51,560 bases of DNA from Chitinophaga pinensis (GTDB lineage Bacteria; Bacteroidota; Bacteroidia; CAMBQF01): positions 1 to 51,560 of the forward strand of contig CAMBQF010000004.1 in NCBI GenBank assembly GCA_945869825.1, given 5' to 3'. Each line of letters starts with the position of its first letter. Positions within the stretch are counted from its first letter, which is position 1. This document shows positions 1-51,560 of the stretch, piece after piece. The notes below the pieces were generated by a model. It saw nothing but the letters and a program-made list of their open reading frames with translations, had not been told where the DNA came from and made no database searches. A program made the position numbers and the translations under genes.

Positions 1-1269
1 GAGATAGTAAAAATGCCCAAGCTTAGCGATACCATGACCGAAGGGGTGGTATCTAAATGGCACAAAAACGTTGGCGACACGGTTAAAAACGGCGACTTAT
101 TAGCCGAGATTGAAACCGACAAGGCCACTATGGAATTTGAATCGTTTCAGGATGGTGTGCTTTTATACCGTGGCATAGAAGAAGGCCAGGCAACTCCAGT
201 AGATGCCGTATTGGCTATTTTAGGCAAAGCCGGCGAAGATTTCCAGCCCTTACTTGACGAGTACAACAAAGGCATGGCTAAGCCTGCTGAAGAAGCTGCC
301 CCTGCCGCCGAAGCACCTAAAGCTGAAACTGCAAACGAAGAGGTAAAAGCAGCCCCTGTTGCCGAGAAAAAAACGGTAGTAACTGCTGCACCGGCTTCTA
401 AAGAAGAATCAACCTCTACTGATGGCCGCTTAAAAGCATCGCCATTGGCTAAAGCACTGGCAGAAGATAAAGGCATAAACCTGAACACTATAAAAGGCAG
501 CGGCGACGGTGGCCGCGTGGTTAAACGCGATATTGAAAACTACCAGGGCGGGCATGTATCATTAGCCAGCATGGAAGAAAGCTATACCGAAGTTCCGGTA
601 TCGCAAATGCGTAAAACCATTGCCAAACGCCTGGGCGAGAGCAAATTTAGCGCCCCGCACTTTTACATTACCATGGATATTGAGATGGACCGCTGCATGG
701 ATGCACGAGAGGCCATTAACAAAATAGCACGTGTTAAGATATCGTTTAACGATATTGTGATAAAAGCCGCTGCCGCCGCATTGCGCGATAACCCAAAAAT
801 TAACTCATCATGGCTGGGCGACCGCATACGCTACAACAATCACATACACATAGGTATGGCTGTTGCGGTAGAAGATGGTTTGCTGGTGCCGGTTATCCGC
901 TTTGCCGATGCTAAAACACTTAGCCAGATAGCTACTGAAACTAAAGACCTTGGTGGCAAAGCCAAAGAGAAAAAGCTACAGCCGGCCGATTGGGAAGGCA
1001 ACACCTTTACCATATCTAACCTTGGTATGTTTGGTGTAGAAGAGTTTACGGCAATCATCAACTCACCCGACTCGTGCATACTGGCTGTAGGCGGCATTAA
1101 GCAGGTGCCTGTGGTTAAAAACGGACAGATAGTACCGGGCAATACGATGCGTGTAACCCTAAGTTGCGACCACCGCTCGGTAGATGGTGCTTTGGGGGCC
1201 AAGTTCCTGGTATCGCTTAAAAACTACCTGGAAAACCCTGTGTTGCTATTAGGGATGGGCTCTATTTAG
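1..1269 (+). CDS. pdhC: Pyruvate dehydrogenase complex E2, dihydrolipoamide acetyltransferase (5' end outside window)
   Basis: E2 core of the pyruvate dehydrogenase complex; it moves the acetyl group from lipoamide to CoA in the cytoplasm. The frame is open to base 1 (codons for E-I-V-K precede the Met at 13), and E2 proteins normally have a few residues before MPKLSDTMTEG, so the true start lies upstream of the window. Counting from the Met at 13: a single lipoyl domain at about 1-77 with the lipoylated lysine in ETDKATM (about K37); an Ala/Glu/Lys/Pro-rich flexible linker to about 135; a peripheral subunit-binding domain at about 140-177 (ASPLAKALA...GRVVKRDI); then the catalytic acyltransferase domain, with the conserved CDHRSVDGALGAKF motif near the C-terminus (His about 387, Asp about 391). 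One lipoyl domain is the mitochondrial-like architecture. A strong terminator follows. The E1 genes, if linked, would be upstream. Confidence 0.96.
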   Translation, partial: EIVKMPKLSDTMTEGVVSKWHKNVGDTVKNGDLLAEIETDKATMEFESFQDGVLLYRGIEEGQATPVDAVLAILGKAGEDFQPLLDEYNKGMAKPAEEAAPAAEAPKAETANEEVKAAPVAEKKTVVTAAPASKEESTSTDGRLKASPLAKALAEDKGINLNTIKGSGDGGRVVKRDIENYQGGHVSLASMEESYTEVPVSQMRKTIAKRLGESKFSAPHFYITMDIEMDRCMDAREAINKIARVKISFNDIVIKAAAAALRDNPKINSSWLGDRIRYNNHIHIGMAVAVEDGLLVPVIRFADAKTLSQIATETKDLGGKAKEKKLQPADWEGNTFTISNLGMFGVEEFTAIINSPDSCILAVGGIKQVPVVKNGQIVPGNTMRVTLSCDHRSVDGALGAKFLVSLKNYLENPVLLLGMGSI

Positions 1270-1294
1270 TTGATAGAAATTAAAGACGTAAGAT

Positions 1295-1326
1295 AAAAAA
1301 GCCCCGGCAGATGTCGGGGCTTTTAT
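1295..1326 (+). terminator. Rho-independent terminator after pdhC
   Basis: GCCCCG at 1301-1306 pairs with CGGGGC at 1315-1320 around an 8-base loop, flanked by an A-run and followed by TTTTATT. It lies 25 bases past the E2 stop. Confidence 0.85.
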
Positions 1327-1431
1327 TACCCCGTTTTTTTAATTCAATAATTTTACCTATTTATGCTAATTAAAACCTCTCTAATTTAAAAAAGTAATCT
1401 ATTAGCTAAAAAACCTTCAAACATTAAAATT

Positions 1432-2049
1432 ATGGAATCAAATACACCAAATGGAGTGCTGAGGCAACAAGCCTTGGATACATTAAAAGGCCAATGGGGT
1501 TTGCCTATTGGAACATTTTTATTATATGGTATTATAGTAGGCGTTATTGGCGCTATACCATTGGCAGGGCCATTAACCTCCTTAGTTATTACCGGGCCTT
1601 TTTCTTTAGGCCTCGCTATATTTAGCTTATCAGTATCACGCAAAACAAATCCTCAGTTAGAGCAAATTTTTCAAGGATTCAATAATTTTACCAATGCCCT
1701 TGTAGCCTACCTGCTTATGGTGTTATATATATTGCTATGGTCGCTGTTGCTTATTATACCTGGTATTATAGCTGCTTTATCATATGCAATGGTATTTTTT
1801 ATTATTGCTGATGAGCCCAACATTAAACCCGCCGACGCCCTGCGCAAAAGCAAAGCTATGATGGATGGGAATAAAACGAAATTATTCTTAATGATTTTAG
1901 TTTTTATGCTTTTAGCAATAGCATGTGTTTTTACATTATTTATAGGCTTTTTATGGTTATCGCCATTTATGCAGGTAACTATGGCCAAGTTTTATGAGGA
2001 TATAAAAAACAATACCGCGCCAGCTGATGCTACTGCTATAAGTGCTTAA
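1432..2049 (+). CDS. DUF975-like integral membrane protein
   Basis: 205-residue polytopic membrane protein. A short soluble N-terminus (LRQQALDTLKGQWGLPIGTF) leads into a Gly-rich hydrophobic segment at about 24-65, then further hydrophobic segments at about 88-125 and 150-178. The N-terminal 'ALDTLKGQW' pattern followed by a hairpin membrane segment, and 'FYEDIKNN' near the end, fit the DUF975 family, whose function is unknown. It starts at ATG 1432 after an AT-rich 100-base leader and appears monocistronic, with the pdhC terminator upstream and hairpins downstream. The assignment rests on overall pattern, so the family name is less certain than the membrane location. Confidence 0.7.
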   Translation: MESNTPNGVLRQQALDTLKGQWGLPIGTFLLYGIIVGVIGAIPLAGPLTSLVITGPFSLGLAIFSLSVSRKTNPQLEQIFQGFNNFTNALVAYLLMVLYILLWSLLLIIPGIIAALSYAMVFFIIADEPNIKPADALRKSKAMMDGNKTKLFLMILVFMLLAIACVFTLFIGFLWLSPFMQVTMAKFYEDIKNNTAPADATAISA

Positions 2050-2053
2050 TACA

Positions 2054-2092
2054 AATCTTCTAAAAATTGCCACGAACGAGTTTTAGAAGATT
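2054..2092. repeat. AT-rich 12-bp inverted repeat downstream of the DUF975-like gene
   Basis: AATCTTCTAAAA (2054-2065) and TTTTAGAAGATT (2081-2092) are perfect inverted repeats around a 15-base loop. No U-tract follows, so it is not a classic terminator; it may stabilise the 3' end of the mRNA. A true terminator lies just beyond. Confidence 0.5.
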
Positions 2093-2125
2093 AAAGCCCT
2101 GACTAAATACTAAAAAATTAAATAA

Positions 2126-2158
2126 GCAAAAGCCCTTCGTAATAAGGGCTTTTGCTTT
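2126..2158 (+). terminator. Strong terminator, perfect 12-bp stem
   Basis: GCAAAAGCCCTT (2126-2137) and AAGGGCTTTTGC (2144-2155) pair perfectly with a 6-base loop. A/T runs on both sides would allow action in either direction. Confidence 0.85.
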
Positions 2159-2206
2159 AAGCTTGCCTGCTCACAACATTTTTTGTATATTGTAGTTATA
2201 TACCAT

Positions 2207-2812
2207 ATGACTGCGCACATTAAAATAGTATTCCTTCTTGTACTTTCGGCTCTTGGGCTAAAAGCACAACAAACGACTATTTTAGAGAGTTTTGATGCAA
2301 CTGCCATTAACGGCAAAGTACAGCTAAGCTGGCAAATTATTGCTGGCAGTACCTGCGATGGCATCCGTATTTTACACTCTACAGATAGTATAAATTATAC
2401 CCAGGTTGGCGAAATTATAGGCGTATGCGGTAGCTTTACAGAGCCTGTAAACTACAGTTTTACGCACGATATGCCCCAACAAAATGGCCGCAATTATTAT
2501 AGGTTGCAACTGGGTACATTGGGCAAATCGCCAACGATAGTGGTTAGCTTGGTAGACACTAAAGCTGCAGGCTACCAAATACGTCCACACCCGGTAAATG
2601 GGGCCGCAATGTTATATTTTGATAATGCAAACCAGCAACCGCATACCCTTACAATTAATAACATTAGCGGCAGCCAAGCCGAAAAATATTACACAACAAA
2701 CAATGTTTTTTATATTCAGCCAGTGGGGGCTGCAAATGGTTTATACCTGTTTACTATTGCTGATGACAAAGAGAATATAAAGCTAAAAGGTAAGCTGCTT
2801 ATTTTGCAATAA
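2207..2812 (+). CDS. Small secreted protein with a probable T9SS C-terminal sorting domain
   Basis: 201 residues from ATG 2207; the frame also opens earlier at a TTG (2183), but ATG 2207 gives a normal signal peptide (MTAHIKIVFLLVLSALGLKA, cleavage near AQQ). The middle part (AINGKVQLSWQI...GIRILHSTDSINYTQVGEI) resembles a fibronectin-III-like or 'discoidin-like' beta module common before sorting domains in Bacteroidota. The C-terminal ~75 residues (YQIRPHPVNGAAMLYFDN to LKGKLLIL) look like a type A T9SS sorting domain, with P-N/H-P-V near its start, G-L-Y-L-F before the end and a K-G-K-L final strand. Function beyond export to the cell surface is unknown. Confidence 0.7.
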   Translation: MTAHIKIVFLLVLSALGLKAQQTTILESFDATAINGKVQLSWQIIAGSTCDGIRILHSTDSINYTQVGEIIGVCGSFTEPVNYSFTHDMPQQNGRNYYRLQLGTLGKSPTIVVSLVDTKAAGYQIRPHPVNGAAMLYFDNANQQPHTLTINNISGSQAEKYYTTNNVFYIQPVGAANGLYLFTIADDKENIKLKGKLLILQ

Positions 2813-2926
2813 ATTTATTAATTAGGTATAAAAGCCTCCTTTTTAACATAAGATTATTTGTAATTATTAAATTACTAAAGCTGTAGTAAAGTGATATATA
2901 TCAGTAATTAGCTACCGTTTTGCGCT

Positions 2927-2934
2927 TACATTTG
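2927..2934 (+). promoter_or_regulatory. TAnnTTTG -7 promoter element
   Basis: TACATTTG matches the Bacteroidota -7 consensus exactly; it is 34 bases before the ATG of the HlyD-like gene and heads the three-gene transporter operon. Confidence 0.6.
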
Positions 2935-2968
2935 CACAGCATAATTTGATAAGGTAAGCTATTATTAT

Positions 2969-4060
2969 ATGAGTATACATTACCGCATAGGGCTAACAAT
3001 AATACCTTTTTTGGTATTATTGTCCTGCAATTCTGAAAAAACCACACACCCCATAGAGAAGAAATTGGTTGAGGCCGTATATGCCTCGGGCAAGGTTATT
3101 CCGGCAAACGATTATAAAATATACTCGCTGGCAGATGGTACCATTTTGCAGCGCCCGGTAACCGAGGGCGACAGTGTTACCGCAGGGCAACTATTATTTA
3201 CTATTGACAACACCACACAACAGGCCCAAACAGCTACTGCCCGTGCCGCTTTTGCTTATGCTGAAGATAATTATGGTAATAGTTCGCCCATACTGCAAGA
3301 CCTTAAATACCAGCTTACCAGCTTGCAGATAAAGCTAAGCGACGACTCTGTAAACTTTATCCGCCAACGCAATTTGTACGATAGTAAAAGCACATCGAAA
3401 TTTGATTTTGACAAAGCAAAGCTGCGCTACGAAACTGCACAAAACGATGTAAAGAGCGCCCGCGATCGTTACAACAAAACGCGCAACCAGCTTAAGCTTG
3501 ATTACGAGAATGCTAAAAATCAGCTAAACATAAGCACCACCCAAAGCGGGTATTACGATGTTAAAAGCAGCATTAACGGGTTGGTGTATGAACTATACAA
3601 AAAGCCAGGCGAGGCGGTGCGCCGTTTCGACCCTCTGGCCGCTATTGGCAACAAAGGCAGCTTTTATATTCAACTTTGGGTTGATGAACTGGATATTAAT
3701 AAAGTAAAACCCGGCCAGCAGGTGGCCATTACTATGGACCTGCACAAGGGCAAAACCTTTAAGGCTATAGTTAAAAAAATATATCCTGTGCTTAACGAGC
3801 AAAACCAAAGCATACGCGTTGATGCTGAGTTTATAGAAGCCCCGCCAACACTTATAGCCAACGCACTGGTAGAGGCTAATATTGTTATTACAGAAAAAGA
3901 CAAGGTACTTACCCTGCCTAAAAAATATATCATTGGCGACTCAGTAAAAGTTAAGGGGCAGGATAAATACGTGCACATTAAAAAAGGGCTTGAGAATAAT
4001 GAGGATGTAGAAGTGTTGGAGGGCCTAACCCCATCATCAGAAATAGTAATACCCAACTAA
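2969..4060 (+). CDS. HlyD/RND-type periplasmic adaptor lipoprotein
   Basis: 363-residue membrane fusion protein linking an inner-membrane ABC permease to outer components. The N-terminus has a lipoprotein signal ending in the lipobox LLSC, so the mature protein would be lipid-anchored. After a first half barrel-sandwich motif (IYSLADGTILQRPVTEGDSV) comes a long alpha-hairpin (about 75-190) rich in Q/K/N, then the second half (KSSINGLVYELYKKPGEAV), a beta-barrel region and a membrane-proximal domain ending EVLEGLTPSSEIVIPN. Three bases separate its stop from the permease ATG at 4064, so adaptor, permease and ATPase form one operon. The substrate is not readable; MacAB-like export of lipoproteins, peptides or small molecules is possible. 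Confidence 0.9.
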   Translation: MSIHYRIGLTIIPFLVLLSCNSEKTTHPIEKKLVEAVYASGKVIPANDYKIYSLADGTILQRPVTEGDSVTAGQLLFTIDNTTQQAQTATARAAFAYAEDNYGNSSPILQDLKYQLTSLQIKLSDDSVNFIRQRNLYDSKSTSKFDFDKAKLRYETAQNDVKSARDRYNKTRNQLKLDYENAKNQLNISTTQSGYYDVKSSINGLVYELYKKPGEAVRRFDPLAAIGNKGSFYIQLWVDELDINKVKPGQQVAITMDLHKGKTFKAIVKKIYPVLNEQNQSIRVDAEFIEAPPTLIANALVEANIVITEKDKVLTLPKKYIIGDSVKVKGQDKYVHIKKGLENNEDVEVLEGLTPSSEIVIPN

Positions 4061-4063
4061 ACC

Positions 4064-5317
4064 ATGGCCAGCACAAACGTTAAAATAGCTGTCCGCCATT
4101 TGCTTAGCAAGAAAAAGCAAACGGTTATTGCCATACTCGGTGTTACGTTTGGTATAGCCATGTACATTATAATGGCATCGGTTATGGCGGGTGTAAACTC
4201 AATGTTAGATGACTTGACCTTTCAATCTACAGCGCACATAAGGTTGTACAAAGAGGCTGATATATCTAAAAAGCCTGCTTTAGCGGCAAATTACGATAGC
4301 AAAACAACCATGGTGGTGGTATTGCATCAGGGGCCTAAAAACGAGAAGCTGAATATTAAAAACCCGGAGCAGGTAATTACCAACCTGCGAAAAGACCCTG
4401 CCGTGGCCGGGGTATCGGCACAGGTAAGTACACCGGTATTTTACAACTACGGAGCCCTGCAATACAATGGGGTTTTATTGGGGGTTGACATTAACGATGA
4501 AGACAAGCTTTTTAACATTAAAAAGAACATACAAAATGGCAATGTAGATGATCTGCTTAGTATAAGCAACGGGGTATTACTGGGTGCGGGGCTGGCCAAA
4601 AAATTTAATGTTACAACGGGCGATAATGTTACTGTAACAACGCCTAAAGGTGTAGTCTATCTACTTAAAATAGTAGGCATATATAAATCGGGCCTGGGGA
4701 CTATAGATAATGTGCGTAGCTACGTATCGTTAAGCACCGCACAAAAGCTGTTGCAAAAAGACAAAACCTATATTACTGATATTAGCCTTAAGCTAAAAAA
4801 CAGAGATGCCGCGGTGGCAAAATCTATTGAATACAGTAACCTGTATGATGCGAAAGCAGAGAACTGGAAAGAGGCAAATGCTGTGTTTGAACAAGGCACC
4901 GTAGTGCGTAATATTATGACCTATGTAGTATCTATAACCCTGCTTATTGTAGCAGGCTTTGGCATTTACAACATCATCAGTATGAATGTGCACAACAAGA
5001 TTAAAGACATTGCCATACTTAAGGCTACCGGTTTTTCTGGTAAAGATGTGGTGCGCATATTTATGATGCAGGCTATGATTATTGGTTTTATGGGCGCTTT
5101 AACAGGTATTATTATCGGATTCTTACTATCGCTGGCTATATCTACCATACCCTTTACTGGTGGAGAGTTTGCTGCTATAGACCGTTTTCCGGTTAAGTTT
5201 AATGTTATGTTTTATGTTTTTGCTATTGCTTTTGGCATTATCACCACATTATTGGCGGCCTATTTTCCATCGCGTAAAGCATCAATGGTTGACCCTGTTG
5301 TAATTTTAAGAGGATAG
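4064..5317 (+). CDS. ABC transporter permease, MacB/FtsX family
   Basis: 417 residues with the type VII ABC transporter topology: an N-terminal transmembrane helix (about 18-40, following KIAVRHLLSKKKQTVIAILG), a large periplasmic MacB_PCD-type domain (about 45-275), then three C-terminal helices (about 283-305, 330-358, 378-400) forming the FtsX domain, with the coupling-helix signature NKIKDIAILKATGFSGKDV between the second and third helices. Unlike MacB itself the ATPase is not fused; it is the next gene, starting 2 bases after this stop. Together with the adaptor it would form a tripartite mechanotransmission exporter. Confidence 0.92.
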   Translation: MASTNVKIAVRHLLSKKKQTVIAILGVTFGIAMYIIMASVMAGVNSMLDDLTFQSTAHIRLYKEADISKKPALAANYDSKTTMVVVLHQGPKNEKLNIKNPEQVITNLRKDPAVAGVSAQVSTPVFYNYGALQYNGVLLGVDINDEDKLFNIKKNIQNGNVDDLLSISNGVLLGAGLAKKFNVTTGDNVTVTTPKGVVYLLKIVGIYKSGLGTIDNVRSYVSLSTAQKLLQKDKTYITDISLKLKNRDAAVAKSIEYSNLYDAKAENWKEANAVFEQGTVVRNIMTYVVSITLLIVAGFGIYNIISMNVHNKIKDIAILKATGFSGKDVVRIFMMQAMIIGFMGALTGIIIGFLLSLAISTIPFTGGEFAAIDRFPVKFNVMFYVFAIAFGIITTLLAAYFPSRKASMVDPVVILRG

Positions 5318-5319
5318 TT

Positions 5320-5994
5320 ATGGCAGAGGTTATTTTAGACGCTAAACACATTAGCAAATACTTTTACGAGCCTGAGAAATTCAAGGTATTAGATGATGTA
5401 TCGTTTAACGTAGCCAAAGGCGAGTTTTTAACCCTTGTGGGCAAATCGGGTAGTGGCAAAAGCACCCTGCTATACATACTCAGTACTATGGATACTGACT
5501 ATGAAGGTGAACTTATTTTAAACAGCGTAAATCTGCGCGGCCAAACGCAAGACCAGCTGGCGGCTTTTCGTAACGAGCATATAGGGTTTGTATTCCAGTT
5601 CCACTTTTTGCTACCTGAGTTTACTGTGTTGGAAAATGTGATGCTACCTGCACTTAAGCTGGGCAAATTAGCTAAAGCAGAGATAGAACACAACGCTTAC
5701 GAAAACCTTAAAATACTGGGGCTGGAAGACCAGGCGCTTAAGCTATCGTCTAAACTATCGGGCGGGCAACAGCAACGGGTGGCCGTAGCGCGTGCTTTAA
5801 TCAACAAGCCTACCATTATAATGGGTGATGAGCCTACGGGCAACCTTGACTCTGTAAACACACAGGTTATCTTCGATATATTCCAGCAACTGGCCCACGA
5901 ACAGAAACAAACATTGATTGTAGTAACCCACGATGATGACTTTGCCAAGCGCAGCGACCGTACGGTGGTTATGAGCGATGGAAAAATAATCTAA
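5320..5994 (+). CDS. ABC transporter ATP-binding protein (MacB/LolD type)
   Basis: 224 residues, the normal length for a LolD-like ATPase. Walker A GKSGSGKST starts at about residue 41, the Q-loop is in VFQFHFLLPEFTVLENV, the signature motif LSGGQQQR is at about 146-153, Walker B IIMGDEPTGNLDS at about 166 and the switch His is in VVTHDDDFA. It energises the permease encoded just upstream. Its stop codon ends at 5994 and the next gene, on the other strand, ends at 5995, leaving no room for a terminator. Confidence 0.95.
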   Translation: MAEVILDAKHISKYFYEPEKFKVLDDVSFNVAKGEFLTLVGKSGSGKSTLLYILSTMDTDYEGELILNSVNLRGQTQDQLAAFRNEHIGFVFQFHFLLPEFTVLENVMLPALKLGKLAKAEIEHNAYENLKILGLEDQALKLSSKLSGGQQQRVAVARALINKPTIIMGDEPTGNLDSVNTQVIFDIFQQLAHEQKQTLIVVTHDDDFAKRSDRTVVMSDGKII

Positions 5995-7251
5995 CTACTT
6001 CGCATATGTTACCTTTGCCTTCTCAGCATGCTTTAAAAACGGCAATAACCAAACGGTAGTAATACCCACATAAAGCAATGCACCCGATGCTGTGGCCCAT
6101 AATGGGGATGTGTTTTGCAGACTAACAATAAACAATATACCTATAGTAACATTCTTGGCTATTTCCATTATAAAAGCCCAGCGGCGCATGTCGCTCAAAC
6201 CGCCTATAGTGGTTATAGAAAGTACTACCAAAAACACAGGCCCAATAATATCAATAAGGTCCCACTCTTTTGATTTTAACAATACAAACACAGCAAATAC
6301 TAAAGCCAACACAAACTGCACAAAGGCATACACATTCATGCCCAATGGCACTTCCGTATCGTACTTAATAATATTTTGAGGGTCTACTTTTACACTTTTA
6401 TATGGGGGCAGGTTTACAGGCCTCCAACCCGGCGGCATAAACCACACTTTAAACTTATCCTTCCAGCTTTTAGCATGCCATGCATCGTGTGCCAAATCAT
6501 AAAACGACTCAATATTTGCCCACAATGGGTTCCAGCTGTTAAGGGGTTTGGTAATACCGTATACTACCTCTTCGCCCTCAGGCTCAAAAGTGCCAAATAA
6601 CTTATCCCAGATTATCAATGCGCCGCCGTGGTTACGGTCTATATACTGCGGGTTTTTACCATGGTGAACACGGTGGTGAGATGGAGTGTTCATAAACAAC
6701 TCCAGTATACCCAGCCTACCTACTGCGCGGGTATGCAAAAAGTATTGCCATAGCAAATCGAACGCGCTGGCTACCAAAAACATTTCTACTGAAAAACCGG
6801 CAAAAGCCATAACCAGATAAAAAGGCCACGAAAACAATCCTTGGAAAGTACCCTGGCGCAAGGCGGTAGAGAGGTTATACTCTTCGCTGCTATGGTGTAC
6901 CACATGCGATGCCCATATAACGTTAATACCATGGCTAAAGCGGTGAAACCAGTAATACAAAAAATCGAATACAAAAAAGGCTATTACAAACCATAACGCC
7001 GTTTCGGGTATGACAGGCACATTAAACAGGTGTTGTATCGATGCATTTTCATAAATCCACCAATAGCTGCCTAATACCATTAGGTGGATAAAAATTCCGA
7101 TTATCTGCTGAATAACCCCGGTACTGATTGACGACAACGAATCATTCAACCTGTAATATTTCTGCTTTGCAAAACGCAGGTATAACAACTCTATACCTAT
7201 AAACCCAAGGTAAATAGGTATTACAATCATCGATAAAAGTTCACTGAGCAT
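5995..7251 (-). CDS. Sterol desaturase / fatty acid hydroxylase family membrane protein (AGMO-like)
   Basis: 418-residue di-iron membrane oxygenase. The eight-histidine signature is present: FHRFSH, then HVVHHSSEEYN, and HHRVHHG followed by NHGG further on, within a polytopic membrane protein (helices near the N-terminus and at about 40-70, 85-105, 135-170). Past the catalytic half there is an extra C-terminal membrane region of about 130 residues with four hydrophobic segments, the layout of alkylglycerol monooxygenase (TMEM195) rather than of short C-4 sterol desaturases. The substrate is probably a lipid; an ether-lipid or fatty acyl role is inference. A perfect -7 element lies 19 bases before the ATG. 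Confidence 0.88.
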   Translation of the reverse strand: MLSELLSMIVIPIYLGFIGIELLYLRFAKQKYYRLNDSLSSISTGVIQQIIGIFIHLMVLGSYWWIYENASIQHLFNVPVIPETALWFVIAFFVFDFLYYWFHRFSHGINVIWASHVVHHSSEEYNLSTALRQGTFQGLFSWPFYLVMAFAGFSVEMFLVASAFDLLWQYFLHTRAVGRLGILELFMNTPSHHRVHHGKNPQYIDRNHGGALIIWDKLFGTFEPEGEEVVYGITKPLNSWNPLWANIESFYDLAHDAWHAKSWKDKFKVWFMPPGWRPVNLPPYKSVKVDPQNIIKYDTEVPLGMNVYAFVQFVLALVFAVFVLLKSKEWDLIDIIGPVFLVVLSITTIGGLSDMRRWAFIMEIAKNVTIGILFIVSLQNTSPLWATASGALLYVGITTVWLLPFLKHAEKAKVTYAK

Positions 7252-7270
7252 TTTAGTACTGTATATGTAT

Positions 7271-7278
7271 CAAATTTA
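7271..7278 (-). promoter_or_regulatory. TAnnTTTG -7 element for the desaturase gene
   Basis: Reads TAAATTTG on the minus strand, 19 bases ahead of the ATG at 7251. Confidence 0.6.
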
Positions 7279-7302
7279 ACAATTTATTATCTAAAAATAA
7301 AG

Positions 7303-8583
7303 CTACCTGCCAGCTATAATAACCTTAATACTTTTGGCAAAACCATCGCCTGTAAACCGGGCAATATAAATGCCTTGTGCAAGGCTATACGCATTGTATT
7401 CTACAAGCGTTTTACCCGCTACGGCAAGCTGTAGCCTTTCTACCAAACGCCCTTGCAGGTTATAAATCTCCATAGTAGTCTTAGCAGGTTGCGGTGCGGT
7501 TAATTCAAACGTAAGCCTATCAGTTGCAGGTTGCGGAAAAGCCTTAACGCTAAACGCATCAGCTGTTATCTCCGGTGTGCTTACAAACACTCCCGCCTCG
7601 TTGTAAACCGATATCCCTTTAAACGTAGCGAACCATTTATAAGAGCTATCATCTACCACAATATCATATACATAATTGCTGGCAATACCGCCCGAACCAA
7701 ATTGGTATTTGGCCCACATGGCGGTATCCCTGCGCGCAAAAGCAAAAGAATTGTCGTTAGTGCCAATGTAGGCATCTTCATTATCATCAAAGGTTATAGC
7801 CCAAACCTTATCGAAATAAATACCCGTGGTTAATGAGTCCATAACCGTTACAGCTTCTGTATTCGGATTAAAAAGCACCAGTCCGCTATCGGGCAATTCA
7901 GAGCCGCTGCCAGCCCAAATATTCCCATCGGGCGCCACAGTTACCTTCTTTACAAAATCAAAAGGCATATTGCTGTTGGTAGTGTTATAGGAAATAAATA
8001 CCTCACCCACCTGGTCAAATTTAACCAGCCCTTTGCTGTTGCTCCCCAACCATATTGCGCCCGTGCCTTTTGCAATACTCTCAACCCTGTTTTGGGGGAT
8101 GTTTGATGTTTGGGTGTTGAATACTACCCAGTTGTCGTTACCTGCATCGTACCAAAACAAGCCGTCTTCTTCGCTACCCGCCATTACGTTGCCATTGGCA
8201 TCAGCTTCAATACATAGAAAAAACACCGGGTTGGCGTTTAGCGTATCCTCGTAGTAGGTAGTCCAGTTAGTACCATCAAACTTAGCTATACCGTTATTGG
8301 TGGCTGCCCAAACATTGTTGGCCCCATCAATAGCCACCCCCCGCACAATATTGCTTGGTAGGCCTGAATTACCTGTATTGTAAGTTGTCCAGTTATCGCC
8401 ATCGGTTTTAACTAAGCCGCTGTAGGTGCCTACCCATTTGGTATTGTTTTGGTCTACTGCCAGGCTGATGATAATATTGGTTGGCAGCGCTACGTTAGAT
8501 GAGTCGAAGGTTTTCCACTCGGTAACCTGTGCGTTAATCACTGCTGAAATAGAAAGCAATAAGATGATAATAGCCTTTTTCAT
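7303..8583 (-). CDS. Secreted beta-propeller protein with T9SS type A sorting domain
   Basis: 426 residues. A clean signal peptide (MKKAIIILLLSISAVINA, then Q) is followed by repeated 'two-component regulator propeller' blades: recurring N-x-x-W-V-G-T, VWAATNNGIAKFDG, IWLGSNSKGLVKFD and YKWFATFKGISVYN units at roughly 45-residue spacing from about 50 to 335. The last ~80 residues (VKAFPQPATDRLTFEL ... SLAQGIYIARF ... KSIKVIIAG) form a T9SS type A sorting domain. There is no kinase part, so this is a free-standing propeller exported to the surface or medium. The blade motif is usually a ligand sensor when fused to hybrid histidine kinases; here its role is unknown. Confidence 0.88.
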   Translation of the reverse strand: MKKAIIILLLSISAVINAQVTEWKTFDSSNVALPTNIIISLAVDQNNTKWVGTYSGLVKTDGDNWTTYNTGNSGLPSNIVRGVAIDGANNVWAATNNGIAKFDGTNWTTYYEDTLNANPVFFLCIEADANGNVMAGSEEDGLFWYDAGNDNWVVFNTQTSNIPQNRVESIAKGTGAIWLGSNSKGLVKFDQVGEVFISYNTTNSNMPFDFVKKVTVAPDGNIWAGSGSELPDSGLVLFNPNTEAVTVMDSLTTGIYFDKVWAITFDDNEDAYIGTNDNSFAFARRDTAMWAKYQFGSGGIASNYVYDIVVDDSSYKWFATFKGISVYNEAGVFVSTPEITADAFSVKAFPQPATDRLTFELTAPQPAKTTMEIYNLQGRLVERLQLAVAGKTLVEYNAYSLAQGIYIARFTGDGFAKSIKVIIAGR

Positions 8584-8711
8584 AAGGTAAATATAGGCAG
8601 CAAAGGCATTAATTTACACCCGAATGTGCAATCAATTAAAATATGTTTGTTAAAACAACAGACGGTTGGCATTGTAACCGATTAGGTATACATTCGTATC
8701 TACCTTTTAGG

Positions 8712-8719
8712 TAATTTTG
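8712..8719 (+). promoter_or_regulatory. TAnnTTTG -7 element, 6 bases from the start codon
   Basis: TAATTTTG lies 6 bases before ATG 8726, predicting an almost leaderless mRNA. Confidence 0.6.
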
Positions 8720-8725
8720 TAGTTT

Positions 8726-9523
8726 ATGCAGCGCAGGTACTCATTGTTTTTCTTATCGCCACTTATATGGTTGCTTGTTGGCTGCCAGCATTTTGGCAGC
8801 CCAGAGCCTACCTCTACCCCCGGCGATACCTTACCCGCAAAAATATCTTTCAGTTCGGCGTCGAATATATTCCCCGAACATTGGCTGGCAGCCCCTATTA
8901 AGGCAAAAGTTAAGCATGTTGACCCTGACGAGGAAGACCGTTCGTCTAAATGCGTGGCACGCGCCATGCGCAAATACCCGGTAGCGGTTATCAAAAAAAA
9001 CCTGAATACGGTATACATTTTACGCTCACTCAATTTTTACGATGTGGGCTTTGGCGCTACCTATTTCGAGAAGAAACTCTACATAGCCAATAGCGGTGTT
9101 AGCCAGGGCTATTCTGATAGGTTTATTGAGCAAAGCTTCCACCACGAGTTTTCCAGCATATTGTTTTTTGCCTACGCTAACAAATTTGATAAAGCAGACT
9201 GGATGGCCTGCAACCCCGAAGGATTTGAATATAAAGACGAAGCTACCGGCGGTGTACAATCGTTAAAAGATGATTTAGACGGCACCTGGTTTTCTGCCAC
9301 CTACAACAAAATCGGCTTTATCGACCAATACTCGCAAAGCAGTATGGAGAATGATGTTAACCAGCTGGCGCAGCAGCTTTTTTGTCCCGACCCCGGCTTT
9401 TGGCAGGTAGTAAAAGAAAACCCCAAGCTGCAGTGCAAAGTGGTTAAGCTGGTCAACTTTTACCATACAATAGACAATACCTTCACCCTCGAATTTTTCC
9501 GAACGTTAGAAACTGTTCAGTAA
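8726..9523 (+). CDS. Lipoprotein related to putative zinc metallopeptidases, third His missing
   Basis: 265 residues. The signal ends in the lipobox LVGC, so it is a lipoprotein. The central segment has ...FIEQSFHHEFSSILFF, which matches the HHExxH zinc-site region of Bacteroidota 'putative zinc-binding metallo-peptidase' lipoproteins, but the last His of HExxH is Ser here. A later SSMENDVNQLAQQLFCPDP segment corresponds to the helix that carries the third ligand in that family. This may be a non-catalytic relative, or a subfamily with other ligands. The gene is followed after one base by the dehydrogenase gene, so the two are cotranscribed. The family assignment is pattern-based. Confidence 0.65.
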   Translation: MQRRYSLFFLSPLIWLLVGCQHFGSPEPTSTPGDTLPAKISFSSASNIFPEHWLAAPIKAKVKHVDPDEEDRSSKCVARAMRKYPVAVIKKNLNTVYILRSLNFYDVGFGATYFEKKLYIANSGVSQGYSDRFIEQSFHHEFSSILFFAYANKFDKADWMACNPEGFEYKDEATGGVQSLKDDLDGTWFSATYNKIGFIDQYSQSSMENDVNQLAQQLFCPDPGFWQVVKENPKLQCKVVKLVNFYHTIDNTFTLEFFRTLETVQ

Positions 9524-9524
9524 C

Positions 9525-10475
9525 ATGCCCCGCGTACTCATTATTGATAATATCCACCCGTATTTAATACAAACACTTACCCACAAAGGGTTTGATTGTA
9601 TTGATGGCAGCAAGTGGGATAAAACCCGCTACACCGATGAAATTGCCAATTACGATGGGCTGGTAGTGCGCACCAAAATTAAAATTGATAAGGCGTTTAT
9701 TGATAAAGCCACCAACCTGCGGTTTATTGCCCGTGCAGGTGCAGGTATGGAGAATATTGATGTTGCCTATGCTGAAAGTAAGGGCATTGCCTGCCTAAGT
9801 TCGCCCGAAGGTAACCGCGATAGTGTAGCTGAGCATTGCGTAGCGGTTTTACTTAGTTTGATGAATAACATCCTGCGTGCCGATAAGGAGATACGCCAAG
9901 GCCTTTGGCGCCGCGATGCCAACTGGGGCACCGAACTTATGGGTAAAACCGTTGGCATTATTGGCTACGGCTATATGGGGCCCGCCTTTGCCCAACGCCT
10001 ACGTGGCTTTGGGGTTACCATTTTGGCCCACGATAAATACAAAACCGGCTTTAGCAATGAGTACGTTACCGAAGCTACCATTGCCGATGTATATGCCAAT
10101 GCCGATGTGGTAAGCCTGCACCTGCCATTAACTGATGAAACGCAATACTACGCCAGCAACTTGTTCTTCAACTCGTTTACAAAGCCCATATACTTTTTAA
10201 ACACGGCCCGCGGCAACAATGTAGATACCGAAGCATTGGTTGACGCTATTAAAGAGGGTAAAGTACTTGGCGCGGCACTTGATGTTACGGAGTATGAGTC
10301 GTTTAGCTTTGAGGCGCTGTCGCAAGCCGATTTGCCTGCCCCATTCAGGTACCTGGCCAATAGCGACAATGTTATCCTTACCCCCCACATTGCCGGGTGG
10401 ACAAACGAAAGCTACATGAAACACTCAAAAGTGCTTACTGATAAGATTTTAGCATTATATCATATAGAGGATTAA
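9525..10475 (+). CDS. D-isomer specific 2-hydroxyacid dehydrogenase (phosphoglycerate dehydrogenase-like)
   Basis: 316-residue NAD-dependent dehydrogenase. Substrate-domain elements at the N-terminus (YDGLVVRTKIKIDKAFID, RFIARAGAGMENID) surround a Rossmann domain with GKTVGIIGYGYMGPAFAQRL (GxGxxG about 142-147). The catalytic triad is in place: Arg in LNTARGNNVDTEAL (about 229), Glu in ALDVTEYES (about 256) and His in LTPHIAGWTNES (about 288). It lacks the C-terminal ACT domain of long SerA forms, as do many short SerA-like enzymes. 3-phosphoglycerate is a plausible substrate, but glyoxylate or hydroxypyruvate cannot be excluded. It starts one base after the lipoprotein stop. Confidence 0.88.
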   Translation: MPRVLIIDNIHPYLIQTLTHKGFDCIDGSKWDKTRYTDEIANYDGLVVRTKIKIDKAFIDKATNLRFIARAGAGMENIDVAYAESKGIACLSSPEGNRDSVAEHCVAVLLSLMNNILRADKEIRQGLWRRDANWGTELMGKTVGIIGYGYMGPAFAQRLRGFGVTILAHDKYKTGFSNEYVTEATIADVYANADVVSLHLPLTDETQYYASNLFFNSFTKPIYFLNTARGNNVDTEALVDAIKEGKVLGAALDVTEYESFSFEALSQADLPAPFRYLANSDNVILTPHIAGWTNESYMKHSKVLTDKILALYHIED

Positions 10476-10487
10476 CTTTACACATCT

Positions 10488-11255
10488 ATGCAAAACAAAA
10501 AGCTGTGGGTTGCTTTTGGCGCCCTGTTATTAATCAACTTAGGTACCATTGCCGTATTGCTGGCCGTTAAAAGCAAAGCCGAAAACAGGCTTGTAAAAGC
10601 CACAGGCTATCTACGCGACCTTGGCAACCAATACATAGACTATACCGTTGAGGTGTTTGATACCATTCCGCTTACCACCTCTATACAAGTTACAGAAGCG
10701 ATACCGGTAGACATTGCCATGACTATTGACGACTCGGTAATGATTGTAGCCAACGTGCCCGTACGCGATACCATTTCAGTACCCGTTAGCCTGATGATAG
10801 ACCAGCAAATTGGCGTTGATAATCCCGTTATGATTCCCGGTATTGTTACTGTACAGCTTAATACTATGATACCTATCAATCAGAAGTTTAAAATGCCAAT
10901 GGGTAAAAAAGGCAAGGGGATGAAAATACCTATCATGGCAGAAATTCCATTGAACCAGGCTGTTGGTATCACCTTTAACGATTCTATGCGCATCAACACC
11001 AAAATACCGGTTAAATTCCCTTTGAACGAGATGCTGCGTGTACCTATTGAATTAAACGTACCAATGAACCAGGAAATACCCCTACGTTTACCTATTAAAC
11101 AAATGGCAACTGTGGGCTTCCCTGTGGCTATGCCTGTAAATGGCAAAGTACCTATTGTGCTAAAAGTACCGGTACATATACCTTTGGCCAAAACCCCTAT
11201 TAAAACCTACCTTGATAAAACCGCCGACGAGTTGGACGATATGTTGAGTTTTTAA
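10488..11255 (+). CDS. Membrane-anchored Ile/Val-Pro repeat protein of unknown function
   Basis: 255 residues with no recognised family. One N-terminal transmembrane helix (about 6-26, [20 protein letters not shown]) is followed by [18 protein letters not shown] and then about 190 residues of short beta-like units in which I-P, V-P, M-P or F-P recurs every 7-14 residues ([88 protein letters not shown]). It ends in a short acidic helix ([14 protein letters not shown]). The pattern suggests an elongated periplasmic beta structure. A TAnnTTTA variant promoter word overlaps the preceding stop codon (10473-10480). Confidence 0.75.
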
Positions 11256-11271
11256 TCTTACTATAAATATT

Positions 11272-11308
11272 CAATTAGCTAATACGCCAATCAGCCAATT
11301 AGCTAATC
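11272..11308. repeat. Two copies of CAATTAGCTAAT with a 24-bp period
   Basis: CAATTAGCTAAT occurs at 11272-11283 and 11296-11307 in the gap before the carboxylase gene. It is a short imperfect tandem repeat containing the palindrome TTAGCTAA, directly upstream of the promoter box. Confidence 0.6.
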
Positions 11309-11311
11309 GAT

Positions 11312-11319
11312 TATATTTG
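11312..11319 (+). promoter_or_regulatory. TAnnTTTG -7 element, 6 bases from the start codon
   Basis: TATATTTG lies 6 bases before ATG 11326. It supports the ATG over the upstream in-frame TTG, which sits inside the promoter box. Confidence 0.65.
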
Positions 11320-11325
11320 CATTCT

Positions 11326-12867
11326 ATGAAAAACCGTATTGAAGAGCTGGAAGAGAAAACTGCGCTGGCCCAGTTGGGTGGCGGGCAGGCACGTATTGAT
11401 GCACAACACAAACGCGGCAAACTTACCGCCCGCGAGCGTATTGCCCTGCTTATTGACGAAGGCTCTTTTGAAGAAATTGGTGCCCTTGTTACCCACCGTA
11501 GCACCAACTTTGGCTTAGAAAAGCAAAAGTTTTATGGTGATGGTGTAGTTACCGGCTACGGTACCGTGCATGGCCGTTTGGTATATGTTTTCTCTCAGGA
11601 TTTTACGGTAGTAGGCGGCTCGTTAGCCGAGGCTCATGCCCAAAAAATTTGCCGCATAATGGACCTTGCCATGCAAAATGGTGCGCCTGTAATTGGCTTA
11701 AACGATAGCGGTGGTGCCCGTATACAAGAGGGTGTGGTATCGCTGGGTGGCTATGCCGATATTTTTTACCGTAACACATTAGCATCGGGGGTTATTCCTC
11801 AAATATCGGCCATTATGGGGCCTTGCGCCGGTGGAGCGGTTTACTCGCCAGCCATTACCGATTTTATTATGATGGTAGAGCATACATCATACATGTTTGT
11901 TACCGGCCCTAACGTGGTAAAAACTGTAACACACGAAGAGGTTAGCAGCGAAGATTTAGGTGGCGCATCAGCCCACTCAGTAAAATCTGGTGTTACCCAT
12001 TTTGCCTGTGCAAACGAGGTGGAGCTTATCAATAACCTAAAAGCCCTGCTTAGCTACGTTCCGCAAAACTGCGAGGAAGAAGCCCCTGCCCTACCCTATA
12101 CACCGGGTAATGAAAAGCGCGAGAAACTAAATACCATCATCCCCGAAAATGCAAACTCACCTTACGACATTCGCGAAGTAATTACTGAAGTGGTTGATGG
12201 CGGTGAATTTTTAGAAGTACATAAAGATTACGCATCAAACATAGTGGTGGGCTTTGCCCGTCTGGGTGGCCGTAGCATTGGTATTGTGGCCAACCAGCCT
12301 GCGTATTTAGCTGGGGTGTTAGATATTAACGCATCTAAAAAAGGCGCCCGCTTTGTGCGCTTTTGCGATTGCTTTAATATACCATTGCTTGTGTTTGAAG
12401 ATGTACCAGGCTTTTTACCAGGCACCGACCAGGAGTGGAACGGCATTATTACCAACGGCGCCAAACTACTATACGCGTTTTGCGAAGCTACTGTGCCCCG
12501 CGTTACCGTTATTACCCGCAAAGCTTATGGCGGAGCGTACGATGTAATGAACAGCAAGCACATTGGTGCCGACATGAACTACGCTTGGCCTACAGCCGAA
12601 ATTGCCGTAATGGGCGCTAAGGGTGCGGCCGAAATCATCTTTAAAAAAGAAATAGACGAAGCGCCTGATAAACAGGCTAAATGGAAAGAAAAAGAGCAGG
12701 AATATGCCGACCTTTTTGCCAACCCATACAGCGCTACAGAGCGTGGTTATGTTGATGAGGTGATACTACCTGAAAACACCCGTGATAAGTTAATTAAAGC
12801 GTTTAAAATGCTGGAAAATAAAGTAGCAACTTTACCACGTAAAAAACATGGTAACATACCATTATAA
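11326..12867 (+). CDS. pccB: Acyl-CoA carboxylase beta (carboxyltransferase) subunit, propionyl-CoA carboxylase type
   Basis: 513 residues, the usual size for PccB. It transfers the carboxyl group from biotin to propionyl- or acetyl-CoA in the cytoplasm. Visible motifs are the N-terminal carboxyltransferase half ([60 protein letters not shown]) and the C-terminal half ([64 protein letters not shown]). The final RKKHGNIPL matches the typical family end. The biotin-carboxylase/BCCP subunit is not in the window. ATG 11326 is chosen because the promoter box overlaps the earlier TTG. Substrate preference cannot be read with certainty. Confidence 0.93.
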
Positions 12868-12877
12868 TTAAACGTTA

Positions 12878-12885
12878 TACCTTTG
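12878..12885 (+). promoter_or_regulatory. TAnnTTTG -7 element for the lipoprotein/TM2 cluster
   Basis: TACCTTTG lies 14 bases before ATG 12900. Confidence 0.6.
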
Positions 12886-12899
12886 CATTAAACAGGCTT

Positions 12900-13268
12900 A
12901 TGAAAACATTTAAACTGATAGGTATTTTAGCCATTACAATGGCATTTCTACTTTCATCGTGCGGGGTTGAAAAAAGACGCTACCGCAAGGGCTATAATGT
13001 AGACAAAACCAAAAAGAACGAAAAGTCTGACGTAAAGGACACTGACATAACTACAAAAGTTGAACCTGCTAAAACAGGGCCGGTTGTTACACCCGTGGTA
13101 ACCCCACCTATAAATAATACAACAGCATCTGCACCTGCTAAAAAAACAGAGCCTGCACCTGCATATACTGGCACTAAGCCGTTAAATACTGAGTACGACT
13201 TTAAAGTTGTGGTAGGCCCAAGGCCTGATAAAAAGGGTAAGAAAAAATACCCTATGAATATGCGCTAA
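12900..13268 (+). CDS. Small lipoprotein with the C-x-[VL]-E-[KR]-R-x-Y motif (no TM2 domain)
   Basis: 122 residues. A lipoprotein signal (MKTFKLIGILAITMAFLLSSC) is followed at once by GVEKRRYRKGYNVD, a motif shared with the lipoproteins at 13456 and 14453 (SLEKRHYNKGYAID and SVERRHYRPGLHFK). The rest is a Lys/Thr/Pro/Val-rich, probably disordered chain ending in YDFKVVVGPRPDKKGKKKYPMNMR-like basic sequence. Unlike its two neighbours it has no C-terminal membrane domain. It looks like a paralogue that lost or never had the TM2 part. Function unknown. Confidence 0.8.
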   Translation: MKTFKLIGILAITMAFLLSSCGVEKRRYRKGYNVDKTKKNEKSDVKDTDITTKVEPAKTGPVVTPVVTPPINNTTASAPAKKTEPAPAYTGTKPLNTEYDFKVVVGPRPDKKGKKKYPMNMR

Positions 13269-13455
13269 ACATTATTATCTCATACACTTTCTATCAATTT
13301 TTATCTACTATTCAACGTTTTACTGTATCAATAAACGCAGTTTGCTAAAACCAATGATGTTGATTTTAAAGCTTATTTGCATTTTTTAAAATTATTTGAC
13401 TCATATCAAATTTATTAGTTTGTTTGCTAAATCAAAAAACGTAAAAATCTATCTG

Positions 13456-14079
13456 ATGAAAAACTTCAAACTAATTACCTCTATTGGTCTGGCCCTAACG
13501 CTGGTTTTTGCTTCTTGCTCTTTAGAAAAACGCCATTACAACAAAGGCTATGCAATAGACTGGAATAACAAAGCCCCTAAAGCCACAGAACAAGCCGCTA
13601 AAAAGGCTGCTACGCTTTCTATAGAAAGTCCTAAAAACGTTATTACCGTAAAAAATGTAGAGAACGCAGGCAAAACAGAAACGGCTGTAGCACCGGAACT
13701 TACGGCATCAACAACCCAAACTGGAACTACAACCGCTAAACATGTTAAAATTAAAGCAGCTACGGCAGAAAACCCTGTAAAAGTGCAAACTACCAAAGCT
13801 GATATTAAACTTAATACTGCTGCTGGTGCTAAAATTGCTAAAAAAGTAACAGGTGCTGCCGATGGTGGTAAAAGCCAGATTATAGCCCTGGTACTTTGCT
13901 GCCTTGGCTTTATTGTTATAGCCGGTATCCACCGCATTTACCTTGGCTACATTGGCATTGGCATTTTACAATTACTAACAGCCGGTGGTTGCGGTATTTG
14001 GACAATTATTGACCTTGTACGTATTGTATCTGGAGACCTTGGACCTAGGGATGGCAGCGGATACTCTGAAACATTGTAA
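13456..14079 (+). CDS. Lipoprotein-signal TM2-domain membrane protein
   Basis: 207 residues from ATG 13456; the frame extends upstream, but only this start gives the lipoprotein signal MKNFKLITSIGLALTLVFASC. The signal is followed by SLEKRHYNKGYAIDWN, a ~100-residue Ala/Thr/Lys-rich linker, and a TM2 domain at about 140-195: two hydrophobic segments around AGIHRIYLGYIGIG and GGCGIWTIIDLVRI. TM2 domains are small two-helix modules of unknown role. A lipid anchor at one end and a two-helix domain at the other would tether both ends in the inner membrane, unless the Cys is not lipidated. The next gene starts at the base after the stop. Confidence 0.83.
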   Translation: MKNFKLITSIGLALTLVFASCSLEKRHYNKGYAIDWNNKAPKATEQAAKKAATLSIESPKNVITVKNVENAGKTETAVAPELTASTTQTGTTTAKHVKIKAATAENPVKVQTTKADIKLNTAAGAKIAKKVTGAADGGKSQIIALVLCCLGFIVIAGIHRIYLGYIGIGILQLLTAGGCGIWTIIDLVRIVSGDLGPRDGSGYSETL

Positions 14080-14376
14080 TTGAAAAAGAAATTTTTAAAA
14101 ATATACCTTGGCGGGTTAATACTGGCACCTTTAGTGTTGCTAATATTACCCGCCGATTTTTTTGATAATGGCCAATCTGTTTGCCTGTCTGTACTGCTGT
14201 TTGATATAAAATGCTATGGGTGCGGCATAACCAGGGCTGTACAACACCTTATACATTTTGATTTTGCTGCTGCATGGCAATACAACAAATTGGTAGTGGC
14301 AGTTGTTCCTTTATTATTGATAGTGTGGGTACAAGAACTTATAAGAGTTAATAAGCTTATAAAATCTACCCCCTAG
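14080..14376 (+). CDS. DUF2752 family membrane protein (TTG start)
   Basis: 98 residues. The start is a TTG directly abutting the TAA of the preceding TM2 gene; no in-frame ATG exists near the N-terminus, and MKKKFLKIYLGGLILAPLV is a sensible beginning. Two to three hydrophobic segments surround the DUF2752 signature DIKCYGCGITRAVQHLIHFDFAAAWQYN (family pattern C-x-G-C-G-[MI]-T-R-A ... G/F-D-F-x-x-A-x-x-x-N), which has two conserved cysteines. The family has no assigned function. Tight coupling to TM2 genes suggests they act in the same membrane process. Confidence 0.85.
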   Translation: MKKKFLKIYLGGLILAPLVLLILPADFFDNGQSVCLSVLLFDIKCYGCGITRAVQHLIHFDFAAAWQYNKLVVAVVPLLLIVWVQELIRVNKLIKSTP

Positions 14377-14452
14377 CATTGCAAACAATATGTTTTTACG
14401 TATAACTTAGAGCCACATTTAGGCGTATAACAATTTAAAACAGAACTAAGAG

Positions 14453-15091
14453 ATGAAAAGAATTTACACTAATATGTCAGTAATGGCCCTTGCCATTATT
14501 GTGTTTTTAAGTGCTTGCTCTGTAGAGCGCAGGCACTACAGGCCGGGTTTACATTTCAAATCAGAAGTTAAAGCTCCTAAACCTGAGGTTAAAAAATACG
14601 AGACTCCAACTGAGGTTGCTGCTGATATTACCCCTGTTGAAATTGTCCCTGTTGAAGTTACCGCTGAAGTAGAAACCCCTGTTACTAATGTACCACAAGC
14701 CACTACAGCATCTACCGATAAAAAAGAAACTACCACTAATAATAAGGTTAAGGCGGCTGCTAAGCCAGTTACAAAGCCTGGCGATAAAAACATTGCAACA
14801 TCTATTATAAGCAAAAAAGCCCTGAAAGGCCAAAGCCCTAAAGGAATGATGGCTGATAAAATTTTAGCTATTATCCTTTGTATCTTTCTTGGCTGGTTAG
14901 GTATACACCGTTTCTATTTAGGTTTCCCTATCTCAGCAATATTTATGATTTTGCTATTCTTACTATCAACCATAGGCGGGTTACTAATACTTGGGCTGAT
15001 AGGCTATATAGCAGGTGTACTATTGTTTGTATGGATTATCTACGATTTGATTTGTATCATACTTGACAGGCCACTGTTCTTGGAGAAGTAA
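14453..15091 (+). CDS. Lipoprotein-signal TM2-domain membrane protein (second copy)
   Basis: 212 residues. The signal ends LSAC and is followed by SVERRHYRPGLHFKSE, the same anchor motif as in the proteins at 12900 and 13456. A Val/Thr/Pro/Glu/Lys-rich linker (about 45-130) leads to a TM2-like domain (KILAIILCIFLGWLGIHRFY, LGFPISAIFMILL) and extra hydrophobic stretches to about 205, ending ICIILDRPLFLEK. The linker carries repeated VPVE/ITPVE units. It is followed by a strong terminator, so the cluster ends here. Confidence 0.83.
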   Translation: MKRIYTNMSVMALAIIVFLSACSVERRHYRPGLHFKSEVKAPKPEVKKYETPTEVAADITPVEIVPVEVTAEVETPVTNVPQATTASTDKKETTTNNKVKAAAKPVTKPGDKNIATSIISKKALKGQSPKGMMADKILAIILCIFLGWLGIHRFYLGFPISAIFMILLFLLSTIGGLLILGLIGYIAGVLLFVWIIYDLICIILDRPLFLEK

Positions 15092-15110
15092 ACAATGCCA
15101 ATAACATAGT

Positions 15111-15145
15111 AAAAGCCCTTAACAACATTGTTAGGGGCTTTTCAA
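15111..15145 (+). terminator. Terminator closing the TM2/DUF2752 cluster
   Basis: The 15-base arms 15111-15125 and 15128-15142 pair except for one G-T wobble (AAAAGCCC ... GGGGCTTTT), followed by CAATTT. Confidence 0.8.
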
Positions 15146-15226
15146 TTTAAATAATTACTGTATGGTTATGTTAATTCTATCAGCATCCAAACGCCAGGCA
15201 TAGCAACAAAGCAAATACCCTGTACC

Positions 15227-16456
15227 CTACTCAAAATCAGGGTACAGCAGGTACTTTTTCCGTATCTGTTTAAAGTTGTTTAAAGCCGGTTGCCAGCTCT
15301 TGCGTATATCGTCTTCGCTCACCTTATCCTTTACCTGCTGGCGCAACAAGCCGCTGCCTTCCAGCTTTTCAAAAAAAGCACTTTTACCAAAAAACTCATC
15401 AGGCTTTATATTATGCCCATAGGCATTTAATAAAAAGAACAGGCTGTATTTCAGGGCGCCATCTTTAGCCGCACTATAGTGCAGGTTTTCACCATGGCAG
15501 GGTACATCCATGTGCATGGGCTTTTTGCTGCCGGCCATGCTTTTAGGGGTAAACGTATATGGCATGTCTTTTAAAAACGGACTGCCATACACCTCAAACG
15601 GGGTTGGTGTGCCACGGCCAACGCTAACGTTAGTTCCCTCAAACAAACATAAAGATGGGTAGAGGTATATGGCCTCCATAGTCTTCAAATTGGGTGATGG
15701 GGGTATTGGCAAACGGTACATCATTTTATGGTCCCAGTAATCGCACTTTACAATGCTAAGCTTGCATTGCAGGCTATCTACAAGCCAATACTCACCATTA
15801 ATCATTGTGGCAAATTCGCCTATCGTCATACCATGCACCACCGGCACCGTATGCATCCCCACATACGACCGGTAGGTTGTATCCAACACCGCCCCATCAA
15901 CATAAAAACCGTTTGGATTGGGCCTGTCTAACACAACCAAAGGCTTGCTATATTTAGCACAGGCATACATCATATCAGTTAGGGTGCTTATGTAGGTATA
16001 AAAGCGCGCACCAACGTCTTGTATATCAAAAATCACATAGTCAACATCAGCCATTACCAGCGAGTCGGGCCTGGAGTTTTTGCCATACAGCGATATTATC
16101 TTTTTACCCGTCTTAGTATCAATACTGTCTTTAATATGCTCTCCCGCATCGCCCATGCCCCTAAAGCCATGCTCGGGTGCAAATATTTTTACCACAGGTA
16201 CACCCAGGTATATCAACGTATCTACCAAATGGGTGTATTTATTGTATTGGTTACGCACTACCGATGTTTGGTTAGCAACAATAGCCACGCGTTTGCCAGG
16301 ATAAAGGGCGGTAATATCAGTCAAATTATCTGCCCCCGTAAGCACCATAGTGTCAGTAACTACCTTGCCTTTGTAATATTGCAAAGCCTGCGCAAATGCA
16401 GTGTTAAAAGGGCATAAAACAGCACTAAACAATAAAATGATTAATATCTTTTTCAT
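15227..16456 (-). CDS. namZ: DUF1343 / NamZ-type exo-beta-N-acetylmuramidase
   Basis: 409 residues with signal peptide MKKILIILLFSAVLCPFNTAFA. The mature protein shows the family motifs: GKRVAIVANQTSVV, KIFAPEHGFRGMGDAGEHI, IISLYGKNSRP, VIFDIQDVGARFYTYISTL, VVLDRPNPNG, LFEGTNVSVGRGTPTPFE. The DUF1343 family includes Bacillus subtilis NamZ (YbbC), which removes N-acetylmuramic acid from the non-reducing end of peptidoglycan fragments (GH171). The signal peptide places it in the periplasm, where it would act in cell-wall recycling or scavenging. No other MurNAc genes (murQ, nagZ) adjoin it, so its partners are elsewhere. Confidence 0.9.
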   Translation of the reverse strand: MKKILIILLFSAVLCPFNTAFAQALQYYKGKVVTDTMVLTGADNLTDITALYPGKRVAIVANQTSVVRNQYNKYTHLVDTLIYLGVPVVKIFAPEHGFRGMGDAGEHIKDSIDTKTGKKIISLYGKNSRPDSLVMADVDYVIFDIQDVGARFYTYISTLTDMMYACAKYSKPLVVLDRPNPNGFYVDGAVLDTTYRSYVGMHTVPVVHGMTIGEFATMINGEYWLVDSLQCKLSIVKCDYWDHKMMYRLPIPPSPNLKTMEAIYLYPSLCLFEGTNVSVGRGTPTPFEVYGSPFLKDMPYTFTPKSMAGSKKPMHMDVPCHGENLHYSAAKDGALKYSLFFLLNAYGHNIKPDEFFGKSAFFEKLEGSGLLRQQVKDKVSEDDIRKSWQPALNNFKQIRKKYLLYPDFE

Positions 16457-16486
16457 CTGTATCTAAATTACTTCAACGCATGGCTT

Positions 16487-16494
16487 TATATTTG
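16487..16494 (+). promoter_or_regulatory. TAnnTTTG -7 element for the LolC/E-like permease
   Basis: TATATTTG in the divergent gap between the muramidase and permease genes; predicts a leader of about 50-55 bases. Confidence 0.5.
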
Positions 16495-16552
16495 GATGCG
16501 TAAAAATTATGCCAACAAAACAATTAACCATATAATTCCTTTTTAAAAGCAG

Positions 16553-17782
16553 TTGAGGCTTTCCCTGTTCATAGCACGTAAATTGGCAAAAGGTACCCCA
16601 CGCAAGGGGCGCAGGCCATCGCGCACAGTGGTGGGCATTGCCATTGGGGCTATTGCGCTGGGCATGGCTGTTATGATAGTAGCTGTGGCCATTGTTACAG
16701 GCTTTCAGCAGCAGGTGCGCGATAAAATTGTGGGCTTTGGCGGCCATGTTATTGTTAAGCCATACAACCAAAACGAATCGTATGAGGCTAACCCGCTAAA
16801 CGCGGTAGACTCTTTAGCCAAAGGCATAGCCGCTGTTGAAGGGGTGAAACATGTGCAACCATTTATACTAAAGGCAGGCATGTTTAAAACCGGCGATGAG
16901 ATTGAGAACATCGTTATAAAAGGCCTGCCTAAAAACTACAACAAAGAGTTTTTGCAAAGTGTATTAGTTGATGGCACGTTGATTACCCTGCCCGACTCTG
17001 CCCCATCAAAGCAAATACTGGTATCTAAATACACCGCCAACCGCCTTAGCATAAAACCCAGCGATGATATACTATTATACTTTATAGTTAAAAATGATAT
17101 ACGCAAGCGCAAGCTAACCGTAGCTGGCATTACCGATAGTGGCTTTGAAGAATTTGATAAGCTGTTTGCCTTTGCCGATATGCGCCACCTGCAAAACCTA
17201 AACGGTTGGGACAGCACCCAGGCATCGGGTTTGGAGGTTTTAGTAAACGACTTTACTAAGTTAGACGATACAGGCGATGCTATAAACGATAAGCTACCCT
17301 CAGAGCTTCAGGCGAAGACCATTGAAGAAACCGAGGCCGATATTTTTGTGTGGTTGGACATGCAGGATATCAATGCCGTAATCATCCTCTCGCTAATGCT
17401 GTTTGTGGCCGTTATCAATATAATATCGGCTATGCTGGTGCTGATACTGGAGCGCACCTCTATGATTGGTATGCTAAAAGCAATGGGCGGTAGTAACAGC
17501 CTTATCCGCTGGATATTCATCAACTATTCATCAAACCTGTTGCTGCGTGGCCTAATTGCGGGAAATATACTAGGTATGGGGCTATGCCTTATCCAACAGT
17601 ATACGGGGGTAATTACCCTGCCTAAAGAATCGTATTATGTAGACCAGGTGCCTATTTTACTAAACCCACTTGCTATAGTAGCATTAAACCTGTTAACTAT
17701 ATGGGCATCGTTTATAGTGCTATGGATAACATCACTTATCATCAGGCGCATAAGCCCGGTAAAAGCAATAAAGTTAACCTAG
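16553..17782 (+). CDS. ABC transporter permease, LolC/LolE-like FtsX family (TTG start)
   Basis: 409 residues with one N-terminal helix (about 27-48), a periplasmic MacB_PCD domain and three C-terminal helices (about 270-295, 320-345, 375-398). The start must be the TTG at 16553: an in-frame stop (TAA) is at 16544 and the N-terminus MRLSLFIARKLAKG is what LolC/E-like proteins show (N-terminal amphipathic segment then basic residues). The coupling motif is LERTSMIGMLKAMGGSNSLI. LolCDE releases lipoproteins from the inner membrane; the matching ATPase is not adjacent. The stop at 17782 abuts the convergent gene ending at 17783. Confidence 0.88.
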   Translation: MRLSLFIARKLAKGTPRKGRRPSRTVVGIAIGAIALGMAVMIVAVAIVTGFQQQVRDKIVGFGGHVIVKPYNQNESYEANPLNAVDSLAKGIAAVEGVKHVQPFILKAGMFKTGDEIENIVIKGLPKNYNKEFLQSVLVDGTLITLPDSAPSKQILVSKYTANRLSIKPSDDILLYFIVKNDIRKRKLTVAGITDSGFEEFDKLFAFADMRHLQNLNGWDSTQASGLEVLVNDFTKLDDTGDAINDKLPSELQAKTIEETEADIFVWLDMQDINAVIILSLMLFVAVINIISAMLVLILERTSMIGMLKAMGGSNSLIRWIFINYSSNLLLRGLIAGNILGMGLCLIQQYTGVITLPKESYYVDQVPILLNPLAIVALNLLTIWASFIVLWITSLIIRRISPVKAIKLT

Positions 17783-18526
17783 TTACTTAGCCAGTAAATC
17801 AAAACTGGCAATATCTTTGCGCAAGGCAGCTTCGCCCCTCCAACCCAGTGTTTTACCCAATACTTTAGTGCCATTAAAATAGTAAAGGGTCGGAAGGCTT
17901 TCTACTTTATATTCGTCAGATACGATAGGGTTTTCGTCGGTGTCAATTTTAATAATGAATACCTTATCGCCCATTTCTTTACCTATTTTATCAAGCACAG
18001 GAGCTAATACTTTACAAGGGCCACACCATTTAGCGCTAAAATCAACAATAGCATAGCGTTTGCCGGTAAGTATTTTGTCCAGGTCGGCTTTGGTCATACC
18101 GGTAATTTTTTGCTCGGCAGGGGCTACAACGCCATTGCCTGTATCAACTGGTTTGCGCGCACCCGACCATGCCCTGAAACCACCTTTCATATCGTAAACC
18201 TCTTTAAAGCCAGCATCCTGCATTTTCTTAACGGCATTGGCACTACGGCCACCGGCAAGGCAGTATACAAAAGTAGGCTTGCTTTTATCCAGTTTACTAA
18301 TTTTGCTATCAAACGCAGCATCGTCAACATTTATGTTTGATGCATTTAGTAAATGTCCTCCGTTAAACTCTTCGGGGGTTCGCACATCTACAATTTGTGC
18401 ATCAGTTGCTGCATTAAGTTTAGCCTCAAACTTATCTACATCCAACAAACTTTGGCTTGTACCTGCGTTGCATGCTGCCAGTGTAAAAAAGGCAATAATT
18501 GAAATTGATTTGAATAGTTTCATCAT
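17783..18526 (-). CDS. Rhodanese-thioredoxin fusion lipoprotein
   Basis: 247 residues. The lipoprotein signal ends LAAC (Cys19), so both domains sit in the periplasm or on a membrane surface facing it. The rhodanese domain (about 27-125) has DVRTPEEFNGGHL and active-site Cys89 in VYCLAGGRS; the active loop is seven residues long, the single-sulfur type. The thioredoxin domain (about 140-247) has WCGPCK (Cys168, Cys171) and the cis-Pro in VESLPTLYYF. A sulfur carrier fused to a dithiol reductant suggests persulfide transfer or reduction, or disulfide repair. Its start overlaps the upstream small gene by four bases (ATGA), so the two are translationally coupled. Confidence 0.92.
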   Translation of the reverse strand: MMKLFKSISIIAFFTLAACNAGTSQSLLDVDKFEAKLNAATDAQIVDVRTPEEFNGGHLLNASNINVDDAAFDSKISKLDKSKPTFVYCLAGGRSANAVKKMQDAGFKEVYDMKGGFRAWSGARKPVDTGNGVVAPAEQKITGMTKADLDKILTGKRYAIVDFSAKWCGPCKVLAPVLDKIGKEMGDKVFIIKIDTDENPIVSDEYKVESLPTLYYFNGTKVLGKTLGWRGEAALRKDIASFDLLAK

Positions 18527-18714
18527 CGTAAGTATTTTCTAAAAACAAACATTAAAAACAAAGCCACAATAATAGAGAGTGTAAACAACAGGCTTTTATT
18601 GTAGTGAATCTGGGTAATGCGCTTATCTTTTATGTAAGACCAAACCAAGGCACCAATAAATACCAAAGCAAATATGCCGGCAAAAATCCAATGGCCCGTT
18701 CCAACGTTTGTCAT
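18523..18714 (-). CDS. Small two-helix membrane protein coupled to the rhodanese-thioredoxin gene
   Basis: 63 residues with two hydrophobic helices (about 8-27, HWIFAGIFALVFIGALVWSY, and 42-58, LLFTLSIIVALFLMFVF) separated by a charged loop (IKDKRITQIHYNKS). The stop overlaps the next gene's start as ATGA. A perfect -7 element lies 18 bases upstream of its ATG, so this is the first gene of a two-gene operon. No known family was recognised. A membrane partner or electron donor for the rhodanese-thioredoxin lipoprotein is conceivable but unproven, and it has no cysteines. Confidence 0.75.
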   Translation of the reverse strand: MTNVGTGHWIFAGIFALVFIGALVWSYIKDKRITQIHYNKSLLFTLSIIVALFLMFVFRKYLR

Positions 18715-18732
18715 TCCCTTTTAATTATAATG

Positions 18733-18740
18733 CAAAGTTA
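18733..18740 (-). promoter_or_regulatory. TAnnTTTG -7 element for the two-gene redox operon
   Basis: Reads TAACTTTG on the minus strand, 18 bases before the ATG at 18714. Confidence 0.65.
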
Positions 18741-18776
18741 CCTATAATGTTTAAATACCAATGTAACTAAAGTTAT

Positions 18777-19829
18777 CTATTTAGCGGTGCTATCGGCTGG
18801 GGCCAACTGATTGTTCAACCTGTCAATATCGGCCATGCGGCCTTTTAAAATGTATATATAGTTATTTGCTTTTCTAGAACCCATGCGGTCTGCCGCCCTG
18901 CGGGCCCATTCCAGCGCCATGTTATAGTCGCCCATCATTTCGGCAGCTACAGCCATGTTGTATGTAGCACGCATAGCTACCCTATTTTTATCGCTTTTGG
19001 TAAGGCTTTTCCACTCCACAGCGGCATTGGCCCAATCATCGCGCAGAGCCATTCGTTTAGCCCTTTTCATACCGCGGCTACCGCTGCCATAAAACTCGCG
19101 GCTGGTAAGTACCCATGCCGGGGCAATACGGCCACCGTATACACGGCCACCTTCAAAACCTGCCCGGCTAACAGCATCTACCGGAAATAAAGTACGCGCA
19201 ATAGCTGCCTGTGGGGTAGCGCCTTCGCCATTAAAAAACATGGTTTTATACATTTGGTGTTGGTCTAGCATGCCGCCAGTTTTGGTATACAACCTCCATC
19301 CAATAGTTAGGTTTACGTTTTCATTAGCAACAAAATACGGCACGTTTACGTCTTTACCATTTTGCTTTTCGGTACGGGTTCTTTGCTCGGTAATAATTTT
19401 CACATCACTGTCAAAGGCTTCTACCGCCAAAACCGCATCGGCTTTGTATTTTACACACAGGTTGTTTATTTGGGTAGTGGTAAGCGGGGCCGGAAAAAAG
19501 CCCATACCGTTACCTTCCAGTTGTTCGTTAGATACTATTATCGAATAACGGTGAGAGTCGCGTAGGCCATCAACCACACCGTTAATTGCCTGGTCTGCCC
19601 CCTTACGGTCGGCCAATATCATTTCTCCAGTAAAAAAGCCCTCTAAAACATTTATCCATGCATTTTTACCTTTGGGTTTGTAGCGGTTTACCACCACAAT
19701 TTTTTTAACGTCTTTGCTTACGTCAATATCTGCCGGCCTCATTACCCTAATGGTTTTAGAGGTAGTACATGCCCCTGCAAGCAACAACAAGGCAATTAAC
19801 AGTGCTGAGAAACGTATAGGAGTTTTCAT
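18777..19829 (-). CDS. DUF6340 family lipoprotein
   Basis: 350 residues, a Bacteroidota-restricted family of unknown function. The signal ends LAGAC (lipobox). The N-terminal part has IRVMRPADIDVSKDVKKIVVVNRY, typical for the family, then a nucleotide-binding-like alpha/beta region (VDGLRDSHRYSIIV, LCVKYKADAVLAVEAFDSD). The C-terminal ~90 residues (REFYGSGSRGMKRAKRMAL, YNMAVAAEMMGDYNMALEWARRAADR) form one or two TPR-like hairpins. It likely sits in a membrane facing the periplasm. No promoter box was found upstream, and an 89-base gap separates it from the flavin reductase gene. Confidence 0.8.
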   Translation of the reverse strand: MKTPIRFSALLIALLLLAGACTTSKTIRVMRPADIDVSKDVKKIVVVNRYKPKGKNAWINVLEGFFTGEMILADRKGADQAINGVVDGLRDSHRYSIIVSNEQLEGNGMGFFPAPLTTTQINNLCVKYKADAVLAVEAFDSDVKIITEQRTRTEKQNGKDVNVPYFVANENVNLTIGWRLYTKTGGMLDQHQMYKTMFFNGEGATPQAAIARTLFPVDAVSRAGFEGGRVYGGRIAPAWVLTSREFYGSGSRGMKRAKRMALRDDWANAAVEWKSLTKSDKNRVAMRATYNMAVAAEMMGDYNMALEWARRAADRMGSRKANNYIYILKGRMADIDRLNNQLAPADSTAK

Positions 19830-19918
19830 AACAATTGGTTTTACACTTATATATGCAACTTGCTTGCCAAACCGTATAAAATATTTATTTTGAGTGACTT
19901 AAATAAAAAAGCCCGCAA

Positions 19919-20803
19919 CTACAACGATGCCATTAACAATTTCCAGGCTTCTTCCACCTTATTCTCATCCAGCAGGTTTTTGGCCATGCTGTGCAGGTGC
20001 TGCTTAAGTTCGCTAGGGCGGTTTTTATAATCGTCGTACAACTCTAAAATAGCATGCTGTTTATATTCTTCAACTTCTACAGCAGTAGGTAGTTTTTCTA
20101 CATTGCCCAACTGGCCCAGGTTGTTGCCGGTAAGCACAGGGCTTAGGCGTATAGCTTCAGGGATAGAATCAACCCCAATACCAATAGTTGATATAGGCTT
20201 GGCAACCTCAAAAAGCCCTTCGGCAGCGCGGGTATACCAGTCGCCACCCATGCGGGCTACAAGGTCTATTTTGCGTGGGTCTATTACACCGTTAGCATTT
20301 AAAATACTATCATCAATATGCATCACCAATATCTCGCATATTATCAGGTTGCCAGCGCCACCTTCTTGCCCAAGTTCAATAATGTCGTTCACTTTGCACT
20401 CAAACTGCACGGGCGACTCTTTTACCCTGAATGGCTTAACCATTTCAGAGGCTAGCTGCGTTAGGCCTGCCTTGGTAAACTCATTTACCCCTTCAGGATA
20501 CTCTACACTGCTTAATGATGCCTGCTGAACAATGTTGTAGTTTACCACATTGATAACCACCTCGCTTGTTTTGCGGGCGTTTTCCAACGTATGCTTGGTT
20601 GTATTATCTCGCACCCTGCGGTTGGGCGAAAAGATGAGCGTAGCAGGGTTGCTGCTAAACAGGTTGAAAAAACTAAAGGGCGACAAATTTGGCCGCCCTT
20701 GTTCATCTAATGTACTGGCAAAAGCTATAGGGCGGGGGCCAACGGCTCCCTGTAAATAGCCATGCAATTTTGAGGTGGGCATGCTGCCCGGTATTATCTT
20801 CAT
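19919..20803 (-). CDS. Flavin reductase family protein (FMN-binding split barrel)
   Basis: 294 residues. The N-terminal ~190 residues form the flavin reductase-like domain: VGPRPIAFASTLDEQG, NLSPFSFFNLFSSNPATLIF, DNTTKHTLENARKTSEVVIN and RMGGDWYTRA all match the FMN-binding family. A C-terminal extension of about 90 residues (from IRLSPVLTGNNLGQLGN) contains a helical region rich in Lys/Glu, conserved in the longer members. The partner enzyme and substrate are unknown. Its start codon is 3 bases after the frr stop, so it is cotranscribed with frr. Confidence 0.87.
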   Translation of the reverse strand: MKIIPGSMPTSKLHGYLQGAVGPRPIAFASTLDEQGRPNLSPFSFFNLFSSNPATLIFSPNRRVRDNTTKHTLENARKTSEVVINVVNYNIVQQASLSSVEYPEGVNEFTKAGLTQLASEMVKPFRVKESPVQFECKVNDIIELGQEGGAGNLIICEILVMHIDDSILNANGVIDPRKIDLVARMGGDWYTRAAEGLFEVAKPISTIGIGVDSIPEAIRLSPVLTGNNLGQLGNVEKLPTAVEVEEYKQHAILELYDDYKNRPSELKQHLHSMAKNLLDENKVEEAWKLLMASL

Positions 20804-20806
20804 CCG

Positions 20807-21364
20807 TTAAACGGTCATAATTTCTTTCTCTTTTGCCTCCAGGTGCTTATCTATCTTAGCAATGGCATCATCAGTAATGCCTTGTATTTTAGTTTCCGCA
20901 CTTTTAGCCTGGTCTTCAGGAAGGCCTTCTTTTTGAAGCTTTTTGATAGCCTCGTTAGCATCGCGGCGAAGGCTGCGAACAGTAACGCGGGCATGCTCCG
21001 TTTCTTCTTTAGACTGTTTAACAAGGCCCTTGCGGCGCTCTTCTGTTAATGCAGGAATGTTGATACGGATAACCTGACCATCGTTAGTTGGGTTGTAGCC
21101 AAGGTTGGCGTTAGATATAGCCTTTTCAATGGGCGTAATCATATTTTTTTCCCAAGGTTGTATTGCCAGTGTGCGGGCATCGGGTGTGCTAATGTTGGCT
21201 ATTTGGCTAAGCGGGGTGCTGTTACCATAGTAATCAACGTGTATAGAATCGAGCATGCCTGGGTTAGCGCGGCCGGCACGTATTTTTTGTAATTCAGACT
21301 CTAAGTGGCTAATAGCTTTTTCCATTTGCGCTTTTGCCGTTTCAATAACTTCTTTTTCTGCCAT
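20807..21364 (-). CDS. frr: Ribosome recycling factor
   Basis: 185 residues from ATG 21364, the normal length; an earlier in-frame start at 21385 would add seven atypical residues (MHPYLTT). With EF-G it splits post-termination ribosomes. Hallmarks are KIRAGRANPGMLDSI, VDYYGNSTPLSQIANIS, LAIQPWEKNMITPIEKAI, DGQVIRINIPALTEERRKGL and VRSLRRDANEAIKKL. It follows pyrH on the same strand after a terminator-like hairpin, matching the usual tsf-pyrH-frr order. A near-consensus TAAAATTG box lies just upstream. Confidence 0.97.
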   Translation of the reverse strand: MAEKEVIETAKAQMEKAISHLESELQKIRAGRANPGMLDSIHVDYYGNSTPLSQIANISTPDARTLAIQPWEKNMITPIEKAISNANLGYNPTNDGQVIRINIPALTEERRKGLVKQSKEETEHARVTVRSLRRDANEAIKKLQKEGLPEDQAKSAETKIQGITDDAIAKIDKHLEAKEKEIMTV

Positions 21365-21411
21365 GGTAGTTAAATAAGGGTGCAATTTTAATGAAAAAAA
21401 AGATAGTTGAC

Positions 21412-21440
21412 TAATTCAAAATGCAGAATTCATAATGTAT
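21412..21440. repeat. AATGCAGAATTC intergenic repeat, second site
   Basis: ATTCAAAATGCAGAATTCATAATG upstream of frr shares the 12-mer AATGCAGAATTC with the site at 49208. The rest of the 255-base frr-pyrH gap holds the pyrH terminator and a short hydrophobic frame at 21453-21563. Confidence 0.5.
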
Positions 21441-21563
21441 TTGGATTACCTACTAGCTAACTATACGTTTTGTTGCCTGCAATTTGTGGTAGCTGAAGTA
21501 CGATGCCGCTGCAAAAGCAATAAAATAAGGAAGAAAGACATTAAAAAGGTGGAATGCTACCAA

Positions 21564-21594
21564 TAAAAAAGCCCCATCGTTAACAACAGGGCTT
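21564..21594 (-). terminator. Terminator after pyrH
   Basis: On the minus strand AAGCCC and GGGCTT pair (21589-21594 with 21569-21574) around a 14-base loop and run into T6 plus ATT, 26 bases past the pyrH stop. Confidence 0.7.
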
Positions 21595-21619
21595 AATTTC
21601 TGATCACGATTACTAACAA

Positions 21620-22327
21620 TTACAACTCTACCAAGGTACCAATTTTGTCACCATCAACCAGGTGTTGAAGGTTGCCTTCTTTATTCATATCGAACACAAT
21701 AATAGGCAGGTTGTTTTCTTTACAAAGCGTAAAGGCAGTCATATCCATTACGTTAAGGCCCTTTTCGTACACCTCGTTAAAAGTAATGGTTTCGTATTTT
21801 GTAGCTGTTGGGTCTTTCTCGGGGTCGGCAGTGTAAATACCGTCTACACGGGTACCCTTTAAAATAACGTCGGCTTCAATTTCAATAGCGCGTAGCGATG
21901 CTGCCGTATCGGTAGTAAAATAGGGATTACCGGTACCGGCGCCAAATATTACCACACGGCCTTTTTCTAAATGGCGCACTGCACGGCGGCGTATAAACGG
22001 CTCGCATATCTGCTCCATTTTTATGGCTGAAAGCAACCGGGTATTAACCTCCATTTTCTCCAGCGCCGATTGTAATGCCATGCTATTAATAACCGTAGCC
22101 AGCATACCCATATAGTCGCCCTGCACACGGTCCATGCCACCTTCTTCGGCCTGCATACCCCTAAAAATGTTTCCCCCGCCAATAACAACACCTACTTCAA
22201 CGCCCTTTTCTACCGCTTGTTTAATTTCGGTAGCGTATTGGGTAAGCCTGTCGTTATCAATACCAAATTGCTTATCGCCCATCAGGGCCTCTCCACTAAG
22301 TTTTAAGAGTATACGTTTATATTTCAT
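21620..22327 (-). CDS. pyrH: UMP kinase (uridylate kinase)
   Basis: 235 residues, normal length. It phosphorylates UMP to UDP in pyrimidine nucleotide synthesis. It has the amino acid kinase fold motifs [79 protein letters not shown] and [22 protein letters not shown]. It lies between tsf and frr on the same strand, the classic arrangement, but terminator-like hairpins flank it on both sides, so it may be transcribed separately or by read-through. Confidence 0.98.
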
Positions 22328-22415
22328 GTGTACTGTGTGTATGCTAAGTTATATTTTTTTGCTTAACCCATAGCTGCGCCCGGGCATAACATCTATTATT
22401 GGGAAATTGGGGCAA

Positions 22416-22443
22416 AAAAAAGAGGCTTGATAGCCTCTTTTTT
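22416..22443 (-). terminator. Terminator after tsf
   Basis: AAAAAAGAGGCT (22416-22427) and AGCCTCTTTTTT (22432-22443) pair perfectly around a TGAT loop; T-runs on both strands make it usable in either direction. It ends the rplM-rpsI-rpsB-tsf transcript. Confidence 0.85.
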
Positions 22444-22458
22444 TTAAAAATCAATAAA

Positions 22459-23283
22459 TTACTTAATAGCGTATCGTTTAAAGTCGGTAACCTTAAGGTC
22501 TTTATCAACCGACTGTAAGTATTGAAGAACGTTTAATTTGCCGTCTTTAATATACTCCTGATTGTTAAGGGTACTTTCTTTGTAGAATTTGTTAACCTTA
22601 CCTTGGGCAATTTTCTCAACCATGTCTTCTGGTTTGCCTTCAGCACGAACCTGCTCGCGGGCAATTTCAAGCTCACGGTCAAGAGTTTCTTGTGTAACAC
22701 CTTCTTTATCTATAGCTACAGGAGCCATAGCTGCAATTTGCATTGCAACGTTTTTGCCTACTTCCTGGTCTACCGCTTTGTTAAAAGCTACAATAGTAGC
22801 AATTTGGTTGCCCGGGTGGTTATAACCATAAACTAACTCGCCAGCTATATTAGCGTAGAAAGCAATTTCAATTTTCTCGCCAATTTTACCAACTTGCTCA
22901 GTAATATGGTCGGCAACAGTGCGGCCATCAATAGTAAGAGCTGAAAGAGCATCTTTATCGGCAGCGTTGTTTTCTAATGCAAGGTCAACCAACTGGTTAG
23001 CAAAAGCACCAAAAGCTTCGTTAATAGCAACAAAGTCAGTTTCGCAGCTAAGTACTAATAATACAGCGTGGCCGTTTGCGGTTTTAGCAATAGCTAAACC
23101 TTCGGTTGATTCACGGTCGGCACGGTTAGCAGCTACTTTTTGTCCTTTTTTACGAAGGAAGTCGATAGCAGCCTCAAAATCTCCACCGGTTTCTACAAGA
23201 GCTTTCTTGCAGTCCATCATTCCGGCACCTGTTGTCTGACGTAGTTTGTTTACGTCAGCTGCGGTAATCATTACTTCTGACAT
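22459..23283 (-). CDS. tsf: Translation elongation factor Ts
   Basis: 274 residues. It recycles EF-Tu by nucleotide exchange. The N-terminal UBA-like domain (ADVNKLRQTTGAGMMDCKKALVE, DFLRKKGQKVAANRADR) and the EF-Tu contact TDFV (in SCETDFVAINEAF) are plain. Two core subdomains follow, with VGKNVAMQIAAMAPVAIDKE and IAQGKVNKFYKESTLNNQEYIK. It lies 37 bases after rpsB in the ribosomal operon. Confidence 0.98.
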   Translation of the reverse strand: MSEVMITAADVNKLRQTTGAGMMDCKKALVETGGDFEAAIDFLRKKGQKVAANRADRESTEGLAIAKTANGHAVLLVLSCETDFVAINEAFGAFANQLVDLALENNAADKDALSALTIDGRTVADHITEQVGKIGEKIEIAFYANIAGELVYGYNHPGNQIATIVAFNKAVDQEVGKNVAMQIAAMAPVAIDKEGVTQETLDRELEIAREQVRAEGKPEDMVEKIAQGKVNKFYKESTLNNQEYIKDGKLNVLQYLQSVDKDLKVTDFKRYAIK

Positions 23284-23320
23284 TATAAATGGGTTTTATG
23301 ATAATTTTTATGCTAAGTAA

Positions 23321-24160
23321 TTAGTTTACTTTGGCTTTAGCACCGCGGCGTACGCCTACTTTCTTAGCAGCGCCTGCACCTTTAGGGGCACCTTTGTCAT
23401 CTTCATCGTCAATACGAACTTCGTATTGCTTTTCTGATGAACCTTCATCGTCGTTAGATTGCTCTTTATCGTGCTTACGCTCAGATAAACCTTCTTGTAT
23501 AGCGGCAACCACTTGTTTCAATAACAATTCGATAGACTTTGCGGCATCATCATTAGCCGGTATAGCGTAATCTACATCGTTAGGGTTAGAGTTGGTATCA
23601 ACAATAGCAAAGGTTGGTATGTTAAGGCGTTTAGCCTCGGCCACAGCAATGTGCTCTTTGTGGATATCAACAATAAACAAAGCAGCCGGAAGGCGAGACA
23701 AATCGGCAATAGAGCCAAGGTTACGCTCCAGTTTCTCACGTTCGCGAGAAATTTGAAGGCGCTCACGCTTAGATATGCTGGTGAATGAAACGTCAGTCAA
23801 CATTTTATCAATGCTGCCCATTTTCTTAACAGCCTTGCGGATAGTTGCAAAGTTGGTAAGCATACCACCTGGCCAACGCTCGGTAACGTAAGGCATATTG
23901 ATGCCTTTAACTTCGGCAGCAACAATGTCTTTAGCCTGTTTTTTGGTAGCAACAAACAAAATCTTTTTGCCTGAACGGGCTATAGATTTAAGGGCGTTGC
24001 AAGCCTCATCCAGTTTGGCGGCAGTTTTATTTAGGTCAATAATATGGATGCCACCTTTTTCTGTAAAGATGTACGGAGCCATATTAGGATTCCATTTGCG
24101 CTTAAGGTGGCCGAAGTGAACACCGGCATCAAGCATTTCGTCGAAAGATACTCTTGACAT
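23321..24160 (-). CDS. rpsB: 30S ribosomal protein S2 with acidic/basic C-terminal tail
   Basis: 279 residues. The S2 core is clear: [29 protein letters not shown]-type segment, [52 protein letters not shown] and [25 protein letters not shown]. From about residue 228 a ~50-residue low-complexity tail follows, first acidic ([21 protein letters not shown]), then Gly/Ala/Lys/Arg-rich ([21 protein letters not shown]). C-terminal extensions occur in S2 of many Bacteroidota; this one is longer than the Escherichia coli protein's end. Confidence 0.97.
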
Positions 24161-24187
24161 ATATTGTGCTTTCTGTATAAAAAATGA

Positions 24188-24574
24188 TTAACGTTTGCTG
24201 AATTGGAAGCGACGACGTGCTTTCTTTTGGCCGAATTTTTTACGTTCAACCATACGTGGGTCGCGGGTTAATAAACCGGCTGCTTTAAGGGCAGGGCGGT
24301 TTTCACCGTTTATTTCGCATAATGCACGGGCAATACCAAGGCGTATAGCCTGGGCCTGGCCTGTAATACCGCCACCGTTAACGTTAACGGTTACGTCGTA
24401 TTTTTCGTTCAGGTTTAAAATGGCAAAAGCCTGGTTAACGGCATTGTGCAGGGTAACGGTAGAGAAATACTCTTTATAATCGCGTTTGTTAACAACGATT
24501 TTACCGCTACCGTCTTTTACAAATACACGTGCTACGGCAGTTTTCCTTCTTCCTAAAGCGTTTGTAACTTGCAT
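24188..24574 (-). CDS. rpsI: 30S ribosomal protein S9
   Basis: 128 residues, normal length. [20 protein letters not shown] at the start, [20 protein letters not shown] in the middle and the tRNA-contacting tail [16 protein letters not shown] identify it. It starts 7 bases after rplM, the universal L13-S9 pair. Confidence 0.98.
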
Positions 24575-24581
24575 AGGGGAA

Positions 24582-25037
24582 CTATTTTAAATTGTCTAGA
24601 TTTATTAATTCTGGTTGCTGGCCTGAGTGTTTGTGGTCAGTTCCAACATAAACGTAAAGGTTGCCAAGTATAGCGCGGCCCAAACGGTTTTTAGGCAACA
24701 TACCTTTAATAGCGTTTTCTAAAATACGCTCGGGGTATTTGCGCATAACCTCGGTAGGGGTAGCAAAACGCTGTCCACCAGGGTAACCGGTGTGGCGTGT
24801 ATACACCTTATCGTTCATTTTATTACCGGTAAACACCACTTTCTCGGCGTTTATGATAATTACGTTGTCGCCGCAATCAGCGTGCGGGGTAAAAGACGGT
24901 TTGTATTTGCCACGAAGTATCTTAGCTACTTTCGCGCTTAAACGTCCAACCACTTGATTTTCGGCATCTACAATAACCCACTTTTTGTTGGCGGTGGCTT
25001 TATTGGCCGATACAGTTTTATAACTTAAGGTATCCAC
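24582..25037 (-). CDS. rplM: 50S ribosomal protein L13 (GTG start)
   Basis: 151 residues from GTG 25037. An ATG-initiated frame reaches up to 25124, but the extra 29 residues (MFIKYLPTQKKSFSF...) are not part of L13, and the perfect -7 promoter box at 25079-25086 lies inside that stretch, so the ATG is upstream of the transcript. With GTG the protein begins (M)[17 protein letters not shown], as Bacteroidota L13 does. Core motifs are [38 protein letters not shown] and HTGYPGG. It is the first gene of rplM-rpsI-rpsB-tsf. Confidence 0.93.
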
Positions 25038-25078
25038 TTTATTAACTGTTTTATTAACACTATCCCTAAAAAGGGCTG

Positions 25079-25086
25079 CAAAGCTA
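25079..25086 (-). promoter_or_regulatory. TAnnTTTG -7 element of the rplM operon
   Basis: Reads TAGCTTTG on the minus strand, 41 bases before the GTG start; it decides the rplM start. Confidence 0.7.
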
Positions 25087-25175
25087 AAACTTTTTTTTTG
25101 AGTGGGCAAATATTTAATAAACAAAAGAAAAATAATTTGCAGGCTTGCCCCTTTTGAAGGTGTAAAGGTAATGTA

Positions 25176-25183
25176 TATCTTTG
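25176..25183 (+). promoter_or_regulatory. TAnnTTTG -7 element of the truncated gene
   Basis: TATCTTTG, 5 bases before ATG 25189. Confidence 0.55.
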
Positions 25184-25188
25184 ATTAT

Positions 25189-25299
25189 ATGCTACCTACT
25201 ATGAAATTAAAAGCCTTTGCCACACTTACCATACTAATAATGTGTGGGTTAATAAGAGCACAAACACCCGCCCCCGAGCAAGATTGTATTGGGCAATAA
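25189..25299 (+). pseudogene. Truncated secreted-protein gene (signal peptide plus first mature residues)
   Basis: Encodes 36 residues from ATG 25189 (or 32 from ATG 25201): a good signal peptide (MKLKAFATLTILIMCGLIRA, then QTPAPEQDCIGQ) and then a stop. The last residues PEQDCIGQ match the beginning of the mature region of the intact protein at 25402 (PEMDCVGAIPICTDTL), a family in which D-C-[IV]-G-A-I-P opens the main domain. It therefore looks like a 5' remnant of a paralogue cut off after the first motif. No continuing frame with family similarity was found in the ~100 bases after the stop. The promoter is intact, so it may still be transcribed. Confidence 0.55.
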
Positions 25300-25401
25300 C
25301 TATTATAGTAGCGAATTGGTAAAAGAATAGCCGATAAGTGCCTGAAATTGTATTTTGAAAGGAAATAGATTTACTGTTGCTTTGGAGTAAATACTTTAAC
25401 T

Positions 25402-26349
25402 ATGAAACGATTATACTATTTGATAGCTGCACTATGTTTATTAGCAGGTAGTATATATGCGCAAAATCCTGATTCATTAAAGCAAGCATTGGTTCGCTCT
25501 AAAAGCGTTCCTTTTTCTAATCAAACACAAACATATTATCCTGAGATGGATTGTGTTGGTGCTATACCAATATGTACAGATACACTAATTAGTACTATAC
25601 AGTATGCGGGATATGGCTATTACCAAGATTTAAGCAATATTACATCTTGCCTTGGCGCAGGAGAGGTGAATGGGGTGTGGTATAAATTGTATATAAAAGA
25701 AACTGGCCTTTTAGGTTTTAACATAGTACCAAATGATAGTATGGATGATTATGATTGGACATTATTTAACTTGACAGGCAGGTTTTGTCGTGAGATTTTT
25801 ACAAATCCAAGCCTAGAGATTTCTTGCAATTTTTCCGGATTAACCGGCATAACCGGCGCTAATCTTGATTCGCTAATTGTAACAGCTTCTGCAAACGAAT
25901 TAAAAGTATCGGTTTTAGAAGATAACATATATTACCTATACATCTCATTCTTTAGAGATAGCGCATTTCCTCCGTCTGACCCCAGCGGTGGGAATTCGCC
26001 AGATAATCAATCAGGTTATACTATTGATTTCTCAATTTCAACATGTTCAATTGACTCTTGCTTGCAGCAGGTTATAACTACTGTAAAAGAGGATGAATTT
26101 AATTTTAGTACCCACATTTTCCCCAATCCAACATCGCAAAACATCACCCTAACACTCAATACACTAAAAACAGGCCAAAGCTATAGCATGCAGCTATTTA
26201 CTGCTACGGGCGCATTGGTACGTACTGTTAGCAATATAAAAGCGGCAGAAAATACTGTTGATGTAAGTGGCCTGGCAACAGGCTTATACTACTACCGCAT
26301 TGTAACCACCGATGGCAAAACCGCAGCAGGCAGGTTTGTAAAAGAATAA
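25402..26349 (+). CDS. Secreted protein with T9SS type A sorting domain
   Basis: 315 residues. The signal peptide is MKRLYYLIAALCLLAGSIYA (then Q). The mature N-terminus has DCVGAIPICTDTLISTIQYAG and NGVWYKLYIKETGLLGFNIVPND, a beta-sandwich family common in Bacteroidota surface proteins, with several Cys (CREIF, ISCNF, STCSIDSC). The last ~75 residues (HIFPNPTSQNITLTLN ... GLATGLYYYRIVTTDGKTAAGRFVKE) are a standard type A sorting domain. It is secreted or surface-bound; function unknown. An imperfect promoter word (TTGCTTTG, 25377-25384) precedes the ATG. Confidence 0.87.
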   Translation: MKRLYYLIAALCLLAGSIYAQNPDSLKQALVRSKSVPFSNQTQTYYPEMDCVGAIPICTDTLISTIQYAGYGYYQDLSNITSCLGAGEVNGVWYKLYIKETGLLGFNIVPNDSMDDYDWTLFNLTGRFCREIFTNPSLEISCNFSGLTGITGANLDSLIVTASANELKVSVLEDNIYYLYISFFRDSAFPPSDPSGGNSPDNQSGYTIDFSISTCSIDSCLQQVITTVKEDEFNFSTHIFPNPTSQNITLTLNTLKTGQSYSMQLFTATGALVRTVSNIKAAENTVDVSGLATGLYYYRIVTTDGKTAAGRFVKE

Positions 26350-26354
26350 AAAAT

Positions 26355-26398
26355 CTCCCTCTAAGAGGGAGTACCCGAGCCTGCAAGAGGGAGGAATT
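26355..26398. repeat. CTCCCTC-type intergenic repeat with hairpin
   Basis: CTCCCTC-TAA-GAGGGAG (26355-26371) forms a hairpin, and a further AGAGGGAGG copy follows at about 26386-26394, separated by TACCCGAGCCTGCA. Repeats of this kind are often scattered between genes in Bacteroidota genomes. Confidence 0.45.
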
Positions 26399-26413
26399 TT
26401 GCAGATATTCATT

Positions 26414-26448
26414 AAGCCGTATTGATTATTCAATGCGGCTTTTTATTT
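26414..26448 (+). terminator. Terminator after the T9SS protein gene
   Basis: AAGCCGTATTGA (26414-26425) pairs with TCAATGCGGCTT (26430-26441) with one wobble, followed by TTTATTTT. Confidence 0.8.
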
Positions 26449-26507
26449 TCGATATTTTATGTAATTTCATCGCCACTATTGCTACATATAAAGAAACAAA
26501 AAACACA

Positions 26508-27608
26508 ATGGGAATTTTTGATAAGTTAAGAGGAGAGTTTATTGATATCATTGAGTGGGTAGATGCTACACACGATACAATAATCTACAAGTTTCCGCGC
26601 TACAACAACGAGATAAAAATGAACGCTAAACTTGTGGTTCGCGAATCGCAGGAAGCGTTATTTTTAAATGAAGGGCAGCTGGCCGATACATACAAGCCCG
26701 GCACTCATACCCTTACAACACAAAATATGCCCATACTGTCTACCCTGCGTGGTTGGAAGTATGGTTTTGAAAGCCCTTTTAAGGTTGATGTATACTACGT
26801 TAGCACCAAACAGTTTATTGGGCAAAAATGGGGTACATTAAACCCTATTACATTAAACGACGACCGCTTTGGAATGATTGAACTGCGTGCCTTTGGTGTG
26901 TTTGGCTTTCAGGTTATAGATGGCGGCAAATTCTTTAAAGAAGTAGCCGGTACTAACCCTAACTTTACTACCGAAGGTGTTTTTGGTCAGCTACGCAGCA
27001 TTGTTGTTACACGCTTTACCGATATGTTGGGAGAGTCGGGCATTACAATAGACCGCATTGCCTCTAACCTTGACGAGATTTCTAAACTTGGCTTAGAGCG
27101 CATTAACCCTGATTTGGAAGGTTACGGCATTAAGCTTACCAACTTTTTGGTAGAGAATGTTTCTATGCCTGATGAGCTTAAGAAAGAGATATTTGAATAC
27201 TCACGCCTTAATAAGGTAGATATGCAAAAGCTGGCCCAGATGAAAGCTGCTAAAAGCATTGAAATTGCAGCGGGCAATGAGGGTGGTGCAGCAGGCATTG
27301 GTACTGGTATAGCATCGGGTATGGCTATTGGCAACGTTATGTCAAACTCGCTGAACACACAACAAAACAATGGTGGCGGTAATACCATGCCACCTCCTGT
27401 TGCACAATACTATTATGCTGTAAACGGCGAGCGTAAAGGCCCCTTTGGTGCAGAACAGTTGCCCGCCCTTGTAGAAAGTGGCGAAGTAAAACAAGACACC
27501 ATGGTTTGGAAAACAGGCATGGCCGACTGGGCTAAAGCATCTACCGTTGCTGATTTTGCCAATGTGTTTACCAGCGTTCCACCACCTCCTCCTCCACCGG
27601 CTATCTAA
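26508..27608 (+). CDS. SPFH-domain protein with C-terminal GYF-type domain (YdjI-like)
   Basis: 366 residues from ATG 26508; the frame is open upstream but MGIFDKLRGEFIDIIEW is the usual start of this family. The SPFH/band-7 region covers about 25-235 (LVVRESQEALFLNEGQLAD, PGTHTLTTQNMPIL, LRAFGVFGFQVID, LDEISKLGLERINPDLEGYGI, FLVENVSMPDEL). A Gly/Ala-rich stretch (AAGIGTGIASGMAIGNVMS) leads to a GYF_2 domain (YYYAVNGERKGPFGAEQL, VWKTGMADWAKAS) and a polyproline end (PPPPPPPAI). The family includes Bacillus subtilis YdjI, a membrane-associated scaffold in the pspA-ydjGHI operon. The next gene, 12 bases on, is a zinc-ribbon membrane protein. Confidence 0.88.
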   Translation: MGIFDKLRGEFIDIIEWVDATHDTIIYKFPRYNNEIKMNAKLVVRESQEALFLNEGQLADTYKPGTHTLTTQNMPILSTLRGWKYGFESPFKVDVYYVSTKQFIGQKWGTLNPITLNDDRFGMIELRAFGVFGFQVIDGGKFFKEVAGTNPNFTTEGVFGQLRSIVVTRFTDMLGESGITIDRIASNLDEISKLGLERINPDLEGYGIKLTNFLVENVSMPDELKKEIFEYSRLNKVDMQKLAQMKAAKSIEIAAGNEGGAAGIGTGIASGMAIGNVMSNSLNTQQNNGGGNTMPPPVAQYYYAVNGERKGPFGAEQLPALVESGEVKQDTMVWKTGMADWAKASTVADFANVFTSVPPPPPPPAI

Positions 27609-27620
27609 TGATTCTGACTG

Positions 27621-28739
27621 ATGAATTTTGACGAAAAAACAGCCGATGTAAACAACACCCTTAAGTGTAAAAACTGCGCCGCATCGTTAACCTTTGCACC
27701 GGGTACCAAAAGCCTGGTATGCCAGTATTGCGGCACTACCAACGAAATAACACATAGCGAAGAAGAGTTTAAAGAAATTGAGGAGCTTGATTATTTCGAC
27801 TACGAGCATGTTAACGATGCTGAGAAATATACCGTTCAGGTTTTAAAATGCAACTCGTGCGGGGCGTCAACCACGTATGATGGTAAAACCGCAGCCAGCA
27901 GCTGCCCTTTTTGTACCGCGCCATTGGTTGTTACCGGAGGCGGACAGGCGGCCAGTATTATCAAACCAAAATCGCTGATACCGTTTGTGGTAGACCAAGC
28001 AAAGGCTATAGAAAAGTTTAAAAGCTATGCCAAAAACCAGTGGTTTGCCCCCGATGCTTTTTTAAAGCTAACCAAAAACCACGATAAGGTAAAAGGAATG
28101 TACATTCCTTATTGGAGTTTTGATGCCGATGTGCACACCCAATATGTTGGCCAGCGTGGGGTTGACTATATAACCACAGAAACCTATACCACTACCGAAA
28201 ATGGTAAAAGCGTAACCCGCACGCGTAACGTAACCCGAACTAACTGGTGGCCTGCCAGTGGCGAGGTAGACAATACATTTGACGATTTGATGGTTACAGC
28301 ATCGAGCACTTTACCGGTTGATGTTGCCAACAACCTTGACCCCTGGGATAGCAATGGCTTAGTACCATATAACGACAGCTACATAGCTGGTTTTGTGGCC
28401 GAGATGTATAACATTGAGCTGAAGGCTGGTTTTGAAACGGGCAAGCAAAAAATGTGGCCCACTATAGAACAGACCATTTGTAATAATATTGGTGGCGACC
28501 ACCAGCGTATTACCCGGCACCAAAGCAACTACTCAAACGTTAAGTTTAAGCACGCACTGCTACCCATCTGGATAAGCGTAGTGCCCTATAAAGAAAAGAA
28601 ATATTACTTTTTGGTAAATGGCCAAACAGGCAAGGTACAAGGGCAACAACCATACAGCGCCATAAAAATTATACTGGCTGTAATACTGGCACTTATCATA
28701 ATATTTGGCATATACTGGGCTACCCAGGCAGGCGAATAA
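27621..28739 (+). CDS. Double zinc-ribbon membrane protein, partner of the SPFH protein
   Basis: 372 residues. Two zinc ribbons occupy the N-terminus: CKNCAASL...CQYCGTT (about 16-40) and CNSCGAS...CPFCTAP (about 77-102), the TFIIB/'primosomal N'-like' type. A long alpha/beta region follows (IPFVVDQAKAIEKFKSYAKN, KGMYIPYWSFDADVHTQYVG, VTRTNWWPASGEVDNTFDDL), and one transmembrane helix lies near the end (IKIILAVILALIIIFGIYW), leaving a short tail. In Bacillus, YdjG is a zinc-ribbon protein beside SPFH protein YdjI; here the same two types sit in one operon, 12 bases apart. The role is probably membrane stress or scaffold assembly, by analogy only. Confidence 0.85.
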   Translation: MNFDEKTADVNNTLKCKNCAASLTFAPGTKSLVCQYCGTTNEITHSEEEFKEIEELDYFDYEHVNDAEKYTVQVLKCNSCGASTTYDGKTAASSCPFCTAPLVVTGGGQAASIIKPKSLIPFVVDQAKAIEKFKSYAKNQWFAPDAFLKLTKNHDKVKGMYIPYWSFDADVHTQYVGQRGVDYITTETYTTTENGKSVTRTRNVTRTNWWPASGEVDNTFDDLMVTASSTLPVDVANNLDPWDSNGLVPYNDSYIAGFVAEMYNIELKAGFETGKQKMWPTIEQTICNNIGGDHQRITRHQSNYSNVKFKHALLPIWISVVPYKEKKYYFLVNGQTGKVQGQQPYSAIKIILAVILALIIIFGIYWATQAGE

Positions 28740-28744
28740 TTCTA

Positions 28745-28772
28745 AAAAGCCCACAGTTAACTGTGGGCTTTT
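28745..28772. terminator. Perfect 28-bp palindrome, bidirectional terminator
   Basis: AAAAGCCCACAGTT followed by AACTGTGGGCTTTT without any spacer; it serves the zinc-ribbon gene (+) and the Smr gene (-), which converge on it. Confidence 0.85.
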
Positions 28773-28774
28773 AT

Positions 28775-29029
28775 TTAAAACTTGAAGTAGACAAACAACC
28801 TTCCAAAGTTCTTACTATCGTTCTCTATACGGTGATACGATGGTTTTATATGGGGCAATTGCAAAAAGCGCTCTACCTTTTTGCGCAGCTGGCCGCTACC
28901 CTTGCCGGGTATAATTTCAATCTCGCGTATTTTGCACTCAATAGCCTTTTCAAAAGCGTCGTTCAGGGCTTTGTCTATTGCCTTGCTATTATTATATATA
29001 TCGTGTAAATCAACCTTGATTCTGGCCAT
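28775..29029 (-). CDS. Stand-alone Smr domain protein
   Basis: 84 residues, just one Smr (MutS2 C-terminal) domain. The first motif is KVDLHD where most relatives have LDLHG, and the second is IEIIPGKGSGQLRKKVERFL, matching the family's G-[KR]-G-x-G-x-L-[KR] loop. Smr domains bind nucleic acid and many are endonucleases (MutS2 and SmrB act on collided ribosomes or mRNA). With no MutS or other part attached, it could be a small nuclease or binding domain. The final Gly of LDLHG is Asp here. It is transcribed away from the AAA+ gene. Confidence 0.85.
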   Translation of the reverse strand: MARIKVDLHDIYNNSKAIDKALNDAFEKAIECKIREIEIIPGKGSGQLRKKVERFLQLPHIKPSYHRIENDSKNFGRLFVYFKF

Positions 29030-29114
29030 GCTAAAAGAGTATTATTTGCAAATGAAGGAATTTTACCTCATATTTATAGCAGAGGATAACCAAAAGCGGG
29101 TTAAACCGAATTAG

Positions 29115-29122
29115 TATCTTTG
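29115..29122 (+). promoter_or_regulatory. TAnnTTTG -7 element of the AAA+ gene
   Basis: TATCTTTG, 26 bases before ATG 29149. Confidence 0.6.
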
Positions 29123-29148
29123 TGTTATAATACAATATATATTGCAGC

Positions 29149-31785
29149 ATGAAATTTGGCTGGGGAAAAAAAGACGAAACAAGCAATAACTTCAAGTTTA
29201 AAGAGATAAAGGTTTACTCTTCAAACGAGTGGATGGCGTATGGTGGAAAAAAGTACCGTCAGGTATTTGAAAACACCGAAACCACCTATATGTACTTTGA
29301 AGTATCGCTATACAACAAGCTGTTTGACGAAGAAGACTGGAACATAAGCCTTACCGTAAAAGGCTTTCAGCTGGAACCCGGCAACAAGCGCCGCGAACTT
29401 TGCAGCCTTGATTTATCAAAAAAAGTATCAAAGGAAGAAAATATTGTCTATTTCCGCGATGGGTGGGGAATGGAGACCCAGGGTTCTTTCTGGCGACGGG
29501 GCGATTATATCTGGGAAGCCTACGTTGACGGGGAACCTATTGGCGATGCCAAGTTTTTTATAGAAGATGGTGGCGGCGTATCGCCAGACTACAACCCGTA
29601 TTTTGAGGTTAACAACATAAAGCTATACGAGGGCAATTTTGAAGGTATTGATAAAGACAAAAGGGTTTATTTAAACCAGTTTAGCAAGTCGGAAACTAGG
29701 TATGTATGGATTGAGTTTAACATACAGAACAAACAGTCAAAATCATACTACTGCGAGCTGTTTTTTAATTTTTATGATAATGCCCATCAGCTAAAAGCAT
29801 CTACCAGCATAAACAATAATGTACCCGATAATACCGAGGGCCATATATTTACCTATACCACTGGTTGGGGTAGCGATATACCCGGCACATGGGTAGACGA
29901 AAGCTATACCGTTGAAGTGGTATTTATGGACCAGCTACTGGCCATAGTACCTTTTGATGTGGATGAAGAGCACGAAGAAGGCGAAGTGAAAATTTATAAG
30001 GCCGGCAACCCATTTTTAATGGACGAACACGAAATTGCCCAGGCTGCCGAAACCGAACATAAGCTGGAAGACCTGTTAACCGAGTTTAACGCGTTGATTG
30101 GCCTTGATGAGATGAAGAAAAAAATTCACGATTATGTGAATTACCTTAACTTTATAAAGCTACGTAACGAGCGTGGTTTTAAAGACTCATCAAAAATAAA
30201 TCTCCACTCTGTATTTACCGGCAACCCCGGCACCGGAAAAACCACGGTGGTACAATACCTGGCTAAGATATACAAGTCGATGGGATTATTAAGCAAAGGA
30301 CATGTTTACGAAGTTGACCGCTCTGATTTAATTGGCGAGTTTATTGGCCAAACAGCACCTAAAGTTAAAGAAGCTATTGAACAGGCCCGTGGCGGCATTT
30401 TGTTTATTGATGAAGCTTACGCCCTGTCGCGCGACCAGAACGACACTAAAGACTACGGCAAAGAGGCCATAGAGATTTTAATAAAGGAAATGAGTGATGG
30501 CCCCGGCGATGTTGCCATAATTGTGGCAGGCTACCCTACCGAGATGGAAACTTTCCTTAACTCAAACCCCGGCTTAAAATCGCGTTTTAACCAGTATTAT
30601 GCCTTCCCTGATTATACGCCAACCGAATTGTTAGCTATTGCCATGCAATATGCCGATAAAAACGCGGTAACGCTTACCGATGATGCCAAGGCATATATGG
30701 AGCTTAAACTTACCGAGGCATACCGCAACCGCAACCGCCAGTTTGGCAATGCACGCTATGTGGTGGGCGTTATAGACCAAAGCAAGCTTGATTTAGGCTT
30801 ACGCCTGATACAGCATGGCAACCTGGATGCGCTAACCGAAGAGCAGCTCAAACAAATTACTGTTGAAGACCTGCAAAAGGTATTTAATGATACTAAAAAA
30901 CCGCAGGTTGAAATTAAGATTGATGAGCCACAATTAGCCGAAGCATTAGTTGAATTGCACAGCCTAACCGGTTTAGAAGACGTTAAAAAAGAAATTGACG
31001 AATTGGTGCGCCTGGTGCGCTTTTACCGCGAAACGGGTAAAGATGTAACAAACCGTATATCATTACACGGTGTATTTACGGGCAACCCTGGCACAGGTAA
31101 AACAACGGTAGCCCGCATTATTGCCAAGATTTATAAAGGCCTGGGCTTGCTGGAGCGTGGGCACTTGGTAGAAACCGACCGCGAAGGATTAGTAGCAGCC
31201 TTTGTGGGCCAAACAGCCATTAAAACCCAGCAAAAAATAGACGAAGCCCAAAACGGGATGTTGTTTATTGATGAGGCTTACGCCCTATCGCGCGGGGGGA
31301 ATGATTTTGGCAGCGAAGCCATAGAAACCCTGCTCAAAAAAATGGAAGACCTGCGCGGTAAGTTTGCTGTAATTGTTGCAGGCTATACCGATAATATGAA
31401 GGTGTTCCTGGAATCAAATCCGGGCTTAAAGAGCAGGTTTGACAAGGTATATGAGTTTAAAGACTACTCAGTAGAGCAGTTATATAGCATTGCTGCTAAT
31501 TTGTTTAAGAAAGAAGAACTTACACCGAATGAGGAGGCTGTTACCCAACTGAAAAAATACCTGCAAGACTTATACGACAGCCGCGATAAATTCTTTGGCA
31601 ATGGCCGTACGGTGCGCAATATGGTAAACCAGGCGGTACGTAACCAACACTTACGTTTGGCGGCAATTCCATCGGCTGAGCGGACACCGGAGATGCTTTT
31701 AACATTGACTTTAGATGATGTGAAAGAGTTTATAGCTAAAAATGATACCGGCGCAAGATTAGGTTTTAGGTCTACCAATAGGTAG
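29149..31785 (+). CDS. Tandem CbbX/SpoVK-type AAA+ ATPase with duplicated N-terminal beta module
   Basis: 878 residues, cytoplasmic. The N-terminal ~275 residues hold two similar beta-rich modules, about 13-137 and 150-268: each begins with [EN]-I-K-[VL]-Y and has an aromatic W/Y-x-E-[FV] strand, a DGWG or TGWGS turn with following Trp, and a final strand ending in FDV or FIED. An acidic linker (EEHEEGE) leads to AAA+ domain 1 (Walker A GNPGTGKTT 358-366, Walker B ILFIDEA 417-423, sensor/arginine region NPGLKSRF) and AAA+ domain 2 (Walker A 645-653, Walker B 704-710, NPGLKSRF again). Both look active. The AAA type is that of CbbX (Rubisco activase), SpoVK and the EccA ATPases of type VII secretion. 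The target is unknown; the duplicated module may be the substrate adaptor. Confidence 0.9.
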   Translation: MKFGWGKKDETSNNFKFKEIKVYSSNEWMAYGGKKYRQVFENTETTYMYFEVSLYNKLFDEEDWNISLTVKGFQLEPGNKRRELCSLDLSKKVSKEENIVYFRDGWGMETQGSFWRRGDYIWEAYVDGEPIGDAKFFIEDGGGVSPDYNPYFEVNNIKLYEGNFEGIDKDKRVYLNQFSKSETRYVWIEFNIQNKQSKSYYCELFFNFYDNAHQLKASTSINNNVPDNTEGHIFTYTTGWGSDIPGTWVDESYTVEVVFMDQLLAIVPFDVDEEHEEGEVKIYKAGNPFLMDEHEIAQAAETEHKLEDLLTEFNALIGLDEMKKKIHDYVNYLNFIKLRNERGFKDSSKINLHSVFTGNPGTGKTTVVQYLAKIYKSMGLLSKGHVYEVDRSDLIGEFIGQTAPKVKEAIEQARGGILFIDEAYALSRDQNDTKDYGKEAIEILIKEMSDGPGDVAIIVAGYPTEMETFLNSNPGLKSRFNQYYAFPDYTPTELLAIAMQYADKNAVTLTDDAKAYMELKLTEAYRNRNRQFGNARYVVGVIDQSKLDLGLRLIQHGNLDALTEEQLKQITVEDLQKVFNDTKKPQVEIKIDEPQLAEALVELHSLTGLEDVKKEIDELVRLVRFYRETGKDVTNRISLHGVFTGNPGTGKTTVARIIAKIYKGLGLLERGHLVETDREGLVAAFVGQTAIKTQQKIDEAQNGMLFIDEAYALSRGGNDFGSEAIETLLKKMEDLRGKFAVIVAGYTDNMKVFLESNPGLKSRFDKVYEFKDYSVEQLYSIAANLFKKEELTPNEEAVTQLKKYLQDLYDSRDKFFGNGRTVRNMVNQAVRNQHLRLAAIPSAERTPEMLLTLTLDDVKEFIAKNDTGARLGFRSTNR

Positions 31786-31793
31786 ACCTAAAA
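31764..31793. repeat. Perfect 13-bp inverted repeat spanning the AAA+ stop codon
   Basis: TTTTAGGTCTACC (31764-31776) and GGTAGACCTAAAA (31781-31793) around an AATA loop; the TAG stop at 31783-31785 lies in the second arm. No U-tract follows on either strand. Confidence 0.65.
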
Positions 31794-31839
31794 ATCATTA
31801 GTTGTATGAATCTGCCAGGTAACCCACTTTAAGCAATTC

Positions 31840-32769
31840 CTATTTTTCAGTATTTTCTTTAAACAGATTTACAATGCGTGATAAAATCCGCAACTTCTCT
31901 ATTACCAATAGCAACAAATAGGCTCCTAATAAAGCAAAGGTTAAAACCCCATACAATACAAGTGTATATTTAGCTGTCCACTCAAATGCCACTTTAATGC
32001 GTTGAACAAGGCCTATACCTGCTTTCTTTTCTCCTTGCTCTACCAGGTAAAACTTAACGGTGCAAAACTCATTCTCCTCATCAAAATTACCCAGTTCAAC
32101 ACCCAGGTCCTGCAGCTCACCTTCAATTTCTAAAATCCTGTTTTCCAATTGCACATACTCATCAATGCGGCCCTGGCGGTCTTTCAACTCTAACAAAGAG
32201 TTACGCACTTTTTCTAACGATACTTTTTTAGCATTCAATTGCAGGTACTCATTGGTCATATCTGTTTTAGTAACCTGCTTAGATACTATCTTACCTATTT
32301 TCTGAATCTCAAGACAAAAGCTGTCAAACTTTTCGGGGGCTATGCCAATTACTAAGTTTAGCGACCGGTTACCTTTATTCCCTCTGTTTTGCTCGTATTG
32401 AATTACGCCACCAAAACCTTTTATTTTATTGTTGATGCTCTTTTCATCTTCTTCGTACTGGTTTGTTTTAGACCTTACGGTGGCAACCTTCTCGTATTTC
32501 TGAGTGTTTGATGATGGCGATGCATCCATTTTACTCCCAGCCGGCAGTTCTAATGCCTGCATATCAACCTTAGACTCTTTGCTTATTTTTTCTGATGCAT
32601 AGTTTTTGCGCGAGTAGGATACATCTGAATCATCAGACCCATTATCAAAATTTGCCATTACCCCTGGGTAGTAGTAGCCATAGGCTAAACGGCAAACAAA
32701 CAGTACTGAAAAAATGGCTAAAGCTATAAAAAACAGTTTGCGTGCCCGGCGTTTTAAATTGGTATTCAT
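31840..32769 (-). CDS. DUF4349 family membrane protein
   Basis: 309 residues. An N-terminal transmembrane helix (about 10-30, KLFFIALAIFSVLFVCRLAY) is followed by a Ser/Asp-rich region and the DUF4349 domain (about 95-250: YEEDEKSINNKIKGFGGVI, LNLVIGIAPEKFDSFCLEI, GKIVSKQVTKTDMTNEYLQL), including a coiled coil (about 170-215, LELKDRQGRIDEYVQLENRI). A second helix (TLVLYGVLTFALLGAYLLLL) lies near 265-290. The coiled coil is probably periplasmic with both ends in the inner membrane. DUF4349 proteins are widespread and of unknown function. Confidence 0.85.
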   Translation of the reverse strand: MNTNLKRRARKLFFIALAIFSVLFVCRLAYGYYYPGVMANFDNGSDDSDVSYSRKNYASEKISKESKVDMQALELPAGSKMDASPSSNTQKYEKVATVRSKTNQYEEDEKSINNKIKGFGGVIQYEQNRGNKGNRSLNLVIGIAPEKFDSFCLEIQKIGKIVSKQVTKTDMTNEYLQLNAKKVSLEKVRNSLLELKDRQGRIDEYVQLENRILEIEGELQDLGVELGNFDEENEFCTVKFYLVEQGEKKAGIGLVQRIKVAFEWTAKYTLVLYGVLTFALLGAYLLLLVIEKLRILSRIVNLFKENTEK

Positions 32770-32860
32770 AGTTAGGTTTTTCTTTTTAAATACGAAGAAA
32801 AATTACGGATAATTTGACTATCAGGTAATAAAAAAGAATCAGTAGTCAGAAAATAAAGAT

Positions 32861-32925
32861 TAACCATGTGCCAAGGCCGAAAGAGGATTAGCTGCGCTGA
32901 TCCTCCACAGGGTGGGCTTAGATAA
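32861..32925. other. Structured intergenic segment of unknown nature
   Basis: Between the DUF4349 gene and tRNA-Pro. GAGGATTAGC (32884-32893) and GCTGATCCTC (32897-32906) form a 10-bp stem with one wobble and a TGC loop, flanked by CCAAGGCC on one side and CACAGGGTGGGC on the other. GC content is higher than in other gaps here. It does not fit the SRP RNA core, tmRNA or RNase P. It could be a small RNA or an interspersed repeat. Confidence 0.4.
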
Positions 32926-32928
32926 CCA

Positions 32929-32965
32929 AAAAGCCTTTACCGCTTTGCGGTAAAGGCTTTTTATT
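32929..32965 (-). terminator. Terminator downstream of tRNA-Pro
   Basis: A long inverted repeat AAAAAGCCTTTA ... TAAAGGCTTTTT with a CGC/GCG core and TTT loop, ending 8 bases from the tRNA 3' end. It is symmetric enough to also stop a plus-strand transcript from the structured segment. Confidence 0.8.
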
Positions 32966-32972
32966 AATCTAG

Positions 32973-33046
32973 TCGGGACGAGAGGATTTGAACCTCCGAC
33001 CTCCAGCACCCCATGCTGGCGCGATACCAGGCTACGCTACGTCCCG
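32973..33046 (-). tRNA. tRNA-Pro (anticodon GGG)
   Basis: 74 bases on the minus strand starting CGGGACGTAGCG at 33046. The 7-bp acceptor stem CGGGACG pairs with CGTCCCG, the D arm is AGCGTAGCCTGGTAT, the anticodon stem CCAGC/GCTGG encloses loop ATGGGGT (anticodon GGG), and the T arm GGAGGTTCAAATCCTC contains GTTCAAAT. The discriminator is A and CCA is not encoded. Confidence 0.95.
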
Positions 33047-33171
33047 AACTATATACCTGTTAAGGGGTGGCAAATATACAATTTTCTGCAAAAGTTGCAA
33101 CCCGCGTTAATTTACCCTTAATTTTTAGCACTAATAGGCTTTAGTTATTGCCATTGCATTGTATTATAGAG

Positions 33172-33179
33172 TAATTTTG
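33172..33179 (+). promoter_or_regulatory. TAnnTTTG -7 element of the TonB receptor/DUF4249 operon
   Basis: TAATTTTG, 42 bases before ATG 33222; it lies inside an upstream extension of the open frame and so favours the later start. Confidence 0.6.
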
Positions 33180-33221
33180 CACTCCTTACAATATAAACAC
33201 CCGTCAATCGTTCAACACAAC

Positions 33222-35585
33222 ATGACAAAGTACTTAGTTGGCCTTATTTTACTAGTAGTTTTACAAGTGCCCAATGCCCTTTTTGCCCAAAATTTTGCCA
33301 TTAGCGGTACAATTACCGATGCCAAAACCGGCGAGACCATGATTGGGGCTACCGTAATTTTAAAAGAAAACGGCAAAGGCGCTGCCACCAACGTGTATGG
33401 CTTTTACTCGCTAAGCTCAGAAAAAGGCACGTATACACTTGTTGCATCGTACCTTGGATACGAAGACTATAAGCAAACCGTAGTACTTGATAAAGACCAA
33501 CGCATAAGCATTGCCCTTAGCCCTAAAGCCATTACCACCAAAACAGTAGAAATTACAGGTGAGCGTAACGACGATAACGTTACCAAAACCACCATGGGCC
33601 AAATAAAGCTGGATATTAACACCATAAAAAACATACCCGTTTTTATGGGCGAGGTGGATGTGTTGAAAACGATACAACTACTGCCAGGCGTAAAAGGAGG
33701 CAGCGAAGGCAACGCCGGTTTTTATGTACGTGGCGGCGGGCCCGACCAAAATCTTATTTTGCTTGATGAAGCTACGGTTTATAACGCAGGCCACTTGTTT
33801 GGTTTCTTCTCTGTTTTTAATGGCGATGCCGTAAAAAGCATCAACCTGATAAAAGGCGGTATGCCTGCACAGTATGGCGGGCGCTTAGCATCGGTGCTGG
33901 ATATCAGCATGAAAGATGGTAACAACCAGAAGTTTCATGGCGATGGAGGGATTGGCCTTATTGCATCACGCTTAACACTGCAAGGGCCTATTGTAAAAAA
34001 CAAAGCATCGTTCATTCTATCGGGTCGCCGCACTTATGCTGATATTTTGGCGCAGCCCTTTATTGCCGACACCTCACCATTTAAAGGATCGGGCTACTAT
34101 TTTTATGATTTAAACGCCAAAGTAAACTGGCAAATTGGCGACCGCGACCGTGTGTTTTTGAGCGGTTATTTTGGGCGCGATGTATTTACCTTCTCTAACC
34201 AGGATTTTGGCTTTAAAACAAAAATAGCCTGGGGTAACGCCACCCTTACCGGTCGTTGGAACCACGTATACAACGACAAGCTATTCTCTAACGTATCGCT
34301 GATATTTACTGATTATAAATTTAGCTTTGATGCATCGCAGGCTGAGTTTAAGCTTGGGTTTTACTCTGGCATACGAGATTATAATGCCAAGCTGGACTAT
34401 ACATGGGTGCCCAGTGTGCGGCATAACGTTAAGTTTGGCCTAAACTACATTTACCATAAGTTTACCCCTAACAACGCATACGCATCGGCTGGCGACCAGG
34501 ACTTTAACCTTGGCGAGCCGGAAACACTATATGCCAATGAGGGTGCCTTGTACATAAGCGATGATTTTGATGTAACCGAGAAATTCTCAATAAGTGCCGG
34601 TTTACGCTTATCAGGCTTTCAACAGATTGGTCCGTTTACCCGCTACTACAAAGACAGCCAGGGCTACACTACCGACTCTGTAAACTATGGCCGTGGCGAA
34701 TCTATTAAACTATATGGTGGGCTTGAGCCACGCCTGGCAGTTAAATATGCCTTCAACTCTAAAATGTCAGTTAAAGCATCGTACACCCGCAACCTTCAAT
34801 ACCTGCACTTAACCAATATTGCATCTATATCATTACCAACTGATTTATGGTTTCCATCAACCCAACGCGTACAGCCACAAATTGGCAGCCAGTATTCATT
34901 GGGTATATTCCGCAACTTTGCCGATAATACCTGGGAAACATCGGTTGAGGTGTATTATAAAAACATGCTAAACCAGATTGAATACAAAGACGGGTATGTG
35001 CCGGGGGCGTCGTTAAACGATAACCTTGACAACTCGCTGGTATTTGGACGCGGCTGGGCCTATGGCTCTGAGTTTTTCGTAAAAAAAGCCCTGGGTAAAA
35101 CAACAGGCTGGTTGGGTTATACCCTGTCGTGGACCCAACGTAAGTTTGACGCCATAAACGGTGGCAAGCCCTACTTTGCACGCTACGACCGCCGCCACGA
35201 CGTGCAATTTATCATCACCCACGAGTTTAGCCCAAAATGGACAGCGTCAGCCGTATGGGTATATTCAACAGGCAATGCATTAACCCTGCAAACAGGCCGC
35301 TATATATACGATGGCAACATTGTTAACGAGTTTGGCCCCCGCAATGATTTCCGCATGATACCCTATCACCGAATGGACCTATCGGTAACATGGACAGCGA
35401 AGAAGACAGAGAAGTTTACATCGGCCTGGAATCTTTCTATTTACAACGTATATAGCCGTATGAACCCTTACTTTATATACTTTGCCGCCGAGGGCGACAT
35501 AACGCAGGGGCAAATAAAATTATCAGCGCGCCAGGTATCGCTGTTTCCTATTATACCTGCAATTACATGGAACTTTAGCTTTTAA
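33222..35585 (+). CDS. TonB-dependent outer membrane receptor with carboxypeptidase-like regulatory domain
   Basis: 787 residues from ATG 33222, which gives signal peptide MTKYLVGLILLVVLQVPNALFA (then Q); the frame starts 63 bases earlier, but that part precedes the promoter box. Residues about 25-110 form the carboxypeptidase D regulatory-like domain (ISGTITDAKTGETMIGATVI, NVYGFYSLS, YLGYEDYKQTVVL). The plug (about 130-240) includes KTIQLLPGVKGGSEGNAGFY, VRGGGPDQNLILLDEATVYN and GGMPAQYGGRLASVLDI. The rest is a 22-strand type barrel ending in WNFSF with the terminal Phe. There is no SusD partner; instead its stop overlaps by one base the start of the first of three DUF4249 lipoproteins. Substrate unknown. 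Confidence 0.92.
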   Translation: MTKYLVGLILLVVLQVPNALFAQNFAISGTITDAKTGETMIGATVILKENGKGAATNVYGFYSLSSEKGTYTLVASYLGYEDYKQTVVLDKDQRISIALSPKAITTKTVEITGERNDDNVTKTTMGQIKLDINTIKNIPVFMGEVDVLKTIQLLPGVKGGSEGNAGFYVRGGGPDQNLILLDEATVYNAGHLFGFFSVFNGDAVKSINLIKGGMPAQYGGRLASVLDISMKDGNNQKFHGDGGIGLIASRLTLQGPIVKNKASFILSGRRTYADILAQPFIADTSPFKGSGYYFYDLNAKVNWQIGDRDRVFLSGYFGRDVFTFSNQDFGFKTKIAWGNATLTGRWNHVYNDKLFSNVSLIFTDYKFSFDASQAEFKLGFYSGIRDYNAKLDYTWVPSVRHNVKFGLNYIYHKFTPNNAYASAGDQDFNLGEPETLYANEGALYISDDFDVTEKFSISAGLRLSGFQQIGPFTRYYKDSQGYTTDSVNYGRGESIKLYGGLEPRLAVKYAFNSKMSVKASYTRNLQYLHLTNIASISLPTDLWFPSTQRVQPQIGSQYSLGIFRNFADNTWETSVEVYYKNMLNQIEYKDGYVPGASLNDNLDNSLVFGRGWAYGSEFFVKKALGKTTGWLGYTLSWTQRKFDAINGGKPYFARYDRRHDVQFIITHEFSPKWTASAVWVYSTGNALTLQTGRYIYDGNIVNEFGPRNDFRMIPYHRMDLSVTWTAKKTEKFTSAWNLSIYNVYSRMNPYFIYFAAEGDITQGQIKLSARQVSLFPIIPAITWNFSF

Positions 35586-36490
35586 TGAAAATGAAAATAG
35601 CTAAGCATATATTTTGGTTAACCTTTTTCGGACTGGTGTTTTTTTATGCCTGCGAAAAAGAAATTACCGTTGACCTGCCAAAGCCCGACCCTAAGATTGT
35701 GGTAGAAGGGTACGTTTTTGAGGGTGAGCGGCCATACGTAATCCTGTCACGCAACACAGGCTATTTTGAGCCCATTGACTCTGCATCACTAATCAATAGC
35801 TTTATTTTTGATGGTGTGGTTACTGTTAGCGATGGAATTAATACTGATACGCTTACGTTTCAATCGGCTGCAGAATCTGTATTAGGCTTTGCTTATGTAA
35901 AAACCAACCCGACAGTAGTTGGGCAGGCTGGCAAAACCTATACACTAACCGCAACGGCCGATGGGCAAACAGTTACCGCTGTTACCACCATAATACCACC
36001 ACTGGCGTTAGACAGTATTTTGTGGAAACCACAGGTAAATGAAGACAGCCTCGGTTTTGTCTGGATATACTTTACCGACCCTGGTGTTGATTTACGCGGC
36101 TACCGCATTATGTCTCGCCGTGTTAGCGCAAATCCTGAACGTAACCAGCCCTACTTCCGTACTAATTTCTACTTTGAAAACTCATTGTTTTCGGGCCAGC
36201 AGGCACCCGTAGGTTTTGACCAGGCCAGCCAGTATGGCGAAGATTTGCTTGCAAACCAACCTGAAGACCCTGACGATGGCTATTTTCGAGTAGGCGATAC
36301 GGTTGAGGTAAGGCTTTGTACTATTGATAAACCCTATTACGATTTTTTAAATATGTTGGGCAACTCTACCAGCAGCAATGGCAGCCCTTTTGCATCACCG
36401 AACAATGTAATTGGCAATGTGATAGGCGGCCTTGGTGGCTTTGGTGGCCATGGGGTTGCGCAGTATCGCATAGTGTGTACCTTTCCATGA
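35585..36490 (+). CDS. DUF4249 lipoprotein, copy 1
   Basis: 301 residues. The signal ends FYAC (lipobox), and the mature protein begins EKEITVDLPKPDPKIVVEGY, the family's opening with an Ig-like beta domain. VLSRNTGYFEPIDSAS-like segments, VGQAGKTYTLTATADGQTV, FTDPGVDLRGYRIMSRRVSA and DTVEVRLCTIDKPYYDFLN follow. DUF4249 genes typically sit behind TonB receptors in Bacteroidota and are thought to be outer-membrane surface partners. Start ATG overlaps the receptor TAA by one base (TAATG); its own stop overlaps the next ATG (ATGA). Confidence 0.9.
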   Translation: MKMKIAKHIFWLTFFGLVFFYACEKEITVDLPKPDPKIVVEGYVFEGERPYVILSRNTGYFEPIDSASLINSFIFDGVVTVSDGINTDTLTFQSAAESVLGFAYVKTNPTVVGQAGKTYTLTATADGQTVTAVTTIIPPLALDSILWKPQVNEDSLGFVWIYFTDPGVDLRGYRIMSRRVSANPERNQPYFRTNFYFENSLFSGQQAPVGFDQASQYGEDLLANQPEDPDDGYFRVGDTVEVRLCTIDKPYYDFLNMLGNSTSSNGSPFASPNNVIGNVIGGLGGFGGHGVAQYRIVCTFP

Positions 36491-37392
36491 TGATAAAAAC
36501 AACATACAAAGCCATTTTTACCGCTGTAGCAATGGCTATTGGCTTGGTGTTGTTACAAAGTTGCGAGAAAGAGATTACCGTAGACCTGCCTGCCCCTGAC
36601 GCTAAAATTGTGGTAGAAGGGTATATTTTTGAGGGCGAAAGGCCGTATGTAATCTTATCAAAAAACGCGGGTTATTTTGACCCTATAGACTCTGCCGCTA
36701 TAGCTAACATATTTATTTTTGATGCCATTGTTACCGTAAGCGATGGCACCAATACTGATACCCTAACCTTTCAGCCTGCAGCAGAATCAGCTTATGGGTT
36801 TGCATATGTAAAACAAAACCCAACCGTTACCGGGCAGGCAGGAAAAAACTACAACCTAACCGTATCTGCCATTGGGCAAACAGTAACATCAACCACACGT
36901 ATAATACCAATGGTGCCCCTTGACAGCTCCAAATGGGTTGAATATGAAGATTATGACTCGCTTGGCTATGTATATGTGCATTTTACCGACCCCGGTATTG
37001 ATGAGCGAGGCTACCGTGTGTTCTCTCGGCGTGTTAGTGCCAACCCTGAGCGTAACGAGCCATTATTCAGGCCAAATTTTTATTCTTCAAACCGCTTTTA
37101 TAAAGGGCAGCCTATAGAATTTGGCATATCGCGCGCACGCCAGTTTAGCGACCAGTTTAGCGAGGACAACCCCGACCCTGACTTACGCAGCTATCGCTTA
37201 GGCGATACCGCGCAGGTGCGTATTTGTACTATGGATTTGCCCAATTATAGTTTCTATAACTCACTAAGCAATTCTGATAATTCGGGTAACCCATTTTCGG
37301 CACCGGGCAATGTACAAAGCAATATTGAAGGTGGCCTTGGCTGTTGGGGTGGCTATTGTGTAAATCAATTTCAAATAATCTGCTACCCATAA
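36487..37392 (+). CDS. DUF4249 lipoprotein, copy 2
   Basis: 301 residues from ATG 36487, which overlaps the previous stop by four bases (ATGA); a second Met follows directly. Lipobox LLQSC. The mature part begins EKEITVDLPAPDAKIVVEGY and runs parallel to copy 1 over its whole length (ERPYVILSKNAGYFDPIDSA, DPGIDERGYRVFSRRVSANP, YRLGDTAQVRICTMDLPNY, SAPGNVQSNIEGGLGCWGG). Several stretches are near-identical, so the copies arose by tandem duplication. Confidence 0.9.
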   Translation: MMIKTTYKAIFTAVAMAIGLVLLQSCEKEITVDLPAPDAKIVVEGYIFEGERPYVILSKNAGYFDPIDSAAIANIFIFDAIVTVSDGTNTDTLTFQPAAESAYGFAYVKQNPTVTGQAGKNYNLTVSAIGQTVTSTTRIIPMVPLDSSKWVEYEDYDSLGYVYVHFTDPGIDERGYRVFSRRVSANPERNEPLFRPNFYSSNRFYKGQPIEFGISRARQFSDQFSEDNPDPDLRSYRLGDTAQVRICTMDLPNYSFYNSLSNSDNSGNPFSAPGNVQSNIEGGLGCWGGYCVNQFQIICYP

Positions 37393-38309
37393 TGACAGCC
37401 ATTGCGAAATACACTAATATTTACACCCTGCTAGTGGCGGCATTAGGGTTTGTTGTATTTCAATCGTGCGAGAAAGAAATAACGGTAGACCTACCCCAGC
37501 CCGACCCAAAAGTGGTGGTTGAAGGGTATATATTTCAAGGCTCGCGCCCATATGTGCTGTTGTCCAGAAATTCAGGATATTTTGCTCCTATTGATTCTGC
37601 CACGCTGGCAAACTCTATAATATACGATGCCATTGTAGTAGTTAGTGATGGTACTAATACTGATACACTTACGTTTCAGCCAGCTAATGAGTCGCCGGTA
37701 AAATATGGGTATGTAAAACAAAACCCTGGTGTTATAGGCCAGGCAGGAAAAACATACACACTGCTGGTTATAGCTAATGGCGATACAGTAACATCAACCA
37801 CAACCATTATAGCATCGCCACCCATAGATAGCCTGGAATGGAAGGTGGCAGGGGTTGATAACGACTCGCTGGGGTTGATATGGATTTACTTTAGAGACCA
37901 GGGGATTGATGAGCGGGGCTACAGGCTAATGTCTAAACGCACCAGCAGTATACCCGGCCGCAACGACCGTATTTTTAGGCCCAACACCCTGCTTTTTAAC
38001 CAAAATTTTTACGGGCAAAACTACTATTTTGGAGTAGGCAGGCCCGATAAGTTCGGCGAGGGCTTATCTGCAGACAAATATGACCAGGCTGATAAAAAGC
38101 GCTACCGCCTTGGCGACACGGTAAAAGTACGTTTATGCAGTATTGATTTGCCTGCTTACTACTTTTTGAACAGTGTAAAAAAATCGATGGATGCGAGTGA
38201 TAGCCCATTTGGGGCGCCAAACAATGTTCAAAGCAATGTAACCAATGGCCTTGGCTGCTGGATTGGCTACGGGGTAAGTGAGCAAAAAATTGTTTGTTTT
38301 CCTGAATAA
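37392..38309 (+). CDS. DUF4249 lipoprotein, copy 3
   Basis: 305 residues from ATG 37392, sharing one base with the previous TAA. Lipobox VFQSC. EKEITVDLPQPDPKVVVEGY opens the mature protein; GYFAPIDSATLANSIIYDAI, DQGIDERGYRLMSKRTSSIP and FGAPNNVQSNVTNGLGCWIG align with copy 2, but the region between about 195 and 250 differs most (FNQNFYGQNYYFGVGRPDKF). The gene ends 5 bases from the stop of the convergent gene. Confidence 0.9.
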   Translation: MTAIAKYTNIYTLLVAALGFVVFQSCEKEITVDLPQPDPKVVVEGYIFQGSRPYVLLSRNSGYFAPIDSATLANSIIYDAIVVVSDGTNTDTLTFQPANESPVKYGYVKQNPGVIGQAGKTYTLLVIANGDTVTSTTTIIASPPIDSLEWKVAGVDNDSLGLIWIYFRDQGIDERGYRLMSKRTSSIPGRNDRIFRPNTLLFNQNFYGQNYYFGVGRPDKFGEGLSADKYDQADKKRYRLGDTVKVRLCSIDLPAYYFLNSVKKSMDASDSPFGAPNNVQSNVTNGLGCWIGYGVSEQKIVCFPE

Positions 38310-38314
38310 GAACT

Positions 38315-38935
38315 CTAATTTTTGTCCTTATTTTTAAATGCGCCGCTACGCCAAGCATCAACAAACTTGGCCCAGGCCAGCGGATTTAAAAGGCTTATTT
38401 GCTGTGCCTGGCCTGCATAGTACAACCTTGATTGTTGCTGTGCCATGCTGTACTTATAACTCATATAAGGGTCGGCACCACCGGCGTTTTTAGGCAGGTT
38501 GGCAGGGTCTATATTCCTTTGGGCGCGGGTAAGGTCATTATCCGGCAAATCGAGGTTTAAGAACGATGTTTTAAACTGCTCGCGTGTGGGCCAAGGGTAA
38601 ATATCAATAGTTGGCAGGGCAATGGTATCGCGCTTAAGCACCTGAATAAGAGAGTAGCGACCATCCTCTAAACTATCAGGAATGGTAAACTTTACCTTGC
38701 GGTAGCCAATGGCAGAAAATACAATGGTATCCTTTTCATAAGCCACGAAAGTGAAAAAGCCGTAATAGTCGGACACCGTACCACGGGCGCTGTTATGCAC
38801 CATGATACTGGTAAACGGTATAGGATAGAGGCTGTCTGCGCTAACTACCACGCCCGAAAACTGAACCAGATTGTTCTGGCTTTTGGCATATGAAAACGCG
38901 AAAACCGCTATTACCAATATTATTAACTTTTTCAT
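38315..38935 (-). CDS. Secreted protein with carboxypeptidase-like regulatory domain
   Basis: 206 residues from ATG 38935 (a GTG one codon earlier is less likely). Signal peptide MKKLIILVIAVFAFSYAKS. Residues about 25-110 form a carboxypeptidase regulatory-like beta-sandwich (FSGVVVSADSLYPIPFTSIM, RGTVSDYYGFFTFVAYEKD, VFSAIGYRKVKFTI). The C-terminal half (YPWPTREQFKTSFLNLDLPD, SYKYSMAQQQSRLYYAGQAQ) is helical and of unknown role. It is not a TonB receptor, since no plug or barrel follows. It converges on the DUF4249 operon with a 5-base gap. Confidence 0.8.
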   Translation of the reverse strand: MKKLIILVIAVFAFSYAKSQNNLVQFSGVVVSADSLYPIPFTSIMVHNSARGTVSDYYGFFTFVAYEKDTIVFSAIGYRKVKFTIPDSLEDGRYSLIQVLKRDTIALPTIDIYPWPTREQFKTSFLNLDLPDNDLTRAQRNIDPANLPKNAGGADPYMSYKYSMAQQQSRLYYAGQAQQISLLNPLAWAKFVDAWRSGAFKNKDKN

Positions 38936-38940
38936 CACAT

Positions 38941-38948
38941 CAAATTTA
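38941..38948 (-). promoter_or_regulatory. TAnnTTTG -7 element, 5 bases from the start codon
   Basis: Reads TAAATTTG on the minus strand, 5 bases before ATG 38935; predicts a leaderless mRNA. Confidence 0.6.
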
Positions 38949-39020
38949 GCACCTTCACTACAAATAACAACGTTTTAAACGCAAAAACGTTTGAAAAACC
39001 TAACGCATAAATAATAAAAC

Positions 39021-39028
39021 TATTTTTG
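39021..39028 (+). promoter_or_regulatory. TAnnTTTG -7 element of the YdcF-family gene
   Basis: TATTTTTG, 13 bases before ATG 39042. Confidence 0.55.
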
Positions 39029-39041
39029 CAGGGCAATAAAT

Positions 39042-39671
39042 ATGCCGAAGAAACCATTTTACAAACGATTTTGGGTGAAAGCCACAGCTGCCATAGTATT
39101 GGGGGCCGTGCTGTTTTTTGTATTGAAAGTGCCTGTACTACAAGCTATGGGCAACTATCTACGTAGCGAAGATACACCGCAAAAAACTAAATACCTGTTT
39201 GTTTTAAGTGGTGGCGCCTACGACCGTGGGCACGAGGCTGCGCGCCTTTACAAAGCCGGACTGGTTGATACACTTGTGGTTACCGGAGCTAATGTACACC
39301 AGAACCTGCGTGTTTTGGGAATAGAAATAAATGAAGCTCAACTAACAGACAGCGCACTGGTACGTTTTGGTGTGCCGCAAGAGCGTATACTGCTTATCCC
39401 CAAAGGCACCAGTACCATAGAAGAGGCTGGGATAATACATGACTTTTGTTTGAAAAAAGGCCAGTTGAGGGCTACAGTAATAAGTGATAAATTCCACACA
39501 GGGAGGGCTAAAAGGCTTATACGCCCAGTGCTGGATAAAGACGGGATACAGCTTACCATGCTGGGCTCTCCATCATCAGAATACAATGAAGACCGCTGGT
39601 GGGAAAGTGAAAACGGACTTATTATGGTGAATAATGAGTATGCGAAGATGTTGTATTATTGGTTAAAATAA
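39042..39671 (+). CDS. YdcF/SanA/ElyC (DUF218) family protein
   Basis: 209 residues. One N-terminal membrane helix (about 9-30, FWVKATAAIVLGAVLFFVLK) precedes a DUF218 domain: YLFVLSGGAYDRGHEAARLY, VDTLVVTGANVHQNL, FGVPQERILLIPKGTSTIEE, ATVISDKFHTGRAKRLIRP. The charged residues of the family core are present. Escherichia coli relatives SanA and ElyC affect envelope integrity and lipid carrier or peptidoglycan metabolism; the biochemical activity is unsettled. The domain would face the periplasm if the helix is a signal anchor. Confidence 0.85.
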   Translation: MPKKPFYKRFWVKATAAIVLGAVLFFVLKVPVLQAMGNYLRSEDTPQKTKYLFVLSGGAYDRGHEAARLYKAGLVDTLVVTGANVHQNLRVLGIEINEAQLTDSALVRFGVPQERILLIPKGTSTIEEAGIIHDFCLKKGQLRATVISDKFHTGRAKRLIRPVLDKDGIQLTMLGSPSSEYNEDRWWESENGLIMVNNEYAKMLYYWLK

Positions 39672-39676
39672 AAGTA

Positions 39677-40387
39677 TTACCTGAATATGTCTAAAGATTT
39701 AAAATAAACCCTATCATCGTCAACCTCTGCGCCCATTTTTAAAAACCAGGCTAATAACTCAGGAGTATAATGTAAGAGCGTATCAAGTTCAGCATTTAAT
39801 TGAAAGTAAGCCTCAGCTCCGGGATTTGTATGATTTTGAGCCAGATCTCGCATGAAGAACTCCCACTCATCACTTTTCCATAGCTTCTCGCTGCGATGCC
39901 CATTAAAACACACCATAAAGCCTGTTATCATATCAAATTTGATATCAAATGGTTCTATGGCTTCAAAATTCTTAATTTCATAATCACGACGGGGTATTTC
40001 AAGTACTTCTACTAACTCGTTAAACATTGGGTCTGTCCAAATATCAATAGTGCGCACCTGGTGACCATAGTACTTGCATATAAAAGGAAAATAAGCATTT
40101 CCTGTTCCAATATCCAGTATATTTTTATTCTTCTCTCTTTCTAAACCCAAAGTAAAAACATGCCATATATTTTTACGCATCCATGGCTCTATATCAAGGT
40201 ATTTGCTGTATCCGGGGGCTGGCGCTACATCTTTATACTTTTCTTTAACAATATCAAACTTTGATTTATTTACCCTGTTCAATACCTTTTCAAGGTCGGC
40301 ATTTAGTTTTAATAATGTTAATGCTTTATAAAAGATATTATTTGCAACCTTTTCTCTATAAACAGTAATACTCTTAAACTTATTCAT
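39677..40387 (-). CDS. Class I SAM-dependent methyltransferase
   Basis: 236 residues, cytoplasmic. The SAM-binding motif I is NILDIGTGNAYFPFICKYYG (about 90-105), with an acidic residue ending the second strand (VRTIDIWTD) and motif post-I/II in FDMITGFMVCFNGH. An N-terminal helical region of ~75 residues precedes the Rossmann core. The substrate is not evident; no tRNA, rRNA or quinone signature was recognised. The gene is more AT-rich than its neighbours, its upstream region is extremely AT-rich and lacks the TAnnTTTG word, and it is a single gene between convergent neighbours. Recent acquisition is possible. Confidence 0.8.
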   Translation of the reverse strand: MNKFKSITVYREKVANNIFYKALTLLKLNADLEKVLNRVNKSKFDIVKEKYKDVAPAPGYSKYLDIEPWMRKNIWHVFTLGLEREKNKNILDIGTGNAYFPFICKYYGHQVRTIDIWTDPMFNELVEVLEIPRRDYEIKNFEAIEPFDIKFDMITGFMVCFNGHRSEKLWKSDEWEFFMRDLAQNHTNPGAEAYFQLNAELDTLLHYTPELLAWFLKMGAEVDDDRVYFKSLDIFR

Positions 40388-40539
40388 GAGGTAAAATTAA
40401 ATAAATTTTTTTATTTAAAAGATTTTATAATTTCCTTAACACCACGTTAATACTTAACTGTTAGATTAAACTTTTATAAATAAAAAGCTTCCGTCAAAGG
40501 AATTTTATGAAATACCTGCCTACTTTGCATCCTAGTACC

Positions 40540-40950
40540 ATGAAAGCAAAGTTTTACACTCCTCTACTTCTTTTATTTTTGTTCTTGCAATTTGCTACTT
40601 CTGCGCAAACCCCCTTTGGCCTAAAAGCTTTGTACGAAAATATTGGGGAAACCTATTGGTATGAAATACGGCTGTATACAGACCATACCGCAACAACAGT
40701 TTCAGGCAGGGGGCATCCTATCCCTAGTTACTACACCAACTGCACTGCTACATGGAAAATAAGGGCCGGCGTGCTTATAATTGAGAAAACGAATTGTGTA
40801 GAAAACGATACGCCTTCTGGTTTTTTTGCTATCCAGTTAGATACTACGCCCAAGCCAAAGCAACCTGTTGTAATTGAAAAATATTTTATTAAGGGTAATA
40901 AGTTAAAACCTATTGGACAAGGGGTATATTACCGTAAACGAATTGACTAA
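40540..40950 (+). CDS. Small secreted protein of unknown function
   Basis: 136 residues from ATG 40540, which gives signal peptide MKAKFYTPLLLLFLFLQFATSA (then Q). An in-frame ATG at 40507 would add eleven residues with Pro and His ahead of the signal; a promoter-like TACTTTGC lies between the two ATGs and favours the later start. The mature part has two Cys (YTNCTATWKIR, IEKTNCVEND) that may form a disulfide in a small beta-barrel (ETYWYEIRLYTDHTATTVSG, KPKQPVVIEKYFIKGNKL). No family was recognised. Confidence 0.7.
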   Translation: MKAKFYTPLLLLFLFLQFATSAQTPFGLKALYENIGETYWYEIRLYTDHTATTVSGRGHPIPSYYTNCTATWKIRAGVLIIEKTNCVENDTPSGFFAIQLDTTPKPKQPVVIEKYFIKGNKLKPIGQGVYYRKRID

Positions 40951-40954
40951 TACA

Positions 40955-42493
40955 TTACAACTGCTTCAACACCTCGTTAATACTAACCTTACTGTTTACC
41001 AGTTTAGGCAGGTCGGCAATGGCTACGCGCTCTTGTGTCATGGTATCGCGGTGGCGTATGGTAACCATGTTATCTTCCAGCGACTGGTGGTCTACCGTAA
41101 TGCAGAACGGTGTGCCGATAGAATCCTGGCGGCGGTAACGCTTACCAATAGAGTCTTTCTCGTCGTACTGCGTAATATGGTCGTATTTCAATACATCTAA
41201 TATCTCGCGGGCTTTCTCAGGCAGGCCATCTTTTTTGGTTAATGGCATTACGCAAACCTTAACCGGGGCAAGGAAAGCCGGGATATTTAATACCTCGCGG
41301 GTGGTGCCATCTTCCAGTTTCTCTTCATTATACGCAGTGCTTAAAATAGCAAGGAACATACGGTCTAAACCTATAGATGTTTCTACTACATAAGGAATAT
41401 AACTCTCGTTCAATTCAGGGTCGAAATAGCGAAGCTTTTTGCCCGAGAATTCTTCGTGACTCTTCAAGTCGAAATCGGTACGTGAGTGGATGCCCTCAAG
41501 TTCTTTAAAACCAAATGGGAATTCAAACTCAATATCAGCTGCTGCATTGGCATAATGCGCCAATTTCAAATGGTCGTGGAAGCGTTGCTTACCTTCACCC
41601 AAGCCAAGGGCTATGTGCCACTGCATACGCTTTTGTTTCCAGCTTTCGTACCACTCCATTTCAGTACCCGGGCGAACAAAGAATTGCATCTCCATTTGTT
41701 CAAACTCGCGCATGCGGAAAATAAACTGGCGGGCCACAATCTCGTTACGGAAAGCCTTACCAATTTGTGCAATACCAAATGGTATGCGCATACGGCCAGT
41801 TTTTTGTACGTTTAAAAAGTTTACAAATATACCCTGGGCCGTTTCGGGACGTAGGTATATTTTTGATGAATCTTCGCTAACGCTACCCATCTCGGTGCTA
41901 AACATCAGGTTAAACTGGCGCACATCGGTCCAGTTTTTAGTACCTGATATGGGGCAAACAATTTCTAAATCGATAATTATTTGTTTAATACCGTCCATAT
42001 CATTAGCCTCTAAAGCGGCTTTAAAACGGGTATTTATGGCATCAATTTTAGTTTGGTTCTCCACCACGCGGGCATTGGTACTGCGGAACATAGCCTCATC
42101 AAACGGAGAAAAACGCGCTTTGGCTTTTTCTACTTCCTTTTCAATTTTGGCTTCTATTTTTTGCACCGCTTCTTCAATAAGCACATCGGCACGGTAGCGT
42201 TTTTTGCTGTCTTTGTTATCAATCAACGGGTCGTTAAAAGCATCGACGTGGCCCGATGCTTTCCAAACCGTAGGATGCATAAATATGGCAGAATCAATAC
42301 CTACAATATTCTCATTCATTTGCACCATGGCTTTCCACCAATACTCACGGATGTTCTTTTTTAACTCGGCACCGTACTGACCATAGTCGTATACAGCGGC
42401 AAGGCCGTCGTAAATTTCAGACGATTGAAAGATAAAGCCATACTCTTTGGCGTGCGATATAATTTTAGGAAAAAGCTCTGCGTTGTTACTCAT
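40955..42493 (-). CDS. glyS: Glycine--tRNA ligase (alpha2 type)
   Basis: 512 residues, the single-chain dimeric type. It charges tRNA-Gly with glycine. The N-terminal catalytic domain has SHAKEYGFIFQSSEIYDGLA, TVWKASGHVDAFNDPLI, LRPETAQGIFVNF, the motif 2 region REFEQMEMQFF and motif 3 ETSIGLDRMFLAIL; the C-terminal anticodon-binding domain runs from about 400 (VKVCVMPLTKKDGLPEKARE, KDSIGKRYRRQDSIGTPFCI). Insertions between motifs 1 and 2 (DKDSKKRYRADVLIEEAVQK) are usual. A perfect -7 element is 8 bases before the ATG. The 4-base gap to the convergent gene leaves no terminator. Confidence 0.97.
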   Translation of the reverse strand: MSNNAELFPKIISHAKEYGFIFQSSEIYDGLAAVYDYGQYGAELKKNIREYWWKAMVQMNENIVGIDSAIFMHPTVWKASGHVDAFNDPLIDNKDSKKRYRADVLIEEAVQKIEAKIEKEVEKAKARFSPFDEAMFRSTNARVVENQTKIDAINTRFKAALEANDMDGIKQIIIDLEIVCPISGTKNWTDVRQFNLMFSTEMGSVSEDSSKIYLRPETAQGIFVNFLNVQKTGRMRIPFGIAQIGKAFRNEIVARQFIFRMREFEQMEMQFFVRPGTEMEWYESWKQKRMQWHIALGLGEGKQRFHDHLKLAHYANAAADIEFEFPFGFKELEGIHSRTDFDLKSHEEFSGKKLRYFDPELNESYIPYVVETSIGLDRMFLAILSTAYNEEKLEDGTTREVLNIPAFLAPVKVCVMPLTKKDGLPEKAREILDVLKYDHITQYDEKDSIGKRYRRQDSIGTPFCITVDHQSLEDNMVTIRHRDTMTQERVAIADLPKLVNSKVSINEVLKQL

Positions 42494-42501
42494 AATGGCG
42501 G

Positions 42502-42509
42502 CAAAGATA
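42502..42509 (-). promoter_or_regulatory. TAnnTTTG -7 element of glyS, 8 bases from the start codon
   Basis: Reads TATCTTTG on the minus strand; leader predicted to be almost absent. Confidence 0.65.
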
Positions 42510-42512
42510 GTA

Positions 42513-42545
42513 ATTAGGGTTTAGGGGCTAGGGTTAGGGGTTAGA
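42513..42545. repeat. TTAGGG-like degenerate repeat upstream of glyS
   Basis: ATTAGGG, TTTAGGGG, CTAGGG and TTAGGGG units follow one another directly upstream of the glyS promoter box. A looser copy (GATAGGGTAAGGGATTA) is in the gap before the LOG gene at about 50768-50784. Confidence 0.5.
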
Positions 42546-42568
42546 AATTTAAGCAATAGTTAACAGGA

Positions 42569-43063
42569 CTAATTCCTCCCGCCCAAGCCACCCATCAGTT
42601 TCGGCATTTTAAAATCTTTGTTAGAGTCGAACTTGATTTTTTTACCAAAGATAAACCAGCGGGTTTTGATGGTGCCCACTATGTGAAGGTTGGTTTGCTT
42701 ACCGTTGCCAAGGAAGGTACCCAGCAAATCGGGCAGGGCATTAACTACCGCCATGCTACTGGCCGATATAGTTACGTTGTAAGGCCTTTCTCCTTCTGAA
42801 ATAAGCTTAAACGGCATTTTGCCCTTAACTACGCCAATGGCTTTGTCGTTTAGCATAACATTCATATCTATACGCTTAACCCTAAAGCCCCAGGTGCCGG
42901 GGTTGTTAATTTTCAGCACCACATCCATATGTACAGAGTCGGCCGATATTTTGCCCACTTTAACATCTTCAATACCCTTAACCATAGGCAAACGCCCCAT
43001 AGAGCACGACGTTAAGAGGGTTGCTATAACCAATGTAAGTATGAAAAATTGAGCTTTGCGCAT
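42569..43063 (-). CDS. LEA type 2 (WHy-domain) lipoprotein
   Basis: 164 residues from ATG 43063; a start seven codons earlier is possible but adds MYKPPFT ahead of the signal. The signal ends LLTSC (lipobox). The mature protein is a single LEA14-like beta-sandwich: VKVGKISADSVHMDVVLKIN, NPGTWGFRVKRIDMNVMLND, KAIGVVKGKMPFKLISEGER, and a C-terminal GGLGGRN. WHy domains occur in stress-related and envelope proteins; the role here is unknown. The -7 element is 42 bases upstream. Confidence 0.85.
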   Translation of the reverse strand: MRKAQFFILTLVIATLLTSCSMGRLPMVKGIEDVKVGKISADSVHMDVVLKINNPGTWGFRVKRIDMNVMLNDKAIGVVKGKMPFKLISEGERPYNVTISASSMAVVNALPDLLGTFLGNGKQTNLHIVGTIKTRWFIFGKKIKFDSNKDFKMPKLMGGLGGRN

Positions 43064-43105
43064 GGTAAAAGGGGGTTTATACACTCTTTTGAACTATTTT
43101 TATGC

Positions 43106-43113
43106 CAAATTTA
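43106..43113 (-). promoter_or_regulatory. TAnnTTTG -7 element of the LEA type 2 gene
   Basis: Reads TAAATTTG on the minus strand, 42 bases before ATG 43063. Confidence 0.55.
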
Positions 43114-43213
43114 CCGTTTAGCATGAAAGTAAGGCATTTATTTGTTTTTTTAATGCATGCAGCTGCTAAACGCTACGAAACTTTAAAGCCGCAACTTGGT
43201 TATATATACTGCT

Positions 43214-43639
43214 ATGACAATTGAAGAGATAGAAAACGAAATTGTTGAAGAATTTCAGATGTTTGACGATGAGTTCAGCAAGTATGAATACCTTGTAGAG
43301 GTAGGCAAAAACCTGCCATTGATAGACGAGAAATATAAGACCACCGAATATGAGATAACTGGCTGCCAAAGCAAAGTTTGGCTGAATGCCGAACTAATTG
43401 ACGGAAAGGTTGTTTACAGCGCCGACAGTGCAGGTATTATCCCAAAAGGTATAGTATCGTTACTGTTAAGGATGTTATCGGGCCAAACACCAGAGGCAGT
43501 TGTAAATGCAGACCCTATCAGCCTTTTTAGTAAAATTGGAATTAGTGAACTGTCGATGACCCGCTCTAACGGGCTCAGGTCTATGGCAAAACAAATGAAA
43601 TTATACGCCCTGGCCTTTCAAGCTAAGGTAAATGGATAA
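43214..43639 (+). CDS. sufE: SufE family sulfur acceptor
   Basis: 141 residues from ATG 43214 (a GTG- or TTG-like start at 43196 is less likely). SufE accepts sulfur from the cysteine desulfurase SufS for Fe-S cluster assembly. The active-site Cys51 is in EITGCQSKVWL, the same position as in Escherichia coli SufE; DEFSKYEYLVEVGKNLP and SMTRSNGLRSMAKQM are the other conserved stretches. It overlaps the DUF59 gene by eight bases, so they are translationally coupled. The sufBCDS genes are not in the window. Confidence 0.95.
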   Translation: MTIEEIENEIVEEFQMFDDEFSKYEYLVEVGKNLPLIDEKYKTTEYEITGCQSKVWLNAELIDGKVVYSADSAGIIPKGIVSLLLRMLSGQTPEAVVNADPISLFSKIGISELSMTRSNGLRSMAKQMKLYALAFQAKVNG

Positions 43640-43973
43640 TATTATGGGAGCAATTGTAATAGCAAAAGACACTGAGTTTGCCAATAAGGTTATAGACGTG
43701 CTGCGCACAGTTTACGACCCTGAAATACCTGTAGATATTTGGGAACTTGGGCTTATATATGAGGTGGATGTGAACGATACAAAGGATGTTAGCATTAAAA
43801 TGACGTTGACATCACCATCGTGCCCGGCTGCCGAAAGTATGCCCAGCGAGGTAGAAACCAAAGTGCGAGATTTGGAAGGTGTTACCTCATCTAAAGTAGA
43901 GGTAGTTTTTGACCCCACCTGGACCCAGGACATGATGAGCGATGTAGCCCGCCTGGAGTTGGGTTTTATGTAA
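43632..43973 (+). CDS. DUF59 / MIP18 family Fe-S assembly protein (SufT-like)
   Basis: 113 residues. It has the PaaD/SufT/MIP18 core: VIDVLRTVYDPEIPVDIWEL, GLIYEVDVNDTKDVSIKMTL and TSPSCPAAESMPSEVETKV with the conserved Cys, then VEVVFDPTWTQDMMSDVARL. ATG 43632 overlaps sufE by eight bases; ATG 43644 is an alternative start. The family helps deliver or maturate Fe-S clusters. Its position between sufE and DUF2480 is the usual Bacteroidota arrangement. Confidence 0.93.
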   Translation: MDNIMGAIVIAKDTEFANKVIDVLRTVYDPEIPVDIWELGLIYEVDVNDTKDVSIKMTLTSPSCPAAESMPSEVETKVRDLEGVTSSKVEVVFDPTWTQDMMSDVARLELGFM

Positions 43974-43988
43974 TTAATTTTAATTGCC

Positions 43989-44522
43989 ATGGCAGAAATA
44001 CCCGAAGAATTCCAGATAAAAAATAAAGTAGCCAACAGTGGTTTAATTGAGTTAAACCTGGAAGACTATTATACCCAAGGCGAGCGCGTGTTGATTGATA
44101 TAAAAGAGCAGCTTTGGCAGGGTTTGATTTTACGCGAAGACGAGTTTAGAACCTATATAAAAGATACCGACTGGAGCCAATATGCAGATAAGTATGTTGC
44201 TATTAGCTGCACAGCCGATGCCATTGTACCCCTTTGGGCTTATATGCTGGTAACATCGGCAGTTGAGCCGTTTGCTAAAAAGGTTGTATTTGGTAATATA
44301 GAAGCTTTGGATACCGCTTTGTATTTTGAAGCACTGGCTAAGCTGGATTACGAAGAGTTTAAAGACAAACGCATAATTGTAAAGGGTTGTAGCAAGTATG
44401 ATGTACCTGCAGCCGCCTATGTTGAAATTACCAACCGCCTGCGCCCCATTGCCAAAAGCATAATGTATGGCGAGGCCTGTTCTACCGTGCCGGTATACAA
44501 GGCAAAAGGCGCTAAGGAATAG
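43989..44522 (+). CDS. DUF2480 family protein
   Basis: 177 residues, cytoplasmic, no signal. Family stretches: IELNLEDYYTQGERVLIDIK, LWQGLILREDEFRTYIKDTD, AISCTADAIVPLWAYMLVTS, GCSKYDVPAAAYVEITNRLR. The three Cys (SCTAD, GCSKY, EACST) could take part in Fe-S or thiol chemistry, which is inference. DUF2480 is restricted to Bacteroidota-like genomes and commonly follows sufE and the DUF59 gene, so a role in SUF cluster assembly is likely. Confidence 0.87.
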   Translation: MAEIPEEFQIKNKVANSGLIELNLEDYYTQGERVLIDIKEQLWQGLILREDEFRTYIKDTDWSQYADKYVAISCTADAIVPLWAYMLVTSAVEPFAKKVVFGNIEALDTALYFEALAKLDYEEFKDKRIIVKGCSKYDVPAAAYVEITNRLRPIAKSIMYGEACSTVPVYKAKGAKE

Positions 44523-44580
44523 TGTTGGGAAAAACCCTTGATTTAATACCGCATTTTAGTTTTTTATAAGCGTAAATTTT

Positions 44581-44588
44581 TACATTTG
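44581..44588 (+). promoter_or_regulatory. TAnnTTTG -7 element of the large T9SS protein gene
   Basis: TACATTTG, 15 bases before ATG 44604; it overlaps the earlier in-frame TTG and rules that start out. Confidence 0.65.
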
Positions 44589-44603
44589 TCTAAACTGATG
44601 CTT

Positions 44604-47066
44604 ATGAAAAAACCTTTACTACTACTCATTTTCGCCATATTAACAATACAACTTGCTAAAGCACAAAGCGATAGCGAATTTTGGTTTGCTGCTCCAGAAG
44701 TAACATTTAGCCATAGCGGCGATACTCCGATATTATTAAGGATGTCGTCGTTTGGGCAGGCAGCTACTGTAACCATAGAACAGCCGGCTAACTTAGCTTT
44801 TGTTCCTATTGTAGTTAATATTCCTGCCAATAGCAGCTTTTCGCAAGACCTTTCGGCATTTGTGGCAACTATAGAAAATAAACCCGGCAACCAGGTTTTA
44901 AACTATGGCCTGCATATTACTTCAACGGCTAACATATCTGTTTACTACGAGATAAATACCGCCAACAATCCCGAAATTTTTGCATTAAAAGGACGCAACG
45001 CTTTAGGCACTGAGTTTTATACGCCTTTTCAAAACGTTTGGAATAACGGGAATTATAACCCACCGGCAAATTCGGCATTTGATATTGTAGCAACAGAAGA
45101 CAATACACAAGTTACTATTACGCCGTCGCAAAATATTACCGGCCATGTAGCAGGGGTACCTTTTACTATTACGTTAAACAAAGGCCAGACATTTTCATCA
45201 GTTGCCAGCAGTTTATTGGCAAGCGGACACTTAGGTGGTTCGCATATCACAGCAAATAAACCTATTGCTGTAAGCATAAAAGACGACTCTGTAGCTAACC
45301 AGATTTGCCAGGACATGATGGGCGACCAGATTGTACCAGTAAATATTATTGGTAATGAGTATATTGTGATGAAGGGCTTTTTAAATACCAATGCTAATGA
45401 GCAGGTATTTATTTTAGCCACTGTAGACAATACTGATATTTTTATTGATGGCAGCGGCACGCCTGCGGCAACAATCAATACAGGCCAAACATTTAATTAT
45501 CCGATAACGACACCATCAACCTATATTAATACAAGCAATGATGTGTATGTATTGCATGCCAGCGGCTTTGGTTGCGAAGTTGGTTCAGCATTGCTGCCAC
45601 CAATTAATTGCACAGGTTCATCATCAGTATACTTTGTACGTTCTACCGCAGAGCTTTTTGGGTTAAACATTATGATACGTGCAGGCGATGAAGGTAATTT
45701 TATACTTAACGGAAGCAATACATTAGTGCCTGCCAGCTCTTTTCAACCGGTGCCGGGCACAGGCGGCAACTGGGTAGCTGCGCAGATACAATTTAACGCT
45801 ACAGATGTGCCTGTTAATACCACCAGTATATTATCAAACACTACGGGTATATTCCACATGGGAATGATTAACGGAAATGTTCAATCAGGTTGCCGTTACG
45901 GTTATTTCTCTAACTACAGCCAGATAAATATTGGTCCTGATATTGCTGTTTGCCCTGATACTGCTGCCATATTGGATGCTGGCGCAAATTATGATACGTA
46001 CCTTTGGAATACTGGCGATACCACGCAAACCATTGTTATGCCCACACCGGGCACTTACTGGGTAACAGTAACCCGTTTTGGTTGTACCGCAACTGATACT
46101 GTGCAGATAACGCTTAACCCCGCACCAAACTTAGTACTTAACCAGGATACCGTAATATGCTCGCAAAACGCCCAAGTGGTGCTTGATGCAGGTGCAGGGT
46201 TTGGGTCATATATTTGGAATAATGGTGATACTACCCAAACCACCACAGTAGGGCCAGGCACTTATATTGTAGTTGTTACTAATAGCTTTGGTTGCTCATC
46301 GCCATCATCAGACACTGCTAATATTGTGTTGAATATACCCACACCTACCCTTGGACAGGACACTGTTATTTGCGACCCTAACGGCAGCATTGCTATTGAT
46401 GCAGGCAGCGGCTTTACCAGCTATTTATGGAGCAACGGCGACCAAACCCAAACCACGGTGGTGCAACCAGGGAACTACTATGTGACGGTTACCAATGCAG
46501 ACGGTTGCCAGGGTGTTTCGCTGGACTCTATCAGTATAAACGTATTGCCAACTATTGCTTTGTTTAATAACAGTACTGATACTACGCTGGTAGGTTTACC
46601 TATACAATTTATTGACAGCTCGGCTGCAGGAACAGGAACTTTGGCAACATGGCTCTGGGAATTTGGCGATGGTTCTACATCAACAGAACAAAACCCACTA
46701 CACCAATACAGCGATACGGGCAGCTATAACGTAACACTTATTGTTACCAACTCTGACGGATGTACCGACACGTTTACTGTAGTAGTAACGGTAATAGAAT
46801 TGCCTGTGTTTGTACCCAACGTATTTACACCAAATGGCGACGGATATAACGACTTTTTGGTATTTGCTTACCTGGAACAATTCCCCGGAAGCAAACTATG
46901 GGTATACAACCGCTGGGGCAACTTGCTTTACAACAGCACCGACTATAAAAATGATTGGAACGGCGATGGTGCCACCGATGGGGTTTACTACTTTGTGCTG
47001 GAGGTAAACCACCCGAAGGGCGTTAAAAAAGAACATGGTACAGTAACTATACTGGAAGGGAAATAG
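44604..47066 (+). CDS. Large surface protein: IgGFc-binding-like, three Ig-like repeats, PKD, T9SS type B sorting domain
   Basis: 820 residues with signal peptide MKKPLLLLIFAILTIQLAKA (then Q). The N-terminal ~430 residues (SDSEFWFAAPEVTFSHSGDT, TEDNTQVTITPSQNITG, SHITANKPIAVSIKDDSVAN, MGDQIVPVNIIGNEYIVMKG) resemble the IgGFc-binding N-terminal domain. Three ~70-residue repeats follow ([IL]xxDTxxC...LDAG...YLWNTGDTTQT...GTYWVTVT; DNA at about 45927, 46137 and 46350). Next comes a PKD domain (WLWEFGDGSTSTEQNPLHQY), then the gliding-motility-associated C-terminal domain VPNVFTPNGDGYNDFLVF ... WNGDGATDGVYYF, a T9SS type B signal. It is probably an adhesin or cell-surface structural protein. Confidence 0.92.
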   Translation: MKKPLLLLIFAILTIQLAKAQSDSEFWFAAPEVTFSHSGDTPILLRMSSFGQAATVTIEQPANLAFVPIVVNIPANSSFSQDLSAFVATIENKPGNQVLNYGLHITSTANISVYYEINTANNPEIFALKGRNALGTEFYTPFQNVWNNGNYNPPANSAFDIVATEDNTQVTITPSQNITGHVAGVPFTITLNKGQTFSSVASSLLASGHLGGSHITANKPIAVSIKDDSVANQICQDMMGDQIVPVNIIGNEYIVMKGFLNTNANEQVFILATVDNTDIFIDGSGTPAATINTGQTFNYPITTPSTYINTSNDVYVLHASGFGCEVGSALLPPINCTGSSSVYFVRSTAELFGLNIMIRAGDEGNFILNGSNTLVPASSFQPVPGTGGNWVAAQIQFNATDVPVNTTSILSNTTGIFHMGMINGNVQSGCRYGYFSNYSQINIGPDIAVCPDTAAILDAGANYDTYLWNTGDTTQTIVMPTPGTYWVTVTRFGCTATDTVQITLNPAPNLVLNQDTVICSQNAQVVLDAGAGFGSYIWNNGDTTQTTTVGPGTYIVVVTNSFGCSSPSSDTANIVLNIPTPTLGQDTVICDPNGSIAIDAGSGFTSYLWSNGDQTQTTVVQPGNYYVTVTNADGCQGVSLDSISINVLPTIALFNNSTDTTLVGLPIQFIDSSAAGTGTLATWLWEFGDGSTSTEQNPLHQYSDTGSYNVTLIVTNSDGCTDTFTVVVTVIELPVFVPNVFTPNGDGYNDFLVFAYLEQFPGSKLWVYNRWGNLLYNSTDYKNDWNGDGATDGVYYFVLEVNHPKGVKKEHGTVTILEGK

Positions 47067-47074
47067 GTTATAGA

Positions 47075-47110
47075 AAAAATCCCCGTCCTGAATAGGGGGC
47101 GGGGATTTTT
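47075..47110. terminator. Bidirectional terminator between convergent genes
   Basis: AAAAATCCCCG (47075-47085) pairs with CGGGGATTTTT (47100-47110), with further TCCT/AGGG pairing inside. Confidence 0.85.
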
Positions 47111-47128
47111 AGTTAATGCTTATGTAGT

Positions 47129-48520
47129 TTAGGCTTTGCTTTCTACAAAGTACATTTCAATTTCGCCTTTGTTTTTCGCCTCTACTTTGCCGCGGTATAC
47201 GCAGGCAAACTTATCTTTAACCAAAGCATAAGTAGTGCCCGATATATTGATTTTACCTTCTTCGCCGCTGCTTTCCATGCGCGATGCAATGTTTACGGTA
47301 TCGCCCCAAATATCATAAGCAAACTTGCGAATGCCCACAATGCCTGCAATAATAGGCCCTGTATGTATGCCAATACGTATTTCCCAGTACTCCTCTTTAT
47401 TTTTTTTACGGTCTTTACGCATTTGCAGCATAAAATCGCGTATTTCTATAGCAGCCGCAACAACAGCTTCGGCATTGTTGCTATTAACCGCCGGCACGCC
47501 CGATGCGCACATGTAAGCATCGCCAATGGTTTTAATTTTCTCTAACCCATGGCGGCCAATAATCTCGTCGAACTTGCGGAAACAAAGGTCAATTTCGGCC
47601 ACAAGCTTATCGGGGGTGTAACTTTCGGCAAAGCGGGTAAAGTTTTTAAAATCAGTAAAAAGCACCGTAACCTCTGAATAGTAGCGGGGCGACGCCTTGC
47701 CATATTTCTTAAGTTCCTCGGCTGTTTCGGCAGGCAGAATGTTCAATAACAACTCTTCTGACCGTTCTTTTTCGGCGGCAATAATCCGGTTTTTTGCTTC
47801 CAGTTCTTCTGCTGTTTTCTGCTTCTCCTTATAGCTTCGGTATATAAAAAAGGCTATAATGCATAGGATAATAAAGGCCGCAATAAACAAGTTGCGTACT
47901 ACAATCTGGTGTTGAATTTCAATCTCGCTTTTCTGTTCCCTAAGCTTAATTTTATTTTCTTTAATCTGCAGTTCAAGCCTACTGGTTTCAAGCTCTTTGC
48001 TAAGGCCTGCATTTTCCTTTTTGCTGCTATCAAGCGCTCCTCCTAATTGCTTAAGCTCGCCTTCCTGGTTTAGTAAATCCCTTTCTTTGGCTGAAAGGTC
48101 TTTCATTTTACCTTCCAGTTCCTTATTCTTATTGGCAATTTCGCCGTTAAGATTAGATATTTGCTTTGAGTCGTCTAATTTTTGCTTGGTAACATTAAAG
48201 AGGTTTTTGTAGTAGCCCGCCTTATCAGGATTGCCCATGGCAGAATGCACCAGCGACAGGTTATAATAACTCATAGCCAGGCCCGGAATGTATTTAAGCT
48301 GCAGGGCAGCTTTTTGTGCCTGTTCGAAACTTTTGAGGGCCTTTTTAGGTTTAGAAAGAAAATACTCACGACCCAGAGTGTTTAGCAAATCAACACGGTG
48401 GGTATCGTTAGGTGTTTTAGGCAAAACCCTTTCCAAACTATCAACTAAGCGCTTATTTTGCGCTACAGCTGGGATGGTAAAGGCAAAAATCAGTACTATG
48501 ATGGCAATTGTAAATCTCAT
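47129..48520 (-). CDS. TPR/coiled-coil class III adenylate cyclase
   Basis: 463 residues from ATG 48520; a TTG three codons earlier is possible. Signal peptide (MRFTIAIIVLIFAFTIPAVA, then Q), TPR-like helices at about 40-105 (LLNTLGREYFLSKPKKALKS, YYNLSLVHSAMGNPDKAGYY), a coiled coil to about 200, a transmembrane helix (LFIAAFIILCIIAFFIYRSY) and the cytoplasmic catalytic domain from about 265. Metal-binding Asp residues are in LFTDFKNFTRF and KTIGDAYM. The Lys in EKIKTIGD and Asp in YDIWGDTVN are those expected for ATP rather than GTP, and NIASRME carries the transition-state Asn and Arg. All catalytic residues are present, so cAMP synthesis under control of a periplasmic signal is likely. 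Confidence 0.92.
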   Translation of the reverse strand: MRFTIAIIVLIFAFTIPAVAQNKRLVDSLERVLPKTPNDTHRVDLLNTLGREYFLSKPKKALKSFEQAQKAALQLKYIPGLAMSYYNLSLVHSAMGNPDKAGYYKNLFNVTKQKLDDSKQISNLNGEIANKNKELEGKMKDLSAKERDLLNQEGELKQLGGALDSSKKENAGLSKELETSRLELQIKENKIKLREQKSEIEIQHQIVVRNLFIAAFIILCIIAFFIYRSYKEKQKTAEELEAKNRIIAAEKERSEELLLNILPAETAEELKKYGKASPRYYSEVTVLFTDFKNFTRFAESYTPDKLVAEIDLCFRKFDEIIGRHGLEKIKTIGDAYMCASGVPAVNSNNAEAVVAAAIEIRDFMLQMRKDRKKNKEEYWEIRIGIHTGPIIAGIVGIRKFAYDIWGDTVNIASRMESSGEEGKINISGTTYALVKDKFACVYRGKVEAKNKGEIEMYFVESKA

Positions 48521-48624
48521 TTTAAGCAAAAATCTGAGATGCTAAAGTAAGTAAGGATTTTTGTTTTGTAAGATATTTAGTAATATTCGGGCTTGAAATT
48601 GATAAAAAGGTAATAAAAGACCCT

Positions 48625-49209
48625 ATGGATTACCAAAGGCTGTATGCCGACATGATGTTAAAATTGAAGGAAGGCCTGTCGCCCAACCTTTATTACCATG
48701 GTGTACACCATACGTTAGACGTTTTAGCTGCCCTGACGCAAATATCAAAACAAGAAAATATAAGCGGCACGCCTTTGCTTTTACTAAAGACTGCTGCCCT
48801 GCTGCACGACTCTGGCTTTACCGAAACATTTACCGACCATGAAGAGGCGGGCTGCCGTATTACGCGCACCATGCTACCCTCGTACGGTTATTCTGCTGCT
48901 GATATTGATATTATTTGCGGCATGATAATGTCGACCAAAATACCACAAACGCCCGATAATAAACTGGAGGAGATAATATGCGATGCAGACCTTGATTATT
49001 TAGGCCGAGACGACTTCTACCCTATTTCGCATAGTTTGTTTAAAGAACTTGTATTTAGGGGAGCTATTGCTGATGAAAATGAATGGAATAAGCTACAGGT
49101 TAAATTTTTATCGGCACACCATTATTTTACCGGTACCTGCCAGAACCTGCGCGAGGCTAATAAGCAGCTTCGTATTGAGGAGATTAAGCAGCTAATTCAA
49201 GATGCGTAA
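48625..49209 (+). CDS. HD-domain phosphohydrolase
   Basis: 194 residues. The metal-binding His/Asp set is visible: YYHGVHHTLDVL, KTAALLHDSGF (the HD pair) and ICDADLDYLGRDD (final Asp); TDHEEAGCRITRTMLPSYGY supplies the middle region. HD proteins hydrolyse nucleotides or cyclic dinucleotides; the substrate is not readable, but its closeness to an adenylate cyclase on the other strand is noted without claiming a link. No promoter word was found in the 95-base upstream gap. Confidence 0.85.
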   Translation: MDYQRLYADMMLKLKEGLSPNLYYHGVHHTLDVLAALTQISKQENISGTPLLLLKTAALLHDSGFTETFTDHEEAGCRITRTMLPSYGYSAADIDIICGMIMSTKIPQTPDNKLEEIICDADLDYLGRDDFYPISHSLFKELVFRGAIADENEWNKLQVKFLSAHHYFTGTCQNLREANKQLRIEEIKQLIQDA

Positions 49210-49244
49210 TGCAGAATTCAAAATTCAGAATGCATAATTAGTTC
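49208..49244. repeat. AATGCAGAATTC intergenic repeat
   Basis: AATGCAGAATTC at 49208-49219 recurs at 21420-21431 between frr and pyrH; here a second ATTCAGAATGCATAATT unit follows. It overlaps the end of the HD gene. Confidence 0.5.
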
Positions 49245-49264
49245 AACGTATCAGAAAACAGATT

Positions 49265-49912
49265 TTAAATCGCTTTTAGCGATTCTATAGTTACGGTTGG
49301 GTTGGCTGCAGAGAATACGTAATTGCCTGCAACCAGCACATCGGCACCGGTGGCAATAAGTTTAGCGGCATTGTTGCCATCTACCCCACCATCAATTTCT
49401 ATAAGCGCTTTAGAACCTGTTTTAAGAATAAGGTCTTTCAGCTTTTCTGTTTTACGGTAGGTATTCTCAATAAATTTTTGCCCGCCAAAGCCCGGGTTTA
49501 CACTCATCATGCAAAACAAATCGGTATCGGCAACAATGTCTTCGAGCTGGCTAACGGGGGTGTGCGGGTTAACGGCTACACCGGCCTTCATTCCCTCGGC
49601 TTTTATGTATTGCAGGGTACGGTGCAGGTGGTTACAAGCTTCTATATGTACACTTAAATAATCGGCGCCAGCATCGGCAAAGGCTTTGATATAACGATCG
49701 GGGTCAACAATCATTAAATGCACATCAAGCGGCTTTGCAGCATGCTTTTTTATGGCTTTAACCACAGGAAACCCAAATGATATATTAGGCACAAATACTC
49801 CATCCATAATATCGACATGAAACCAATCGGCAGCCGATTGGTTAAGCATTTCGCAATCGCGCTGCAGGTTAGCAAAATCAGCAGAAAGTATGGAAGGCGC
49901 AATAATTGCCAT
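49265..49912 (-). CDS. rpe: Ribulose-phosphate 3-epimerase
   Basis: 215 residues. It interconverts ribulose-5-phosphate and xylulose-5-phosphate in the pentose phosphate pathway. The TIM barrel motifs are complete: IIAPSILSADFANL, FHVDIMDGVFVPNISFG (metal ligands and catalytic Asp34), LDVHLMIVDPDRYI, CMMSVNPGFGGQKFIE, IEIDGGVDGNNA (second catalytic Asp) and GADVLVAGNYVF. It starts 2 bases after the TerC stop and is cotranscribed with that gene. Confidence 0.97.
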   Translation of the reverse strand: MAIIAPSILSADFANLQRDCEMLNQSAADWFHVDIMDGVFVPNISFGFPVVKAIKKHAAKPLDVHLMIVDPDRYIKAFADAGADYLSVHIEACNHLHRTLQYIKAEGMKAGVAVNPHTPVSQLEDIVADTDLFCMMSVNPGFGGQKFIENTYRKTEKLKDLILKTGSKALIEIDGGVDGNNAAKLIATGADVLVAGNYVFSAANPTVTIESLKAI

Positions 49913-49914
49913 TG

Positions 49915-50733
49915 TTATTTCTTTTTATTGAGATTACGTAATTCGGCTTCGGTAAGGCTGGGGTCGTCGGGATTAGGAAGATGGTGTTTTTCGTGCTGAA
50001 CAAGTACCTTGCGCATGCGCATATTCAACATCTCTACTACCAAAGAGAAGCCCATAGCAACGTAGATGTATGTTTTGTCTACATGCACATGCAAAGCCTC
50101 TACCACCAAAATAACGCCTATTAAAATTAAGAATGCAAGGGCCAGCATTTTGATAGAAGGGTTGCGGTTTATAAAGTCGCTAACCTTGCCTGAGAATATC
50201 ATCATAATAATCATAGAGATGATAACGGCACCAATCATAATAGGTAAGCCCTGAGCCAAAGGTAAATCGCTGCTTACGCCTACCGCTGTTAGTATCGAAT
50301 CAAACGAAAAGACAATATCAATAAGTACAATTTGAATGATAGCGGCAAACAGGCTGCGCTCTTTAAAATCCTGAGGAGATTCAGGCTTATCAGCAAGCTT
50401 CTCAATAATTTCAACAGTAGTTTTATAAATAAGGAATACACCACCTGCAAAAAGAATCAAATCGCGGCCGGTAACCCCAAAATCGCCAATGCTGAACAGG
50501 GCGGCAGTCATGCTGGCGATAAACGAAATACCTGATAACAGGATAACACGCATAATAAGCGCAAGGCTTAAGCCCCACATACGTGCGGTGCCTTGCTGTG
50601 TGCGTGGCAGCTTGCCTGCAATTATTGAGATAAAGATGATATTATCGATACCCAATACAATTTCTAAAACGGAAAGCGTAAGCAGGCGGATAAGCCCATC
50701 GACGGTTAAAAGGTGGTCAAAACTGAATTCCAT
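49915..50733 (-). CDS. TerC family integral membrane protein
   Basis: 272 residues with about seven to eight transmembrane helices. Key acidic residues are in VLEIVLGIDNIIFISIIAGK and VLIDIVFSFDSILTAVG, the family's two inverted repeats; the end is a charged cytoplasmic tail (VLVQHEKHHLPNPDDPSLTE). TerC proteins are implicated in manganese or calcium export and membrane protein metalation. It heads an operon with rpe, behind a -7 element 16 bases upstream. Confidence 0.92.
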   Translation of the reverse strand: MEFSFDHLLTVDGLIRLLTLSVLEIVLGIDNIIFISIIAGKLPRTQQGTARMWGLSLALIMRVILLSGISFIASMTAALFSIGDFGVTGRDLILFAGGVFLIYKTTVEIIEKLADKPESPQDFKERSLFAAIIQIVLIDIVFSFDSILTAVGVSSDLPLAQGLPIMIGAVIISMIIMMIFSGKVSDFINRNPSIKMLALAFLILIGVILVVEALHVHVDKTYIYVAMGFSLVVEMLNMRMRKVLVQHEKHHLPNPDDPSLTEAELRNLNKKK

Positions 50734-50749
50734 TAGCTATTTGAAAGGG

Positions 50750-50757
50750 CAAATGTA
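50750..50757 (-). promoter_or_regulatory. TAnnTTTG -7 element of the terC-like/rpe operon
   Basis: Reads TACATTTG on the minus strand, 16 bases before ATG 50733. Confidence 0.65.
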
Positions 50758-50799
50758 GTTATTTTAGAGGATAGGGTAAGGGATTAAATAGATAAAGAA

Positions 50800-51360
50800 T
50801 TAAAGAATGGTATTAACCTGATAAAAGGTTTGCATTTGGTTTAGCAGGCCTGCGGGGGTAGAATCAACCAACATTTTATCTTTGGTAGCTGCGCTTAAAA
50901 ACCCGTCGGCTACCATAAAATCAAGAAAAGCATTGAGCTTATCATAATAGCCATCAACATTAAGTAAAGCGCAGGGCTTGTGGTGGTACTCTAGTTGCAG
51001 CCAGGTGTATACTTCAATAATCTCTTCTAATGTGCCTATGCCGCCTGGCATAGCAATAAAACCATCACACAAATCGGCCATAAGGGCCTTGCGCTCGTGC
51101 ATGGTTTCTACAATATGCAGCTGGGTAAGGTTTAAGTGGCCAACCTCGCGTTCCATTAGTTTTCGGGGAATAACACCAATAGCCTCGCCGCCAAGTTTCA
51201 AAACCTCATCGGCAATATGGCCCATAAGCCCTATGTTACCTCCGCCATACACAAGGCCTATGTTACTTTGTACCATAAGGGTGGCTAACTCTTCGGCAGC
51301 TTTAGCGTAGGCAGGATTACTGCCATAGTTTGAGCCACAAAAAACTGTAATGCGTTTCAT
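50800..51360 (-). CDS. LOG family protein (TIGR00730), nucleoside 5'-monophosphate phosphoribohydrolase
   Basis: 186 residues, normal length. VFCGSNYGSNPAYAKAAEEL, NIGLVYGGGNIGLMGHIADE, HERKALMADLCDGFIAMPGG and IGTLEEIIEVYTWLQLEYHH contain the family's G-G-G-x-x-G-x-M-G and PGGxGTxxE motifs with the catalytic Arg and Glu. Plant LOG enzymes release cytokinin bases; bacterial ones act on AMP and similar nucleotides. The start codon follows the upstream gene's TAA directly (TAAATG), so both are cotranscribed. Confidence 0.93.
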   Translation of the reverse strand: MKRITVFCGSNYGSNPAYAKAAEELATLMVQSNIGLVYGGGNIGLMGHIADEVLKLGGEAIGVIPRKLMEREVGHLNLTQLHIVETMHERKALMADLCDGFIAMPGGIGTLEEIIEVYTWLQLEYHHKPCALLNVDGYYDKLNAFLDFMVADGFLSAATKDKMLVDSTPAGLLNQMQTFYQVNTIL

Positions 51361-51560
51361 TTAGTCAATATTGTCTTGTTGTTCATCATCAGTACCCTGC
51401 CCGTTGTTATTCTTAGATTTTCCGCCCTTAAAAAACAACAGCCCTGCAACAATTATTACCACTATTGCCGTAACCAAAGGGTAGGCATCTTTTGCAGATG
51501 AAAAAGCGAATATGGTAAACAGCATAAGGGTAAATAATTGGCCAAAGCTATAAAATAAGG
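51361..51560 (-). CDS. Membrane protein, 3' end only
   Basis: The last 65 codons of a frame that runs off the window. The visible part has two hydrophobic segments (LFYSFGQLFTLMLFTIFAF and YPLVTAIVVIIVAGLLFF) and a hydrophilic tail (KGGKSKNNNGQGTDDEQQDN). An internal ATG (12th visible codon) could also start a 54-residue protein. Not identified. It is upstream of, and joined to, the LOG gene. Confidence 0.6.
   Translation of the reverse strand, partial: LFYSFGQLFTLMLFTIFAFSSAKDAYPLVTAIVVIIVAGLLFFKGGKSKNNNGQGTDDEQQDNID

Follow-up and report, generated by a model that had tools for sequence, protein, structure and literature searches.

A tandem beta-sandwich domain fronts a two-motor AAA+ protein of the CbbX/SpoVK/EccA kind in Bacteroidota

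The open reading frame (ORF) at positions 29149-31785 of the DNA stretch analysed here (51,560 nucleotides of contig CAMBQF010000004.1, Chitinophaga pinensis assembly GCA_945869825.1; hereafter the window) encodes a two-motor AAA+ protein related to CbbX, SpoVK and EccA. At its front it carries an anciently duplicated beta-sandwich domain without a name. Its position had been given correctly in the original prediction, which was made from the sequence alone; the frame starts with ATG, is 878 amino acids long and has no signal peptide evident by eye. The protein is probably a cytosolic, substrate-specific remodelling chaperone of this clade, a hexamer threading a client that is docked by the sandwiches. 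What was observed directly is the domain make-up, the intact motor motifs of both AAA domains, a conserved architecture and a duplication that is ancient. The features are as follows, with motif residues numbered along the ORF sequence:

29149-31785, forward strand: whole ORF, 878 amino acids, in the order module A, module B, AAA D1, AAA D2
29185-29565, forward strand: module A, approximately residues 13-139, beta-sandwich (repeat comparison, AlphaFold2, family profiles)
29596-29964, forward strand: module B, approximately residues 150-272, beta-sandwich of eight strands (AlphaFold2, family profile)
30034-30903, forward strand: AAA+ D1 with lid, approximately residues 296-585 (Pfam, motif patterns); Walker A GNPGTGKT at 358-365, pore loop FIGQTA with F398, Walker B LFIDEAY with D421-E422, then GY, NPGLKSRF and FGNAR
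30904-31752, forward strand: AAA+ D2 with lid, approximately residues 586-868 (Pfam, motif patterns); Walker A with K651, pore loop FVGQTA with F685, Walker B with D708-E709, then GY, NPGLKSRF and FGNGR

Pfam recognised PF00004 (AAA) and PF17866 (AAA_lid_6) in two stretches each. NCBIfam ranked SpoVK best, followed by CbbX and EccA, and the nearest solved chains were CbbX 3zuh (E 3e-53) and EccA1 9lur (E 2e-45). We assign the protein to the SpoVK-CbbX-EccA clade on its AAA core with AAA_lid_6 and its best match to the models of that clade. The sensor-1 GY of the clade is present as AGY in D1 and D2, and its second Arg finger as FGNAR and FGNGR, respectively; the FGN.R box is, we assume, sensor 2. 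The NPGLKSRF of both domains carries the Asn, with six residues to the presumed finger Arg, compared with four to the first Arg finger in the description of the clade. A motif survey covered 22 of the 41 proteins of the two-module, two-AAA form, the 19 fetched later being left out. Both domains of all 22 had the Walker A and Walker B motifs, a pore loop with an aromatic residue, GY and FGN.R, and the Arg-finger box was found, under the strict pattern NPG..SR, in 20/22 for D1 and 21/22 for D2. As the motifs are kept across the proteins examined, two full motors are the rule for the form found in the window, and the earlier statement that both ATPase domains keep all motifs was correct for the Walker A, pore-loop, Walker B, GY, Arg-finger and sensor-2 boxes.

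In the phmmer alignment with CbbX, F398 stands opposite a pore-loop Tyr of CbbX, presumably Y114. According to PMC5437159, the tail of the client is threaded by the pore-loop tyrosine of CbbX, and the Y114A exchange abolished remodelling while ATPase activity was kept. According to PMC10659427, the studied members of the clade are dedicated, narrow-range chaperones whose variable N-terminal domains are proposed to recruit clients, they have no peptidase fusions or partners, and the N-terminus of SpoVK was required for co-purification of MurG. The window's protein is similar to these in the AAA core, AAA_lid_6, GY, NPG..SR and FGN.R of both domains, in having no peptidase domain and in the variability of the N-terminal domain. 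It differs in its tandem beta-sandwich N-terminus, which is matched by no Pfam or NCBIfam model, and in having two AAA domains per chain; furthermore, it is not from a Firmicute, and no Rubisco was found in 60 genomes.

None of the named members of the clade could be equated with the protein. SpoVK proper belongs to sporulating Firmicutes and has a short N-terminus of three strands and one helix, as opposed to the 280-residue tandem N-terminus of this Bacteroidota protein, and the SpoVK score of 523 bits against a cut-off of 423 is a sum over two domains. Similarity of the AAA part would be compatible with the protein being CbbX itself, the activase of red-type Rubisco, or EccA itself, which serves type VII secretion; nevertheless, CbbX scored 422.9 bits against a cut-off of 459.25 and EccA 420.2 against 466.65, in both cases with two domains contributing. 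RuBisCO_large was absent from all 60 relatives searched, the window's own genome included, in a search that matched 5 of 14 control genomes, and no TPR was matched by Pfam up to E 10 in the N-terminal 273 residues. Either identity is therefore extremely unlikely. An anti-phage defence ATPase of the IetA type is very unlikely as well: PADLOC IetA models matched the AAA part (E 4e-18) and NCBIfam IteA gave 50 bits, but the latter is far below the cut-off of 510, the matches span only the shared AAA core, and the family is old and stable in architecture.

The N-terminal part had been proposed to consist of a duplicated beta module of about 120 residues, and this was borne out, the copies measuring about 125 residues. 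BLASTP of residues 1-140 against 141-290, with composition correction off and a search space of the two sequences, gave 24/112 identities at E 5e-7. The local BLOSUM62 score of residues 13-137 against 150-268 was 71, compared with a mean of 31 (SD 5.7) for shuffled sequences, and 0 of 1000 shuffles reached it. Profile-profile comparison of the two module halves over the family, taken from an alignment of the module pair with 18 sequences (A1), yielded a probability of 98.4% and E 7e-15 over 120 columns. As all three comparisons were significant, the internal repeat is real. The sequence features noticed beforehand, I-K-[VL]-Y, a GWG turn and a Trp after the turn, are also genuine: in the numbering of the window's protein, G241 and W248 occur in 67/67 module copies, W240 and Y174 in 65/67, and a Gly preceding W240 in 52/67.

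The N-terminus matched no described domain, and neither this check nor the test for an internal repeat went against the original prediction. Pfam and NCBIfam recognised only the ATPase part of the ORF; up to E 10, Pfam gave only chance-level matches to the module pair and to each single module (best SH3b_P2, 0.013). When the 67 module copies were compared with Pfam at E 0.1, 23 families appeared, each in at most three members; the carbohydrate-binding domain Wzt_C (PF14524) was not among them. The best match was DUF3859 (E 0.0016, one copy), for which no mention was found in openly licensed PMC text; 1/247 phylum genomes had a match to it, below the cut-off, which was too little for a profile to compare with the module. 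PHROGs gave only weak matches to the 67 copies (best 7e-4), phrog_806, of unknown function, matching three of them. The PDB, searched by sequence with the N-terminal part, returned nothing below E 0.05, and a plasmid search returned no match. No paper on the fusion was found in openly licensed PMC text, although the architecture figure (3A) of PMC10659427 may include it.

Structure predictions covered the module pair and module B. AlphaFold2 on the A1 alignment modelled two separate beta-sandwiches (mean pLDDT 88.3), with residues 1-11 and 27-32 below pLDDT 50, and module B alone, from 67 copies, as eight strands at pLDDT 94.9. Each module is thus predicted to be a beta-sandwich. Foldseek with the two-module model ranked RbmA of Vibrio cholerae first (E 1e-9). 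RbmA similarly has two beta-sandwiches in tandem, but identity is 10%, the pair superposes poorly (rmsd 13) and the fold is common; we take RbmA to be a secreted biofilm protein. For the single module, the carbohydrate-binding domain of Wzt from A. aeolicus (8dne/8dky) ranked first (E 7e-6, TM 0.62), and VIA-align gave Z 10.9 at 2.6 A over 106 residues. Near-equal matches were sandwich domains of GH2 (Z 10.8) and AlkC (Z 10.7), and further ones UNC119, RbmA and GH3 domains. The sandwich fold is therefore common, and function is not shown by fold alone. In Wzt, this carbohydrate-binding domain attaches to the sugar that caps the O antigen (PMC9445017). It is likewise a beta-sandwich, but its Z is tied with those of other sandwiches and kinship with the module has no sequence support. 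In hhalign, Wzt_C reached 0.9% probability and a score of 16.0, the best unrelated control 0.5% and 16.1, with a Wzt_C profile from 8 of 17 loci; in the sequence fetched for the other nine, no reading frame bearing an ABC signature was 380-520 aa long. Homology to Wzt_C was accordingly rejected as demonstrated kinship and retained as a possible lead from the modelled fold.

It should be added that the module has a wider distribution. When the N-terminal part of the window's protein was used alone as the query, 14 of 60 relatives gave matches; A1 found them in 24/395 genomes of the phylum and 66/295 of the class, and the single-module alignment A2 in 45/395 genomes of the phylum. The 67 A2 copies all matched one iterated profile, trained on these same copies, at E 4e-29 or below. 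Architectures were counted for 78 module proteins, the window's included, in the stretches fetched, which are a part of all matches. Two modules with two AAA domains were present in 41/78 (856-911 aa), and this architecture is conserved. Two modules stood with one AAA domain in two proteins (L020, L078), and two weak modules (E 0.0024 and 9e-7) with three AAA domains in one, L170:7063-10500, a divergent 1145-aa relative from the same class as the window. One module was combined with three AAA domains in 26 and with two in one (L075), and seven proteins had no AAA domain. Among these seven, L065:5475-6311, L066:5526-6362 and L067:37-873 (278 aa each) and L068:5113-7047 (644 aa) have two modules behind a hydrophobic, signal-like start and look exported, signal peptides having been judged by eye; L150 (215 aa) and L151 (153 aa) have a single module each, and L034 (310 aa) is cut by a contig end. 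The module exists without AAA domains and therefore has uses beyond AAA docking.

The one-module proteins with three AAA domains come from other Bacteroidota families (f59, f77, f88) and form a sister form at 27 loci (L069-L077, L133-L149, L152). Three one-module proteins were scanned with Pfam: L070 and L076 have TPR by name ahead of the module, and L071 has weak TPR_19 and ANAPC3 matches. The sister form shares one copy of the module and the AAA clade with the window's protein; it differs in the TPR in front, the single module and the number of AAA domains, three, with frequent degeneration of the third. The first AAA kept Walker A, pore loop and Walker B in 26/26, in comparison with Walker B in 17/26 and an aromatic pore loop, by pattern, in 1/26 for the third; decay of the last motor is thus common there. 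In L071:4332-8177 and L075:5201-7495 later AAA domains have no Walker A or Walker B by pattern, resembling pseudo-ATPase rings, and in L075 the TPR part is missing. The supposed contrast with EccA and its TPR front is weaker than expected, given a sister form in which TPR, one module and three AAA domains are combined.

In the maximum-likelihood tree of the 67 module copies, 25 first repeats formed one group (support 100/98) and 25 second repeats another (99/99), nine copies of the TPR form a third (99/98) and eight exported-looking copies a fourth (85/90). The tree is based on 133 columns, with deep forks poorly resolved and the root not known. As first and second repeats form separate groups, the duplication predates the spread of the two-AAA form, and no sign of exchange between the repeats since then was seen in this tree. 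A tandem pair that was kept, with both copies ancient and separately conserved, would also suit a structural role, in which the sandwiches stabilise or template the double ring, or tie it to a membrane or scaffold, and do not select the client. We regard this as possible, though not likely, as the module also occurs free-standing and exported-looking, a sign that it may bind something by itself, and the single-AAA forms L020 and L078 retain both modules.

Remodelling of a client docked by the sandwiches is the reading we prefer. The protein would act as a hexamer, its ATPase domains stacked as two rings and its twelve N-terminal beta-sandwiches arranged as a crown on which one dedicated client docks. 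A tail or loop exposed on the client may then be gripped by the aromatic pore loops of both rings (F398, F685) and pulled in cycles of ATP, and the outcome would be activation, release or reassembly of the client, not degradation. The protein is equipped for CbbX-like work with two rings, and the sandwiches occupy the position of the recruiting domains of the clade. The original suggestion of a remodelling factor agrees with this clade, since those members that have been studied act as dedicated chaperones (PMC10659427); the module may bind the substrate, as had also been suggested. The architecture described there, two beta modules from a duplication followed by two CbbX-type ATPase domains, was right.

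Gene neighbourhoods had been put forward as a further check. For the window's form, no conserved neighbour was found at 45 loci, and the commonest specific neighbours occurred in four. An ABC-ATPase cluster, which is a broad family, was near it at 7/45 loci. A family-2 glycosyltransferase and RsmG were found at 4/45 (families f100 and f105), the glycosyltransferase directly downstream at three of the four (gaps of 5, 37 and -4 bases) and inverted upstream at the fourth; being present at only four loci, this unit is a lineage feature at most. In the window itself, 26433-28739 (forward strand) encodes a Band_7/SPFH-GYF_2 protein and then a zinc-ribbon protein with a hydrophobic C-terminal stretch, a pair which we take to be reminiscent of YdjI and YdjG of the PspA system in B. 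subtilis. The two genes were rejected as partners, as they lie upstream in 3/3 genomes from the window's genus, while the other families that were examined lack them at this place. On the other side, 33159-38309 (forward strand) encodes a TonB-plug/CarboxypepD_reg receptor and then three tandem DUF4249 paralogues.

Of the 27 loci of the TPR form, 26 could be tested, L136 stopping at a contig end; at 15 of these the gene was accompanied downstream by a same-strand ABC ATPase and PF16949 permease. The ABC pair lay 12-56 bases away at 12 of the 15 loci, and the other three gaps were -41, 334 and 605. As the 15 loci lie in two families (f59, f77), the count is partly due to shared descent. The PF16949 permease family was found in none of the 60 relatives of the window and therefore cannot be a general client. 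Moreover, GroES-GroEL stood upstream of the TPR form on the same strand at 5/27 loci, all from f77, once with an intervening gene, which speaks for a chaperone role. Together with two complete ATPase rings bearing aromatic pore loops, it would also accord with a general stress disaggregase or unfoldase, a two-ring machine like ClpB. That role is nonetheless unlikely: occurrence is patchy (66/295 class genomes), studied clade members are narrow-range (PMC10659427), and at the 45 loci of the window's form GroEL does not recur as a neighbour.

As to the nature of the client, a more specific and rather doubtful proposal takes the module to be a sandwich that recognises glycans or glycolipids, and the family to consist of remodellers in envelope assembly. 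The sandwiches would recognise a nascent surface polysaccharide, or its synthase and exporter, and the AAA+ ring might pull the enzyme or transporter complex into an active state, as proposed for SpoVK and MurG. The hints are the top, albeit tied, fold match to Wzt, the ABC pair beside the TPR form, the glycosyltransferase directly behind the window's form at three loci from two families, and the exported-looking copies; the neighbours among these hints are confined to certain lineages.

With this N-terminus the family brings a new type of front end to a clade in which N-terminal domains were already known to vary. Few branches of this clade have known clients, namely Rubisco, MurG and type VII substrates. 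The family adds to the clade a well-conserved two-ring branch, bearing a domain for which neither Pfam nor NCBIfam has a model. Its sister branch brings a candidate partner, the ABC transporter. Furthermore, the exported-looking copies of the module could be solved and screened for ligands by themselves, and a ligand of the module, if found, would point towards the client.
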